Shown piece after piece: positions 1-64,000 of a DNA stretch of 64,000 nt. Each line of letters begins with the position of its first letter. The first letter of the stretch is position 1. The stretch spans positions 36,554,361 through 36,618,360 of the forward strand of contig CM055106.1 of assembly GCA_029204225.1 (NCBI GenBank), in the 5' to 3' direction. The stretch comes from Diphasiastrum complanatum. Taxonomy: Eukaryota; Streptophyta; Lycopodiopsida; Lycopodiales; Lycopodiaceae. Under the pieces are notes generated by a model, which searched no databases, had not been told where the DNA came from, and was given only the letters and a program-made list of their open reading frames with translations. The position numbers were made by a program, and so were the translations under genes.

Positions 1-699
1 ACCACCCTTGCTCTTTGAAGATGAAAAGTGCACATCCGAGTGTACGAGTCCAATGGATGTGTAGTCTTAATAGATGACTTTGAAAAAGGCTTCTTATGAG
101 ACTTAGATATGGCACAAGCCTCACATGGCTGGAAGTTCTTGGAGATAAGATTAGGCAAGCCAATAGCTTTGGCTTTCTTGACCATGAACACCATAGAACT
201 ATAGTTAGGATGCCCCAACCTTCTATGCCAAAGTTCCTCCAAAGAAATATGAGAAGCAAAAGCACCATCACAAGAGTTAGCATACTCTTTGGGATCAAGC
301 TTGTGGATTCCACCATATCTAGACCCAAATGCAAGGATCTCATCATGCTTCTTGATTGTACATGTATCAACATTGAAATTCACATCTAGTCCACTATCAA
401 ACAATTGCCCAACACTAATAAGATTTTCTATTAACTTAGGAACAAAAAGTACTTTAGACAGAGAAAGAACTTTTGATGAAGAAAGCTTTAAGGGAATGGT
501 CCCTATGCCTTCAATAGCACACTCATGATCATTTGCTATGTAGATGGACTTCTTGGCTCCTTCATAAGGTGACATGGATGAAAAAGAATGCTTGGAGCTA
601 CACATATGTGAGGAAGCTCCACTGTCGATGTACCACGAACCATCCTTCTTGAAGGGTGATGAAGAAAAACTCGAGACCATAAGAGATCTCTCTCCATCA
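1..699 (-). pseudogene. Copia element A: protease, pre-integrase and start of integrase (degraded, runs off left edge)
   Basis: Read on the minus strand, this continues the gag frame. The Ty1/copia aspartic protease signature W-Y-I-D-S-G-A-S-S-H-M-C lies at about 600-640. The GAG-pre-integrase region follows, with L-W-H-R-R-L-G-H-P near 204-236 and the C-E-A-C half of the integrase zinc motif near 114-128. A frameshift near position 45 puts the integrase start (L-V-H-S-D-V) in a different frame. The rest of pol lies beyond the left edge. In this superfamily the polyprotein supplies processing and integration functions inside a cytoplasmic virus-like particle. The frameshift here and a stop in gag make this copy inactive. 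Its gag, leader, PBS and LTR follow in order at higher coordinates. Confidence 0.9.
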
Positions 700-1580
700 C
701 TTGCATGGGCATCTTCCTTCTCTTCTTTAGAAATGTTGGCTTGCTTGAATTGACTCTTCTTCTTGAAGCAATTGGTGGCATAATGTCCCTTCTTGCCACA
801 AAAGAAACACTTGATGTTTTTCTTCTTCTTCTTGGATGTGGAAGCTTGAGAGGACTCATTATCTTCTCCTTTCTCCTTGGAAATAAGATTGTTCTTGCTT
901 GAAGAGGGTTGGTGTTGATTCTTACTTCTTGTCTTGTGCTTGTCTTTGGTAAAGAGAGCTTTACCATCAATGTTGAGAGACAGTCTCTCCATTTTCAAGA
1001 GTTTATACTCTTGTCTTGATTCTTCAGAAATAAGCACACTTTGGAGTGCTTCCAGACTTGGTAGCTCCTCCTTAATGGCATAACTCTGAACAAGGTTTTC
1101 ATATTCCTCCTTTAACCCATTAAGTATGAGTTGAACAAGTTCATTTTGGTTGATGGAGTCTCCTATGCATGACAATTCTCTATGGAGGTCTTTAACTCTC
1201 AGTACATAAGCTGAAGCACTTTCATCACTTCTTTGTACACTTTGAAAATTTTGGTTTCTTAGTGTTAGAAGTCTAGAAGTATTCTTTGCCTCATAGATGG
1301 ACTTGAGAGTATCCCAAGCATCTTTGGCATTAGTATAAGCACCAATTTCTCTTAAGATGACATTTGAGACATTCATCTTAATATAATGCAGAGCCATCTT
1401 AGCTCTCTTTTTGTACTTTGGAATTTCTTGAGAAATTTGTGGTTATTCTTCAATTCCAAGTACAATATCCATCACATCTTGTAGAATTAGGACAGATTCC
1501 ATCCTAACCTTCCAAATTGAGTAATTGGAGGTTGACAGTCTTTCACTTGCTTCTAATAGAAAGACACCCATTGAAGTCAT
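700..1580 (-). pseudogene. Copia element A: gag (UBN2-type) with CCHC zinc knuckle, broken by a stop
   Basis: The likely start is the Met codon near 1580. It is followed by the N-S/T-x-Y-x-x-W-K-V-R-M motif typical of copia Gag N-termini (S-T-S-N-Y-S-I-W-K-V-R-M). An in-frame TAA at 1443-1445 interrupts the reading after I-E-E. Beyond it the same frame continues through the UBN2-like helical region (A-K-D-A-W-D-T-L near 1320) and a Lys-rich stretch to the nucleocapsid knuckle C-F-F-C-G-K-K-G-H-Y-A-T-N-C (CX2CX4HX4C) at about 768-809. Gag would form the particle and bind genomic RNA. One stop codon in an otherwise readable frame suggests moderate age. Confidence 0.88.
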
Positions 1581-2324
1581 AAAGAATGATGGAAATAAAA
1601 AAAGATGGATGAAAAAATTGCTTATCTTCTCACTATAGGAACCAATCAAGGGCAAAAAAACAAATTTTATGTAAGCAAAGCAAAAAAACTGTGAAATAGA
1701 TCTCACTAGCTTGACAATCTCTTTAAAACAAGATTTGAATCATCAAAAAAGATGAAGTACGACAAAAGTTATGGTTTTCTGAATTTCACACGTGTGAAAT
1801 ACTCCAAAAATGTCAAATTGACTCAAATACAATCTATTTGTATGAAACAATTTGCCTAGAACCTATAAATTTTGTCTAAATCACATATAGATGAGATTGG
1901 TCAACTTCTGGATGATTTTTGTGATCATTCAAGCAATAAATGACACATACTCATGATTTGCCACAGGTCTAGGCACCCTACTTACTACTCTTCAAAAGCT
2001 TATAACTTTTGATTGGCTTATCCAACTATCATGATTCAAACTGCATCAGATTCTACTCATTTCTGGCTTTCTAGTGGGCTAATTTGCATGAAATTTGGAT
2101 GTATGGTGAGAGAGAACCACCAAACTGAAAATGGGTGGATTTCACACGTGCCAGCACCTAAAATTCCATACAGTACCTGAATTGGACCATTCAAAGTGGT
2201 TTGAAGCTCTAAATCACCAGAAAACTGCAAACTAGCTAGAAAGTAGAATCTAGACAATTCCTAGCTTGAAATCTGATCAAATTTGCAAACTTTTTGATTA
2301 GATTTGCTTGTAGATCTTAGGTAT
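1581..2324 (-). other. Copia element A: 5' leader between PBS and gag
   Basis: About 740 bp without a convincing coding frame lies between the PBS and gag of element A. It contains the 18-bp perfect palindrome ATTTCACACGTGTGAAAT at 1783-1800 and a half-palindrome TTCACACGTG at 2141-2150. Because it lies between PBS and gag it should be part of the transcribed 5' untranslated RNA. Confidence 0.7.
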
Positions 2325-2336
2325 GCTCTGATACCA
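2325..2336 (-). other. Primer-binding site of copia element A (initiator Met-tRNA type)
   Basis: On the minus strand the sequence is TGGTATCAGAGC, the standard plant copia PBS complementary to the 3' end of initiator methionine tRNA. It starts directly after the CA end of the adjoining LTR, as expected for the start site of minus-strand cDNA synthesis. Confidence 0.92.
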
Positions 2337-2922
2337 TGTTGAATTCACACGTGTGGGATGCCCTACACATGTACTTTTGATCTCCTAAGCCCAGTAATAC
2401 CATAAAGATCAGACTAGCATTGATTGACAATAGGAAAGCTGATCATACAAGAAATATTATTGTGATACAAGCAAGATCTGTCAACAAAACATGAAACTAA
2501 GCATAATAAATGTCTCAGCTCGGCTAGAGAGAGAATTTGAAAGTACAAAACTCGAGTAGAGAGAGAGGGCACAAAGAGCTTAGTCTCCAGATTTGCATTA
2601 CACACAAATTTCATCATCTTGTCAATGAGAGTACATCACATATATATAGATCCATGAACTCTCCTCCTACTTTGAGTTGAATTGGAGTTATGAATCCACC
2701 TCTCAAGCTATCTAGACTTATCCAAGCCACCTCACTATGTCTAATTGTGCCACCTAGTCTTTTCATGCATTAAATGTGGCATGCAAAGTACAAATGGCAA
2801 TTCCTATGGTAGCTCGAGTTTCTACTTCTACCTACCTTGAATATTTTATTCTAAGATGGGTCTTTACTAAGCCAAAAGAGCTCAATTCATCTTTGGCATT
2901 TTTAGGACTCCTACTTACAACA
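2337..2922 (-). mobile_element. Copia element A: 5' LTR (586 bp)
   Basis: In element sense it starts TGTTGTAAG and ends GAATTCAACA, giving the TGTTG...CAACA short inverted ends, with the PBS right after it. A TATA-like tract (TATATATATG on the minus strand, around 2637-2647) is a candidate promoter. The palindromic CACACGTGTG motif lies at 2346-2355, on the U5 side, so it should be present in the 5' end of the transcript. The partner LTR is outside the window. Confidence 0.85.
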
Positions 2923-2952
2923 TTAGATGGATTTTTCCAATATTTCGACAAA

Positions 2953-4376
2953 CCCAGCCAGGTGAACACAAAAAGGATTTTCCAATCCAATTTGCAAGCC
3001 GACAGCTCAGTGATACCGTAATGAATTATTCAACCACAGAGCGGGAAGCACTGGCAATGATTTATGCGGTTAAGAAATTTTGACATTACCTGATGGCCAC
3101 ACATTTTGCTTTTTATTCGGACCATCAACCCTTGCTCTATCTCGTTAATAAAACTTGCAACACCGGGAGAATCACCAAATGGCTACTTCTGTTGTTGGAA
3201 TTTGATTTTTGGATAGTAGTTCGCAGGGAAAACAACATTACATGGCAAATCATGTATCACGAATCAAGGAGAAGGAGATTGCAACCCAACCTGACGATGA
3301 GCTGGTAGATGCTGCCTTATTTTACGTGGACACAGTACCAGAATGGGCTACCGACATTGTTGAATATCTAATGCGGGGCCAACCAGACAAATCACTACCA
3401 AAGGCGGAACAGCGGAAATTGATCTTGAAGGCTAGACCTTATCAGCTGATTGCCGACTAGTTATACCGAAGAGGACCAGACGGAATTCTTCAACGGTGTA
3501 TTCTTCCTCATGAGGCCACCCACATCATTTCGCTTTCACATCAAGGCATGGGTGGGGGCCATTTTGCATCCGACATTACAGTTCGCAAGATCCTGCAATC
3601 AGGATGTTAATGGCCAACGATTCATAAGGATACGGAGGAATACTTAAAAAAGTGCGATGTGTGCCAAAGGTCAAGAAGGCCAACGAGATTGAATTTTGAC
3701 CTACTACACCCGGTCTTAGCCCAAGCACCATTCAAAAAGTGGGATTGGATTACATCGGTTCAATTCACCCTACGACAAGGAGTTTCCAAGCTCAATACAT
3801 AATCGTAGCCACAGACTACCTCACCAAATGGGTCGAAGCCAAGACAGTAAGAGTAGCTGATGCTAGGACCACTGCCAAGTTCCTTTATGAAAATATCATT
3901 GTATGCTTCGGATGCCCGGTAAAGCTAGTCAGCGATCACGGAAGCCATTTCATCAATGAGACCATCAAGGTCCTGTTGGAGGAATTCTTCGTGATCCACA
4001 AAACTAGTACGCCTTATTATCCTCATGGTAATGGGCAAGCAGAATCATCCAATAAGATCCTATGTAGCGTGCTCACGAAAACAGTTGAAGCTAGTAGATC
4101 AGATTGGGAACATAAGTTGCATGTTGCATCGTGGGTATTCAGGACATCAGATAAAGGAAGCACTGATCAAATACCCTTTCAATTGGTATATGGTCAGGGT
4201 GCTGTGATGCCAGTAGAGTTTTTAGATTCTTCAGTAAGGATTGCCACCACGCAACGTCTTAGTGAGTCCAAATCTCTACAGCTACATCCTGAAGCTCTAC
4301 ATAAACTCTGTGAAACACGCTTACTAGCTATGCATGCACTGGCAACTGAAAAGGAAAGACGCAAAGCATGGTATTG
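2953..4376 (+). pseudogene. Gypsy G1: RNase H C-terminal part plus integrase
   Basis: The fragment opens with T-Q-P-G-E-H-K-K-D-F-P-I and the RNase H segment D-H-Q-P-L-L-Y-L-V-N-K, followed by M-A-N-H-V-S-R-I (usually M-A-D-H-x-S-R). The integrase follows: an HHCC zinc finger ending C-D-V-C-Q-R-S near 3655-3675, then the core with D in G-L-D-Y-I-G (about 3748), D in S-D-H-G-S-H-F (about 3934) and E in G-Q-A-E-S (about 4042). The second D and the E are separated by exactly 35 residues, so the DD35E triad is present. Stops (for example K-K-F-stop-H-Y-L, with TGA where the copy at 37.1 kb has CGA) and a frameshift near 3740 disable it. It overlaps G3 by about 450 bp at high similarity, so both are copies of one Ty3/gypsy family. 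Confidence 0.9.
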
Positions 4377-4377
4377 C

Positions 4378-4650
4378 TATCTAGTATCATTGTACTTGTT
4401 GTTTCAGGTGCAGGCCGTACAGTGGACAGTACTCCACACGTGTGAAGCCGCTCTCACTAAAAAAATGATGTGTTGATCCATTGCTCTTGCTTAAATCCAA
4501 GTGTAGTGAATCTAGATCAAGATCTAATGTGTAGAACTTGATAGATTCATTGATTAAGCAACCAATAACTCTCTATGATTGTAAAGTACAATCATTATTG
4601 TCCTAAAAACTGTAAAATTTATCATTTCCAATAAGAACTTCTAATTTGAA
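4378..4650 (+). mobile_element. Fragment of a copia LTR (R/U5-like)
   Basis: The gypsy reading ends abruptly here. What follows resembles the end of the copia Z LTR: a TATCATTGTACTT-like stretch, a TTTCAGG segment, then CAGTACT and the palindrome CACACGTGTG at 4435-4444, followed by a GATCTAA...GTGTAGA-type stretch as in 24540-24580. No PBS or clean LTR border was found, so this is a fragment. Confidence 0.5.
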
Positions 4651-4719
4651 TCACAGTCATATTTTTTCTCCTGGAGTTCTTCACTTACATCATACAGCTC
4701 CATTCCTCCATAAAGGACT

Positions 4720-5128
4720 TCACTTTGATCTCAACCGGAGCACTTCTGTTTGATCTCGACCGGAGCACTTCTATTTGATCTCGACCGGAGCACTTCACTC
4801 AAATCTTGACCGAAGCACTTTTGTTCGATCTCGACCAGAGCACTTCACTTAGATCTCGACCGGAACACTTTTGTCCGATCTCAACTGGAGCACTTCACTC
4901 AGATCTCAACCGGATCACTTCTGTCTGATATCGACCAAAGCACTTCACTTAGATCTCAACTGGAGCACTTCTATCCGATCTCGACCAGAGCACTTCACTC
5001 AAATCTCGACCGAAGCACTTCTGTCTGATCTCAACCGAAGCCATCCAGTCACTTCTTGACCGAAGCCATCCAATCAGATCTCAACCGGAGCATTCCATTT
5101 AGATCTCGACTGAGCGCATCCCTTCAGA
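4720..5128 (+). repeat. 25-bp minisatellite array 1
   Basis: Imperfect tandem copies of a 25-bp unit close to GATCTCGACCGGAGCACTTC plus five variable bases. The CCGGAG core recurs at 4735, 4760 and 4785 and onward at steps of 25 or close to it for about 16 units. Because 25 is not a multiple of 3, translated frames cycle every 75 bp, giving motifs such as S-D-L-N-W-S-T-S-L-R-S. The array runs straight into a gag-like coiled-coil reading frame. The same unit, in the same orientation relative to its own element, forms array 2 at 11165-11425. Confidence 0.9.
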
Positions 5129-6804
5129 TCTCAACCAAGCACATTGGCCAAAGAAAAAGAAAAAGAGATAGATGAAATAAGATCCGTGATGGCTGGGTAG
5201 AAGATCACATTGGAAGAGGTCCAGCAACAACTAAAGCACCAGATGGCCCAGATCGACCAAGCACAAGATGGATCGTCGGGTGCAATGACAATTGGTGCCT
5301 CTCTGGTTAAGCCTGAGGACATACAATTCTAGGCCCCACAGGCCACACCCATACAGATGGAGAAATATGTGCAGTTGATCCAGGAACGAGAAGCCGAGAA
5401 GAAAAATTTTGAGGATGTTGTGGCCAGAAAAAAGATCATCCTTGAGTCCCAGAAATAGCTTGAAGAAATGAAAAAGGCCCTACAGCAAGTCTTGGACAAG
5501 GTGAACCAATTATGGGACACGGTGTGCAAGGCCCAAGCATGTGCTCCTACAAAGAAACCGGATGGAGATGATGGAGCAGACAATAAGGATGGACAAATCT
5601 GACTATCAGATGGTAGCTCAGGATCGGGTGGCCAGAGAGCCAAAGTTGCTTCCGAAGTTTTTTCTCTTTCCCCTTCCACTTTCAACCCCTCATCTTATTC
5701 TGCTTTTAATTTTTCTGAAACATTCATTTCTACTTACCATGTCTCCTCACTTTTCTCTTCTCCACTACCTCCTAGTAGAGTATTGGGCCCATCTAAAGGT
5801 CCAGCTGACAAATACAAAGCCCGACGGGACAAGTTCCTACAACAGCTTCGCTCCCCCGGTGCGGTGTACAATTTGTTAAATCCACCTCCTCCTAACCCTG
5901 TCGTCCCTGCTCCAGATCACTCCATCTCTGACCCTCCGAAAACTAACACTGATACCAAGGGTGATGACGACTTTCTGGCAGATCCACCGAAAACTAGAAG
6001 ATTCTCGCCCAGGCAAGACACGAGTGTAACTGAGCCATCTACGAGTGAGCGGACTAAGGAGAAGGATATAGACACTAAGGCCTTGGACGACTACCTAGCA
6101 AGGCCACCACAACGATGTAGGGCAGCTTCTCCTACCAGGACAAGGGGTAAGATGGCCGATACCAAAGAGCAACCGCAACTTGAATGGCAAAACAAAGTTC
6201 TAAGAGATAAGAGATGGCTGCAAGAGTATCTGAGGGCACCGACATGGAAACGAATTGATCCTTTTTACATGCCACTTAAATGAAAAAATCCATGGCCTGT
6301 AGATAAACCACAGGTCGAATTGGTAAACTGGCCAGTGATTCCAAGAATTTCAGACAAAATCTCTCTGGATAATCTTAGGCTACAATTATTGGATTTCGAG
6401 CACAAATACAAGACTAATGCCGATCTGTGCGTGCAAGCAAGCGCTAAATATTGTTGATCAATGGCCTTTCTAATGCAGTAAGAGTATTTTTGGGATTGTG
6501 GCTTGGATCCAATAAGGATCAATCCCAACGTAGCCCTCCAGTCAGAGGAAGACCATGAGATGATGGTCTGGCTCTACTACAGAGTGGCCTTCATGTCATC
6601 AGGCATGTCACTATGATAGAAGACTGGCAGGAAATGGGCTTCATAGAAAAGATACGGGATTACCTAGGGCTGTTATCCTACAGAAGTAAGTTATGCTTCC
6701 AAGTCTTTGAGGCCCTAGGACGAAAATTGAGTTCGAGGAAGCGGGTTGCACGACAACAAGGCAAGCAGGACTCGCAAGAGGTTCTCAAGAGAGCTGGAAT
6801 GTAG
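5129..6804 (+). pseudogene. Unrecognised gag-like coiled-coil ORF of a presumed gypsy-type element (several stops)
   Basis: A leaky frame follows the 25-bp array. It begins with a charged Glu/Lys/Gln-rich coiled-coil-like stretch (for example L-E-E-V-Q-Q-Q-L near 5210, and repeated E-K/K-K segments to 5500). A Ser-rich linker comes next, then an open segment at 5783-6283 that is Pro/Asp-rich with repeated D-D-x-x-A-x-P-P units. The frame runs on with stops to a basic C-terminal part (R-K-L-S-S-R-K-R-V-A-R-Q-Q at about 6720-6760). No zinc knuckle, protease or RT motif is visible. The position beside a repeat array and gypsy fragments, and the similar character of 13948-14830, suggest a retrotransposon-encoded structural protein. 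That is inference; the family was not recognised. Confidence 0.45.
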
Positions 6805-7640
6805 CGGCCATTGAGAGATTCCCAATTTTGCGAAATAGTTTTGCGGATAATAAGCACTTGGTTTTACGGAAGCGAATGAAGATCCACGCTTTTCCAAGTG
6901 CCAAGCAAAACGACATTACTTGACATGTGTTGCAGTGGGTCTCGCAATAGATTAGGGGTGGATAATGTTTGGGGATTCCAGAGAATCCCCAAATGACGAG
7001 CCAAGCTAAAGACACAGAGTATCTCTCACCCATGATCGAGGAGGTCTCAGAAGGAGGTGAGCAGAAGAAGCTAAGAGCTGAGCATGAGAGCCGAGGATTA
7101 CTAGCTAGGATTATACTTATTTTCTATGTGAGCCTACATGGTGCATCCCAGAGAAGGAACGACCATGTAGGAGCTAGTAATGTTCCTAGGTTTAGGAATA
7201 TAGTCATCCAATAAAGTGATATGGTTCAAGGTTGAGGCAGTCATCCAATGACTTTCAAATACCTCTCTAGGTTCCATACCTCCATCCAAGGCATAGACAC
7301 CTACCTGCCCTTAACCAAGGACACTAGTACCTTAATATAAGACACCTACTCTTATTCCTAAGGGTACCTCTTATCCAAGGTTCATGTGACTCCATACCTC
7401 CGAACAATTGATAGTCACTTGTCTGTCCTTATCCAAGGGCACATACCTTTAATCCTAAGGGTAACTAGCCATTTAGCCCCCAACATTAAATGGACCAATA
7501 GGGGTCTGAAGTACTGCTTGTTACATAGGTATGTAACAAACGCCTTTCATTTCTGTGTAGTTCCATGCAAATACATCCCTGTATTTGCAAAGTAAAGTTT
7601 TTAGATCATAAAGTTGATCTAATGTAAGGTGTGCACCAAC
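6805..7640. other. Unassigned repeat-derived DNA
   Basis: No credible coding frame. Between 7240 and 7480 a degenerate motif close to CTTATCCAAGG with ACACCTACC recurs irregularly, which looks like decayed tandem repeat or LTR sequence. No LTR border, PBS or TATA pairing could be fixed. Confidence 0.4.
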
Positions 7641-7681
7641 ATGAACTATGCGATCCATCTCCTCGGCAGGATCTTTAAGGT

Positions 7682-8624
7682 TTAACGGGATTGTTTTAGT
7701 GGGTCCTTCAAAGGAGTGGGAACTTGGTGTTGGTTCTTGATGTGGCTGTGGTCATCCAGTGTGAAATCTTTAAACTTTTGTGGAACATCAAAAGGTGGTT
7801 CCACAAAGTTTTTTGGAACTTTGGAAATCATCGGTGTTGAGTTACTACCGGACGTGGAAGCTTGGTTCGATTGTTTGGTTTTTGTCGGTGTAGACAAGGG
7901 CTTAATCGGTTGTTTCAGCTTCTCATGCATCTTTTTTTGATGGTCAATTAATTGTGTATCAATAAATTTAGTTTTTTGTCATCATCGATTGTATCCCAGA
8001 TTTCATCTGGATACATGTCCCATGTATATATCTCTGGTTTTGGTCGATAAGTGGTAGTGTTGGGTATTTTGGAGGGATGTGAGCCAAAGGCCCTGGTGAC
8101 TTGATCTCCTATGGAATGGATTTTGGCGAATAAGGTTGGCCATCTAGATAGAGGAGGACATGGTCATCTGTCATTTCAACATCATTCATGGAAAGGATAC
8201 CTTCTTTCGAAATATGGGCGGTAGAGACGCTAGGTTCTCTTGGGCACCAAGCTATAGGAATAGGGTCAATCATCATAAGCAAAATGATGGGTATATCAAT
8301 GTCTGTTGAAGATGGTAGAATGTACACATTCTCTGCAGCGTTTCTATCCGACATCTGTTGGAATCAGCACAGTCAACAGTAGCCAATGCTTGACCCCAAT
8401 TCATAATATATGCGGATCTTGTATAGTGGCCGTGGAGTTGGATTTGGACACTATTGGATTCGTCATAAGTGGTGGATGACCAATCATCATAAACCTTGGC
8501 GGGCTTTATATGTCCAATTTAGTCAACCGTGACCCATTTTTTGTTATTTTCAAAGGTTGTTTTATTCTTTTTCCAATCCTATACAACACCTGCCATCTGT
8601 AGCCAGAGTGTACCAAGAAGGAGT
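7682..8624 (-). pseudogene. Gypsy G2: decayed region downstream of the protease
   Basis: This continues the minus-strand gypsy relic past its protease. Open pieces of about 80 residues (8109-8354 and 7682-7930) are separated by stops. The first holds a run D-I-D-I-P-I-I-L-L-M-M; the second is a Lys/Pro/Ser-rich tail. No reverse transcriptase motifs were found, so most of pol is missing or unrecognisable. Assignment rests mainly on orientation and adjacency. Confidence 0.4.
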
Positions 8625-8921
8625 TTAGGTAGTGGCATCATCTGGTAAATCTAAAATGACACGATCGATTGTAAATTTGACATCTGCAATGCGAACTTGA
8701 ATATTTGATAAAGGACCTCCAGGGTCCGTGACTCGCTGATCAGTCATGTGCAGTTTGTAGCGTGGTTGATCGAGGGTATGGAATCCCCATGACTTTGCCA
8801 ATGACAAAGCCATTATATTGACGCTTGATCCACTATCAAGGGTAACGGACACTGCGGGATAGTCCTTATAACTCATAGACAAGGTGATGCTAGTCCCCTT
8901 AGCAACACCTATATTCATCAT
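8625..8921 (-). pseudogene. Gypsy G2: retropepsin-like aspartic protease
   Basis: An open 98-residue segment holds the retropepsin active-site pattern V-T-L-D-S-G-S-S-V-N-I-M. A hydrophobic beta-strand region and V-I-L-D-L-P follow, as in the second half of retropepsin folds. In Ty3/gypsy elements this enzyme cleaves the Gag-Pol polyprotein. Gag lies upstream on the same strand (9426-11122), the normal gag-PR order. The segment joining them is full of stops, so the unit is dead even though the D-S-G triad survives. Confidence 0.75.
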
Positions 8922-9425
8922 ATTTATAGAAATATGAGGAATTTAGGAATCTATTCTCTTTTTCGTTGTTCGTCAGGAATGATAGGTAGCTAAAAACTAC
9001 TATGGATATAGCGTTGAAGCCCTGTGAAAGATTTTATTGTGCTATGGAATGGCATGGTGATTTTAGTTTTCAGGAGTTTGGAGAATACCTCAAGTCCCTG
9101 TAGAGATTTCTCTTTTTCGGGGATTTGAGCAGATAATAGACCTTTTGTATTTTCTTCCTCTCGTAAAACTCATCTCTAAATTCATTGTACTACCGTTGTT
9201 TCACTTTTGGTCATCTTTGGGTAAAGTGGAAGCTGTCATTGGGCTCTCCGGATGGTCAACTGATTTGGCAATGTGTTGTTGTTGTTCTTGGTGTTGGCAT
9301 TGTGCTCTAGTGAGAACTCTAACAGGTTCAGATGATATATGACGTGCTGGAAGGATCTTGTTATGTTGTTTAGGACAGTCTTTGAAATTGTGTTTGCAAA
9401 CACAGTCTGGACACTCCGCATGGTA

Positions 9426-11122
9426 TTAGTTCTTAACTTTACAATCAACCATAAAGTGGCCAATTTCGTCACAAATAAAACAGCAGTTGCTCATTGGTCC
9501 TATGGCAATAGTATAACCATCTTGGATGGCTAGTTGTGCTAGATTTTCTAGTGGTGTGGAATACTCATCTCGTTTGCATGAGCATGAGTTGTCGGTTTGA
9601 TATGGTTGAGAACTAGCAAATGGGAGTGTTGTATCTTGATTATATGAGTGATCATAGGAGTTATCTACAAGATGTGTTTGTGCAGATTCTTGAGGGTGTC
9701 TATGTTTTTGTGCTCCTAGATTAGGTTGTCCCCTTGGAGGTGGTCCTAAGAGCGCCAACTGTGGTTGAGGTTCATGTCTAGATTGTCTGGGCAACTCTTG
9801 TATATGGACTTGGTTGTTTCAGGGTGGATAGTACTGATTTTGGTTTTGAGAAACAAACTATTGTTGAGGAGGTTGATAATGTCCCTCTGACTGGTTGTAA
9901 GGCTAGTTCCCCAGGTTATAATAGCAATAGAGTGAGGTATGATCCATAAAGTAGCAGATGTCGCATTTGATCAAGGAAGTATCTGGGACCGGTTGGTATG
10001 ATGGGCACTCATTGCCAGTGTGTGCACCTCGAGAGTGAGGGCACCATGTATTCTCTCGTCTATGGTGAATTTGATCAGTGGGTAACTGACCCGACATCGA
10101 GCTCTGGATAGACTTAAGAGTGTTTTGAAACTCTTTCGTGAGTTTCTCCACCTGTTGCTGGTTAAGCAACTCCATTTGTGTTTTCCATAATTGTTCTCAT
10201 GTTTTCTCATTTGGTCGAGCTTCCTGGACAACACGATGTGCTCTCCGTTCATGTGGCTCATCAACATCTAATCCCTCGTCCTCTTTCCAAATGGCATCAG
10301 ACATTGCTTGTTTCAATTATGTGTATTTATCATTGGAGCGAAGTTCACATCTTATCCATCGTGCAAGTCCAACAAGGAACCAAATGATGGCATAGATTTG
10401 GTTGGTTGTTCTTGTACCTGACTTTTTAATCTTTTTAATCTTTCTATGCAGTCACATACTTTCTCATCTTTTGTCATTTTGATGTTACTCAATTTGACAA
10501 AAGGACTTTCAATCAAACAAAATGGCTTAAAATGTTTGATAAAGGCTTCCTTCAAGAGTGACCAGTCTCGTTTATTATCACAATCAAGGTTAAAAGACCA
10601 TTCTCGTGCTCAATCGATCATGGTCATCGAGAAGAGCTGAACCATGGCTTCTGGTGATGTCTCACCATAGACATCGCATGCGTTCTCAAAGACTTGAAGA
10701 AATCTTTGAGGGTCAGTGTTGCCATCGTACTTAGGTAAATCTAACTTGGGAGTACATTTTTTAGTACGCGGAACATTATTTGCAAAAGCTCCGTTTAAGT
10801 GAGCTCATATATGGGAAAATTCTGCTGCATGAAAGTGTGGTCGATTGTATGGAAATTCAGCTCACATGGGTTCCCATTTATCAAATAAGTTGGTTGATGG
10901 CTCATGGATTTGGGACTTCATCCTAGAATATCTATTGAATCGAGCTTGTTTGATTGATGGAGAGACCATCTCTGGTGGATAGTCTTTTGTGGAATTCAGA
11001 TCGTAAGGACGATCTATAGCAAATCTAGAGTATCTTAGGATTGGGTATGTAGGCCTCTTGGACTCTTTGGTAACTTGGTTGTTTGTCAAAATTGAGAAAG
11101 TACTGTGGTAATTGGAAAACAC
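9426..11122 (-). pseudogene. Gypsy G2: gag with retrotransposon-gag domain and two CCHC knuckles
   Basis: On the minus strand the N-terminal half (about 11122-10352) carries the Retrotrans_gag-like pattern L-P-K-Y-D-G-N-T-D-P-Q-R-F and, later, L-K-E-A-F-I-K-H-F-K-P-F. After stops, a Pro/Gln-rich region contains two knuckles: C-D-I-C-Y-F-M-D-H-T-S-L-Y-C at about 9924-9965 and C-F-I-C-D-E-I-G-H-F-M-V-D-C at about 9441-9482, both CX2CX4HX4C. The product would be capsid/nucleocapsid. Several stops (for example near 10350, 9900 and 9800) make this a pseudogene. A second, partial copy of the capsid part sits upstream at 11420-11880. Confidence 0.8.
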
Positions 11123-11164
11123 TGAGATCTAGTCAAATAATAAAGTTGACTTGATTCAAACTAT

Positions 11165-11425
11165 AAGTTGAAGCTCTTGGTTGAGGTTTGATTGAAAATC
11201 TCCGGTTGAGAGTTGATAGAAAATCCTCGGTTGAGAGTTGATAGAAAATCCTCGGTTGAGGCTTGATAGAAAGGTCCAGTCGAGATCTGAGTGAATGGCG
11301 TCGGTCGATATCAGACAGAATCCGTTGGTCGAGATCTAACAGAATGCATTCAGTCAAGATCGGGGAGGGAAGGCTTCGGTCGAGAGTTAACAGAATGCCC
11401 TTGGTCAATTTCTCTTTTTGGTCCT
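11165..11425 (-). repeat. 25-bp minisatellite array 2
   Basis: About ten tandem units at exact 25-bp steps; the GGTTGAG/GGTCGAG core recurs at 11179, 11204, 11229, 11254 and on to about 11403. On the minus strand the unit reads GATCTCGACC..., matching array 1 at 4720-5128. It interrupts the duplicated gag copy right after an acidic segment (E-E-D-E-G-S-N-D-E-D) and stays translatable as degenerate D-L-D-R-S-type repeats. Confidence 0.88.
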
Positions 11426-11880
11426 CATCATTAGAACCTTCATCTTCTTCACGAATGGCGTCGGACATAGCAGATTTAGGAGTAAAATACTCTTCGCTAG
11501 GTTTAAGCTCTTTTTGGATGTGTTTGGAAAGACCAACGAAAAACCATATGATCAACATTTTATCAGTTGGTTGTTTTTGGACTTGACTTTTGAGATGTTT
11601 AAAGCGTCAATATAGTCATGTACACGTTCATCTTTTTTTATTTTTATATTACTAAGGCGTACAAATGGGCTTTCTGTGAGTTGGAAAGGTTGGAAACGTT
11701 TAATAAAAGACTCTTTCAACTCTGACCAGTCTTGTCGATCGTCATGATCGAGGTTGATAAATCACTTTCGTGCTTTATCTACCATGGTCATCGAAAAAAG
11801 TTGGACTTTTGCATTGTCAGTATATTCTCTATATACTTCGCATGCATTCTCAAATAATTGTAAAAATGTATGAGGGCATG
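11426..11880 (-). pseudogene. Gypsy G2: second, partial gag copy
   Basis: Minus-strand reading gives K-E-S-F-I-K-R-F-Q-P-F followed by E-S-P-F-V-R-L-S-N-I-K-I, closely matching 10352-10555 of the first gag copy (K-E-A-F-I-K-H-F-K-P-F, E-S-P-F-V-K-L-S-N-I-K-M). It continues to S-A-M-S-D-A-I-R-E-E-D, where the other copy reads A-M-S-D-A-I-W-K-E-D, and then enters the 25-bp array. This is a tandem or nested partial duplication of gag. Which copy is older cannot be told. Confidence 0.7.
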
Positions 11881-11884
11881 CGAA

Positions 11885-12260
11885 AAATATCGAAACAACT
11901 TTAAAAAAACGCGAACTCAAAAATCGCGAAAATAATTCAAGTTGGAAAATTCAGAGAAAAAAAGACAAAAAATCTCCAAAAAAAAAAAAACGTGAAACAA
12001 CGCGAAAAACGTGAAAAATCTCGAAAAAAATTGAAATAACTCAAAAAAACGTGAAAATTTAAAAAAAAAACATAAAAACGAAAACGAAAATACAAAGATT
12101 CTCAAAAATCCTAGAAAAATTGATTGGGAAAAACTCGAAAATCCTCAAAAAACTGATTGGGAAAAACTCAAAAATCCTTGAAAAAATTCAGAAAAACTCA
12201 AAAATTTCAAAAAAGAACTCGAAAATTTTAAAAAAAATTTGGCAAATGCAAACAAAATTT
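11885..12260. repeat. A-rich low-complexity block with recurring CGAAAA/CGTGAAAA words
   Basis: A very A-rich plus strand built from short variants of AAAACTCGAAAATC and CGTGAAAAATCTCG, including runs of 8-13 A. It contains many CG dinucleotides for such an AT-rich tract. It sits upstream of the gag copies, on the side where a leader would be expected for the minus-strand G2 element, but no PBS was found. Open frames across it are compositional artefacts. Confidence 0.75.
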
Positions 12261-13947
12261 TGGCAGATGGAATTTTGTCGTGGATGCAAAAAAAAGTGGC
12301 AGATAAAAATTGAGAGGGGAATATTCTATCGGATGCAATTCTGAAGTCTGTTTGTTGGATGTAAATGATGGATGGAAATGGACTGTTCTTCTGCCCCCAA
12401 AAAAATAAAGGTTAGAAACAGTGGGATGAAAATTTGATGTTTCGGATTGTCAATGTCCATAAATGCAACAAGCGGTGGCGGTGGGTTTCCGAAACGTGGT
12501 GTGTCAAATTGCATGGGTGTGAAGGATCAACAGGAGCGTTCGAAAGCGATTTAAGATCTGACAAAGAGAAATCTGAAAGGCGAGCTTGGGAAATGAGAAA
12601 TGCACGACAACAAGCAAGTAAGCAATAGCGATTCAGAATTGAAAAAGTGTGTTTGAAAAACGAGTTCTATGGATCGAAATCGAAGAAGATTATCAAAAGC
12701 AAAATGGCGCCAATAAATGTCATCTCTCTCTACTTCAACGTTTGCTACCGCAACTATTCAATATTCGCGACTGGCACTACTGATCTAATAGTGCCTATTC
12801 AAAATCTGTTAGCAGTGACTCTCTCAATGTTTGTTGCTACTTCACTCGTTCTACTTCTCAACAATTCTAGTCCTCTGTCAGAATCTACTCAGTGACAACT
12901 CTCCTTCTGTCTACAGCATGGCATGGATTCACGTCGTTACAAATCTATATGCAATGGCTCAGTCACAAAATCTAGTTGTAGTATAATAGTGATGTACCGG
13001 CCTGTATAAGGCACACCTACGACCTAATTCAGAACCTTATTTGATAATGGTAGTTCATCTTGAATATAGGATCTGTTAAAAACTCGTTTTCTACTTTCTA
13101 CAGTTTTGTTTTAGTTCTTTCTTTATGGTTACGGTCCGTAGATTATTACTAAACTAAACTAAGCAAGAATGGAGAATTAAACTAAATCTACTCCTATTGA
13201 AATTAAAGAATCAACATCAGCTCAACAACTTCTAAACTAAAGCAATGGAATCCTAAAAAGTGCTTCCTACAACTGTCACTCAATAGTTGTAAGAAGAACT
13301 CCTCGGGGAGTAGAAACCAGGAGACATCAAAAAATAGTGGAATGGTAGATCAATCCCCATGTCTTGCACATCTACTTGATACTAATTCCAAACCAAACTT
13401 TAAGAGAAGAAAACATCAACAAGCACATTCATACATCAGTACCCAAACAAAAATGCATGAAGATGGACCATGAGAAGAAATTCACATAGAATGATCTTCA
13501 ATTAACAAAACAACAACATTTCAATACAAAATACATGCTTTAGAACTCGTGGAGGAGGCCTTTATTTATAGCCACAAGCTGTAGAACCCAATTACATATT
13601 ATTTTGGAGTCCACCTCTTGCAACAGAGTGAATCCCAATCTATAATAATTTGAGTTCCACCTCTTACTTGAAAAAAAGAGGCCTCTTTATTAAGAAATGC
13701 AACTCAAGTTGAGATAATCTAATTTGCTAGCTCCCACATGGCTATCCATCTTTCGGGACATACCATGGGGCGCTCAGAACTGTATATTTTAGCCTAGCAC
13801 TATAATTCTCGTGCTCTCAGACTCGGCTCTCAACTTCATCTATGCTAGAAGCCCCTTTTGAGTGGAGAGGCTCTGCATCGACACCTTGGGGCATGGCATC
13901 AGCTAACATCCTCAGCCCTCCGTGCTGATCCCACCACACCAGAGGGT
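12261..13947. other. Unassigned, probably LTR-derived DNA
   Basis: No supported gene. A TATAAATA-type box is readable on the minus strand at about 13561-13572 (plus TTTATTTATAGCC), so part of 13000-13800 may be an LTR belonging to the minus-strand gypsy relic. Short inverted TTGTAGG/CAACTAT-type pairs occur near 13268-13292. Borders and a primer-binding site could not be identified. Confidence 0.35.
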
Positions 13948-14830
13948 ATGGCGCCGCCAGAAACACTAGTTGAAGATGACGACACTGGCGTGTAGACCAT
14001 CCGGACTACAACATTGACAACCCCAGCAAGTGCCACACTACTGGCTGCTCCCACAGATCTTATGACAGCCTACCAGGCCTTGGAAACTTTTATCCAAGAC
14101 ACGGTAGTGTCCAAAACCTCATTGGACAGCCGTGTACTACAATTGGCGATCAATAACACCCAACTGGGAGCAGACATCACGAAGCTGCAACAAGAATTGA
14201 TGATAGCTCAGCAACATGAGCTAGATGAGCAAAAGGAGATTCTGAAACTACAACAAAAAGAAGACAACCTCAATCAGTACATCCAAAGCCTCTTCAAAGT
14301 AGCTACGGATGCTTTGGCGAAAGTCCAGGAGCTTCAAGCAGAAGCCTCACAACGACTTGCCCCCCACAACTCCAAATTTACGAGATAGAGAATACATGTT
14401 TGGGAGCAGAGGTGCAAGTGTTACAAAATGAGAAGACTGTCTGGCTAGCTCAACCGGCACCTGATACAAGGCTGTTATCACAAGCTGAAATGAATTTATT
14501 TCGGCATCAGGTGCAGGTTTACAACCAAACCCTAAACAACTAGCATGCGAAATTTGATAAGTACAGGGCAAGTGCCAATCAGGATGGGCTCAGGCAAAGC
14601 AAGCCCTCAAGGCTTGCCAAAAGTTTATGGAGCAAAAATCTCAATCAGTCTCGGTGGCAATTCCAACGCCACTTATCTTCGATGCTGCACAGGCAAGCTC
14701 TAGCCAAGATAAGGGAAAACAAGCAAAAAGGGCGAGTAGTCCAGATCAAGGCTCGGGTGCACAGGATCAGGGGCCCTAGGATACAAGAGCCAATAATCAA
14801 GGGCAAGACACAGGCCTAGACACGAGGCAA
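13948..14830 (+). pseudogene. Unrecognised coiled-coil gag-like ORF (premature TAG)
   Basis: The likely start is M-A-P-P-E-T-L-V-E-D-D-D. A TAG follows after 15 codons, then an open segment of about 130 residues (to 14388) is dominated by heptad-like Leu/Gln/Glu spacing (I-T-K-L-Q-Q-E-L, I-L-K-L-Q-Q-K-E-D-N-L), which predicts a coiled coil. Beyond 14388 the reading is Gln/Ala/Lys-rich with stops. There are no zinc-knuckle or enzyme motifs. It resembles 5129-6804 in composition and ends where the copia Y LTR begins, so it probably belongs to a gypsy-type element truncated by that insertion. Confidence 0.4.
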
Positions 14831-14840
14831 ACACCAGTCT

Positions 14841-14972
14841 TGTTGGAAATTAAGCCCACAATTGTCTCCTTGGTGAATGACTAATTTCTATCTCATGACT
14901 CTTCCTGCATATTTATTGATCATTGATCTAGGGTCAGGTGAAACCAACTTTGGTTCAACGTCTGCTCATCTG
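14841..14972 (+). mobile_element. Copia Y, left LTR, first part
   Basis: Starts TGTTGGAAATTAAGCC, matching the start of the Y LTR at 19332 almost base for base. It is interrupted after ...CTCATCTG by a solo LTR of the X family. The flank before it reads AGTCT, one mismatch from AGTAT after the right LTR, a tentative target duplication. Confidence 0.82.
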
Positions 14973-15632
14973 TGTAAAAATTACAGCAAATAAGGATCCT
15001 AAAACACTTGAAATGATGAGGGAAACAATAGATTATGATTTCATAAGATTAGCACAAGTTAAACCATCAAAATCCATCAAAAATCTATGCTTGAACCTCA
15101 CTAAATGGCCCAAATCCTTGAAGAAGGATTCACACGTGTGAAAGTACGGCCTTCCGCAGTCTGAATACTGTACACCAGACCTACATTCAATCCTATAATC
15201 ATTAGTAATCACAAGTACTCAAACAATTATGAACATAGAGAGCAATTGCACCATTATGAGAGAAAAAACATGAAATTGCTTGATTGATTTTGGTGAGATA
15301 TCATCACCTATATATACATGATCCATCACGGTTTTGGGCAGGTATGAGTAGCCCTAAACCTATCCCTAATGCTAGTTTTGGTGGATCTTTTATCCCTACC
15401 AAGTTAGGGTTGGAATCTTGGAGATCCCTCAACAATGCAAAAATTACCAGAAATAGCTCCTATTTTTTCTCCCTTGTATCTAAGCATAATTTGGACTCAT
15501 TCCAAAGGTTCTAACACTTAGGTCTACTTGAGAACATCCTTATGAATGGAATCCTATGCTATTTGCAACCATCTAACTATTTACAAGTCATATGACCAAA
15601 ACTAGTCAAGCTAGAATTGTGAATTTTTGACA
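14973..15632 (-). mobile_element. Solo LTR of the copia X family (660 bp), inserted into the Y LTR
   Basis: Runs TGTAAAAATTAC...GAATTTTTGACA and is the reverse complement of the X 3' LTR at 17948-18603. It is flanked by a perfect 5-bp duplication, ATCTG (14968-14972 and 15633-15637). The uninterrupted site is visible in the other Y LTR at 19459-19463, where ATCTG occurs once. No internal sequence remains, as expected after LTR-LTR recombination. A TATATATA box (near 15303) and the palindrome TTCACACGTGTGAA (15129-15142) are inside. Confidence 0.93.
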
Positions 15633-15842
15633 ATCTGATACCTGCAGAAATTACAAACTTAGACAGCCAATTTATTTGAAGAACATCTACAACGGGGTTC
15701 CGGCTGATCTCTAGCAAAGGGTAACCAATCCTATCATAATTTCAAGTTCAGATGTTAAGTTCAATAACTTGAAGCCATTGAAGACTTGGCCATCTACAAG
15801 GACTTCCACAAAATTAGTATTCAGAACAAGTCTGCAGAAATA
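15633..15842 (+). mobile_element. Copia Y, left LTR, second part
   Basis: Continues the Y LTR after the solo-LTR insertion, beginning with the duplicated ATCTG. It matches 19459-19670 (the stretch beginning AATTACAAACTTAGACAGCC) with scattered substitutions. The match stops near 15842, where CGCGACAG-containing sequence replaces the expected continuation. Confidence 0.78.
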
Positions 15843-16300
15843 CGTTACTTTCGCGACAGTTTGCAAAAATACTCTAAGTGTCGCGACAGTCTACAGAAAT
15901 GAACTATGTTTTCCATAGTGTCGTCTTTTTCGCATTTCCTCAAAATGCGAAACTAGCATAGCTCAATAGTTTAAATGATTTTGCAGCAGTTCAAAGTTTA
16001 AACTATTTTGCCACAGTTCAAAGTTCAACCATTTTAGGGCACCTTCTACTTTTTTGCAAAAATGCGAAGAAAGAGAAAACTTCTGAAGGTCATCTACTTT
16101 CAAGAGTTAAACTGTTTTAGGGCACCTTCGGCTTTTTCACAAAAACTCGAAGAGAGAGAAAAAATGTCGAAGGTCATCTACTTTGAACAGAGGAACATTC
16201 CCAGCCACTTCCCAAATTTGCGAAGTGAGAGAAAGTCACTTCCCTTATAAAGCAAAGTGAGAGAATTTGTAATGCCCTCGTCCACGTCAACATTCCCTAT
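15843..16300. repeat. Short tandem repeats joining copia Y and copia X remnants
   Basis: Contains two copies of a CGCGACAGT[T/C]T[G/A]CA word (15852-15900), about 2.5 copies of a 27-bp AGTTTAAA...CAGTTCAA unit (15969-16030), and two roughly 83-bp units (about 16027-16110 and 16111-16194) sharing TTTTAGGGCACCTTC and GAAGGTCATCTACTTT. A TTATAAAG box near 16245 could be an LTR promoter. Which element it comes from is not clear. Confidence 0.55.
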
Positions 16301-16328
16301 GGGTTGACAATGTACACTATGTACAGTT

Positions 16329-17933
16329 GGCAAAGGACAGCAAGTTGAGGGTATCTCATCCACTTCTTATGCTTTATCTAGTTTTGAAGAACCGTCTAAT
16401 GTTGAAGATGCATTGAACTCCAAAGAATGGTATAAAGCTATGTTGGATGAGTATGATGCCTTGATTGAGAATGAAACTTGGTTGCTTGTTGAGAGATCTC
16501 AAAGGAATGTAATAGGATGCAAGTGGGTCTTCAAGCTTAAGTTGAATGCAAATGGGAGTGTTAACAAACATAAAGCAAGATTAGTTGCAAAAGGTTATGC
16601 TCAAGAGAGAGGGATAGACTATGAGGAAACTTTTGCACCCGTGGCCAAGATGGTCACAATAAGGCTAATCATTGCACTTGCATCACATTTTGGATGGATT
16701 CTATGTCAAATGGATGTCTCTAATGCTTTCTTGAATGGTTTTTTGGAAGAGGATATCTTTATGGAGCAGCCACAAGGGTTCATCAAGCATGGAATGGAGA
16801 ACAAAGTATGCCATCTCCAAAGAAGCATCTATGGCTTGAAGCAAGCCTCGAGATCTTGGAATTCAAGACTACATTGCTATCTTATTTCACTTTCTTTTGT
16901 TCAAAGTGAATATGATCCCACTATTTACATTAAGTTTGATGATGTTGGTATTGTACTTTTACTCATTTATGTAGATGACATCATCATTAGTGGAAATAGT
17001 GTTGATGGTATTGAAAAAATCAAGATAGATCTATCCTTAGAGTTCAAGATGGTAGATCTAGGGTGTCTTCACTTCATCTTACGCATAGAAGTACTTAGAG
17101 GGTCTGATTTTATTTTTATAAGTCAAGTAAACTATGCTCAAAGTCTTTTGAAGAAGTTTAAGATGGAAGTATGCAAAAGTGTTGACACACCAATGGAGCA
17201 AGATGTAAAAGTGCCAAATGAAGATGATGAAAGATCCTTCATGGACATCACTTTGTTTAGGCAACTTATAGGTTCCTTAATGTGGATCACTATAACTAGA
17301 CCAAATATTAGCTTTAGTGTATGTAGGTTGAGCCAATCCATGCAAAAGCCATTGAATATCCATTGGAAAAAGGCTAAGAGGATTCTAAGATACATCTCGG
17401 GTACATTGGATTTTGGGATTCTATATAGAGGAGATGTGATTAACCTTCATGCATTTAGTGATTCAGATTTTGCAGGGGACAAGAGGGATAGGAAATCAAC
17501 AAGTGCCTATTCAACTTTCATAGGAGAAGGTGTGGTTTCGTGGCTTTCAAAAAAACAAGAAACTATATCTCTATCTTCAACCGAGGCCGAGTACAAAGCT
17601 TTGACAACCACTACAAAGGAGGTACTTTGGATCAAGAGATTATTGGTGGAACTAAAGATCATGGATTCAGAGGAGGCACCAATCATCGACAATGACAATA
17701 TATCAGCCCAACACCTTGCATCTAACCCAATCTTCCATGCAAGATCTAAGCACATTGAGATATGCCATCACTTTGTGAGAGAAATGGTGCAAGCCAAGGA
17801 GATTGCTTTGGAGCATGTTCCAAGCAATGAATGTGTAGCTGATATACTTACTAAACCACTTCAAAAGACACCTTTTATGAAGTTCAGATCATCACTTGGA
17901 GTGATTAGTAAAGCAATGATTGAACCAAGCTAG
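16329..17933 (+). pseudogene. Copia X: reverse transcriptase and RNase H (open, but gag, protease and integrase missing)
   Basis: A single open frame covers the copia RT core: K-A-R-L-V-A-K-G-Y, F-A-P-V-A-K-M, D-V-S-N-A-F-L-N-G and the catalytic Y-V-D-D at 16968-16979. RNase H follows with D-S-D-F-A-G-D, S-L-S-S-T-E-A-E-Y and A-D-I-L-T-K-P-L. RT copies the RNA into cDNA and RNase H removes the RNA strand, inside the particle. The key acidic residues are intact. The frame enters from 16329 without a start codon, and gag, protease and integrase are absent, so this is a 5'-truncated element. PPT and 3' LTR follow directly. Confidence 0.93.
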
Positions 17934-17936
17934 ATA

Positions 17937-17947
17937 GTGAGGAGGAG
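17937..17947 (+). other. Polypurine tract of copia X
   Basis: GTGAGGAGGAG directly precedes the TGTTAAAAATTC start of the 3' LTR, the normal place for plus-strand priming. Confidence 0.8.
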
Positions 17948-18603
17948 TGTTAAAAATTCACAATTCTAGCTTGACTAGTTTTGGTCATATGACTTGTAAA
18001 TAGTTAGATGGTTGCAAATAGCATAGGATTCCATTCATAAGGATGTTCTCAAGTAGACCTAAGTGTTAGAACCTTTGGAATGAGTCCAAATTATGCTTAG
18101 ATACAAGGGAGAAAAAATAGGAGCTATTTTTGGTAATTTTTGCATTGTTGAGGGATCTCCAAGATTCCAACCCTAACTTGGTAGGGATGAAAGATCCACC
18201 AAAATTAGCATTAGGGATAGGTTTAGGGCTACTCATACCTGCCCAAAACCGTGATGGATCATGTATATATAGGTGATGATATCTCACCAAAATCAATCAA
18301 GCAATTTCATGTTTTTTCTCTCATAATGGTGCAATTGCTCTCTATGTTCAAAATTGTTTGAGTACTTGTGATTACTAATGATTATAGGATTGAATGTAGG
18401 TCTGGTGTACAGTACTCTGTGGGAGGCCGTACTTTCACACGTGTGAATCCTTCTTCAAGGATTTGGGCCATTTAGTGAGGTTCAAGCATAGATTTTTGAT
18501 GGATTTTGATGGTTCAACTTGTGCTAATCTTATGAAATCATAATCTATTGTTTCCCTCATCATTTCAAGTGTTTTAGGATCCTTATTTGCTGTAATTTTT
18601 ACA
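17948..18603 (+). mobile_element. Copia X: 3' LTR (656 bp)
   Basis: Runs TGTTAAAAATTC...GTAATTTTTACA, with matching short inverted ends. A TATATATA box lies near 18264. The palindrome TTCACACGTGTGAA (18434-18447) is about 170 bp downstream of it, so it should be transcribed. Its inverted relative is the solo LTR at 14973-15632. The sequence after it (ATAGT...) belongs to copia Y. Confidence 0.9.
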
Positions 18604-19318
18604 ATAGTGAAGTACTCGACATAGCAAAGTACCCCTATCATTCACTAATAGGATCTTTGATATATGCAATGCTGTGTACTAGACCAGATTTAACATACAT
18701 TGTTAGCACGTTAAGTCAATTCATGTCTAATCCTAGGATCTCTCATTGGAAAGTATTAAAGAGTGATGAGATATATTCTAAGAAGTTTAGATTTCATTGT
18801 ATGTTATGATGGAAATGCTATCGACCTACTCGTCCTGCGAGGCTACTCCAACTCAGATTGGGGAGGAACAGTCTCTACCAAAAAAATCTACCTCTGGAAT
18901 CTGTTTCTATCTGGCAGGGAGACCGATTTCGTGAATCTCAAGGAAGCAGAAATCAGTTGCGCTTTCTTTGACAGAGGCAGAGTACATCGCAACATGTCAA
19001 GCTTCAAAAGAAGCTATATGGATCAGGTCATTACTTCATGACTTGCATCACACTCAGTTCAATGCTACCACCATTCTGTGTGACAACTTGAGCTGTATTT
19101 CACTGTCACTGAATCCCAGATTTTATGGCAAATCCAAGCACATAGAAATTCAATATCATTTTATTCGGGAGAAAGTTTTCTTAGGGCAACTGATCCTTCA
19201 ATACTGCTCCACAACTGAAATGGTTGCAGACATCTTCACCAAAGCGCTTTCCAAGATCAGGCATCAGAAGTTCTTCAACATGCTGAACCTGACGAAGATG
19301 CCAAGGCACCAACCATGA
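18604..19318 (+). pseudogene. Copia Y: end of RT and RNase H, frameshifted
   Basis: Reading across frames gives the copia pattern C-T-R-P-D-L-T-Y, G-Y-S-N-S-D-W-G-G, S-T-S-G-I-C-F-Y-L and S-V-A-L-S-L-T-E-A-E-Y-I-A. An open stretch follows (18968-19318) with H-I-E-I-Q-Y-H-F-I-R-E-K and M-V-A-D-I-F-T-K-A-L, the usual RNase H C-terminus. At least two frameshifts and several stops disable it. The upstream pol of Y is missing because the X remnant lies where it should be. Confidence 0.88.
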
Positions 19319-19322
19319 CCTT

Positions 19323-19330
19323 AAGGGGGA
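19323..19330 (+). other. Polypurine tract of copia Y
   Basis: AAGGGGGA two bases before the TGTTGGAAAT LTR start. Confidence 0.8.
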
Positions 19331-19331
19331 C

Positions 19332-19953
19332 TGTTGGAAATTAAGCCCACAATTGTCTCCTTGGTGAATGACTAATTTCTATCTCATGATTCTTCCTGCA
19401 TGTTTATTGATCATTGATCTAGGATCAGGTGGAACAAACTTTGGTTCAACGTCTACTCATCTGATACTTCAGGAATTACAAACTTAGACAGCCAATTTAT
19501 TTGAAGAACATCTACAACGGGCTTCTGGCTGATCTCCAGCAAAGGGTAACTAATCCTATTATAATTTCAAATTCAGATGTTAAGTTCAATAACATGAAGT
19601 CATTGAAAACTTGGCCATCTTCAATGACTTCCACGAAATTAGCATTCAAAACAAGTCTGCAGAAATACACTAAGTGATTATCTTTTAGCATAAGCTGTCT
19701 ATTAGACTGCTTTTGCACCCAGCAAGCTGATTAGAACGTGAGAGCTGTTCCGCAATATTCTTGCTCAAAGACTAAAACTTATCTACCACAACTCTAAGGA
19801 TATCTGTAGCAAATCCCAAAGTGTCATTTGGCAAGTGCCACCTCGATTCATTATAATAATGGTGCATTCCTTTTAGGGTAAAGCCAATTGTTATAAAAGG
19901 ATAGATCAGACTTCATTCTTCTCTCTCTGAGTTGATTTGTTACTTCATTGACA
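19332..19953 (+). mobile_element. Copia Y: 3' LTR (about 622 bp)
   Basis: Starts TGTTGGAAATTAAGCC. The best end is ...CTTCATTGACA at 19953, followed by AGTAT, a near match to AGTCT before the left LTR. A TTATAAAAGG box near 19891 is a plausible promoter. It preserves the empty ATCTG target that the solo X LTR occupies in the left copy. Confidence 0.75.
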
Positions 19954-20340
19954 AGTATAGATTATTTGTAATAATCTATCACAAATACAATTTGTTTATG
20001 AGTGATTCATATACCAGAGTAAGCAAAGAAATTTGCTTAGCATTATCAAAGTAAGATAGCAAACGTACTACATCTCTGTTATTTGATTTTATAATAAATA
20101 GACTACTTACGCATTCATTCATCTTATCGAGATTCTTTGCTATTATAGTTTGTCGCATCCTACCTACAATAATTGAGAGATCCAAAGCATATTGAGTTAT
20201 TGTCATTCGTTTCTTAATTCTGCAAAACAAAAAAGAAAAGAATGATAATTCACATAGCTCAACTATAAAAATGTGTGTTTGGTCATGTGTTTGCATAAAT
20301 GTTGACATTTTGTGGAATAGTTATTCAACTTCATGGTCAC
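19954..20340. other. Flank of copia Y with one unassigned minus-strand ORF
   Basis: A 109-codon open frame on the minus strand (19979-20308) includes M-T-I-T-Q-Y-A-L-D-L-S-I-I-V-G-R-M-R-Q and N-R-D-V-V-R-L-L-S-Y-F-D-N-A-K-Q. The second half looks like helical protein sequence and could be a decayed exon, but no family was recognised and no splice pattern supports it. Confidence 0.25.
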
Positions 20341-20990
20341 ATATTTCCAATAATGCACATGACTAGATCTAGCATATGCAGTAAGCACATTGTGTCGATA
20401 CATGTCAAATCCAAGCATGTCTAATTGGAAGACTCTTTAAAACGATTTAAGGTGCATTCAATATACAAAACATTATGTAGTAAGCTATGTAGGGAATCAA
20501 GAGAATGCACTCATTCTTGAAGCCTACTCAAACTCAGACTAGGTTGGAGACTTGGACACAAGCAAGTTCACATCTAGCCGTGTTTATTTTCTTGTTGGAG
20601 GAACCATTTCATGGAATACCAGGAAACATAGATGTGTTTTCTTGTCCTCTACTAAATATGAATTCATAGTAGCCACCTAGGTAGTGAAAGCAGTAATTTG
20701 GCTCAGAAGACTAGTATTGCAGGACCTTAATTTTTAATAGCTCATACCAACAATTTTGCATTTTGACAGTGAACGCTGCAATGCCTTTGTTTGAATCCAA
20801 GGTATAACTCTCATACCAAGCACATAAAAACTCTATTCTATTTCTCGAGGGAGAAGTTTCAAGAAAAAGAGAGAGAATTTGTTCACTTCATACGAATAGA
20901 ATCTTAGTGCATTTATTAACAAAATCATTGCCAAAGACTAAGCAACACATGATGATACAAATCTCACACATAGGATGGTAGGTTTCTATA
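20341..20990 (+). pseudogene. Copia RNase H remnant
   Basis: A highly decayed frame still reads A-Y-S-N-S-D, F-L-V-G-G-T-I-S-W-N-T-R-K, C-V-F-L-S-S-T-K-Y-E-F-I-V-A-T and V-I-W-L-R-R-L, the order of copia RNase H motifs (Y-S-D-A-D-W, I-S-W-x-S-K, L-S-S-T-E-A-E-Y). Stops are frequent. Both LTRs are unrecognised. Confidence 0.7.
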
Positions 20991-21599
20991 GCCAAATGTT
21001 GCATCATAAATGTTAGCTTTCAAATTTGTCACAAAATGACAAAAAGGAAATTCAGCATCTACAATATTCATGTATTTTTTGACTTGTTCACACACTAGCT
21101 CAATAATCATGCTCTTAATACAACATACATTTGTCGTAGCCTTTTTTCTTCCTTCAGTGCAAGTGCTAGCTCAAGAAGAAGCTGAGTTCCATATTCTATA
21201 GAAGCATGTTGGCGTAGGCAAAAAGTGGCATGATTTTGCATCTAAAATAGTATACAATGATCTCTTACTAGTCTCTTATCATGTAACAATCGTTCTCTTT
21301 TCACAAGTTTATCCAATAATTTAAGATTGTTCATCCATTAACATCATCTACTAGTCAGCTCTTTAATTTGCAGATAGTGATAAAAAATAGCACGATTCAT
21401 TCATCATCAAGTAAAGACCCACAAGAGAACAACTGAGTGTTAGAAAGTTGCTACAACGCTTGTCGTGATTTGCTACGTGAATCACGATCTTAAGTTTTTT
21501 TTTCTTTTCGTCGCGGACATCGCAAAACACCTCGCAATGAAGTCGTCGGATTTCGACATGTTTCAAACACATCGGAGTCCAACATTTGTTGTTTGCCGG
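20991..21599. other. No gene seen
   Basis: AT-rich sequence without a usable frame. From about 21475 words such as CGTCGCGGACATCGC and GTCGTCGGATTTCGACAT appear. They resemble the GACGTCGGA repeats at 22660-22830 and hint at the edge of the same CACTA element. Confidence 0.4.
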
Positions 21600-21660
21600 G
21601 TTCTAGGACAACAATCAGGATGTTTGGACTCTAGGATCCGATGTGGACGTCGCTAGGATG

Positions 21661-22100
21661 CATGGAATGGGCAATCCTAGGTTGGGCTCAAGCAGAAAGG
21701 CGGGCTTGCAAGCCAGCATGGTAAGTGAATCTAAACTATTCTTACAGTTTGTATTTAATTTTATATGATGTCTTTTTCTAATATGTATTAACATTAGCTA
21801 CTCAAATTTAGCATCAAACTAAATTCAATTTAAATTGAATGGATAGTTGGCAGACTATGGACGTCTCCCAATTAAAGAGGAGTACGACTTTGTCTTCAGA
21901 GAATCATACGAGGCATTAGTCGACAAATTGAAGAGCGAAGGCAATCCCCCATGTGTAAGTTGCTTTCAAACATTATTTAAACTTCATATATTATTGTTGT
22001 GTAAACTCTTAACCATCAGTATGATGTTGCATTAAATACTAATGTGCCTTCTTTGCTTGTGCTCATGTAGAGCGGACATCATGACAACGATGACGAGTAG
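21661..22100 (+). pseudogene. C-terminal exons of a CACTA accessory transposase-like gene (tentative)
   Basis: Two internal splice patterns are readable. An exon ends near 21719 before GTAAGTGAAT. The next starts after TTGGCAG (about 21853), encodes Y-G-R-L-P-I-K-E-E-Y-D-F-V-F-R-E-S-Y-E and ends before GTAAGT at 21956. The last (about 22070-22100) reads S-G-H-H-D-N-D-D-E-stop after TGTAG. The motif is consistent with C-termini of plant Ptta/En-Spm type transposase proteins, from memory only. The related N-terminal part lies on the opposite strand at 22835-23221, so this locus is rearranged. Confidence 0.4.
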
Positions 22101-22659
22101 ATTAGGTTTTTTAAGTTTTAGTTGATTAGGTTTCTAATTCGTTCATAGTAGATCTAGAGACTAGACTGTGAGATTAAAGCAGCAATTTTGTAAACCATTG
22201 TTTTATACTATCAATATATTATTATTGCAATTGATCGTGCAATATTGCTATTGCTTTTGTATGTGCAATGTTTTTTTTTTTCAAAAAATGCAATGTTAGA
22301 TTCCAAGATGTGGATTGACGTAATAACTAGTTAGGAATTCAAACCATGAGCAATTTTGCATTTCATTTCATGTTCAAAAATGAATCTCACAAATCTAAAG
22401 TATGGAATGGAATAACTTTCATTGATCCAAATCTAAATGCAATAAAGTATGGAATGGAAGTAAGGATGTGTTTAACTTTTCATTGATGCAAATGCTTAAT
22501 GAAAATAAAAAATATTGAAGGATAAGTACCTCATGATGCTTAGCTTGTTACTTGATCCAGTTGTTTAATTGATCCACGGACTTCGCTTCTCCAAGAACGC
22601 CACCCCAAAAACAACGCAATAAAAATGCGCGTGCTGTTTTTTGATATTTTTTTATTTTT

Positions 22660-22830
22660 TTTATTACCTATTCTGGGCGTCGGAATCCAACGTAAAAATA
22701 CGTTGGAAAGACGTCGTACAGACGTCGGATGTTCAAGAAGGGCAGTCCGTTAATAGACATCGGAATCTGACATCAATTTGAACGTCGAGGACGCTGGATG
22801 TCGGATTTTGACGTCCACATCGGCACGTTG
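22660..22830. repeat. GACGTCGGA-type repeats (CACTA subterminal-like)
   Basis: Five or more variants of a short motif close to GACGTCGGAATCCAACGT occur in both orientations (22677-22700, 22710-22730, 22755-22775, 22785-22825). Clusters of short direct and inverted motifs near element ends are the usual transposase-binding arrays of CACTA elements. No CACTA terminal inverted repeat was identified beside them. Confidence 0.5.
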
Positions 22831-22834
22831 GAAT

Positions 22835-23221
22835 TCAATGATGTTTATAGATTTCCTTCGAGTCGAATTCTTCATCTTGTGGGAATTCGTCACGAAGGCA
22901 ACCAACAACTTGCCTTTTTAGATCGGCAGATTGGTCGGACCATGTCATGAACAATCTGTCACCAAAATGACATTGGCATAAAGAATATAAGCAGTCCATA
23001 ACCACCCGACCTTTGCGGTTGGCAACCTTGAGGATCCACGTCGTAATACGGATTAGTGGATGAATCTTCGATAGAGGTGTTGTAGGAGCCGGAGCCGCTT
23101 GTGAGGGACCACCCTCATCTTGACTAAGCATGTTTTGCAATTGTGCTTTTTGCTCAAAAGATAATCATGCATAGAAATTTGAGACATAGTCTCTCGAGCT
23201 CTCACCACTGCCAGATCCCGA
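22835..23221 (-). pseudogene. CACTA accessory (Ptta/En-Spm-like) transposase N-terminal part
   Basis: Minus-strand frame: S-G-S-G plus a Ser-rich start, one stop near 23165, then a Gln/Pro/Ala linker and a 75-residue domain with W-S-D-Q-S-A-D-L-K-R-Q-V and L-R-D-E-F-P-Q-D-E-E-F-D, ending K-E-I-Y-K-H-H-stop. The W...L...(K/R)x(F/E)FP spacing fits the DNA-binding-like domain of plant Ptta/En-Spm accessory transposases. Assignment is by pattern only. It faces 21661-22100 head to head across the GACGTCGGA repeats. Confidence 0.45.
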
Positions 23222-23270
23222 CATATTTTCTACAATCATAAACATACAAAACATTACGGTAAACCCTAAT

Positions 23271-23415
23271 ATATTGAAATGAAGAAAAAAAGAAAATCAA
23301 CGGCAAAACTTTAATGCATATTGAAATGAAGAAAAAAAAAAACAAACTAGAAGACTTTAATGCATATTGAAATGAAGAAAAAAATGAAACCACCGGCAAA
23401 ACTTTAATTCATATT
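23271..23415. repeat. 46-47 bp tandem repeat, three units
   Basis: ATATTGAAATGAAG recurs at 23271, 23318 and 23364 with ACTTTAAT between the copies. It is AT-rich and not coding. Confidence 0.8.
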
Positions 23416-23604
23416 GGAGTTAAACTTTCAAACTTGTGATTAAAAAAAAAAAAAAAAGGGATAGGAATGCATTTATAACCTGCAACTAGATGCAAAAGAA
23501 TCATGTAAGTGACAACATATAAGAATCATACTAAGTAATAATCCAAACATAAGAATCATACAATAATTTGTTTTGTACTTGTGCATGTATGCAGTTTATC
23601 CCAA

Positions 23605-23860
23605 AGAGATGAATTACATTCAGATCGATATAGCGATGAAGACATTACTCAAGTCAACAAGGTAAATAATAAACATGCATGTTTTCTTGTTCATAAAGAC
23701 TTTACTATAGGTTAAATATGACTTCGAATATTGTGGTAAAGTGACATGTACTTTATGTTTGTTTCTCGCAGAAAAACTATTTTCAAGATAAAATGTGGTG
23801 CACATGCGTCAAGTGTGATGAGCATAAGAGTGGGAAAAATACAAAAATTATGCTTGGTCA
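23605..23860 (+). pseudogene. Possible CACTA transposase-associated zinc exon
   Basis: A short exon-like reading ends before GTAAATA near 23660. After a CTCGCAG acceptor near 23771 a second reads K-N-Y-F-Q-D-K-M-W-C-T-C-V-K-C-D-E-H. The C-x-C-x2-C cluster resembles the C-P-C-x-x-C of the transposase-associated domain found at the N-terminus of CACTA TNP2 proteins, whose catalytic part lies downstream at 28050-29795. If so, copia Z inserted between them. The motif is short. Confidence 0.35.
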
Positions 23861-23894
23861 AGGCCAATTTGTGTATATAGGATGATTACACATG

Positions 23895-24665
23895 TGTGGA
23901 GCCTATTCTCACGTGTGAAATAAATGTACTTTTCATGTAGTAGAATCATATAGGTTGTACATATTATTTAAATCAAGCTCTAGTGGCTAAAAAGGCCAAA
24001 ATCATGTTTTTTAGTCATATGCCACATGGCATCAATCTAGAGATTGCATGAAGCCACATCATGAGATTAGGTGTCAAATCCCATGTGTAGAGGTCTGCTC
24101 ACACGTTTGGAATAGGCTGAGGAAGTCGAATTTGCACTTCTAAAAGAGTTTTTACTAGTTCTCTATATAGTAGAAAAATGGACCAAGAGTGTTCAAAATA
24201 GAAGGTTTTGTCCAAGTGTCAATTTTGCATGATGAATCATCACATGACAAAGCACCCTCACACATGTGAGATTAGAGGGATGATCAGTACCACGAGCTCC
24301 CACTTTTTGTATATATAGAGCCATATTTGGCCATAATCAGAGAAGCAACACCAATCTTGGTTTTAATGGCAATTCTTGTCAATTTCATCATTTGTCTTGA
24401 TTTTTCTTGATAGTTTTGAGTTCCTATCATATTGTACTTTGATTTCAGGCTGGAGTCAGTACTCTGACAGGTTTTCACACGTGTGAAATCAGCAAGTACA
24501 ATTCCCATTCATTTATGATTGTTCTTGTTAGATTTTCTCATCTAAATTTGATCTAGACTGATCTAAATCTTGTGTAGATTGGTAGATCAATTGTATCTAA
24601 CATCCAATCACTCTTGTGGATCATTTGAGGATCCATTCTTGGTCCAATTTTGCAGATTTTCCACA
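23895..24665 (+). mobile_element. Copia Z: 5' LTR (about 771 bp)
   Basis: The right border is fixed by the PBS: ...GATTTTCCACA ends at 24665. The best left border with matching inverted ends is TGTGGAGCC at 23895. A TATATATAG box at about 24310 is followed 160 bp later by the palindrome TTTCACACGTGTGAAA (24473-24488), the same arrangement as in the X LTR. No 3' LTR was found before the CACTA sequence resumes near 28050, so the element is incomplete. Confidence 0.7.
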
Positions 24666-24677
24666 TGGTATCAGAGC
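24666..24677 (+). other. Primer-binding site of copia Z
   Basis: TGGTATCAGAGC directly after the LTR end CCACA; complementary to initiator Met-tRNA. Confidence 0.92.
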
Positions 24678-26567
24678 CAAGTACAAGAGGATTTATGAAG
24701 ATTTGATGGGGTTGATCCAAAACTAAGCCCAAATTAGCAAGTTTTCGGAAACTAGCTAATTTTGATGTGGCGAGTTGGATAGGATAGGTATACTCAAAAT
24801 TTATGGACAAAAACTTGTTGTGGGCTGCAGGGGTACTTTTCACACGTGCTAGAACATACAGTACCAGTTTTGGATCCTCATGCTTCAATTTGATGCTAAA
24901 TCTCCCAAATTAGCAAGTTTGTGGAAACTAGCTAATTTTGAGGTAGAGAGTTTGAATTGATAGCTAGATTCAATATTTTTGTACCAGAACTTGTTGTAGG
25001 CTGTAGGTGTACCTTCCACACGTGTGGGTCCATACAAAACTTGTTTTGGTTGAGAAAATTCAAATTGATGCATAATTTGACTCATACACCCAAATTTAGA
25101 GATTTTTAGTGCAAATTCAAGCTTTTTCTATAGAGATTCTATTGCTATGATTCGTTCTTGGATTAGATCATCCAAATAATTTAATTTAAAGATTGATTCA
25201 GGTGCATCACAGTTGAGAGAGAAAATTGCCAAAAATCATAGATTAAGGAGTGATATGCAAGGTGAGAGGTTGAAATCCATTGTACCATCACTCTAGATTT
25301 GTTCAAGAGTGATAGGTTCAAGTTTAGAAGCATCAATTTGCTAGAAAACATCTTTGGATCTGTCCTCCAAGTGAAACCTTTGAGAGTTTCTAGTGCATAT
25401 ATAACATCTATGCATATCTTTTGTAGAATTTGACATAGATTGGCTTCAATTGAGAGTTCTAGAAAAGAGATTGAGATCCAAGTCACATTGTTCAACCCTA
25501 CTCAATATGTTTGAGTGTTTGTGAGGCTTGAAAAGAGTCATTGAGGTGTGTATGGCAAATGTGTAGAGAGAGAGGTCCAATTTTCTAAGAGTTCCTTCCT
25601 TTGTAGAGGGCAAGATCTAGAAGCTCATTTTGTGTTGGTATTGGTGGAGAGTTTGTCTTCTCCTAAGTGATCAAATATTTGTAAGTGGCATTAGCTCTTT
25701 GAAGCAAAATATCTTAGTGAGAAGAATCACAACTTTTGATTTTGAATTTCATTCCAACTCTTAAGAGTTAGAGTCATTGGTGGAATCCAATAGGGGTGAA
25801 TGAATTCAATATATTGAGCAAAAATTGACATAGTATGTATGAAACTCAAATCAGTTCTATTCAACTTTCTTTATGAGAGTGTGAGGGTCAATTTATGATC
25901 CAATTGGATGTCTAGAACAAGGAGGAGTCCATATTTGAGTGTTCATGCATGGTTGGGATCCTTGTGAATCTCTATGTGTCTGATTTTAAAGCTTGGTGAA
26001 AAATTCTTGACATAGGTTGTTATCAAACTATTACAAATCCATTCCAAATATCAAGAGTGAGATTATTTTGAAAGAGGGATTCCAAAAGGGGTAATTGGAT
26101 CTTAATTTTATATGTCAAGTTTGAGTGATCTAGTGTAGATCCTATCTTTTGTGAAAATTGGTGGTATAGTTTGTTGTCAAATCAAATCAAATTCATTATA
26201 AATCTCAAGAGTGAGATTGTTTGGTCAAGAGTGAGTCCAAAATAAGTGATTAAGTTTGATTTTCATGTGTTTTAAACAAAACCCATCTTTTGTTCAAGAA
26301 TCTCAAGTGTTGAGAGAACTAGTCAAGTGAAAAGGAAAATCTAGGTGTGAAATCTTTTCATATCCATTTCAACTCTCAAAAGAAAGAATCGTTGGAATTT
26401 GTTGAGTCCAATAGGAGTGTTTGGATCTTATTTCTTTTTTGATTTGATTCAAAGATTGTGTGCTTTTGTCTTAGTAATCAAAGCAAAGTTTCCAAGTGAC
26501 TAGTTATTAGTGTGAAGATTTATTCTTAGGTTTGTGAGCTAGATCTTTTGTAGATCCTTCTAGATTA
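24678..26567 (+). other. Copia Z: 1.9-kb leader with internal repeats
   Basis: Long non-coding leader. A 176-bp unit is repeated in tandem at 24730-24905 and 24906-25081 (shared CAAATTAGCAAGTTT...GAAACTAGCTAATTTTGA). The second unit carries CCACACGTGTGG at 25016-25027, and the equivalent place in the first has CACACGTGCT. Further on, a degenerate block with AACTCT(T/C)AAGAGT and (G/A)TCCAA(T/A)AGG(G/A)GT appears four times, near 25758, 26048, 26201 and 26372. No conserved frame is visible. Confidence 0.7.
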
Positions 26568-27608
26568 TTGAATATGTTCAAATCTAGTCACTTGAGAGTC
26601 ACAAATTACATTTGTAGAATCATATCACAGGTCTTGTTTCACATGGCATCAATAGGTGGCATCCTATTGAAGGCAAGTAAGGATCTTAAGTGCAACCTTT
26701 GTGGCAAGGGAGGATATTTTTTCTCAAGATGCTACAAAAAGAAGACCAATTCATCCAAGGAGAACCAAAGCAAGGGGGCCGAGGTGAAGGATGGAGCTTC
26801 AAGTTCGAAATGGAAATACAAGAAGGACAAATCCAAGGAAAGGTGTTTCCTTTGTAGAAAGGTGAATGAGACTTGGAGTCTCACAAGGACCTGGTTCCAT
26901 TCTATCATATGCACTGGTTTGTCTTCCCATGTTCTTTTTTAAATCATCAAAATGATCATACTCAAGATTTGTCTTCAAGAGTCCATCATAACACATGTCA
27001 AACCTTTGGAAATTTCTCATTTAAAAGTGCATTGTTTGGTTCAAGATGCAAAGATAGATGTCACTTTCATGAAAGCAACTTGAATTTATTTTATGTCCTT
27101 GGAAAGTATTTTGCTTGGAACTTTAGATAAGTTCAAACTTTTTGTTATGATCCAAGAGAATTCAATCAAGAATAAGGAGCATCAATCACAAAATGAAAAT
27201 AGTTTCATTTACGCTCTCATGTCAACTTATGAAGAACTATTTTGCTTTGAAGATATTTTTGAATCTCAAAAGTGGATTAAGGCAATACTAGTTGAGTGTG
27301 ATGCCTTAAAAGATAGAAAAGTATGTTTTCCTTGTAAGCTTACATTAGATATGAAGTCAAGAAAATGGAAATGTCTTCATAATGTAGGATCTTTTGGTTT
27401 CAGTAAGATCATGAATGATGTGTTCATTCATGAAGATGAAAATTGTAAGTTTTCAATCTTAAAGGCAAGCTGTAAACTTCTTATGAGAATAAGTGAAGCA
27501 TCCAAAGTGGACACTTATATCCATAAGCAAGTAGTTAGCCTTATTGAGATGGAAATACCTTTTGATTTCAATATTAGAAAAATTATGCCAAGTTGTGGTG
27601 ATTTTTGA
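26568..27608 (+). pseudogene. Copia Z: decayed gag region
   Basis: An open segment (26568-26942) contains C-N-L-C-G-K-G-G-Y-F-F-S-R-C-Y-K-K-K, a zinc knuckle whose His is replaced by Tyr. A Lys/Ser linker and C-F-L-C follow. A second open segment (27093-27608) has W-I-K-A-I-L-V-E-C-D-A-L-K, which resembles the W-x-x-A-M-x-x-E-x-x-A-L start of copia RT, so part of pol may have been deleted. The rest of that ORF was not recognised. Frames change several times. Confidence 0.55.
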
Positions 27609-28049
27609 ACTTATGTTTCTAGCATAAGTCATCTTGATAAGAAGTGCATATTGTATGGTCATAGTTGTTGTGATCATTATGAGACATGGAGAAGGTTCAA
27701 GTGTGCCAAGGATTGAGGAGGAGAGACCTTCTCAAGTTGTGATTCCAAGAAGAATCTCAAGAAATATGGTTGAGCCCATGTGGCTTACATCTCAAGGGAA
27801 AGAGGAGCATATCTCATGTGGTATACATCTCATACTCGCAAGGAGGCAGACACTCCTTTGTATCCAGGAGCATCCATTTTGAGACTAGCTACATCAATTC
27901 TTATTTTAAACCTTCAAGCAACATACAAATGGAGTGGCCATAGCATGACATCATTATTCGGATACTTAATACATAGCACATCTATTGAACTTTATAGCGT
28001 ATTTACATTAAATTGATTTTTTTTCTTTTCTAACAACTCACATTGCGTT
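27609..28049. other. Unassigned junction between copia Z and the CACTA transposase
   Basis: Short open frames only, with no shared domain. The expected 3' LTR of Z is not visible here, implying deletion at this junction. Confidence 0.4.
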
Positions 28050-29795
28050 TTAGAAGCATGCTTCAATGTCCAACATGTAACGCTTTACGTTTTCGAGATG
28101 ACATACAAGGGGATAAAGTGCCACGAAAAGTGTTATGACATTTTCCAATTATCCATTTATTTTTATGTAAATCTTTGGCACAACTAATGGATTGACATGT
28201 CAAAAATCGATCTATGAATGATGTGATGCGAGTACCAAGTGACTCACCTGCATGGAAACATATTAAAGAACAATGGCCCGAGTTTAAAAGGAAACCTCAT
28301 AATTTGAGATTTGGCCTTGCTATGGATGGCATAGATCCTTCATGGCCAATTGTGCTCATTAATTATAACATACCTCCATGGTTGAGTATTAAAACGAGAC
28401 ACTTTTTATTGGATTTATTGATTCCAAGAAAGTACAGGGCCAAGAATATGGATGTGTATCTTGCACCTTTGGTCGATGAATTGTGCATTTTTTGGAATGG
28501 TATTCACGCTTACAACATCTCAAGATCTTTACAACAAAGGAACTTCATTATTTGTGGAATTCTAATGTGGACGATGCATGACTACCCCGGTTTAAGCAAA
28601 TGTTCAGGTATCTATATAATTAATCTAATCTATTTTAGGGTTTAGCATTTGAGTATATTTAACTAAGCTTTTGTCCAATTTGGTTAATGAACTATGCAGG
28701 TTTAACCACATCGGGTTACAACGCATGTTATATTTGTGGACCACTTTTGGAGGGTCGACATAGCACAAATATGTTGAAAAAAGTGGTGTACAAAAATCAT
28801 CACAAATACTTGCCGCTTGATCATCCTTTTCGAAGGTTGAATAGGCGATTTTTTGGAGGGCGAGGAGATAATCCTCTAACTACACCACCACCCCCACACA
28901 TGGGAGTAGCGGAATGGCATGGTGAATGGCTTAAACATCATGACGTTGATTCTTCATGGAATGAATCCATTGATGGTATGAAACAGTTGTCTATTTTTCA
29001 TTAATTATCTTATTGGGGGAATTTATTAATAAACCATCTATTGGATCCTATGCACATATTAAAAAAATGTCAGTGAATCCTTATGGAACCACATCATTGG
29101 CATAAAAGACAACTCTGCAGCTCATAAAGATCTACAAGTGGGTGATGTGAAAAGACCCTATTGGATTCAATACATCGAAGGTGGAGATGAAATTCTACCT
29201 AGCGTGCCATGGATTCTTACAAAAGAGCAACTCTCATATGTTAAACATGTCATAAGACAAATGAGAACTCCAACAGGCTATGCACATTCTTTATGCAAAT
29301 CATTTACAAAAGATGCTAAATCAAGTGGATTGAAATCGCATGATTCGCATAAGATGTTGCAATTTATACTTCCACTTTCTATTCTAAGTCTCTTCAACGA
29401 CGACATATGAAATACGCTTTATAATTTGTCATCGATGATTAGGTTTGTATATCTTTTTAAACACTTGTATAAATATGTGTTATTTCAATATTTTTATGTG
29501 TTAAACAACCTAATGTACTATCAATCTTGCAGGTGAATTTCATCGAAAAGAAATAAAAAATAGTGAATTGGATTCCATGAAAATCCAAATGATCGAAACA
29601 GTATTGGAACGAGATTTTCCAACTTTTCTTTTTGATATACAAGTTCATCTTCTAGTGCATTTGGTCGAAGAAGTATCAATTGCAGCAGCTGTGCACACAA
29701 GATGGATGTTCTCCCTTGAGCGCTTTATGAAAGTTTTGAAGGGCTTTGTGAGAGAAAATAATGACAAACTGATACAGAAAAATACACAATTCTAG
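28050..29795 (+). pseudogene. CACTA (En/Spm) TNP2-type transposase, spliced, with premature stops
   Basis: Starts with C-P-T-C-N-A-L-R-F-R-D-D, then the Transposase_21 core: L-R-F-G-L-A-M-D-G-I-D-P, W-P-I-V-L-I-N-Y-N-I-P-P-W and Y-L-A-P-L-V-D-E-L. The next exon has G-Y-N-A-C-Y-I-C-G and the K-V-V-Y-K-N-H-H-K-Y-L-P motif. A third contains G-L-K-S-H-D-S-H-K-M-L-Q. A fourth (29533-29795) has H-L-L-V-H-L-V-E-E-V and R-W-M-F-S-L-E-R-F, the DUF4218 pattern. Introns fit GT-AG at about 28606-28699, 28976-29070 and 29409-29532. TNP2 cuts and moves CACTA elements. Two in-frame TGA codons (usual R in R-K-V-L-R and W in M-R-W-H) show it is dead. The 5' part is displaced or lost. Confidence 0.9.
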
Positions 29796-29829
29796 CTATA
29801 ACGACTCTGGGGACAAACTGATAACAATG

Positions 29830-30185
29830 AATCTCAAACGATTCGCGAAAGTTTCGCAAAACTCAAATTATTTATATTTGAGTTGGATCAAGCAGGCTCA
29901 CTAACACAAGCAAACGAAACGAGACGAATTCTAAACGAAAATGAAACGAAGCAAAGCGAAGTGAAACTTGCATTGACATTGACGCATGCTGGAAGCTCAG
30001 ACCGCGAAACTACACGAAACGAAATGAAACAAAAGAGTTCGTGACAAGGTCAAACAGACTGCAACGAGACAAGACGAAACGATATGAAACAAACGAAACG
30101 AAACGAAACGAAAAAAAGATGAGCTCTGTAATTGATTTACCCTTATGGCTAAGTGATCGCGAAGCGAAACAAGACGAAACACAAA
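29830..30185. repeat. Degenerate ACGAA/CGAAAC tract
   Basis: Dense recurrence of ACGAAACGAA-type words, best at about 30061-30115 with several perfect CGAAA units, grading into CGAGAC and GCGAAG variants on both sides. Strongly purine-rich on the plus strand and unusually rich in CG for the window. Confidence 0.75.
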
Positions 30186-30984
30186 GCGAGGGAATTCGTG
30201 AACAAGATCAGTTCATCAAGAATTCAGATGTGATCGTTGGTCACTGCCAGCTGTATCATTCCTACAATCCTTCAGAGAGTAGTCAGACACTTCTGATCTA
30301 CGTTAACCAATTAATGTAGCATTCAACAAAGATCAAAGTGCGGAATTGAATGAGCAAGCAAATTAGTCACACAAATAGTAACTGACAAATTAACATTCCA
30401 GATCATACTAGATAATCTAGGATAATAATGTGCATAAATAGCTACAAAATTATCTATTGATGTTTCTGATTCTTCAAGCATTGCATGCAGACCCACGCAG
30501 TGCGTTGGCGTGAGAGAAATACAGTTCTCTCATGAATTCGAGTCGCGCTTACTAGCGGACTTTGGATCTATAGATCCTATTACAGAAATTATCTCGCACG
30601 CGGGTAGATTCGTATTCAGTATATTTCGTCTTCTGATTCTTGTCTTGCTTACTAGCATTAGACTTCAAACATCAGACATCAGACAGACATTATGCATCAA
30701 AACAGAAAGTATATAGTCACGTTGTGTAACTTCTAGATTAGAACGATTAAGCATCTACAACTAATCACGAATTATAAGAGTGGCAGATTAGCCACGATCT
30801 AAAGTGTTTCTGTTGATGTCATGATATCAGATCAGATATCTGTACCCCATAGTACTTGGCTGATCTTCTTGGCTATTCGTGGCGTGTCGTGTCATGTCAT
30901 GTCGCCTTTTGTCAAAGATTCAAAATTAAAAACTAGCAAAGCTTTGGCATTAGAAACAAAAAGGTTTCTTCAGTTTTCTCTCAA
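30186..30984. other. Unassigned region downstream of copia B (possible 3' LTR)
   Basis: This is where the 3' LTR of minus-strand copia B should lie. On the minus strand the RNase H end is followed by AAAAGGCGACATGACATGACACGACACG, written here as AAAAGGCGACA (PPT-like) and then repeated TGACA/ACGACAC words. No second LTR copy exists in the window for comparison, so the borders are unproven. Confidence 0.35.
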
Positions 30985-31345
30985 AGCATGATAGTTTGAC
31001 GATTCCAAGCCTTACTCCTCTGTCTCTCAAATAGACCTTTGTCTAGGGCTTTTGTGAAAATGTCAGCAACCATGTCTTTCATTCCAAATGAAGGTGGTCT
31101 GCAACATCTTCTTGCCAATCAGGTCCCTGATCAAGTGGTACTTGATCGCAATGTGTTTCATCCTTGAGTGAAACACAGGGTCTTTCGTCAGATGTATTGC
31201 AGATGTATTGTCCATCTGCAAAACCAGAGGTTCGTTCATTGTTTCGTCCAATTCGTTCAGAAACTATTTGAGCCAAATTATTTCGTTGGCCATCTCTGCT
31301 GCTGCGACATACTCTGCAGGGCATGTATTTTCTACAAGGTACATC
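30985..31345 (-). pseudogene. Copia B: RNase H, partly deleted
   Basis: Minus-strand reading gives C-P-A-E-Y-V-A-A-A-E-M-A-N-E-I-I-W-L, then N-E-P-L-V-L-Q-M-D-N-T-S-A-I, H-S-R-M-K-H-I-A-I-K-Y-H and M-V-A-D-I-F-T-K-A-L-D-K-G-L-F. The domain joins directly to the end of RT (I-G-S-L-M-Y-L-V), so roughly 70 residues containing the first RNase H aspartate (usual Y-S-D-A-D-W) have been deleted near 31340. A stop near 31263 adds to the damage. Confidence 0.85.
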
Positions 31346-32250
31346 AACGATCCTATCAGCTTCTTGTAAGGTGTGAGCTGTATCAATTCTTTCTCTACCT
31401 CAGTCTTCAAATAGTTTTCGTTCGTCAACACCGTTCCTGCAAGCATTGGAGTATTCGCTCCTTTGCAATTCAACATCTCAAAATCCTCTAGGATTTTTTG
31501 GGTGTATCTGGACTGGTGAAGATACAACTTACCTCCATCATAGTCCCTTTCAATTTGCAAGCCAAAGTAACACCTGGCCTCTCCCAAATCCATGATCTCA
31601 AAATATTTCGAGATGTCTATCTTTACTTCAACAATCAACTGCTCACTCTTGCAGAGTATCAGAGTGTTGTCCACATACACAGCCACAATGATAATCTTTC
31701 CATCTGTAATTCTGACATACACATTGAGATCAGCCATCAGTGGCTTGAATCCCAATGATTTCAGGGCTTGATCTTTCTTTTTGTACCATTGTCAAGCTGA
31801 CTGCTTCAGACCATAGATACTCCTATGCATTCTGCATGCATAATCAGGAAGTGAATTCGAGACATAACTTGGGGGTTGATCCATGTAGACCTCTTCGTCT
31901 AACTCGCCATGCAGGAAGGTTGTCTTCTCGTCCACAATGTGGATCCTGAGGTCATAAGCAACTGCATATGCAAATAACAAACATAGGGACGAATGTTTGA
32001 TGACAAGAGAGAAGGTCTCAGAGTAGTCAATACCATATCTCTGAGAGAATCCCTTCGCTACTAGTCTTGCCTTATATTTCGAGACATCCCTATCTAGTCC
32101 ATACTTGAGCTTGTAAACCCATTTGTATTTGACAGCCTTTTGCTTATCTGGTAATGACTCCAACGTCCATACCTGGTTCTTCCTCATAGACTCCATCTCT
32201 TTGTTCATGGCTTGGATCCATTTGTCCTTCTATGGACATTCAATTGCCTC
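31346..32250 (-). pseudogene. Copia B: reverse transcriptase with altered active site (YVDN)
   Basis: The frame reads W-V-Y-K-L-K-Y, K-A-R-L-V-A-K-G-F, F-S-L-V-I-K-H (usual F-A-P-V), T-T-F-L-H-G-E-L and I-Y-G-L-K-Q-S-A, with a stop near 31790. After it the frame continues to A-V-Y-V-D-N at 31666-31677. The second aspartate of the Y-V-D-D metal site is Asn. Since this pair binds the catalytic Mg2+, the enzyme would be inactive even without the stop. Confidence 0.9.
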
Positions 32251-33486
32251 CTCGAAAGTCTGTGGTTAGGCATTGAATCCATAGAACTCTTCTGATGTGG
32301 AAGCTGAGCTGTCTGGCATGTATCTTGTTGGCACTCTTTGTGGTCTTTTCGACCTTCTAGGAGATCCTTCTAGGACAGCAATGTCTTTGTCTTTGTTTGC
32401 TCTGCTAGGTCCGGAACCATCTTGGTTTACAGGAACTGTAGTAGTAGGCTGCCCCTTGAATCTTTCGTCTTCTGATTCACTCGAATGGGAAGCGACTCAA
32501 AAATCTTCGTTTTTGTGTTCGTCTTCTGCTCCCTCTGTCGCTGGTGGCAGATCATAGTACTATCTCTCCAGAACTTCATAGCTGACAAGATCATTGTTGG
32601 CCATTGTCCTGCTCTCATTGAATCTGACATCTCTCACTGTCTTCACACTGTTCATGTTTGGCATGTAGACTCTGTAGTATGACAAATTGCTGTCATATCC
32701 TACAAGAAATCCATGTTCAGCTTTCTCATCAAGCTTCTTTCAAAGCTTATTAGAGATATGTGCATAAGCTACACAGCCAAAGATTCTAATGTGAGAACCC
32801 CACCATAATTCGTGTGGTGTCATGTGAGGGACACCAGATTTCTCTGTCCTGTTCTAGATATATGTAGTTGTAGCTACTACTTCAGCCCACAGTACTCTTG
32901 GAGCTTTCGAGTAAGCCATCATGCATCTGGAAGCTTCCATCAGAGTCCTATTTTTCCTCTCTACAACATCGTTGTGCTGCGGTGTGTAGGCTGCACTCCT
33001 TCTATGAATGATGCCACGATCATTGCAAAAGTCAATGAAGCAATTCGAGATGTATTCGCCACCTCGATCTGTCCTGATCTGCTTCACTTTGTTGCCTGTG
33101 CATCTCTCTGTCCATTTCACATACTCTATGAATTTATCAAGCGCTTTTGATTTATTTTGAATAAAATACACTCTGGCATTTACTATAATCATCAATGAAG
33201 GTTATGTAATATTTGAGCCTCCTACTGAGATCACATTGAAAGATCCACAGATGTCAAAATGCACTAACTCCAGAATCTTAGTCGTTCTGTAGGAGGCTTT
33301 GACAAATGTAGTGCGAGACATCTTACCCTTCAGACATGCATCACAGGTGGTCGAATTGTTCGCATTTGAGATGCTGACCCCTATTATTACTCCATGATGG
33401 TTTGCTTGGTAAAGTTCCATTGAGTTCATGTGGCATAGTCTCTTGTGCCACAAAGTGTTTAGCGAATCATCATGAGTTTGATGCAC
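32251..33486 (-). pseudogene. Copia B: pre-integrase and integrase
   Basis: Minus-strand pieces in order: L-W-H-K-R-L-C-H-M-N (usually R-L-G-H), the C-D-A-C-L-K-G-K zinc half, first D in V-H-F-D-I-C-G, second D in I-R-T-D-R-G-G-E-Y (about 33065), and E in V-V-E-R-K-N-R-T (about 32960). Past the core, I-R-I-F-G-C-V-A-Y-A-H and an acidic linker lead to RT. The D-D-35-E residues survive, but frameshifts near 33200 and 32850 and stops near 32740 and 32515 break the polyprotein. Confidence 0.88.
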
Positions 33487-34156
33487 CTGATCTGCAAGCA
33501 GACGTACCTTTAGATGATAGATTACCTTTTCTTCTGCCTTGAGTGATTAGGGTACTGGTAGTGGCATCAATAACGTTGCATGCTTCATCAAAAAATGTCA
33601 CACGCATCCCTGCATCAGCTATCCTTGCCACAGAAAGCAAGTCGTGCTGTAGTGTAGACACAAATAGAACGTCTTCGAGTCGTCTGTCTTGGCCATTCAT
33701 GTTGAGCCACAGTGAACCAATACCGTTCACTTGACGTTTGGATCCATCTCCATGAACAGTGAATCTTGAGGGATCATCACTTCGAAAATCAGACATAATT
33801 TGTCTTGATGTCACAAAGTGTGAGATGGCTCCTGAATCTAGGGTCACCTCTTGCATGTCAGATGTTGACGCTGCACACACATCTGCACAAATATAGGCAG
33901 TCGAACAATTTATGTTCGATCTCTCTTCGCCCATTTTTGAGCTCTCTGACTCCTCGACATAGGACAAACTGTTGTTGTTCTCCTGTCTGTTCTGTGCTGA
34001 TTTATTCCTTGTGTTCAGGTAGCAATCCACGGTTACATGACCTTTCTTGTGGCAGTGGATACATTCAATTTTCGGATTGAGCCAGCATGTATCAACTGTG
34101 TGCCCATCTCGTCTGCATCTCATACAAGTCTTCTTGTCTCTACTCTGTTGTTTCAA
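33470..34156 (-). pseudogene. Copia B: Gag C-terminus (two knuckles) and protease
   Basis: A 228-codon open frame. Two CX2CX4HX4C knuckles lie at about 34085-34126 (C-M-R-C-R-R-D-G-H) and 34022-34063 (C-I-H-C-H-K-K-G-H). The protease motif T-L-D-S-G-A-I-S-H-F has its catalytic Asp at 33836-33838, and D-V-L-F-V and L-L-S-V-A-R-I follow. It joins the pre-integrase segment with a frame change. Double knuckles are known in some copia lineages. Confidence 0.9.
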
Positions 34157-34860
34157 CTTTTCTTTGTTCTTTCACTTGCCTTTGTCGGTCCCTTCTGCTT
34201 GTTGATCGCGATCCTGCCTTTGATTTGACTCCCTCTTAGGCTTGAATTGTTTCTTGGCCTTTTTTTTGTTGCCATAGAGGGCCTGGTCAGAACAATCTTT
34301 GTGATCAAGATGCTCTCTTGCCTCGACTTCCTCTCGAATTTCAACAATTGCCTTTTCGAGGGCCATGGTAGGATCTTTCGCGAGTAGGGTTCTGGTTGTC
34401 TGGAAAGATCTGGGTAGGGCTCTCAACAGGTAAGTGAGCTGCTTCTCAGCTAGCACTGCATTTTTTGCACCAAAATTGTGTAGTGACAGGAATAGATCTT
34501 TCATCTTTCTTACAAAATATGTGAGGTCTTTCCCATCCCACTGTAGATTTGTCAATTGATCTTCCAGCATCATTATTTGACTTCGTGATTTTATTTGAAA
34601 TCTCGTGAGCAGTGTATCCCACATCTCCTTTGCCTTGGAGAGTGTTGACAGGTCCAGTGTGAGACTATCTTCGATGAAAGATGATAGCAAGGCTACTGCC
34701 TTGTCATTTTTCTCCCTCCACTCATGTAGCTCTTTGCCTGATGTCGTAGGCATCTTCTCTATGCCATCCACCCAGGAGAAGAGTCCTTCACCCTTTAGTA
34801 TCTACGATGTCTTAACTTTCCAGACTAGAAAGTTAGATTCTGAAGAATCTAGAACTGTAC
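34157..34860 (-). pseudogene. Copia B: gag N-terminal (UBN2) part
   Basis: The 199-codon open frame at 34172-34771 begins inside the gag domain and reads A-K-E-M-W-D-T-L-L-T-R-F, then L-T-Y-F-V-R-K-M-K-D-L, typical of UBN2 gag. Before it, in the same sense, E-S-N-F-L-V-W-K-V-K (usual N-Y-x-x-W-K-x-x-M) is visible after a TAG near 34800, so the true start was upstream and the frame is interrupted. Confidence 0.85.
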
Positions 34861-35098
34861 ATTTAAGGGAAGCTCCCTAAGATCCTACTTACAAGACAAA
34901 ACACAATGGAAAACACACTATGGAGCAACCACCCAACCAAGTAGAAGCAACCAATCAACCCTAGAAGCTTCACCCCCAAGCCAAGGATTAAGAAACATGA
35001 ATGTAGAGTGAAACCCTGGCAATGAATCAATGATCACAATGAGGAGTGGGGCAAGTTTGGCCTCAATATATAGAGCCAAAAGCAACTTGGGCACATAG
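34861..35098. other. Short unassigned stretch between copia B and gypsy G3
   Basis: A TATATAGAG box (35068-35076) suggests LTR origin. No PBS for copia B was found next to its gag, so the B leader appears truncated here. Confidence 0.3.
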
Positions 35099-35838
35099 TG
35101 TTGGGGGTATTCCCAACAAAGTGTAAATAAATAAATTCGACTAATAAAATGTGTTGCGAGGGCATGGCATCCTGCGTGTACAAGCCCATGGCCCAATGAG
35201 CACATAAGTTAAGTGTAAATAAAATAAAATAGACTTGGGCCTTTGTAATCAAAATAAAACTTGAGGCCCAAAGTCAATTTTAAACTTAGAGTTTACCTTT
35301 TAGAGTTGGGTCCAATATTGGACTCACATGAATCTTGTGATTTCCAATGTACTTTTTGTGGACCCTTGAATCAAGTTGGGTCCAAGATGAATGGATAGGA
35401 TCATTGTGAATATTAGCCAATAGGATTGAGGGGCAAGGGCCTTTCCCATTTTATAAAAAGGCACCATTTGTACACTATTTTCATGCTTAATAGAGAGGAG
35501 GAGACTCTACTATTTTTTTTGTTTGTGATTAGTTAAGGTTTCTCCATAAGCAATGACATTGAGCATTTGAGCTAACCTCCATCTCATCTCTCTCTCTCTT
35601 TCTCTCTTCTCTTCTCTCTTCCTCTTCTTGTCTACCCTTTCCCTTCACCCAAAGCATGATGAATGTTAGTGTAGAGGAGTAGAGTTTAAGGAGGGCAATG
35701 TTAGTGGTGAATAGAGTTAAGGGAGAAAGTAGGAAACTAACTAAAAATAGCATCTATGCATAGTTAGGTACCTATCCAGTGATCTAACCCTTGTTGACAG
35801 GCGGGAGGGCTATACTACACAAGATCTTCGACCCTACA
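35099..35838 (+). mobile_element. Gypsy G3: 5' LTR (740 bp)
   Basis: Starts TGTTGGGGGTATTCCCAACA and ends ...CGACCCTACA, directly before a TGGCGCC primer site. TTATAAAAAG at about 35451-35460 is a good promoter box, and a CT-rich run at 35586-35640 lies downstream of it. Confidence 0.8.
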
Positions 35839-35839
35839 G

Positions 35840-35852
35840 TGGCGCCGTTGTC
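35840..35852 (+). other. Gypsy G3 primer-binding site (TGGCGCC type)
   Basis: TGGCGCCGTTGTC begins two bases after the LTR end. It resembles the TGGCGCCGTTGCC site of plant Athila/Tat-group gypsy elements, so G3 and G1 may belong near that group. Confidence 0.75.
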
Positions 35853-35884
35853 AAGGATAGGTTTCCACTAACTAGTTTAGCTGC

Positions 35885-36628
35885 ATTTTAGCGGATTTGT
35901 GTGAATCTGAAGGCGCTAAATGCAGTCACCAAAAAGGATCATTTTTCTTTGCCATTTATGAAAAGTGTCCACGACAGAGTAGTCGGTGCCAAAGCCTACA
36001 GTTTTTTAGATGGCTTTAGCGGCTACAACCAGGTGAAGATAGCCCCCCAGGACCAGCACAAGACAGCATTTGCCACAGAATGGAAAACCTATGCCTATAA
36101 AGTGATGCCATTCGGACTTTGCAATCCCCCAAGCATCTTCCAGTGAGTCATGCAAGCGGCATTCAAAGATTATCTGCAAAAAAAATTGAAAATTTTTTTG
36201 GACGATCTTTGCGTGCATGGACCAGATTCAGAACACTTATCCAACTTGGAGAAGGTGTTACAAAAATGTCGCGACTACCAAATCTCCCTGAATCCAAAAA
36301 AATGTCAATTCTGGGTGACACATGGCCAGATTCTTGGCCATATAGTGTCAAGACACGGGATCGCCACAGATCTATCAAAGATCAGGATCATTATTGATCT
36401 ACCACCACCGGGGACGATCCGTGAAGTCTACATCTTCATGGGTCACACTAACTATTATAGGATCTTCATTCTTGATTTTGTAGAGTTAGCCCGTCCAATT
36501 TACAAACTCACGACGGACTCACATTGGAACAAGTAAGCCCTAAAGGCTTTCCAGAAGCTTAAGGATGCATTGGTTTCAGCACCAATCTTACGCCCACCTA
36601 ATTGGTCCATTGAGTTTCACTTGCATAC
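35885..36628 (+). pseudogene. Gypsy G3: reverse transcriptase
   Basis: The frame reads V-N-L-K-A-L-N, S-F-L-D-G-F-S-G-Y-N-Q, F-A-T-E-W and V-M-P-F-G-L-C-N-P-P. A TGA (usual Arg in F-Q-R-V-M) interrupts it near 36145. It resumes with the catalytic I-F-L-D-D at about 36192-36206, N-P-K-K-C-Q-F-W and G-H-T-N-Y-Y-R. A TAA follows near 36535. Only about 30 bp separate the PBS from RT, so gag and protease are deleted. The RNase H sequence is split at 36628 by the TRIM and resumes at 37013. Confidence 0.9.
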
Positions 36629-36781
36629 TGTGAAAAGTTTTTACACTTGGTGTGTGTGGTCGGGCTAGGGATTGAACCTAGGACCTCCCCCATTCCGGTG
36701 GGGTGCTCTACCACTGAGCTACCCATCCATTTGTGTTCCAAGAGTGTTGTGCAAGGGCTATAGCCTTGACACTTTCTAACA
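36629..36781 (-). mobile_element. TRIM element: 3' LTR (153 bp) with tRNA-like module
   Basis: Runs TGTGAAAAG...TTCTAACA on the plus strand (element sense is minus). It is the same length as the copy at 36855-37007, with two transitions between them. The flanking target duplication CATAC is at 36624-36628. Confidence 0.95.
36658..36728 (-). ncRNA. tRNA-like sequence inside the TRIM 3' LTR
   Basis: On the minus strand 71 nt fit a tRNA cloverleaf: acceptor GGATGGG against CCCGACC (one A-A mismatch and one T-G wobble), D arm GCTC-AGTGGTA-GAGC, an imperfect anticodon arm CCCCA...GGGGG, and T arm CTAGG-TTCAATC-CCTAG. The A box TAGCTCAGTGGT and B box GGTTCAATCC are both near consensus. A 7-nt anticodon loop would be CCGGAAT, but that fold leaves the last stem pair mismatched, so a working decoding tRNA is doubtful. 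A pol III promoter role is inference. Confidence 0.8.
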
Positions 36782-36789
36782 CTCCCCCT
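36782..36789 (-). other. TRIM polypurine tract
   Basis: AGGGGGAG on the minus strand, next to the 3' LTR. Confidence 0.85.
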
Positions 36790-36842
36790 CAAGGCATAGC
36801 CCTTTTTAGCTATTGCCCGCCTAGGCCACGCCCACAACCATG

Positions 36843-36854
36843 GCTCTGATACCA
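36843..36854 (-). other. TRIM primer-binding site
   Basis: TGGTATCAGAGC on the minus strand directly after the 5' LTR, the same initiator Met-tRNA type as the copia elements in the window. A copia-type enzyme is therefore the likely helper. Confidence 0.92.
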
Positions 36855-37007
36855 TGTGAAAAGTTTTTACACTTGGTGTGTGTGGTCGGGCTAGGGATTG
36901 AACCTAGGACCTCCCCCATTCCAGTGGGGTGCTCTACCACTGAGCTACCCGTCCATTTGTGTTCCAAGAGTGTTGTGCAAGGGCTATAGCCTTGACACTT
37001 TCTAACA
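36855..37007 (-). mobile_element. TRIM element: 5' LTR (153 bp)
   Basis: Second LTR copy, followed by the CATAC duplication at 37008-37012. It carries the same tRNA-like module at 36884-36954. Here the acceptor 5' strand is GGACGGG, pairing better with CCCGACC than in the other LTR. Confidence 0.95.
36884..36954 (-). ncRNA. tRNA-like sequence inside the TRIM 5' LTR
   Basis: Same fold as 36658-36728, with two base changes: one improves an acceptor pair and one lies in the anticodon loop (CTGGAAT). In element sense the module lies near the middle of the LTR, so a pol III transcript starting here could include the PBS and internal region if it read through. Confidence 0.8.
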
Positions 37008-37012
37008 CATAC

Positions 37013-37505
37013 GGATGCATCGAAATATGCAGTTGGAGCTGTCTTAACCTAGCCAGGTGAACACAAAAAGGATTTTCCAATCCGATTTGCAAGCCGACAG
37101 CTCAGTGATACCGAAATGAATTATTCAACCACACAGCGGAAAGCATTGGCAATGATCTATGCGGTTAAGAAATTTCGACACTATTTGATGGCCACACATT
37201 TTGCTTTTCATACGGACCATCAACCCTTGCTATATCTCGTTAACAAAACTTGCAACACTGGAAGAATCACCAGATGGCTACTTCTGTTGTTGGAGTTTGA
37301 TTTTCGGATAGTAGTTCTCAAGGGAAAACAACATTACATGGCAGATCATGTGTCACGAATCAAGGGGAAGGAGATTGCAACCCAACCCGACGATGAGCTA
37401 GCCGACGCTGCCTTATTTTACGTGGACACAGTACCAGAATGGGTTGCCGACATTGTTGAATATCTAATGCGGGGCCAACCAGACAAGTCCCTACCAAAGG
37501 CGAGG
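37013..37505 (+). pseudogene. Gypsy G3: RNase H, resuming after the TRIM
   Basis: After the TRIM the frame continues D-A-S-K-Y-A-V-G-A-V, T-T-Q-R-K-A-L-A-M-I-Y-A-V-K-K-F-R, H-T-D-H-Q-P-L-L-Y and M-A-D-H-V-S-R-I, then E-W-V-A-D-I-V-E-Y-L. It ends abruptly after S-L-P-K-A, where copy G1 goes on into integrase. The TAA near 37520 lies in unrelated DNA. Confidence 0.9.
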
Positions 37506-38132
37506 TCTAAACTAAAACCATAATAAAGAGCTCTTCCTCTCTTTTCTTCTATGAGTCTGTTGTTCCTTTTTTGAAAAGTGGGAACTAATAGCTTGTGGAA
37601 TAACGAAAGAAATTTAAGTTTTGATGACATAAAAAAAAAAATTGCCACAGTAACAATAGCGGAAGATTGGTTACAATAATTCACAAATATTCATTATATG
37701 GATATGCAAATATTAGGGCCCCAATTAAGAACCATGTGAATTATAGGTCCTAGGCTTGTCAAATGCAAATAAAAGTGTGTGCTCACTAATAACATTATCA
37801 AATAGCATGCTAATATTATAATAATGGCTTAGTGATGCGTGTAATGGCAATCATATGTACATGTATGTTCATAACGGGCTTTGGCATTATGCAAGTGATT
37901 TTTTGCTACTTTAGAGAGTTTAGGATTCAAGGAGAGAGCAATTGGTGCCTAGTATATTGGATATCCATGCTGTGCTTTGATTTTTCTCTTTTCTATTCAT
38001 AATCTCGTTTTTTAGTTTGTGGAAAATATTCTAACCTACACAAAATTTCACTCCCCTAGTTGTATATTTATATGAAATATTAGGAGAGCACCTCCTACAG
38101 ATGATCACACAATAGCAAAAAAATAGATTGAT

Positions 38133-38218
38133 ACAATCACCACAATACAACATCAAGTACTTCGAGACAAGAACTACAATCACTACAATACAACATCAAG
38201 TACTTCGAGACAAGAACG
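38133..38218. repeat. 43-bp tandem duplication
   Basis: Two units beginning ACAATCAC[C/T]ACAATACAAC at 38133 and 38176, differing at about two positions. Confidence 0.9.
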
Positions 38219-38972
38219 ACAAGATTGCTCACAACCCACTCTACATTCACACTCATTGAATTATTAAGTACAAAGAGAACCACTTAAGTACTTATCATAG
38301 GGCTTGTAAAAGAATCGGCCTAGTAACTCTAGAACTAGATAAATCAGTAGGTTGTGTACTTGAATTATATGTCAAGCAATTGAATTTACTTTATGACTTC
38401 GAAATTGTTATCTCAATTATTTTGACTACATAGATATTTTTTTTAATAGTTTTTTTAAATGGTTTTCTTACGTGGAATGCAACAAATAAGTATTGGCAAT
38501 TCCTACAACATAGTTTGCTTATAAAAAATACATAAAAAACACACAAGCATGTTTCAAAACATTGATAACTTTTCATTTGCTGGAAATGCAATTTTTAACA
38601 AGCCACAAAACTACAACATTCAAAATCAATAACATTGAAATAACACATGCAATATTCAACAAAGGCACACGATTCCACATGCACATAATAGCTACGTACA
38701 AGCATCCAAAAACAAACATCAAACACTACTACAAATTCTCAACAACGTGCTCCAATACCCACAAATATACCTACAACTATAATATGTACTTAAATATTAA
38801 TATTATAAAGCTCATTTCACCTACACAAATACTTCAGAATTTCATGGCCAACAATGGACTATAATATTTTTCAAAGTGGCAACAACTCTATACAACTCCA
38901 AAATTGACCACATATCGACAAATTGAAATATGTGTTAAATCTCCAAGTGTATTTGACATTTACTTACATCCC

Positions 38973-39105
38973 TCTCCAAATTCTTTTTCTTACATTACAC
39001 CCTATAGACAACTAATTTGTTGCATTTTACTATCTCCAAATTCTTTTTCTTACATTACACCCTTGCATCTAATATATAGACAACTAATTTGTTGCATTTT
39101 ACTAC
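38973..39105. repeat. 60-73 bp tandem duplication
   Basis: TCTCCAAATTCTTTTTCTTA...ACAACTAATTTGTTGC occurs twice. The second unit carries a 13-bp insertion. Confidence 0.88.
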
Positions 39106-39950
39106 CTCGAGTAATAACTTCTATTTCTATGAAATCAACATGATATTAAGCTTCTCATATTACAAAGTCGTTCACAAAGTTATTGTTCAATGGTATCACT
39201 TTCAACAATCACTTGTAAAGTAATAATCAACCCGACATAGATTAATTTTTTTTTCTAGTTCTATGTACATTATAAAACATTACTAATGCATAAAATCATG
39301 ATGTGGTTTTCCAATTATTTGCATCTTTTCAAACAAAATCAACTATCATTTTGGAGATACATTGTAAAATTCACAAAGTAAAAATGCAACAATATGATAT
39401 GGCAAAGTGGTACAATGCAACGTCATTCTTGTTTTATCTATATTTATTTAAAACGAGCTCCGTTATGTAAAAATCTAATATCCTGGTTTTTATTGGCCCA
39501 CATGGCAACACAATGTGAGAAAAAATATAAAGGCAATTTTGCTAGAAGCCTCTTCAAGCTCAATTTTTGTCTAACGAATGTACTTTTGTACCTATTAAGG
39601 CTTGTTGATACCTTGATTTTATTTGTAATTGGCTTACAAAAGACCCACCATCAAAATGAAACCCTAATCTCAGTTCAACATCTTTTAGAAATTGCAATCA
39701 AACTAATTATTCATGATTTATTAAACCTAGTACATGGTACTTGCAAAAGTCAATGTAGTCATTCTAGGCAAAAGCTTCGAATAAAATGACGAGAACTTTC
39801 ATCGCACGAGATCTTTGAATAGGCTAGGCATAAAATATTGAAAAATACAATAAAATGGAAAGTTTGGAAATGAAACTAATAAATAATTGTAAAACTTATT
39901 TCAATGCAAAAAACGACATTTAGACAGGTATATAAACTTTGTATACACAT

Positions 39951-39952
<2 letters not shown>

Positions 39953-40015
<63 letters not shown>
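39953..40015. repeat. (GA)n microsatellite
   Basis: Uninterrupted GA run of 63 bp. Confidence 0.97.
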
Positions 40016-40018
<3 letters not shown>

Positions 40019-40222
40019 AACACTAATAAACAAAACAAGTTATATGCATTTTGTAAGGCCACGTCTACTTTAGAATTTGATCAGCTCCAATGAATGAGAA
40101 TTTTGGAGAGACGTGTGTTTCAATATATCCCATAACACATTTTGTTTTAACAAAAGATCAATATATATCTTGGCTCTTTGAGCTTGTAAAATGCATGAAT
40201 ACATGCAACCTTCAGAATGAAA

Positions 40223-40303
<81 letters not shown>

Positions 40304-40310
40304 GTGTGTG
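40223..40310. repeat. (TG)n(AG)n(TG)n compound microsatellite
   Basis: TG repeats with one TA interruption, then about 12 AG units and a short return to TG. Confidence 0.97.
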
Positions 40311-40517
40311 TTTTAACGTTTTCTTTCGCATTGAGAAATGGACTATTCGCACGGGACTTCTGATGCTTGAGACTAATTATTCAATGATTTGTTTGCACTC
40401 TAGCATTTAATGAATTGTTGAAACTCATGAGGTAAAAAGCAATGCTCTGCTCACCCATTCTTAGTTTAACACATTAAAGGGACCCCTAGGCTTAAGCAGG
40501 TCCATAAACTATAAAAT

Positions 40518-40649
40518 TGTTAGAAATCCATAAACCATAATATGGATGGACAGACTAGGATTCGAACCCAAGACCTCCCTCATATCGGATAGGATGCTCT
40601 ACCACTTAGCTATCCGCCCTATTTGATAGTTCTCGCTAGATGTCCAACA
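40518..40649 (-). mobile_element. Solo LTR of a TRIM-like element with tRNA-like module (132 bp)
   Basis: Runs TGTTAGAAATCC...ATGTCCAACA and is flanked by perfect AAAAT duplications (40513-40517 and 40650-40654). No internal region is present. On the minus strand its middle is tRNA-like, as in the TRIM at 36629-37007. The two share GGTAGAGCA, GGGAGGTC and the T-arm region but differ elsewhere, so they are related elements, not recent copies. A solo LTR is the expected product of LTR-LTR recombination. Confidence 0.88.
40548..40619 (-). ncRNA. tRNA-like sequence inside the solo LTR
   Basis: Minus-strand 72 nt. The acceptor GGGCGGA pairs with TCTGTCC over all seven positions (two G-T). The D arm has one mismatch, the T arm is TTGGGTTCGAATCCTAG-like, the A box is TAGCTAAGTGGT and the B box GGTTCGAATCC is perfect. 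The anticodon stem is weak, which argues against a working decoding tRNA. Confidence 0.78.
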
Positions 40650-41699
40650 AAAATCTCAAGGACAATAAACTGGTATGTACTGGCAAACAGCTTGCGTGCA
40701 ACAAACATGGTTTGGATTTAAAGGATGAGAATGCTACAATACCACAATCTCCCAAGCAACAAGTAATGGAACAAAAAGTCCAAAACAAGTCTAGTCTCAG
40801 CGTTGAAGCTTTCATTGTCTACTAATTAATTGTAAGATTGATGCAAGCTTTGACAGGAAATGACCCTGATAATTGCAAAGTAACTTGAAAAGAAGGCTTT
40901 TCATTTGCATGATGGATTTGTGCACCTTTTTTTGATAGAGAAAAAATGTCTGACCTTCCTAAAAGATGTTGATTTTTTGGAGATGCATTCCAATGAATAA
41001 CATGGGCACATCATAGATTGCAGATAGCTCAAAAACCAGATAAAACTAAAATAACATTCCAGATGTGTGATTTACAGTAGTGTCGACATATTGCTCTTCA
41101 AGATATTAATTAGTAAGTGATCATATTATAATATTCGTAAGTGTTCATCTCAAAAACTAAAGTTTGACAATGTCAATTACCATCAGCTATTTGTCTCAAA
41201 CTCACATGTGTGCATATCTAACACATTGTATGAGTCAAGCCATATATGCGCAACTGGCACGCTCAATGAACTAGACCATGCATCTAACTTTCGCTGAGGC
41301 AGCAAAAGGAACACCATAATTCATCGAATTTCAACCACCTTAGACAACGAAAAAACATTTGCAAACCTCGATCGTAACTGTGAACTCGGTAGAGAGCTTT
41401 GTGCAACAAAAGGGAACAATCTTTTGGCTCATGAATAACCTTTTCAAAAGTATTCCACAGTAAGGCAAACTCAGTTTCATCAAGGATTCGTTTCAAATGA
41501 AGCAACTTCCATGTGAAACAGTCCATGCTTCACTTAACCTGCATATACATCTAAGTATGGAGCAAACAAAAAGCAGATCAGCAACTGGGATAATTATATG
41601 TTTCAAGTAGTCTTGTATATATGTAATTGATCAGCACCAAAAAATTCTCGGATACAAAACAAAATGTTCGATTCCAAGTGAACTAGGGTACCAAGCCAC

Positions 41700-42175
41700 C
41701 CGTGCCCATCGTATGTAAGACATACCCCTATATCAGGCCAGTGGATCAGGGAAAATTCACTAGGGTAGAGACCTGCAAGATAAACCTCTAGATTGTGCCA
41801 GTGACCTGTAAAGATCTCTAAGATATATCACTATATCATGCCAGTGGACCTGTAAGAACTGTAAAATATATCCCTGAATTGTGCCACTGGATCTGTAAGA
41901 CATACGATATACCCCTATATGATGTTAGTGGATCTGTACGGACCTGTCAAATGTACCCCCATATCATGCAAGTAGACTGTAAAGATCGGTAAGATAAACA
42001 TCTATATCATGTGAGTGGACCAGGTAATTTTCACCAGGGTAGACATAGCTGTTAGGAACAACCACCATTCATCAAAGAAACGAATGTTTCTATTAAGCTG
42101 GGACCTGTCAAGGCCTGTCAGATATACCCCTATATCGTGTCAGTGGACCAGGTAAATTCCACCAGGGTAGACATT
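41700..42175. repeat. Degenerate minisatellite, roughly 50-65 bp period
   Basis: Seven or eight diverged units built on ATACCCCTATATCATGCCAG, GTGGACC and CTGTAAGA. Units near 41743, 42010 and 42140 add a CAC(C/T)AGGGTAGACAT tail. Not coding. Confidence 0.75.
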
Positions 42176-42963
42176 CCACCACTATTAAAAGGAGAAAATA
42201 CCTGCATAAGCCCAAATGTCCAGATAACTATGATGACCAATAATTTTCACAAGTCCACAGATACACAGTACAGGACAAACACTCTAACCCAGCACTGCTT
42301 CCATGCTCATTTCAGTCATCTTAAAATGTTCAAAATTGTACCTGCAATTATCTGTCATCGTAAACATTCTATTGCAAACAGAAGAGCTTCTGTGGAGTTC
42401 TGCACAGGGGAAAGCTCTGTTGACTGAACTTCTACCAATCAAGTGTTTCAATCCCTTAAAAATCATATTCGATAATTTCCAGATTCCCATTTACAAAATC
42501 GTGTATTACTTGAGCATCAAACTAACAAGTCGAACTACATGTTGAATTACACACCATGCTTTCCTGTCTTTGCTTTCATTCCAATTTCCCATAAATCTCA
42601 GACACAAAGTCACTTTTAGGGTACTGTGCGATAACTCAAGAACAACTCCTAAGTCATTCTGAAGTCTAAACTGTTAGCCTCGTCCCTCACTTCAAACGGT
42701 GCCAGCTTAAGGCTAGAATGTCTAGTCACGGAATGCTAAAAACATGTCAACAAGACATCCTGCAAGACAAATGGGCAGAAGCAGAATTCTCGGTTGGTGA
42801 TGTGACAATAACGTGGAAAGAACAAGAATCTTTTTGCCCGTTCTTAGATCGAGGCTTTTAACAACAACAAAAGGATGCTAGTTAAAGCCGTGGAATATCA
42901 GGATTATTATCTGGGATGAAAGTAAGAAAGTTGTTCAGAAGAGTTTCACATATATCCTCGCTT

Positions 42964-43135
42964 CCAACTAGTACCACGTCAAGTCGGAACACATGACAAA
43001 TCTTCAAAACAGTGCTCAATGGCCATCAAATGCCTGATTGGGTCAAAAGCCAACTAGTACCATGTCAAGTCGGAACACATGACAAATCTTCAAAACAGCG
43101 CTCAATGCCCATCAAATGCCTGATTGGGGCAAAAT
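42964..43135. repeat. 86-bp tandem duplication
   Basis: Two units starting CCAACTAGTACCA at 42964 and 43050 with only a few differences, so the duplication is recent. Confidence 0.92.
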
Positions 43136-43936
43136 GCTTGGCGGCACAAGTAATAACACCCTGAAAACCAGTGTTTCAAAACTAATAACCAGCACGTATA
43201 ACAAGCCTAAAGGTCATGATGATCTCACTTAAAAATCCATAAAACTTTAAGTTCCAAATGTGTCACAATCTTTTGCAATGATGCAACTAATGTCTTCTCT
43301 TACCGTATATATAACTACTTCTAACAGATACCCAAAGATTGCCGGCTCGTGATGAACGTCACCATCCGAAAGCAATAAGTTACATCAAATGTACAATCAA
43401 GATATTGAATCTAGAAGTCTTTGCAACTCTGGTCTCAAAAGATTCCTCACGGACCTGCATCGATAAATTCATCTCTGTAATAGCATTTGATATAAGTCCC
43501 TATGCAAGACCACAATTGGTCCTTTCATAATTAAATCTCATTTTTAACAATAGCCACAAAATGCGGCTTCCATGATCTTCAGTCCCAAGCAGAGCACGGT
43601 TGTGTTGTAATGCCGAAAACTTCCCAAAAACCTACTTGGCTAGAAACTTCAACCTAATAATTGGAATCAGAGTTTCGTGCTGGCTAAGCTTGACCAGTCA
43701 AAAGTGGACGGATCTGTGTCAACACAAGAAAGAATCTGTGGCAACAAGAAAAAAGATGGACAACAAAAAAGATAGATGGCTTAGCTTTAGCATGATCTCT
43801 ATTACCCTGATAAGAATCTTCATCCAGTGCCAAGTTGTCCCTGAACAAAGTACCTTGATGAACTAACCAAAAGAATAAGAGATTCTAATTAGAAGACTGT
43901 ACGAGCCAAAAAGTCTATCTCAATACTTACATGATT

Positions 43937-44038
43937 TCAGTAAAAGGGATCTAAATCAGCTCTTGATCCCAAATATCTGGAAGCGCCAAGAGGGTGAACT
44001 CCATAAGATGATGGGACATATGAACTGGCCCCAGCAAT
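43937..44038 (-). CDS. hnRNP-type gene, exon 11 (C-terminus and stop)
   Basis: After the GGCAG acceptor it encodes residues 807-839: Ser/Tyr/Gly-rich sequence ending R-A-D-L-D-P-F-Y, then TGA (43939-43937). Phase 0 entry. Confidence 0.85.
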   Translation of the reverse strand: MAGASSYVPSSYGVHPLGASRYLGSRADLDPFY

Positions 44039-47000
44039 CTGCCAATTTCATCAACATGAGGAATGCCTGCATAAGTGAATGCAGAGTACTAGCTTCACGT
44101 GCAATACAACAACAGCAAAGCTCAAGTAACTACAACCAAAAATGATATCAGTCATGCTACCAGCTAAATCTGACCTCTGCTACACTGGGGTACATAGACC
44201 CATAAGTGTAACCGCTGGCTGAGTAGGCTGTATTCCCACCTGCACTTGAAAGAGGATCTAACAAGAAAATTTCCAACACGTCAACTGTTCACTCAATTAC
44301 CCCTCCGCCTTCATTGATACACTATTATTGTAGGCTCGAATTTGAACTTGAACGATACTCACCAGAAAACTAGGTGAATGAGCATATTCCCATCCATTTA
44401 AAACAAGCATTCAGACAGAAGCTTTCTTATCTAATCTTTAACAAAAATTAATTTTCACAAAAAAAAATTGTAGAACAACATACTCACATTCTGTACAAAA
44501 TGATATTTACAAAGGGTTTCCAACATGGACCTATGTCAGGAGACAATATAACGTATTTGCTTCAACAAGATCAAATCATTTACCATAAAGAGCATAGGAT
44601 TGAGCAGGTGCCGCAGATAGTCCCAACCCCTGTCCAATAGCGTACTGTCCCACCTGACCAACAGGAGCTCTGCAGCAAAAAATGCCTAGAATCCTTCAGA
44701 CCAGTGAAATGAATGTGTAATAATACTTTTTTGAAAGTCAAATTCTACAAACTTATGGGAATTGGTACTGCCATGAAATGCATGAGGGCACTCTAACATG
44801 ACCATGAACCACATGTAAACTCATTTACGCACATGTGGAGAGAAGACCATGTCTACTTCATCCTCCTCATTTGAACTATAAGTTGATAACAACAAACCTT
44901 GCGGGGATTTCGTAAAATGGAATCCGTGCATATTGAGAACCACCGACTGCTAACGGAAGATCGTCGGGAAGCACTAAATGAGCCCGAGAATGACCAGTCC
45001 GTGGAACCTCCACATAACGAGGATCATCTTCCTGCAACCAAGTAAGAAGAGTCTCCTAGGACACAACAATAAACTCCGACGTGGCAAAATTTGACTTCAC
45101 CAAAAAGGCTCGTCAAAAGAGGGAGAAGGTTACAGAAACTTAGCATTATGACAAGCATACCAAATCCGAAAATCCGCGCTTCCTTTCACGAACTGCTTCT
45201 CTAAGATCGCGAGTAGTTGTTTCATAGGGTTCCGGAGTATACTCACGAGCTCGACGATGTAAATAAGCCTCTTCACGAGCAGATACAGAGTCATGTGCAG
45301 ATGACTCCAGCCTGTCTCTCTTGCTTTCTCTGTGAGAACGATCATCTTTATCACTGAACCTATCCCGACGTGAACCTCGTCGATCCACAAGTGCCTCACC
45401 TCGTGTCGTAAAATCACCATCGGGTCGACTGCTAAATTTGCTCCCTGGGCGTGGTGAGAGACTTCTTCTGCCTGCCATCGAATGTAAACAAAGATAATAG
45501 AAGATGACAACCTACTACTGCAAAGTAACTGCACAAGAGACTGTCAAGAAAAATGCAGCTATCTCAAAACTCAGCAGCATCTTTTTTCTGTATTTTTGAG
45601 TCAAAGATTCCTTCAGAAATAGTGTAAAGGTTTTCTTCTCTCATACTTCCACTTACATCAGCTGAGGATAAGATGTGAGGGATCCCTATTCACTTTGCAA
45701 AATGTTCAGAAACCAATTTCATAAAATTTTGATTCAAATCGATTCTGAAGGGTTCAAATCGCAAGCCTGTGTGACTATGATCTCAATCTCCATGGCACTT
45801 CTATTCTATTTGAGCACGTGGCAAGTAGCACTTTATGAACATGTAGCAGCACCCTCCTTTCAGACTGTTTAGGCACATTGCCAGTGAAGTGCACTAAAAC
45901 AGTGCGCGCTACGATTGGTTACCCTTTGGAGCTGGGTCAAGAATCTATATTCGAGTTGCTCCCGTGTGGCAAAGAGAGACTGCCACGTCATGTGCCACAC
46001 ACAAGTATAGCCTGACCGGGACAGAGGGCCCTTCATTGATATGCACCAATGTAGGCCAGACACGGGGGCAAGATAAGTTCCCACTGCCCCTAGTTTGAAA
46101 TGGGAATAATCTATACTCCCAGCACAAACCTGATGTCTGGACAGTGTATACCATCGTATCAAAGAATTCTGATTCGAGCCCTCGAGGATTGATTTTATAT
46201 TGGAATTTTGATACAGCCAAAAACAACTGGGCAGCACAGTGAACAGGGTTGCTGAGAATTTGGGTAAATAATAACTATAGGAACTTCGAACTAGGTATTT
46301 GGCTACAAAATCAAGAAGTTGATGAAATCTTTCGAAAGGCGAATAGAATCATCTAACTTCGGACCATAATGCACATATGATCCAGGTGACAAGTCACACA
46401 TGAACGGTGAAGCATTATAAATCTGGATTCTGAACCCTGGAGATTGATTAATGAAATTTATAGTATGTATTATGTACATTATTGTATTCTAAATTTCAAA
46501 CTCTTAGTTTACTGTATTATCAGTAACATTTTAATTTTTAGCGTGATTTATGATCCCAGATTCCATTTCCCTTGAACCTGATGTTTTTCCAAGAAACTGC
46601 AGCTTTTCGGAAAAAAAAAAAAAAAAACTAGCTTCATTCAAATTCTTTTGCTGGTGACTATGCTGTATATATGTATAGATCAAACGGCACCCGCCAAAAA
46701 TGTACTATATATGTATAGATCGAAAGGCACCAGCCAGAAGCATGCTAGATGGTAATAAATAGCATTCATTCATAAGTCATACACAAGAAACTCAGGAAAA
46801 TGCATATCTCCTTCTTAATCGCCAACGTAACACAAAATCTACTAAAATGCCCTTGCTAGCATTGCCAGCAACCATAGCAAAATGGAAGCAAAACTTGGAA
46901 ATTTACCTAGAGAAGATCTCCGACGACGATGCTCTCTGGATGCTTCACGACGACTACGCGAACGTACTAACTTTTCACGCTCTCGATCAGATTTTCTTCC

Positions 47001-50000
47001 AGTACGAACTCTCGCATGTCGGCCAGAAGAACGACCCCTACGGTCTATAAGGAGGAAAACATACTTAATACTACCTTAAAAAACAGAAACCAAAAGAGCT
47101 CCCTATCAACAGAGAGATGCTATGGCAACCATTTCCACATACAACTTGCGATTATCTTCATCAACTATAAAAAGCACCTTCAACTTTTCTCGGGGACCAG
47201 GTTCTGACAAGACCACCAACGTCCACAGTCCCAATGCTTTGAATTGGGAAGTTACCATGAATTCCACCTTTTCCAGTTCGCCTCTTAAAAACAGGCTTTG
47301 AAAACCTCACTTTTAGCTTAACCTGCTCAGCACAAGCAAGGCCTTCAGATATATTTTCAATATTGATATAGACCTGTCCAGCTGCCAAAAAGCTCCTGCC
47401 TGCTAGCATTCAGGGAACATCACTACTTCAAAGAACCCTTACCTTCTGCTCTCCTTCACCAACTTCAGAATTATTCGCAGCTTCAATACATGCTAATGCT
47501 GCTTCACGCGTAGCATAGTCTATAAATCCAAAATCATTCCTCTTTGAAGATGATCTGTTGCGTGCCAACGTAATTCGCTCAATCTCTCCATACTTCCCAA
47601 AATGCTGCTTCACCTGTTTTTCATTCCATGCTGGAGGCATACCATCAACATATACAGACCTCACCTGCAAGAGAAAGCCTTTTCTAAAATTTTAACAGAA
47701 GATACACAGGACCCAGGTTGATGATAGGTCCCCACCAAATGTAACTATGTTAAAAATGTGACACTGTGAATCTACTACTGTAAAATACATCCATAATCCC
47801 CAGAACTCTTCCAGCATCCAGACATCGTTCAGTATATCTGCACACAAATCCAACTCCAGGCACCCTATGTGCACTCGCAGCATTTTCGCAAATGTTAGGG
47901 TGTTGATTTTGAGTAACTGGCAGTTACTTTTTTACTCAAGGAAAACTAAACAAACTTGGGGAAACACACATATCTGTAAAAGCCTTCATGTGCACCTCCA
48001 ACTTTGGACTTAGCACCCTACCTATACTCTCAACAGGTACTTGAAAAGTGACTTGGCCATGAATAACTGCTTTTGTAGATTAATGATTTCATGTTTGGAA
48101 ATTGTTATTATGAAAGCAAAAGACAATCTCAGACCTGTTCCATGGTTTCATCATCTGGCTCAACCAATGGCTGCGCAAAGGCAACCTTTGCAGATCTATC
48201 ACCACCAACAATAACGTCTGGCCTTTGAAGCCGCTGGAATGCTTTCATTGCATCTTTGTGTGTGGTGAACTCCAGAAATGCATAACCACGATTTTTTTCC
48301 TTGTTCTGTGGATCTTCTAATAGTGTTACCTCTTCAAGCTTCTCAATCTTGTACTTATTCAGTGCTTCCATAAGCTGCAAAATACCAATAACTCGGGCTT
48401 CAGAATTTCTTGATAAGTTTTTCTTTAACTGTAGGACATGTAGTAAGGTATTTATCCAAAAGTCGTCTATATCTTTAACCTGACATAGAACCACTAATAA
48501 TCTTTTGTAGAAAAACCCATGAGCCTTTGTAGAATAGCATTCTAAAGAAAATCAAAATCACATCATACATTGCACAGCTAAGGAAGATGAAGTTTGCTAA
48601 CAGGCACAGCATGTCACAAAAGCTCACATTCTCCTTCTTCCACTTGTAGTCGATGTTCCCTAGATACAAAAGGTCGTTCTCTTCGCTTGGAATCACACGA
48701 CAAGGCTGTCCACGAATCTTCCAAAAACAAAAGCACTTAAATTAGGAGCATGCAGTCAGTAACCTCTTCAGTCACTGAACAATGGACATTAGTAAAGGTT
48801 CAGGAAATGCTTCACGAACTGAAACTAACATAATTGCATATAATTCACCTATAAGAAGTACTCTAATCATTGATATAAACCATAGTTGCAGTGGATCATG
48901 GTTCCGGAACAAAAGTGATCTGGATCAATTTTTTTTTAAAACGAAAACCGTAAAAAAAAAAAACAAGTACATTAGGAAACCCTGATAAAGCAGCAGGACC
49001 GTATTCCGAAAAACGGGGCTGCATCTGTGATACAAACCATAGAAGCACGTTCCAAAAAACGGGTGAGTTGAGATCAAAGTTATAAGAACTCTCATTGAGG
49101 ATTGTCCACTAAAATCCATCATGCAATGCCATGCACTTTCTATGAACACTACTGTTAGGGACCCGACCCCTCAGCAGTCCTATTATGGACTTGACCAGTG
49201 ACTCGTGGACCGCCACTTGTCGGGATCAGGGATGTGTACTAGGCATGGAGACTCCAACCTCATTCACTAGTTTATCCTAGAAGAGATGGATGCTCGAGCA
49301 TAGTCACAAAGAATGGCAAAATAAAGCTCTTGGAATTGATCCTTATTAGTTCTATTGAAAATTTTGCTAGAAGTATGAAACTGTTTTGGAAATCTAGCTC
49401 ATAAATGTCACTAGTTTGCTAAAACCTGCACACAATGATTAGGATTGCTGAGAATTTGTGTTATTATATGTTACAAGGTTGCTAGCCAGGTTCAAATCAG
49501 GAAACGGTTTGAACCTCCTTTTTTTCTGGGTTGTTTTCCTATTGGGGGAATCTATTTGTGGAGACTAGTAAGTTCTAACACTAAACAGGTTACACCGGCT
49601 GGTAACTGTAGCAAGGTTATCATGTAGGTTGTACAATCCTGAGCAGTGAGTCAGGAGTCGGGACTCAGGAGGAGTATCCATTTCGCGTATCCTTTTGAGT
49701 ACTTGGCCTTGTATTCGAAGACGACATGGACAACTGAAAAGATAACCCATCCTTGATGACATCCTCTGGTACACTGTACAGCAGTAATCTCTAGAAACTG
49801 GAGTAGTCCACAGTGTTTTCATACTGGAACCACTGCATAAGTTCTCATTGATCGTCGTCTTTTTGCACAAGCCACATCTTTTTGTAAAATTGAATCCATG
49901 AGCGTAAATAGCTGTTGTATTCTTTGGTCTAACCTCAAATCTTCACCAAAATTCGCAACAAATTTGTGATCCTTCTCATCTAACCTGACCCTCTCGTTGT

Positions 50001-53000
50001 CAATAATTTGGGTCGTTGTTTTGAGCTGAGACCAATCAAGGTCTGATCAAATCCAACAATTTTCACATTGATTGAAGGGTTAGGCTTTTGGTAGCTATCA
50101 TCCTGCCCAGAAATCTCTATCTTGTCAACAGAAGAACCACCTGATGATGCAAGGCCACTATATCATTGTGCCTTAGATTACATTTGTAGTAACTAGTTAG
50201 TACTAACTCCTAAGTAGTTAGTAGTTCCTACTAACTAATATCATGTGACATATAATACCGTTCAAGTTAGGACAGTTCATGTATGACAGTCCCATTACTT
50301 TCGAAATTCAAAAGTACTGACTCTTGACTACTGAGTCTTGCCTGAGTCCTGGCTGGCAGACATGGAAATTGAAAATAGTCCTTCAGAGTCCAGAAAGGAT
50401 GGCAAAGGCCTCATTCAGATTTGCTTGCTTTTGTGATGAGAGTTTGAAATTAATCCATGATTCAAGGTGGGGAAAAGATTTTTGCATGTCCATCCAACAG
50501 GGACACCCAGCAACAGGACTACCTACTACCTAATCTCTCTACATACCCTAAGAATATTGTGACACATCCAAATTCTAATGCAAGCTATGAGTTTAGAAAG
50601 TTCCCTAAATGCACAGCATGCAATAGCCAGAATTCTTTCCTTCTTAGGAAAATATCCCCAAACACTAGATATCCAACTATTAACTAAATGGTAACGCTAA
50701 ACCCTAAACGTATCGTAGATATTGCCACATAGTATGGGAACGAGTCTCTTCACACCAGCTGGCTATTGAGACAGGTAGATATTCATGCATTTCAAGAGAG
50801 CATCGAGTCTGCCAGGTATGCACATTGGGAGTAGTGGAGGATGGATTTCATTTTATCTTCACATGCCCTACATGCTATCAGATACGTGATCGATATCATT
50901 GTTTGTATCGAGACATCCCCCTTACCCTCAGTACCTTTTGTCGAAAATCGATGGGATACTATGGTATTGGATTAATAGAACTCTGATTATAACATAAGCT
51001 CTGATACCATGTCGTAAATCGAGAGTATGGCTGGCAGCGAAAGTTTGAGCGAGAGTGGGTGGTGTGGGATCGGAAGCGCCACAATTAGCAACAGAAATTT
51101 CAAATATTCAAGATGAATGATTCAGATAAGCGCAAATGAACAATACAGTAGTGAGACAAAAATTGCACTCTGATTAATATCAACAATGAGTACAATTGCT
51201 TGAAGTAATAACTTCAGCTTGATAGTCGAGCGTGATAACACTGGCAACAGAGAAATCTTTGAGAAGATTGATTAGTGATCTACTATCTCCTAAGTGCGTT
51301 CTCAGTTGATTCTATATTATAGATATCTACTTTGACAAATATTAACTTGCTAAATATCTGCCTGTTTAAAATATCTTTTAGCATTAAATGCTATCTGCTA
51401 ATTATTACAACCGCCTTGTAACAATAAGTGTATGTACAATAGTTGGTGAACTATCATAAAGTCTATGTATATATCTGCATGAGAGAAGTCGAAGTCGATG
51501 AAGTTGAACTTTGACAGATTTTTCAGGATGCTCATTATTGAATGGATTTGATGTTGAGCATCGAAATCCAACACTCCCCTTTAATGTGGATCCTGAAAAA
51601 ATTTTATCTTCAAATTTAACATGTCGTTAAATCTGAGATGGTGCTCCTTTGATAGAGCCTTTGTGAAGTAATCTGCTGCCATGAGATCTGTCCTGCAGTA
51701 AACCAGTGACACTTCCTTGCCTTGCACTTTTTCTCTAAGGTAGTGACACCTGATTTCGATAAGTTTGCTTCGAGAATGAAATCTCGGATTTGGAGATAGT
51801 GCTATTGTGCCTTGATTGTCACAATAAATAGTCGTTGGATGTGACTGAGCAAGGTCGATATCTGCAAGTAGGTGCCTTAGCCAAATTGCCTCCTTGGTAG
51901 CTTTTGTGGCAGCTATGTATTCTGATTCGGTCGATGATAATGCTACTGAGGTCTGCTTTCGGCTGTTCCAAGAGATTGATTATAAAAATACAGATCCAGA
52001 AGTCGATCTTCAGGTATCGATATCTCCTGCCCAATCTGCATCTGTGTATCCTTCAAGAATATTGGCAGGTTGGCTGCCTCCATAACAGATGCTGAGATTT
52101 TTGGTTGCTTGGACGTACTTCATGACCTTCATGAGTGCTTTCTAATGAGTTAGACCTGGATCGATAGGAACTGGGTGAGGGAACTGATCGAGTATGCAAG
52201 GTCTGGTCGTGTGCAGAGCATTGCATACATTAGTGAGTCAATGATGGAGCGAAATGGATATTGCCTCATCTCCTTCTTTTCTGCCTCTGTTTGAGGTTAG
52301 TCTAGGGTCCAATGGAAAGTGACTCGATTTGCAGTTGGCCATTCCATACTTTTCCAGCACGTTGGTGAGATATCTTTGCTGACTAATAAAAGTCAGTTTG
52401 ATGGGTCGAATTCAAAAAATTTCGATTCCGAGACAATAATGGGCTGGACCCGTATCAGTCATTTTGTACTCCTGGGCTAGCATGCATTTTGTATCCTTAA
52501 CATCATGTGTTGATATTGCCTCAGAAACAGTGGTTGGTTCCTGCAAAAAGTAGCAGGCTGGATCATCCATAAATCGGGATGGAGGCTGTCTAGATCGGTT
52601 CGATCTTCTGGGTTGAACTTCGATCCTCTGATGTGGTTCGACTTGTCGAGGTTCAGACTCATTGTCGGAGTCGGTGTCGAGCTTGTAATCAGTCCTGAGT
52701 TCGAAGTTGTCGACTTTGGGATTGGGAGTCGATAAAGCCTTCCCCTTGTGGTTGATAAATTTGTCTTCCACAAAAATGACATCTCTACCCCTTAACGTTT
52801 TCTGAGTGTCCAAATTGTAGAGCTTGTATGCCTTGTGGTCTAGGCAATAGCCGATGAAGACCTTTCTGCTGGTGTCATCCAGCTTCTTTCTTAGATCTTC
52901 AGGGATCTGAGAGTAAGCAATGCATCCAAACACTCGAATATTTTTGAGTGATGGTTTTGATCCTGTCCATACGCCATTGGACTGAGGTGAGTAGATTGTT

Positions 53001-56000
53001 GTATATCGTTGATGTATTCCGTTGGCCTTGCAGAACTCCTTGGATTTTGTGGAGATAAATTCTCCCCCTCCATAAGTGCGTACTGCTTTGATCTTCCTCT
53101 GGGTTTGATTTTCAACAAACGCCTTGAACTGCTTGAAGAACTTGAATGCTTCTGATTTGTTCTTCAGAAAATAGGTAGCAGTCCTTCGAGAGAAGTCATC
53201 GATGAAGGTTAGGAAATAGAGAGCTCCCCCTGTCAAAGCAGTATGCATTGGGCCACAAATGTCACTATGTACAAGATCATGCAAACCTTTTGAAGTATGA
53301 ATTGAATCAAAAATAAAAGGACTTCTAGCATGCTTGCTAATAATACAGCTTTCACATTGAGAAGTTGGTTTGCTAACAGAAGGAAGATCTTGCACTAGAT
53401 TCCGAGTCAACATTTGTTGAATACTATTGATGTTTAAATGGCCTAGTCTGAAATGCCAAAGCATATCAGTTGATTCAGAAGTGGATGTATGAAGAGCTTG
53501 ACTATTAGAAGAATAGCAGTGGCTGAGTTTGTATAAATAGCCCCTTCTTCTCCCGAAAGCTAGAACTTTTTGAGACTTGTCAAAAATTGTGCAGCCGTCT
53601 GTATCGAATTCGACCCTCTGACCTGAATCGGTGATTCTGCTAACTGAGAGCATTTTTGGTCAGATTTGGAACGTGGAGAACATTGGACTGCAACTTGACT
53701 TCACCTTTATGAAATTCGACCCATACTGTTCCTACACCCTCGATAGAATGAGATGAGTTGTCTCCAAGTTGCACAACTCGAGAGTGGTTAAATGACTTGT
53801 AATCCTTGAACCAGTCTTAATGGTGAGTCATATGTTGAGTTGCTCCAAAGTCCAGATACCAGGAATCGATATCCTGTTGTTCTCTGACCTTGGTCATGAA
53901 AACTACTTCATCTTCCTCTTGTTGTTGGATCGAGTGACTGGTTGTAGCACTATGTGCTTGTTGTTGGAACTACTTCTTCTCATTGTTGTATTTTAGAGTT
54001 CAGCAGTCCTTGATTTCATGCCCAGTCTTCTTACAGTATCTGCAAAATAGTTTCTGCACTGGTTGGAATGATGAAGAGTTCGAAGTTGATTGTATGTTTG
54101 ATACAGGCTGCTGCATATTGCTCCTCTTGACAGGATAATCTGACTGTGTAGATCTCTTCGATCTGAACTTTTGAGTTCTTTTTGAGGAGCTTGAGGATCC
54201 GATCCTGAGCCAGAGGAGGATACAGTTCTTCTGATCTCCTCTTGTAGAAGAATCGAAATTACTCTTGATAGAGTGAGATGCTCCTGGGTCGAAATTGCCA
54301 TGACCCAATTTTCATAGGCATCAGGTAGACTTTTGATAATAGAGTCATAACAGCATCGGAATCTTCTATGACTGAGCCAGTTGCAGTCATCTGCTCCATA
54401 AGGTTTTTGAAAGTGTTGAGATGACTCGAAACACTATCTGCGTCAACCATTCTCAGGGTGAAGAATTTCTTCCTCAACTGGAGTTTGGAGGACGTCCCTG
54501 ATATCGTAGAAAGTTGCTAGGATGTCCCATGCATTCTTAGCAGTCTGAGCAGCATGTATATGGCTGATTTGGGTATCCTTGATATTGAGAGTAACCATGG
54601 CAAATGCCTTGCCATCTCTCGGTCTCCATTTGGTGATGATAGTTGCATCACCTTCTGGTTTGAGTTATGTGCCATCAACGATGTCCCACAGTTCTTTGGC
54701 TAGTAGTATGACCTTCATCTTGAACTTCCAGAGATGGTAGTTATCTCCGTCAAGTTTGTCAATCAGAGATGAACTAGAAGACGGATATTGTTGGCTATGC
54801 GCTTGCCTTGATAGAAACAAGATTGATAATCCGCAGTAGAAATGCAGATTACTGAACTGCCCGCTCTAATACCATGTCGAAAATTGATGGGATACTATGG
54901 TGTCGGATTAGTAGAACTCTGCTTATAACAGAAGCTTTGATACCATGTCGGAAATTGAGAGTATGGCTGGCAGCGGAAGCTTAAGTGAGAGTGGGCGATG
55001 AAGGATCAAAAGCGCCACAGTAAGCAGCAGAAATATTCAAGATGAATGATTCAGATAAGCACAAATGAATACAGTAGTGAGACAAAAAGTGCACTCTGAT
55101 TAACATCAACAATGAGTACAATTGCTTGAAGTGATAACTTCAGCTTGATAGTTGAGCGTGATAACGCTGGCAACAGAGAAATCTGATTGAGAAGATTGAT
55201 TAGTGATCTACTATCTCCTAAGTGCGTTCTCAATCATTCTATATTATAAATATCTACTTTGACAAATATCTACTTGCTAAATATCTACCTGTTTAATATA
55301 TCTTTTAGCATTAAATGCTATCTGCTATTTATTACAACCACCTTGTAACAATAAATGCATGTACAATAGTTGGTGAACTGCTATGAAGTTTTCTGACAGT
55401 TTATTTGGATCAATTTTTCCCTGATGGGAAAAAGTCGATAAAAGTTGGTTAGTTGATGGTTGGTGAAAAGTCGACAAAGTCAAATTTGATGGAGTTAGTA
55501 AAAACGTCGATGTCGAGCAAGTCAATGTCGAGTTTGAATATATGTATATATCTACATGAGAGAAGTCGAAGTCGATGAAGTCGAACTTCGATAGAATTTT
55601 CAAGATGCTCATTATTGAATGGATTTGAGGCTGAGCATCGAAATCCAACACGTTTTTGAGTATCAGGATCCCAGATGTGTCGGCCTTTTACTTCGAGAGA
55701 TGGTTACGTTGAGAGCCTCTTTGATACCTTCGGAGGATACTACTGATTATAGCCAACATCTTATCACTAGCTTCTTTCAGAAGCGTGAGCGCGATGACCT
55801 GTCAAATGATGAGGCAGTCATACCGGTGAGGGCGAAGGCCCAGCGTACTCAGCCACCACCTCCTGCCAGATCTACACGTGCCACCAGAGCAGCCAGAGCT
55901 CCTCAACACCAGCCACGGATCACAGCTTCTATGGGTATCAGACATTTTTTCCGAGATTGATATTATATTCTTCCTTTTTGCTTTCCTCAGCAGAGCAAGT

Positions 56001-56262
56001 GGTTAAGCTCTAGCACCTGTACCCTCTTCAAAGCTGAAGGTTAAGCTCTTACATGCTTTTTATGATTCTATGTTTAATGTGTCTTCCGACTAGCTAGAGA
56101 GAGTTCTATATTGTTTTTTCACTTAGACTAGCGATTTTTATGTTGTCCGACACGGACAATGCTCCTACGAGATATGTACTTATTTATTCTGTCTTATGTG
56201 CCCTTGGGCACCCAACAGACATTAATATAATTTCTTCTTCTTCTTCTTCTTCTTCTTCTTCT

Positions 56263-56312
<50 letters not shown>

Positions 56313-59300
56313 TAAATTCACTTGTCATCCTCACAGTGGTGGACACTGTTGAACTTGTGAACCTAGTTAAATAAATGAGACATGGCACATGGTCATACTT
56401 GGGTCCAAATTTTTAAGGCCCAAGATAACTTAGGCAAATTTATTTAGTACAAACTCGTGGGAGGCCTTCTTGCATGATGATGCCACATACCCACTTGAGT
56501 CTGGTAGACCCCCATGCACATGTGCATGGGGGAGAATAAGTTAGTTTGCCACCTAACATAACATGCATGCAACATGCAAAATGCATGCATGAGGATAGGG
56601 ACACTTGGCAATTGCATGCCGATCATTGTACATACCAAAATTCTACTTAATGGAGTCTCCACGAGTTGGAGGGATTAGAGAGTTTGGGAATCATCTTCCA
56701 TCTTCATTTTTCATTGTCTTTTTTATCTGATTTTTGTAGGTACTCGCTGCTGGATCTGATCTGTGTTTCACAGGTTTCTCCCTCTTCTCTCATCTGATTT
56801 CGATGAGGATAGTTGCAAACTGATCCTTGGTGGAGGGCGCTACTATTCCTATCCTTCTATCTCGAATCAAAGTGTTTCCATGACCAGAACAGCCATCATT
56901 CAAATCTGATTGGGCGCTGGTTCTGTTTTGCTTGTTTCTTCCTTTCTCCTTAATGAATCCTCAAAGAATCGGTTCGAACCAGCCGGTTCGAATCGACCTG
57001 TTCGAATCGGGATGCAACCTTGTTTGGACCTATTGCTCACACTATTGTTTCATTTTCAGCTATGGATATATGGCATTCCTGGTTATTACATATAGCTTGG
57101 TTTTCATTTGGACCTGTTGATTGGTGCTGGTTTTTCCATATTACTAATCGCCTATGGTGCGGATATCTCTATGATTATGCATGTGGCTCTCTATCTGTTC
57201 CTTGGATTGTTGCTCATTGTCAGGCTTGGCATATCCTGATGGCTTGGGTTATTGCCTCCGTTCCAGCCACTGTTTGTCTAGGTGATCTTCAGGTTCCTTG
57301 TCATTTCAGGTTGCTCCATATCGCTTGGTCTCCGATGCTGAGTTGCCACTTTGTTCTAGTGTTCCGAGACCATCAGGGTACCTTGAGAGAATTCCTTCTC
57401 CATGCATTGATTTCTTGGACCTTCTGGAGCTTTTGGCATGCTGCTCTTCTCGTGATATGGGCCTTGAGGGTACCGTATGCCATTGCTACTTCTCATTCAT
57501 GGGCCCTATGGATACCTTGGGCTTTTGACCATGTTGGTGCATATTTCTCCAGTTTAGCTATCCTTTGTCAGGATGATCTCCTTGGTGCTAGTCTTTCGAT
57601 GCTGCTATCTTTTCTTGGGGCACCTTGCACATATGGTTGATGGTTACGTGTATCATGCGGCTGTTCGCGATGAGTGTCCATCTCTTTTCCAGTTTCCTTA
57701 TTGGCTTCCCGTTGCTGATGCAGTTCTACCTTCTCGGGCTTTTTGGATACCTTGGTATGATGTCCCTATCTTTTGGGCTGATCCTCTACTAGCTTGGGCA
57801 TTACGGATACCTTGGCACTCCTGGTTGCTGCTTGATCTTCTTCTGGTTCCTTGGCATTCCTAGTTGTTCCATATTGCTTGGTTTCTGATGACGCAGCTGA
57901 GATGTTTCCTTCGTCGCCATGATGTTGATCCTGAGCTGTTCCCTTTCTTACCAGCTGCCATGCACCAGGTTCATCGTCACCATAGTCGACGCTGCCGACA
58001 GATTCAGTTTTCGATCCATTGGGATGGTCGTCCTATTGAGGAGGCCACATGGGAGCCTATGGATGTCTTTTATCATACGCCGTCACTTGCGGATCAGGAT
58101 CATGCTCTTGCTGCACTTGTTGATTCCTCTACATCAGATGTTGCTCTAGTTGTTGATGCACCAGGGCTTGCTGCTGTTTGATCCAATTTCTTTTCGGCAA
58201 TTGGGTCTTTTTTTTTTGTGTCGTGGAGAGTTATGGACTTGGCTCATTACATTCGTCGCGTCCATTTACATTTACTTTACTTTATGCATAAGCAGGCCTT
58301 GGGCCCTTTTTTATTCATTAGTGACACTTAGACTATATGGTTGGCCTTTGGCCTTATTATTCATTATTAGGCCATTTGGACATATTGCTGGAGAGTGGGG
58401 GCCTTCTTGGAGGGCGCACTATTATCCCTCCCAGTTGGGCCCTAGCCACCGGAAGCTTCCTTTTAGGGCTTCCTCTTGGCTATAAGTAGGGAAACTGTCA
58501 TTTGTTATTCAGCTGATGATATTGATCTCTCTCTTTAGCATCCTTAATCTCTCTCTTTCCTGCTTTCTAGGGTTAAGTCTTGCTTATGTGCTGCTTTCAT
58601 AGCTTAAGTCTTGCTTATGTGATGCTTTCATAGCTTAGCTCTAGATCAGCTATGGCTCTATTCGTAACTGGTACACCCTAGACGGTTGTTTGGGGTCATC
58701 AGAGTTTATTTTCTCCTTGGGTGGAATCTTTCCAGAGATAGTATGGCGAGTACAAAGCTTTCTCCAGACTTGGATTGTGTGACTTCATGGGGTTAATGCC
58801 ATATTTAATGAAGTTGGGGCAATGTATATAGTTTTGAGGACCCAAGGAGCATTTTTTAACTTTTGGTCCATGTACTCAAGTTTGGAGGGGCCCAACTCAT
58901 AATGGGGGGTCCATGGGGAAGTGACCTTCTCCAATTAGCACTTGGCTGTCCAATGCAAGGTTTTTCATTTGCTTTTGTAACTCCTATGTAACATATGGCT
59001 CTTGGCTGTTGGCTTTTAAATATTCCACATTGAGAACCATTGGCCTTTGGATTTCTCTATCTCTACTAGTATAAATAGGCGCCCTCTTGCAGCTGAAGGC
59101 AGGAGTAAGAGCCTGAAGAGGTGGAGAGACTAGAGAGAGTGGCAATGCTTGTGTACATACATTCTTTGTATAGAGATTTATCTCCATTGAAATCCTACTT
59201 TGCTTCCACTTGTATGCAAAATTTGTGATTGTTCATAGAACATTAATCACTTAATTCATTGGGAATGTCTCTGCTTCTAGTTCACCTTGAATTCCATCAC

Positions 59301-60809
59301 TGGGTATGTTCATTAGGAGAGGAAAGAGGTTGATACTGAGGAGCATTTCATCTTCAGATGCGCTGCTTATTATCAGATAGATGGTCGATATTACTACTTA
59401 TTCAGAGGCTCATCTACTACCTTACGTTTTCTCATTGCATACGAGGATCCTCGAGAGGTTGCCCTTATGTTACATGAGATGTCTCTACCGTGGTTCATCA
59501 TACACAGACTCATATCACAGCCTTCTTCTCCAGGAGGAGAGCTCGGGTGGATTCAAAGACAGATGATGAGGATAATCCTATTCCTATGAGAGATCGACAT
59601 CGCGATTAGCGTCAGTCTACAATCTCTCATAGATCCGATATTTGAACCTCCAGAGCAAGAGTTCCTATTCGGAGATGACATCCTAGTCAGCACCAGAGTA
59701 TGAGACACATTAGTCGTCAACATGCCGCTACTGTACCAGCTACTCGGTTCCCACTGAGCACATATATCACATCCTTTTTCAGCCGTCTCAGTTGACATGG
59801 TTTTGCATACTTATATACTTGCACTTATTGTATCATCTCTCATATTTATTTTCTATAGAGTAGAGCAAGGATTTACCTGTTAGTTTTCTCTAGTAGATGT
59901 CTGTTTTACTGGAGACCTTTATATGCTCCATTTAGCGTTTATCACACTTGAGATGTACTTATTTGGTCTTATACGCCTTTTGGCATTAAAAGACATTAAT
60001 AAAGCTCGCTCTCTCTCTCTCTCTCTCATGCTGGAACAGAGCCTCGGGGGCGGTTCGGGCCAAAGAGGGCCATCAGGCCGGTTCAAACCGGTTCCCGGTT
60101 TAAGCTGGCCTCGTCCAATTCAAACCTTCAAACCGCAATTCGATGCAACTATGATTAGGATAATAGTCCCTACATCACCTATCTTGCTTCTGCACATCTA
60201 TATACCATTGTCAGTAAAATTACAGTTTCTAACATGTCCTTACAACTTGATTCCGAAAAGCCTTAAAAACCACGCTCCAACAAATCAACGGTGCATTGAA
60301 ACGTGTTTCGAACCTGAAAGACACGTTTGAAACGACCGTTCAAAACGTCTCATTTCGAAACAGATTTTTTCCAACAAAATGACCCAAAAAATAATGTTAT
60401 TTTGGGCCGGGGCCCGGGCCTGCTGGTCAATTGACGAGAAAGTCATCCATCAGGCCTCGTCCCTTATCCCTACTCATCCCTCATCCCTCATCCCTCGGCC
60501 CTGTTGCTCATCCCTCGTCCGCCCATGCTACTCGACGCTCGTGCCCGCTCATCCCTCGGCCCTGCTGCCTGGCACATGCTCATCCCTGCTACAAGCTGCA
60601 ACCTACATGAGCGATGCATCCATGCACATGTGCGCGTGATTATGTCCTGCCTGTGCACCTGATGACGTCGTCGCTTTTGTGTGTGTGGATGTGTGTCTGC
60701 AACCTACATGAGCGATGCATCCATGCACATGTGCGCGTGATTATGTCCTGCCCATGCGCCTGATGACGTCGTTCCTTTTGTGTGTGTGGATGTGTGTTTG
60801 AACTTTGGA

Positions 60810-60841
<32 letters not shown>

Positions 60842-63678
60842 AACTTTGAATGTGTGTGTGTGTGTGTGTGTGTGTGTGTCTCGTCAATTGAGTGTGTCAA
60901 TAATCAGCTGCTTATATTGTCTAACGTCTAGACAATAAAACAACACATGTTTTTCCTTTCACTAAAGGCCAGGAATTAAATCAAGCAAAAAAAAAACCCT
61001 AAAAAACGTTTCGTCGTTTCTTTCCCGACAAAGCCGATTCGTTCTCGTTTCAAACGCATTGCGAAAAGGCTTTTTGAAAAGGTCCATGAAACATTGCAAC
61101 AAATCTTAGCAGCTTATTTTTTGTGATAAAACTACTCGATCTGAATCATTTGAATCTTGTTCAAATCAAATGGAGTCTCAATTCATGTTTTCTAGTGAAC
61201 GTTCAGAAGATAAGTGCTAAGACACCTTAAAAAATTTCCTAAGAAAACCCGAAAAAAAAAGGCTTCCAAAACGGTGCATTCTAAAATTTCCAAATGAGCG
61301 TTTTGGAACATGATCGAAACTCTACATTCCGGAGCACAATGCATCTATGATTAGCGTACTTTTCAGATCAACCAAGAGACTTAAATTAACAAGAGCGCCA
61401 AGAGATTTAGCTTGAACAAAGGCATTCACTAAAACCAACAAATGCTAGCATTAGACTAAGTGCACTCACTTTTAGCAAAAAAGACACATCAAATGTTCCA
61501 TACCAAGAAAATGTGGGAGCTCTAATGTATGCACAGATTGAGAGCAAAACTGACATTGCTTTAGCAGTACATAATGTAGCAAAATATTGCAATAACTCAC
61601 AACGAGTTCACTAGGAGACCGTTAAGAGAATCTTCAAGGTCCTAAAAGGTACATCCGCACGAACCCTATGTTTCAATGGGAGCAACAAGCTCACCAACGA
61701 GCTCGTTGTCTTTTGTTGACTATGCTGGAGATCCAAATGAAACAAAACCAAAAGGGGGTCTGTTTTCTTGATCAACAACAAAGCAATTGCCTGGAGTAGC
61801 GACTCCAAAATGCACAACGTGATCTACCATAGAAGCAAAGTACGGTGAAGCAACCAAAGAAGTCATCTAGCTAGAGCAAGTTTTAGCAAAGGCACTTGGC
61901 AACAAGAACTTTTGGATACTTTCGTACAGACTGGGACTTGTATGGTTAAAGAATCGTTGAAAGATAAATGGTAAGGATGCTTCTTGAGTGGGAGTGTTAA
62001 GAATATACAATAAGCATCATTAACACAACTGAACGTAGCAACTCCTTCCTTGGGGCAGTTGCTATCATCCCTATGAACTGATGATAGGCCTAAGTGCATA
62101 AACAACATTTGCAACAATGCATTAGATAGCCGTAATGAATGACCAAGAGTCTAGTGACAAGTAGCCTGTTGACACTACTTCATAAAAGGGTAACAAAGGG
62201 TCGCTACCAAGTACCAACTGATCTAAGAAGTTTGATGTTAGTTAGTTGTTTACCACAAGTAACAAGTCTATTACAAGCTACTACGAGTTGCCTTACGAGC
62301 TCCTACCAATTCTTACAAGCTCCTACAAGTTCCATTACATACACCAAGCACAAAATTTTAGCAATCTAGTAAAGCAGCAAATTATGTCAAAAGGTTTGAA
62401 TTAAGATTTGACATGACTATTGCTGATCATCTTCACTAAAAGAACTCTATCCAAGAGCTTATGTAGTGGCTAAAATGTGAGCCCTTTTCCAATCGTGTGG
62501 CTCAAGAGAGGGCACCTTTTCTACTTTCTAACGTGGCCACGCATCACAAAAACAAAAAGGCCAGACCAGAAATACAAGAATGGCGAACATGAAGATCAAG
62601 GCTCCTTTACAAAACAAGTAGTATCTTCCAGCCATAAAACTGCAACATTTAACACACAGCAACCAACAATATAATAACATGTTAAAAATTTGAAAGCAAG
62701 GAACCAAACCTGAGACCCGTGCAGTTCATCGATTGCCCTCTTAGCCTCAGATGGATCGCCATATCGAACAAACGCGTAACCTTTGTTCTTCCCAGAAGCA
62801 TAACGAGTAAGTCTTACTTCCATCACCTTTCCAATCTTCCCAAATATACTTCTCAAGTCATGCTTTGTAACATCCCTCTGAAGGTTTCCAATAAAGACCT
62901 CCACCCGTTTAAGTTTCCTCCGCTGAGATACAGGTTGTGAATCTTGTATTTCCCGTAGTGTGCGTTCAGTGTCATTTTCACCATCCCGTATAATCTTGTC
63001 AATCTCTTGTTGAACTTTGTTGTCTTCATCCTCATAATCAACTTCATCCTCATCTTCTACCTCATCCTCAATTTCATCTTCCTCTTCATCTTCTACTTCG
63101 TCCTCTTCCATGTCCTCAACTTCATCTTCTATCTCATCCTCGACCTCATCCTCTACCTCATCTTCAGCTTCTGCTTCATCTTCCTCCTCTTCATCACCAT
63201 CTACACCATCTCCCTCTTTCACATTCTCCTTGGAAATATCACCTTCTGCAGGTTTCTCTTCTGCTGCAACTTCCTGAGCCACCTTAGATCCATCAAACTT
63301 TGCTATTACAACCCCCTGTGCTTCCTGACTACCAATTTCTAATACTTTCACCTGCTCGTCTGGTTCAGATTTTGCAATGCTGGTTTTTGCAGAGCCTTTA
63401 TCCATTTGCAGCTTACTGTCCTCACCAATGTTCCTGGAGGGTTTTCCATTTTCCCCAATGGATGACTTGGTCTCTGTCTTCAACTCACCAGCTTTTGCGT
63501 CAACGTTCACCACTGTTACATCTGCAGAAGGGTGGTTTTGGAGATTTTCGGCATCCTGAACTTGTTCAGATATTGTAATTTTACTTTCCAAATCCTCCTC
63601 TACAGATCCTTTCGTTGGAGTTTTAGCACCTCCTTTCTTCGGAACCGGGGACTTTTTAATCCCCCCACGGGTCTTCAT
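43937..63678 (-). CDS. hnRNP R/Q-type RNA-binding protein, three RRMs (11 coding exons, 839 aa)
   Basis: Spliced model (minus): 63678-62710, 48717-48628, 48374-48135, 47664-47443, 47322-47178, 47044-46907, 45471-45161, 45031-44898, 44669-44584, 44257-44175, 44038-43937. All borders are GT-AG and phases join without a stop, giving 2520 nt. Domains: Lys-rich N-terminus, acidic tract at residues 162-220, RRM1 at about 259-336, RRM2 at about 338-421, RRM3 at about 435-510, then an Arg/Ser-rich region (about 556-700) and a Gly/Ser/Tyr-rich tail. This architecture matches plant hnRNP R/Q-like nuclear RNA-binding proteins, for example Arabidopsis AT2G44710 (809 aa, from memory); LIF2 is a more distant relative. 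It presumably binds nuclear pre-mRNA; targets are unknown. No symbol is given because orthology was not tested. Confidence 0.92.
44175..44257 (-). CDS. hnRNP-type gene, exon 10
   Basis: Completes residue 779 and encodes 780-806, a Ser/Tyr/Gly-rich tail segment with Y-S-A-S-G-Y-T-Y-G. Acceptor TTGTTAG, donor GTCAGA. Confidence 0.85.
44584..44669 (-). CDS. hnRNP-type gene, exon 9
   Basis: Residues 750-778, Gly/Gln/Ala-rich (V-G-Q-Y-A-I-G-Q-G-L-G). Acceptor GCTGCAG, donor GTAAAT, ending in phase 1. Confidence 0.85.
44898..45031 (-). CDS. hnRNP-type gene, exon 8
   Basis: Residues 706-749 plus two bases, with D-D-P-R-Y-V-E-V-P-R-T and Y-A-R-I-P-F-Y-E-I-P. Acceptor TTGCAG, donor GTTTGT. Low complexity drops here, so this linker may be a conserved contact region. 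Confidence 0.86.
45161..45471 (-). CDS. hnRNP-type gene, exon 7 (Arg/Ser/Asp-rich)
   Basis: Residues 602-705, rich in R, S, D and E (R-R-S-L-S-P-R-P-G-S, S-H-R-E-S-K-R-D-R). Such segments are typical of disordered, phosphorylatable parts of splicing and hnRNP factors. Phase 2-in and phase 0-out both fit. Confidence 0.9.
46907..47044 (-). CDS. hnRNP-type gene, exon 6 (RS-like)
   Basis: Residues 556-601, strongly basic (R-R-G-R-S-S-G-R-H-A-R-V-R, R-S-R-S-R-R-E-A-S-R-E-H). Could act as a nuclear-localisation or RNA-contact region (inference). Acceptor TTATAG, donor GTAAAT. Confidence 0.88.
47178..47322 (-). CDS. hnRNP-type gene, exon 5 (end of RRM3 and linker)
   Basis: Residues 508-555: V-K-L-K-V-R-F-S-K-P-V completes the last beta strand of RRM3, and a Gly-containing linker follows. 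The donor used is GAAG|GTGCTT because it alone keeps phase with exon 6; it is the weakest border of the model. Confidence 0.8.
47443..47664 (-). CDS. hnRNP-type gene, exon 4 (RRM3)
   Basis: Residues 434-507. RNP2 is V-Y-V-D-G-M (437-442) and RNP1-like N-D-F-G-F-I-D-Y is at 476-483. The usual aromatic residues are present in RNP1 and RNP2, so RNA binding looks possible. Confidence 0.92.
48135..48374 (-). CDS. hnRNP-type gene, exon 3 (most of RRM2)
   Basis: Residues 354-433. RNP1 is N-R-G-Y-A-F-L-E-F at about 381-389; D-A-M-K-A-F and V-A-F-A-Q-P-L follow. Acceptor TTTGCAG, donor GTCTGA, phase 0 at both ends. Confidence 0.92.
48628..48717 (-). CDS. hnRNP-type gene, exon 2 (end of RRM1, start of RRM2)
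   Basis: Thirty codons, phase 0-0. I-R-G-Q-P-C-R-V-I-P completes RRM1, and L-Y-L-G-N-I (340-345) is RNP2 of RRM2. It lies 14 kb from exon 1. Confidence 0.9.
48718..50699. other. Intron 1, unassigned part
   Basis: No conserved frame. A palindrome-rich stretch of TAGTTAGTA/TACTAACTA words lies at 50190-50245. GTCAGGAGTCGGGACTCAGG-type words at 49650-49670 and 50320-50350 suggest decayed repeats. Confidence 0.4.
50700..50938 (+). pseudogene. LINE copy 1: zinc-binding C-terminal part of ORF2, first half
   Basis: The frame reads L-A-I-E-T-G-R-Y, then C-Q-V-C-x(11)-H-F-I-F-T-C and I-R-D-R-Y-H-C-L-Y-R-D. This CCHC block is the reverse-transcriptase zinc-binding motif at the C-terminus of plant LINE ORF2 proteins. 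The frame is cut at 50938 by copia E and resumes at 55651. The RT and endonuclease are missing, so the copy is strongly 5'-truncated. Confidence 0.8.
50939..51573 (-). mobile_element. Copia E: 3' LTR (635 bp)
   Basis: Runs TGTCGAAAATCG...AAATCCAACA on the plus strand; the element is on the minus strand. The PPT (AAAGGGGAG on minus, 51574-51582) lies just inside. The flank CCTTT (50934-50938) matches CGTTT at 55651-55655 with one mismatch. A second LTR-start-like junction with a PBS copy is embedded at 50998-51010. Confidence 0.92.
51574..52411 (-). pseudogene. Copia E: RNase H
   Basis: The minus-strand frame reads S-L-M-Y-A-M-L-C-T-R-P-D-L-A-Y, G-Y-T-D-A-D-W-A-G-D, V-A-L-S-S-T-E-S-E-Y-I-A-A-T and A-A-D-Y-F-T-K-A-L (usual A-D-I-F). 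Several stops, for example near 51965 and 52145. The PPT follows at 51574-51582. Confidence 0.88.
52412..53653 (-). pseudogene. Copia E: pre-integrase, integrase and a remnant of RT, with internal deletions
   Basis: A 413-codon open frame. It carries L-W-H-F-R-L-G-H-L-N, C-E-S-C-I-I-S-K-H and first D in V-H-S-D-I-C-G-P-M. The second catalytic position reads R-T-Y-G-G-G-E-F where copia integrases have Asp. Directly after S-P-Q-S-N-G-V the frame jumps to W-T-G-S-K-P-S, so about 80 residues including the catalytic Glu are gone. Further on, an acidic linker joins straight to E-Y-K-M-T-D-T-G-P-A-H-Y, the end of RT, with Y-V-D-D absent. The frame stayed open although both enzymes are lost, so the deletions were in frame. 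Confidence 0.9.
53654..53992 (-). pseudogene. Copia E: protease region
   Basis: Minus-strand reading W-Y-L-D-F-G-A-T-Q-H-M-T is the copia protease site with Phe in place of the Ser of D-S-G. A stop follows soon after. V-Q-L-G-D-N-S and L-H-V-P-N-L-T-K-N-A-L-S-V continue into the integrase frame. Confidence 0.82.
53993..54860 (-). pseudogene. Copia E: gag with CCHC knuckle
   Basis: N-terminal gag pieces (near 54740, W-K-F-K-M-K-V) lead to L-R-M-V-D-A-D-S-V-S-S-H-L-N-T-F and, after frame changes, the knuckle C-R-Y-C-K-K-T-G-H-E-I-K-D-C at 54003-54044 followed by a stop. Frameshifts lie near 54300 and 54480. Confidence 0.82.
54863..54874 (-). other. Copia E primer-binding site (one mismatch)
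   Basis: TGGTATTAGAGC on the minus strand, next to the LTR end; the standard site has C at position 7. Confidence 0.85.
54875..55650 (-). mobile_element. Copia E: 5' LTR (776 bp)
   Basis: Aligns with 50939-51573 along its length except for an extra segment of about 150 bp (roughly 55390-55540) present only here. A PBS-like GCTTTGATACCA plus a second LTR-like start lie at 54934-54946, 71 bp inside the border, exactly as in the other LTR. The divergence implies an old insertion. Confidence 0.92.
55651..56310 (+). pseudogene. LINE copy 1: ORF2 C-terminus and 3' end with microsatellite tail
   Basis: Resumes after copia E as F-E-Y-Q-D-P-R-C-V-G-L-L-L-R-E-M and ends with a Pro/Arg/Ala-rich tail at 55958. 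A 3' UTR of about 270 bp contains the hairpin GTGCCCTTGGGCAC and ends ACATTAATATAATT followed by (TTC)n(TC)n at 56231-56310. LINEs usually end in A-rich or simple-repeat tails, so the repeat is taken as the element's tail. Copy 2 ends the same way. Confidence 0.72.
56231..56310. repeat. (TTC)n(TC)n microsatellite, LINE tail
   Basis: About 12 TTC units grading into about 21 TC units. Confidence 0.95.
56311..57019. other. Intron 1, unassigned part
   Basis: No coding support. A near-perfect inverted repeat CCCCCATGCACATGTGCATGGGGG lies near 56511-56534 (cited by position; core GCACATGTGC). A cluster of GGTTCGAA/TTCGAATCGG words is at 56966-57010. Confidence 0.45.
57020..57860 (+). other. Open, Trp-rich repetitive region upstream of a chromodomain gypsy end (function unclear)
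   Basis: Frames stay open for 206 and 96 codons, but they are Trp/Leu/Ala-rich and low in charge, and other frames are open too. A word close to TCCATATTGCTTGG recurs at 57090, 57315 and 57866, so the region is built of diverged internal repeats. The last repeat belongs to the integrase C-terminus of the gypsy element that follows, which suggests duplicated or recombined pol end sequence rather than a membrane protein. Confidence 0.35.
57864..58181 (+). pseudogene. Gypsy chromovirus: integrase C-terminus with chromodomain
   Basis: The frame reads V-F-H-I-A-W-F-L (usual V-F-H-V-S-x-L), L-R-C-F-L-R-R-H-D, a linker and then I-Q-F-S-I-H-W-D-G-R-P-I-E-E-A-T-W-E-P. The last part is the chromodomain pattern V-x-W-x-G-x-P-x-E-x-A-T-W-E found at the integrase C-terminus of chromovirus Ty3/gypsy elements, where it steers integration to certain chromatin. 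The upstream pol is not visible. The frame ends at 58181. Confidence 0.75.
58182..59311. mobile_element. LTR-like DNA (two promoter boxes)
   Basis: Downstream of the chromodomain end lies probable 3' LTR sequence with GCTATAAGTAGG at 58479-58490 and a roughly 31-bp tandem duplication (CTTAAGTCTTGCTTATG...TTTCATAG, 58580-58640). A second LTR-like stretch has AGTATAAATAGGCGCC at 59069-59084. Exact ends and target duplications could not be fixed. Confidence 0.5.
59312..60030 (+). pseudogene. LINE copy 2: ORF2 C-terminus and 3' end with CT tail
   Basis: Starts inside the zinc block (E-E-H-F-I-F-R-C-A-A-Y-Y) and continues Y-E-D-P-R-E-V-A-L-M-L-H-E-M. Stops follow in the Arg/Gln-rich tail. The 3' UTR parallels copy 1: GAGATGTACTTATTTGGTCT, CTTTTGGCATTAAAAGACATTAATAAAG, written here only as ACATTAATAAAG, then (CT)n at 60009-60027. 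Confidence 0.7.
60598..60799. repeat. 101-bp tandem duplication
   Basis: Units start GCAACCTACATGAGCGATGC at 60598 and 60699 and differ at about five positions. Confidence 0.92.
60810..60880. repeat. (GT)n runs separated by TTTGAACTTTGAA
   Basis: GT repeats at 60810-60838 and 60851-60880. The same TTTGAACTTTG spacer precedes the first run, so a GT-plus-spacer unit was duplicated. Confidence 0.92.
61440..61994 (+). pseudogene. Copia remnant: RT end, RNase H and PPT
   Basis: The decayed frame reads N-V-P-Y-Q-E-N-V-G-A-L-M-Y-A, T-D-I-A-L-A-V-H-N-V-A-K-Y, V-K-R-I-F-K-V-L-K-G-T and A-I-A-W-S-S, the copia order P-Y-x-x-A-V-G-S-L-M-Y ... W-x-x-x-K-R-I-L-R-Y-L-K-G-T ... I-S-W-x-S. Stops and shifts are numerous. 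GAGTGGGAG at 61986-61994 is a good PPT. Confidence 0.8.
61995..62360 (+). mobile_element. LTR start of the copia remnant
   Basis: TGTTAAGAATATACA follows the PPT. The 3' border is not clear. A degenerate 12-bp TACAAGCTCCTA repeat lies at 62270-62340. Confidence 0.5.
62710..63678 (-). CDS. hnRNP-type gene, exon 1 (N-terminus, acidic tract, most of RRM1)
   Basis: ATG at 63678-63676 is chosen because the 5' splice acceptor GCAG (63707-63704) lies 25 bp upstream and the upstream in-frame codons read as intron-like hydrophobic sequence. It encodes residues 1-323: M-K-T-R-G-G-I-K-K-S-P, then an acidic tract of about 60 residues (162-220) built of D/E-V-E/D repeats, RNP2 V-F-I-G-N-L (261-266) and RNP1 K-G-Y-A-F-V-R-Y (299-306). 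The donor CAG|GTTTGG ends it in phase 0. Confidence 0.92.
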
Positions 63679-63703
63679 CTCAAAATTCAAAACAACTAAG
63701 GAC
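63679..63703 (-). other. 5' UTR part of exon 1
   Basis: 25 bp between the acceptor GCAG and the ATG. A non-coding first exon and the promoter should lie beyond the right edge. Confidence 0.6.
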
Positions 63704-64000
63704 CTGCAATATTCCCACAATGTTATGACAAAACTGAAATTTACATAATGACTATATATTAAACAAAACCATAATGAAAACATGACGGCAATATTTAAAG
63801 AACCCATAACGATAGTATCATGCCAAAATTTCAGCGTCCAATATGACTACATCAAAAACAAATGGCCAAACTGAATATTGAAAAATCAACATCTCAGAAA
63901 TAAACCGTAATGACAATATTATGGCAAAACTGAAAGTTTCATAATGACTCTATCGGAAATAAAACCTTAAGTGAAAAATTTCCTTGCGGAACTTAAGTGT
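63704..64000 (-). other. 5' UTR intron (partial)
   Basis: AT-rich. A word close to CAATATTATG(G/A)CAAAACTGAAA with CATAATGACT occurs at about 63717-63750 and again at 63916-63950, an imperfect repeat about 200 bp apart. Confidence 0.45.

Follow-up and report, generated by a model that had tools for sequence, protein, structure and literature searches.

The 64-kb stretch of DNA that we analysed (the window) carries on its minus strand a complete TRIM of 379 bp (36629..37007), which has copies elsewhere in the same genome and which we refer to as family A. In each of its two LTRs lies a tRNA-like module in sense orientation. We consider it probable, as one joint reading, that the element is a non-autonomous TRIM of the Helenus type (TRIMp3) with a captured tRNA gene serving as its LTR promoter, and that the module acts as a promoter and not as a decoding tRNA. 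The evidence comes from the architecture of the element, from its copies across the genome and from a second family, family B, which carries a related module in otherwise different LTRs.

Architecture of the window element

The element consists of a 5' LTR (36855..37007, minus strand), an internal domain (36782..36854, minus strand) and a 3' LTR (36629..36781, minus strand), of 153, 73 and 153 bp respectively. The two LTRs are identical at 151 of 153 positions, and the two differences, located at positions 57 (C/T) and 85 (T/C) of the sense LTR, are both CpG/TpG changes. Immediately 3' of the 5' LTR is found the PBS TGGTATCAGAGCCATGG (36838..36854, minus strand), which we take to be of the initiator tRNA-Met type, and the polypurine tract (PPT) GAGGGGGAG (36782..36790, minus strand) abuts the 3' LTR on its upstream side. 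Since the PBS follows an LTR on the minus strand and the PPT precedes the 3' LTR, the sense strand of the element is the minus strand, and the tRNA-like module is therefore in sense. A sequence-only reading of this DNA had proposed a complete TRIM at this place, with 153-bp LTRs, two differences between them, a PBS, a PPT and a CATAC duplication, and we found all of these; the ends TGTGAAAAG/CTAACA that it quoted are also present, but they are written as seen on the plus strand, not on the sense strand.

The target site duplication (TSD) CATAC (36624..36628 and 37008..37012, plus strand) lies inside a Ty3/Gypsy RNase H frame. When the 60-nt flanks were joined with a single copy of CATAC, the Ty3 RNase H reading frame was restored across the insertion site, and the piece of the host Ty3/Gypsy element downstream of the insertion matches RT_RNaseH (E 7e-25).

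An inverted repeat spans the junction of the PPT and the 3' LTR (36753..36804, minus strand; arms 36790-36804 and 36753-36768). As an isolated 65-mer it gives a z of -3.07, and its inverted match was equalled in 13 of 2000 shuffles. Within a long RNA the arms mostly pair with other parts, and we rejected this hairpin as a functional fold.

Elsewhere in the window we observed a tandem array with a 25-bp period (4667-5160), an RRM gene (62599-63846) and, between 14841 and 19668, direct-repeat pieces of 92-95% identity that are separated by about 3.8 and 4.5 kb and enclose a Copia RT frame (16308-17930); these repeats may represent Copia LTRs. The RRM gene has its best match in the clubmoss Diphasiastrum complanatum (E 3.2e-26; the next, from Eucalyptus, has E 7.0e-16), which suggests a Diphasiastrum-like lycophyte as the host, although the identity of 36% is low. 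Neither the Copia RT piece (about 50% identity to its best listed match) nor the Gypsy RNase H piece gave a pointer to the host.

The tRNA-like module and its putative promoter signals

The module was detected by cmscan with the Rfam model RF00005 (gathering score 29) and, in addition, by ARAGORN. In both window LTRs the Rfam tRNA model is matched over its entire length, with the full cloverleaf aligned, at 36883..36954 in the 5' LTR (minus strand, 61.4 bits, E 7.5e-11) and at 36657..36728 in the 3' LTR (minus strand, 54.4 bits, E 6.1e-9). By cmscan the module is 72 nt long, and not 71 nt as previously stated. The presence of a sense-oriented module in each LTR was otherwise correctly recognized, as were the A box TAGCTCAGTGGT (36936..36947, minus strand; 3' LTR copy at 36710-36721) and the B box GGTTCAATCC (36895..36904, minus strand; 3' LTR copy at 36669-36678), both of which are found in the two LTRs. 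Allowing up to 3 mismatches, the A-box 18-mer occurs three times in the 64-kb window, versus a mean of 0.06 in shuffles. This A box contains TAGCT and TGG, and GGTTC is present too; the available part of the Helenus report gives a box A with TRGCY and YGG and a box B with GGTTC (PMC10886601). Two A-box patterns of different spacing had no match.

Around the module, we found a CAA at -5 relative to the start of the tRNA (36957..36959, minus strand), which resembles the plant pol III start motif, a TATA-like stretch at -34 (TATA, 36985-36988, minus strand) and, 21 nt past the tRNA end, a TTTT (36859..36862, minus strand; 3' LTR copy at 36633-36636) that is a candidate weak pol III terminator. 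Besides these two TTTT copies, the 379 nt of the sense strand contain no T4 run. In flowering plants, upstream TATA and CAA and downstream T stretches are pol III features of tRNA genes, each of them occurring in just a fraction of plant tRNA genes according to the available part of that study (PMC11700998); consequently the CAA, the TATA and the T stretch support a pol III promoter but do not prove it. From the boxes and these neighbouring motifs we infer a putative pol III promoter in the module.

The anticodon loop of the module in the window element has 6 nt, and ARAGORN proposes a two-letter anticodon and no isotype, which makes a decoding tRNA unlikely. The module could instead act in the RNA, through mimicry serving packaging, processing or cell-to-cell movement, and not as a promoter. 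Its sense orientation in both LTRs and the full cloverleaf aligned by cmscan would fit such a role, but the fold predicted for a 327-nt transcript does not favour cloverleaves, and RNase P or Z, by cleaving a true tRNA fold, would sever the genome RNA. Folded alone, the tRNA-like RNA does no better than shuffles (z -0.46). We regard an action in the RNA as very improbable, and packaging through tRNA mimicry, which the sequence-only reading had entertained, is left without support.

Copies of family A in the genome

Using the whole element as a query, we searched the source genome (1.74 Gb, 5176 contigs) and obtained 43 matches on scoring the best 40 of 702 first-look candidates. Three of these matches belong to the second part of a tandem copy; 40 loci, including the window copy, were read. 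All 40 have the order LTR-internal-LTR, three of them as tandem LTR-internal-LTR-internal-LTR arrays, and 24 have an exact 5-bp TSD. When the loci were grouped by their flanks we obtained 27 groups, 16 of which have an exact 5-bp TSD. The divergence between the LTRs of a copy is 2.7% on average, with no identical pair among the 40. Genome-wide, junctions of the family A LTR with its PBS were found 257 times with at most 2 mismatches, versus 0 for the reversed control. At the locus L012, a family A TRIM is directly preceded, at its LTR start, by an inverted copy of the initial 19 nt of that TRIM's internal domain (282-300 in sense orientation).

The LTR match covers the tRNA-like module in 83 of 83 LTRs of the 40 loci, always at the same LTR position. 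Most copies have thus kept their tRNA-like part, in agreement with the sequence-only reading, among these best-scoring loci found with the whole element, a sample in which older and module-less copies are under-represented and from which module-less copies may have been missed. The repeated copies with their TSDs, together with the covariance-model match in both window LTRs, likewise bear out that reading. Among the 83 LTRs, the 12-nt A-box string TAGCTCAGTGGT is exact in 61, the B-box motif is present in 78, GGTTC in 81, the T4 tail in 68 and CTATAG in 77.

Since ARAGORN and Rfam both report tRNA-like genes at this place in the window, an ordinary tRNA gene or pseudogene struck by a TRIM by chance, or duplicated in tandem, was also considered. 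The same LTR position of the module in 83 LTRs from 40 loci, with LTR ends, PBS, PPT and TSDs, speaks against it; tandem tRNA genes or chance are contradicted by these multi-locus data, and we give this explanation practically no weight. In the 200 kb around the window there was no further match to Rfam at gathering score, nor any further ARAGORN or LTR match. A pattern scan of viral contigs with the 3' half of the module gave 0 matches, in a collection where records of the source genome are possibly absent.

We then compared, in 60 distinct family A LTRs, the variability of the boxes with that of the rest. The minor-state fraction is 0.0246 in the A and B boxes versus 0.0195 in the other non-CpG columns, and 3850 of 5000 permutations were as low; within family A, the boxes are nominally no better conserved than the remainder of the LTR. 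Because young copies mostly drift after insertion, conservation within family A is a weak test.

The LTR end CTTTTCACA upstream of the PBS core was found at 760 places; the last letter of the pattern used does not allow the continuation of the window element itself. A numerous element thus seems to have the family A LTR end in common. Three of these sites, the ones inspected, continue with CAAGTACAAGG. In the window, a PBS site at 24666 follows TTTTCCACA, which resembles the family A LTR end, and its continuation is like that of the CAAGTACAAGG sites; it is possibly a relative of the family A helper.

A second family with a related module

At 3.5 kb from the window TRIM we observed a solo LTR of another family, family B (40518..40649, minus strand), flanked by an exact TSD AAAAT (40513..40517 and 40650-40654, plus strand). 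It measures 132 bp, against 144 bp for other copies, and contains a tRNA-like module at 40547..40619 (minus strand, RF00005 41.8 bits). As a control, TG..CA with an exact TSD was found in 147 of 2000 shuffles, and a terminal inverted match of at least 6/7 as well in 5 of 2000.

The search for family B gave 40 matches, including the solo LTR, from the best 40 scored of 851 candidates. Twelve short loci were read, of which 11 have two near-complete LTRs and 1 has a 5' LTR that is truncated; a basic unit measures about 404 bp (LTR 144, internal domain 116), and 8 of the 12 have an exact TSD. ARAGORN names tRNA-Thr(GGT) for 22 of the 28 modules in 14 family B loci, so that these, unlike those of family A, are readable in principle as tRNA genes. 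Within the solo LTR there is no TATA-like stretch and no T4, and L074, a family B element, lacks T4 runs altogether; TATA and T4 are consequently not features common to the two families.

The module of the window 5' LTR and that of the family B solo LTR agree at 57 of 74 columns, a score that was reached in 0 of 500 shuffles, and with a complete family B LTR 61 of 74 columns are common. The 5' flanks of the module agree at 32 of 59 columns, and 5 of 1000 shuffles reach this score, which indicates that they are not wholly unrelated; on the other flank the agreement is 15 of 29 columns, reached by 63 of 1000 shuffles. A CAA is located at -5 in one LTR family and at -6 in the other, relative to the module. 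Between families A and B, the module is by far the best conserved part. The sequence-only reading had set the conservation of the A and B boxes against that of the rest of the LTR: the expected difference does not appear within family A but is found for the module between the families.

The score of the A and B modules against each other is 45, whereas the best score of a host tRNA gene is 20 for A and 23 for B, among 20 genes picked from 63 listed matches, a sampled set in which several isotypes are missing. The A-B score being far above those of the host tRNAs, one old tRNA-derived module seems to have been inherited by both families. The 63 matches were those scored from 84,948 loose first-look candidates in the RF00005 search of the source genome, where tRNA-like repeats may be very abundant.

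These comparisons bear on an explanation in which ordinary LTR signals drive transcription of the window TRIM by RNA polymerase II and the tRNA-like stretch is a passenger, for example an old SINE or tRNA insertion, with no current function. The A and B boxes that vary as much as the rest within family A would suit this explanation, pol II could make use of the CTATAG in U3, and a SINE insertion is discussed as an origin in the available part of Kojima's report (PMC10886601). A passenger, however, hardly accounts for a module strongly common to two otherwise different LTR families, with a CAA at nearly the same distance in both. We hold this explanation to be improbable, and a pol III promoter in the module is the reading that we retain.

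Composites of family B and Copia

Two family B matches located 5.2 kb apart on one contig led to the 5.3-kb composite L069 (locus C2:31006825-31013138), in which Copia sequence and the TRIM-B internal domain lie between identical tRNA-bearing LTRs. Its two 144-bp LTR-B copies are 100% identical and flanked by the TSD GATAC. The order is LTR-B, Copia internal region, native Copia LTR (about 453 bp, judged from its start), complete 116-bp TRIM-B internal domain and LTR-B; the interior contains pieces of Copia gag, integrase and reverse transcriptase with broken frames, and both joins are exact at LTR/PBS. With identical terminal LTR-B copies and a TSD of its own, L069 was integrated as a single unit.

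With the first 500 bp of the L069 Copia interior we obtained 40 matches, L069 included, from the best 40 scored of 1220 candidates. Ten further 5' flanks of this Copia type were read: eight show the native LTR end, and in the other two, L085 and L086, LTR-B is found instead, with the join at the LTR/PBS point seen in L069. In L085, TRIM-B internal sequence is found upstream of LTR-B, in an array-like manner, and the 3' side piece of L086 extends only into the native LTR. A junction pattern with at most 2 mismatches gave 60 matches (control 0), 41 with the LTR-B end and 19 with the native end. The 41 LTR-B/Copia junctions are spread over 18 contigs, and a single contig holds 12 of them, grouped in two clusters. 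Our reading extended across the LTR for three of these junctions and covered both ends for L069 alone.

Three other loci were also noted. The family B pair of L070, 7.6 kb apart, was rejected as a composite: one long ORF searched there had no Pfam match, and the pair seems to consist of two separate copies of TRIM-B, in one of which an LTR is truncated. In L080, a native Copia LTR end is fused into the middle of a tRNA-bearing LTR-B, and in L077 the second LTR-B leads into another, different interior that opens with a PBS, TGGTATCAGAGCTCCACTGG.

From position 624 to 5554, native LTR included, L069 contains 54 runs of T4 or longer and 4 of T6 or longer, which makes its interior implausible as a pol III transcript; such composites would either arise anew or use pol II. 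L069 as the autonomous parent of family B is disfavoured for this reason, and also because 8 of the 10 sampled copies of the interior bear another LTR.

The composites suggest a Copia helper and co-packaging for family B; for family A we identified no composite. The TRIM and Copia RNAs would be copied in one particle, with strand transfer between molecules through the common PBS: plus-strand strong-stop DNA of TRIM-B would pair with the PBS end of the Copia minus strand, and reversely, which would give the L069 joins in one round. Judging from the structure of the joins, we infer that such copying is the most economical account of the family B composites. That tRNA-type LTRs repeatedly took over coding Copia elements by such an LTR/PBS swap in a shared particle, which would place Copia gag-pol behind an LTR of pol III type, some composites then moving on as units, is a tentative proposal that we consider doubtful. 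If true, the composites would directly record in the genome that a TRIM shared one particle with its helper, and would indicate a route by which LTR retrotransposons change promoter class.

DNA recombination at short LTR/PBS homology, or nested insertion, could also have produced the composites. Both partners have the homology ACATGGTATCAGAGC in common, where recombination is possible, tandem TRIM arrays are present in the source genome, and the origin of 12 of the junctions from two clusters indicates that duplication contributes. On the other hand, L069 is whole, with the marks of a one-unit integration, its joins are exact at LTR/PBS on both sides, and the junctions are spread over many contigs. 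We see in recombination or nesting a modest chance, rather on the unlikely side; if it were the origin of the composites, the assignment of a helper to family B would be weak.

Discussion

Helenus, or TRIMp3, is a TRIM defined by a tRNA-like sequence in each LTR (Kojima 2024, PMC10886601, as far as the available part goes). The sequence-only reading knew of no described tRNA-type TRIM, a statement overtaken by this publication of the same design; its parallel with Cassandra and its proposal of a tRNA-derived pol III promoter remain the best reading, but the design is not new. We file the window element as a new member of the Helenus type in a probable lycophyte, an assignment made by design, with the published Helenus elements compared by description. 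As in the part of that report available, each LTR has a tRNA-like sequence with A and B boxes kept and the tRNA mostly judged non-functional, a PBS and a PPT lie between short LTRs, the TSD is of 5 bp as in plants and fungi, and the total length of family A falls within the reported 311-1263 bp. The only plant with Helenus in the available part is Selaginella moellendorffii, with an LTR of 120 bp and an internal domain of 85 bp (PMC10886601); here these are 153 and 73 bp in family A, and 144 and 116 bp in family B. In the same part, a Copia helper is proposed for fungi, the one TRIM-Copia pair compared has LTRs that are not similar, pol III transcription is left unproven, and how the dependence of a TRIM on its autonomous element is maintained is given as not known (PMC10886601). 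Unlike that pair, coding Copia elements here bear the tRNA-LTR in the composites.

Cassandra also has a small RNA gene promoter within the LTR of a TRIM, and tandem LTR-internal arrays, and its PBS TGGTATCAGAGC equals the first 12 nt of the window PBS (PMC7215508, available part). The window element is not a Cassandra, since it has a tRNA in place of the 5S rRNA and the 64-kb window contains no match to the 5S family of Rfam. Ajax, a 5S rRNA TRIM of nemerteans, follows the same logic and has a 5-bp TSD, but its promoter is derived from 5S and its host is an animal (PMC10886601, available part). In the available part of a study that surveyed 48 plant genomes, no TRIM other than Cassandra has 5S rRNA sequence, and the word tRNA is absent (PMC4717578). 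Besides Helenus, our literature search by titles and abstract openings found no description of a tRNA-LTR TRIM design in plants. Resemblance extends to tRNA-derived SINEs, which are short non-coding retroelements with a tRNA-type A/B promoter. SINEs lack LTRs, a PBS and a PPT and rely on LINEs; the two LTRs, PBS, PPT and 5-bp TSD of the window element exclude that it is a SINE.

We propose the following cycle for the window element. RNA polymerase III would start near the CAA of the 5' LTR, and would continue past the weak T4 and across the 73 nt of the internal domain into the 3' LTR; the T4 in the 5' LTR should be a hindrance to full-length pol III transcripts. The product would be a short RNA in which the tRNA-like stretch, present at both ends, serves as R. 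Gag, RT and integrase would come in trans from a Copia element, and reverse transcription would be primed at the PBS by a host tRNA, presumably the initiator Met.

Because they can be named as tRNA genes, as 22 of 28 family B modules are named tRNA-Thr, tRNA-bearing LTRs can inflate tRNA gene counts. The LTR/PBS composites are physical evidence of a link between one Copia family and one family of tRNA-LTR TRIMs, and the presence of two tRNA-LTR families in one large, probably lycophyte genome makes the plant branch of Helenus substantial and testable.
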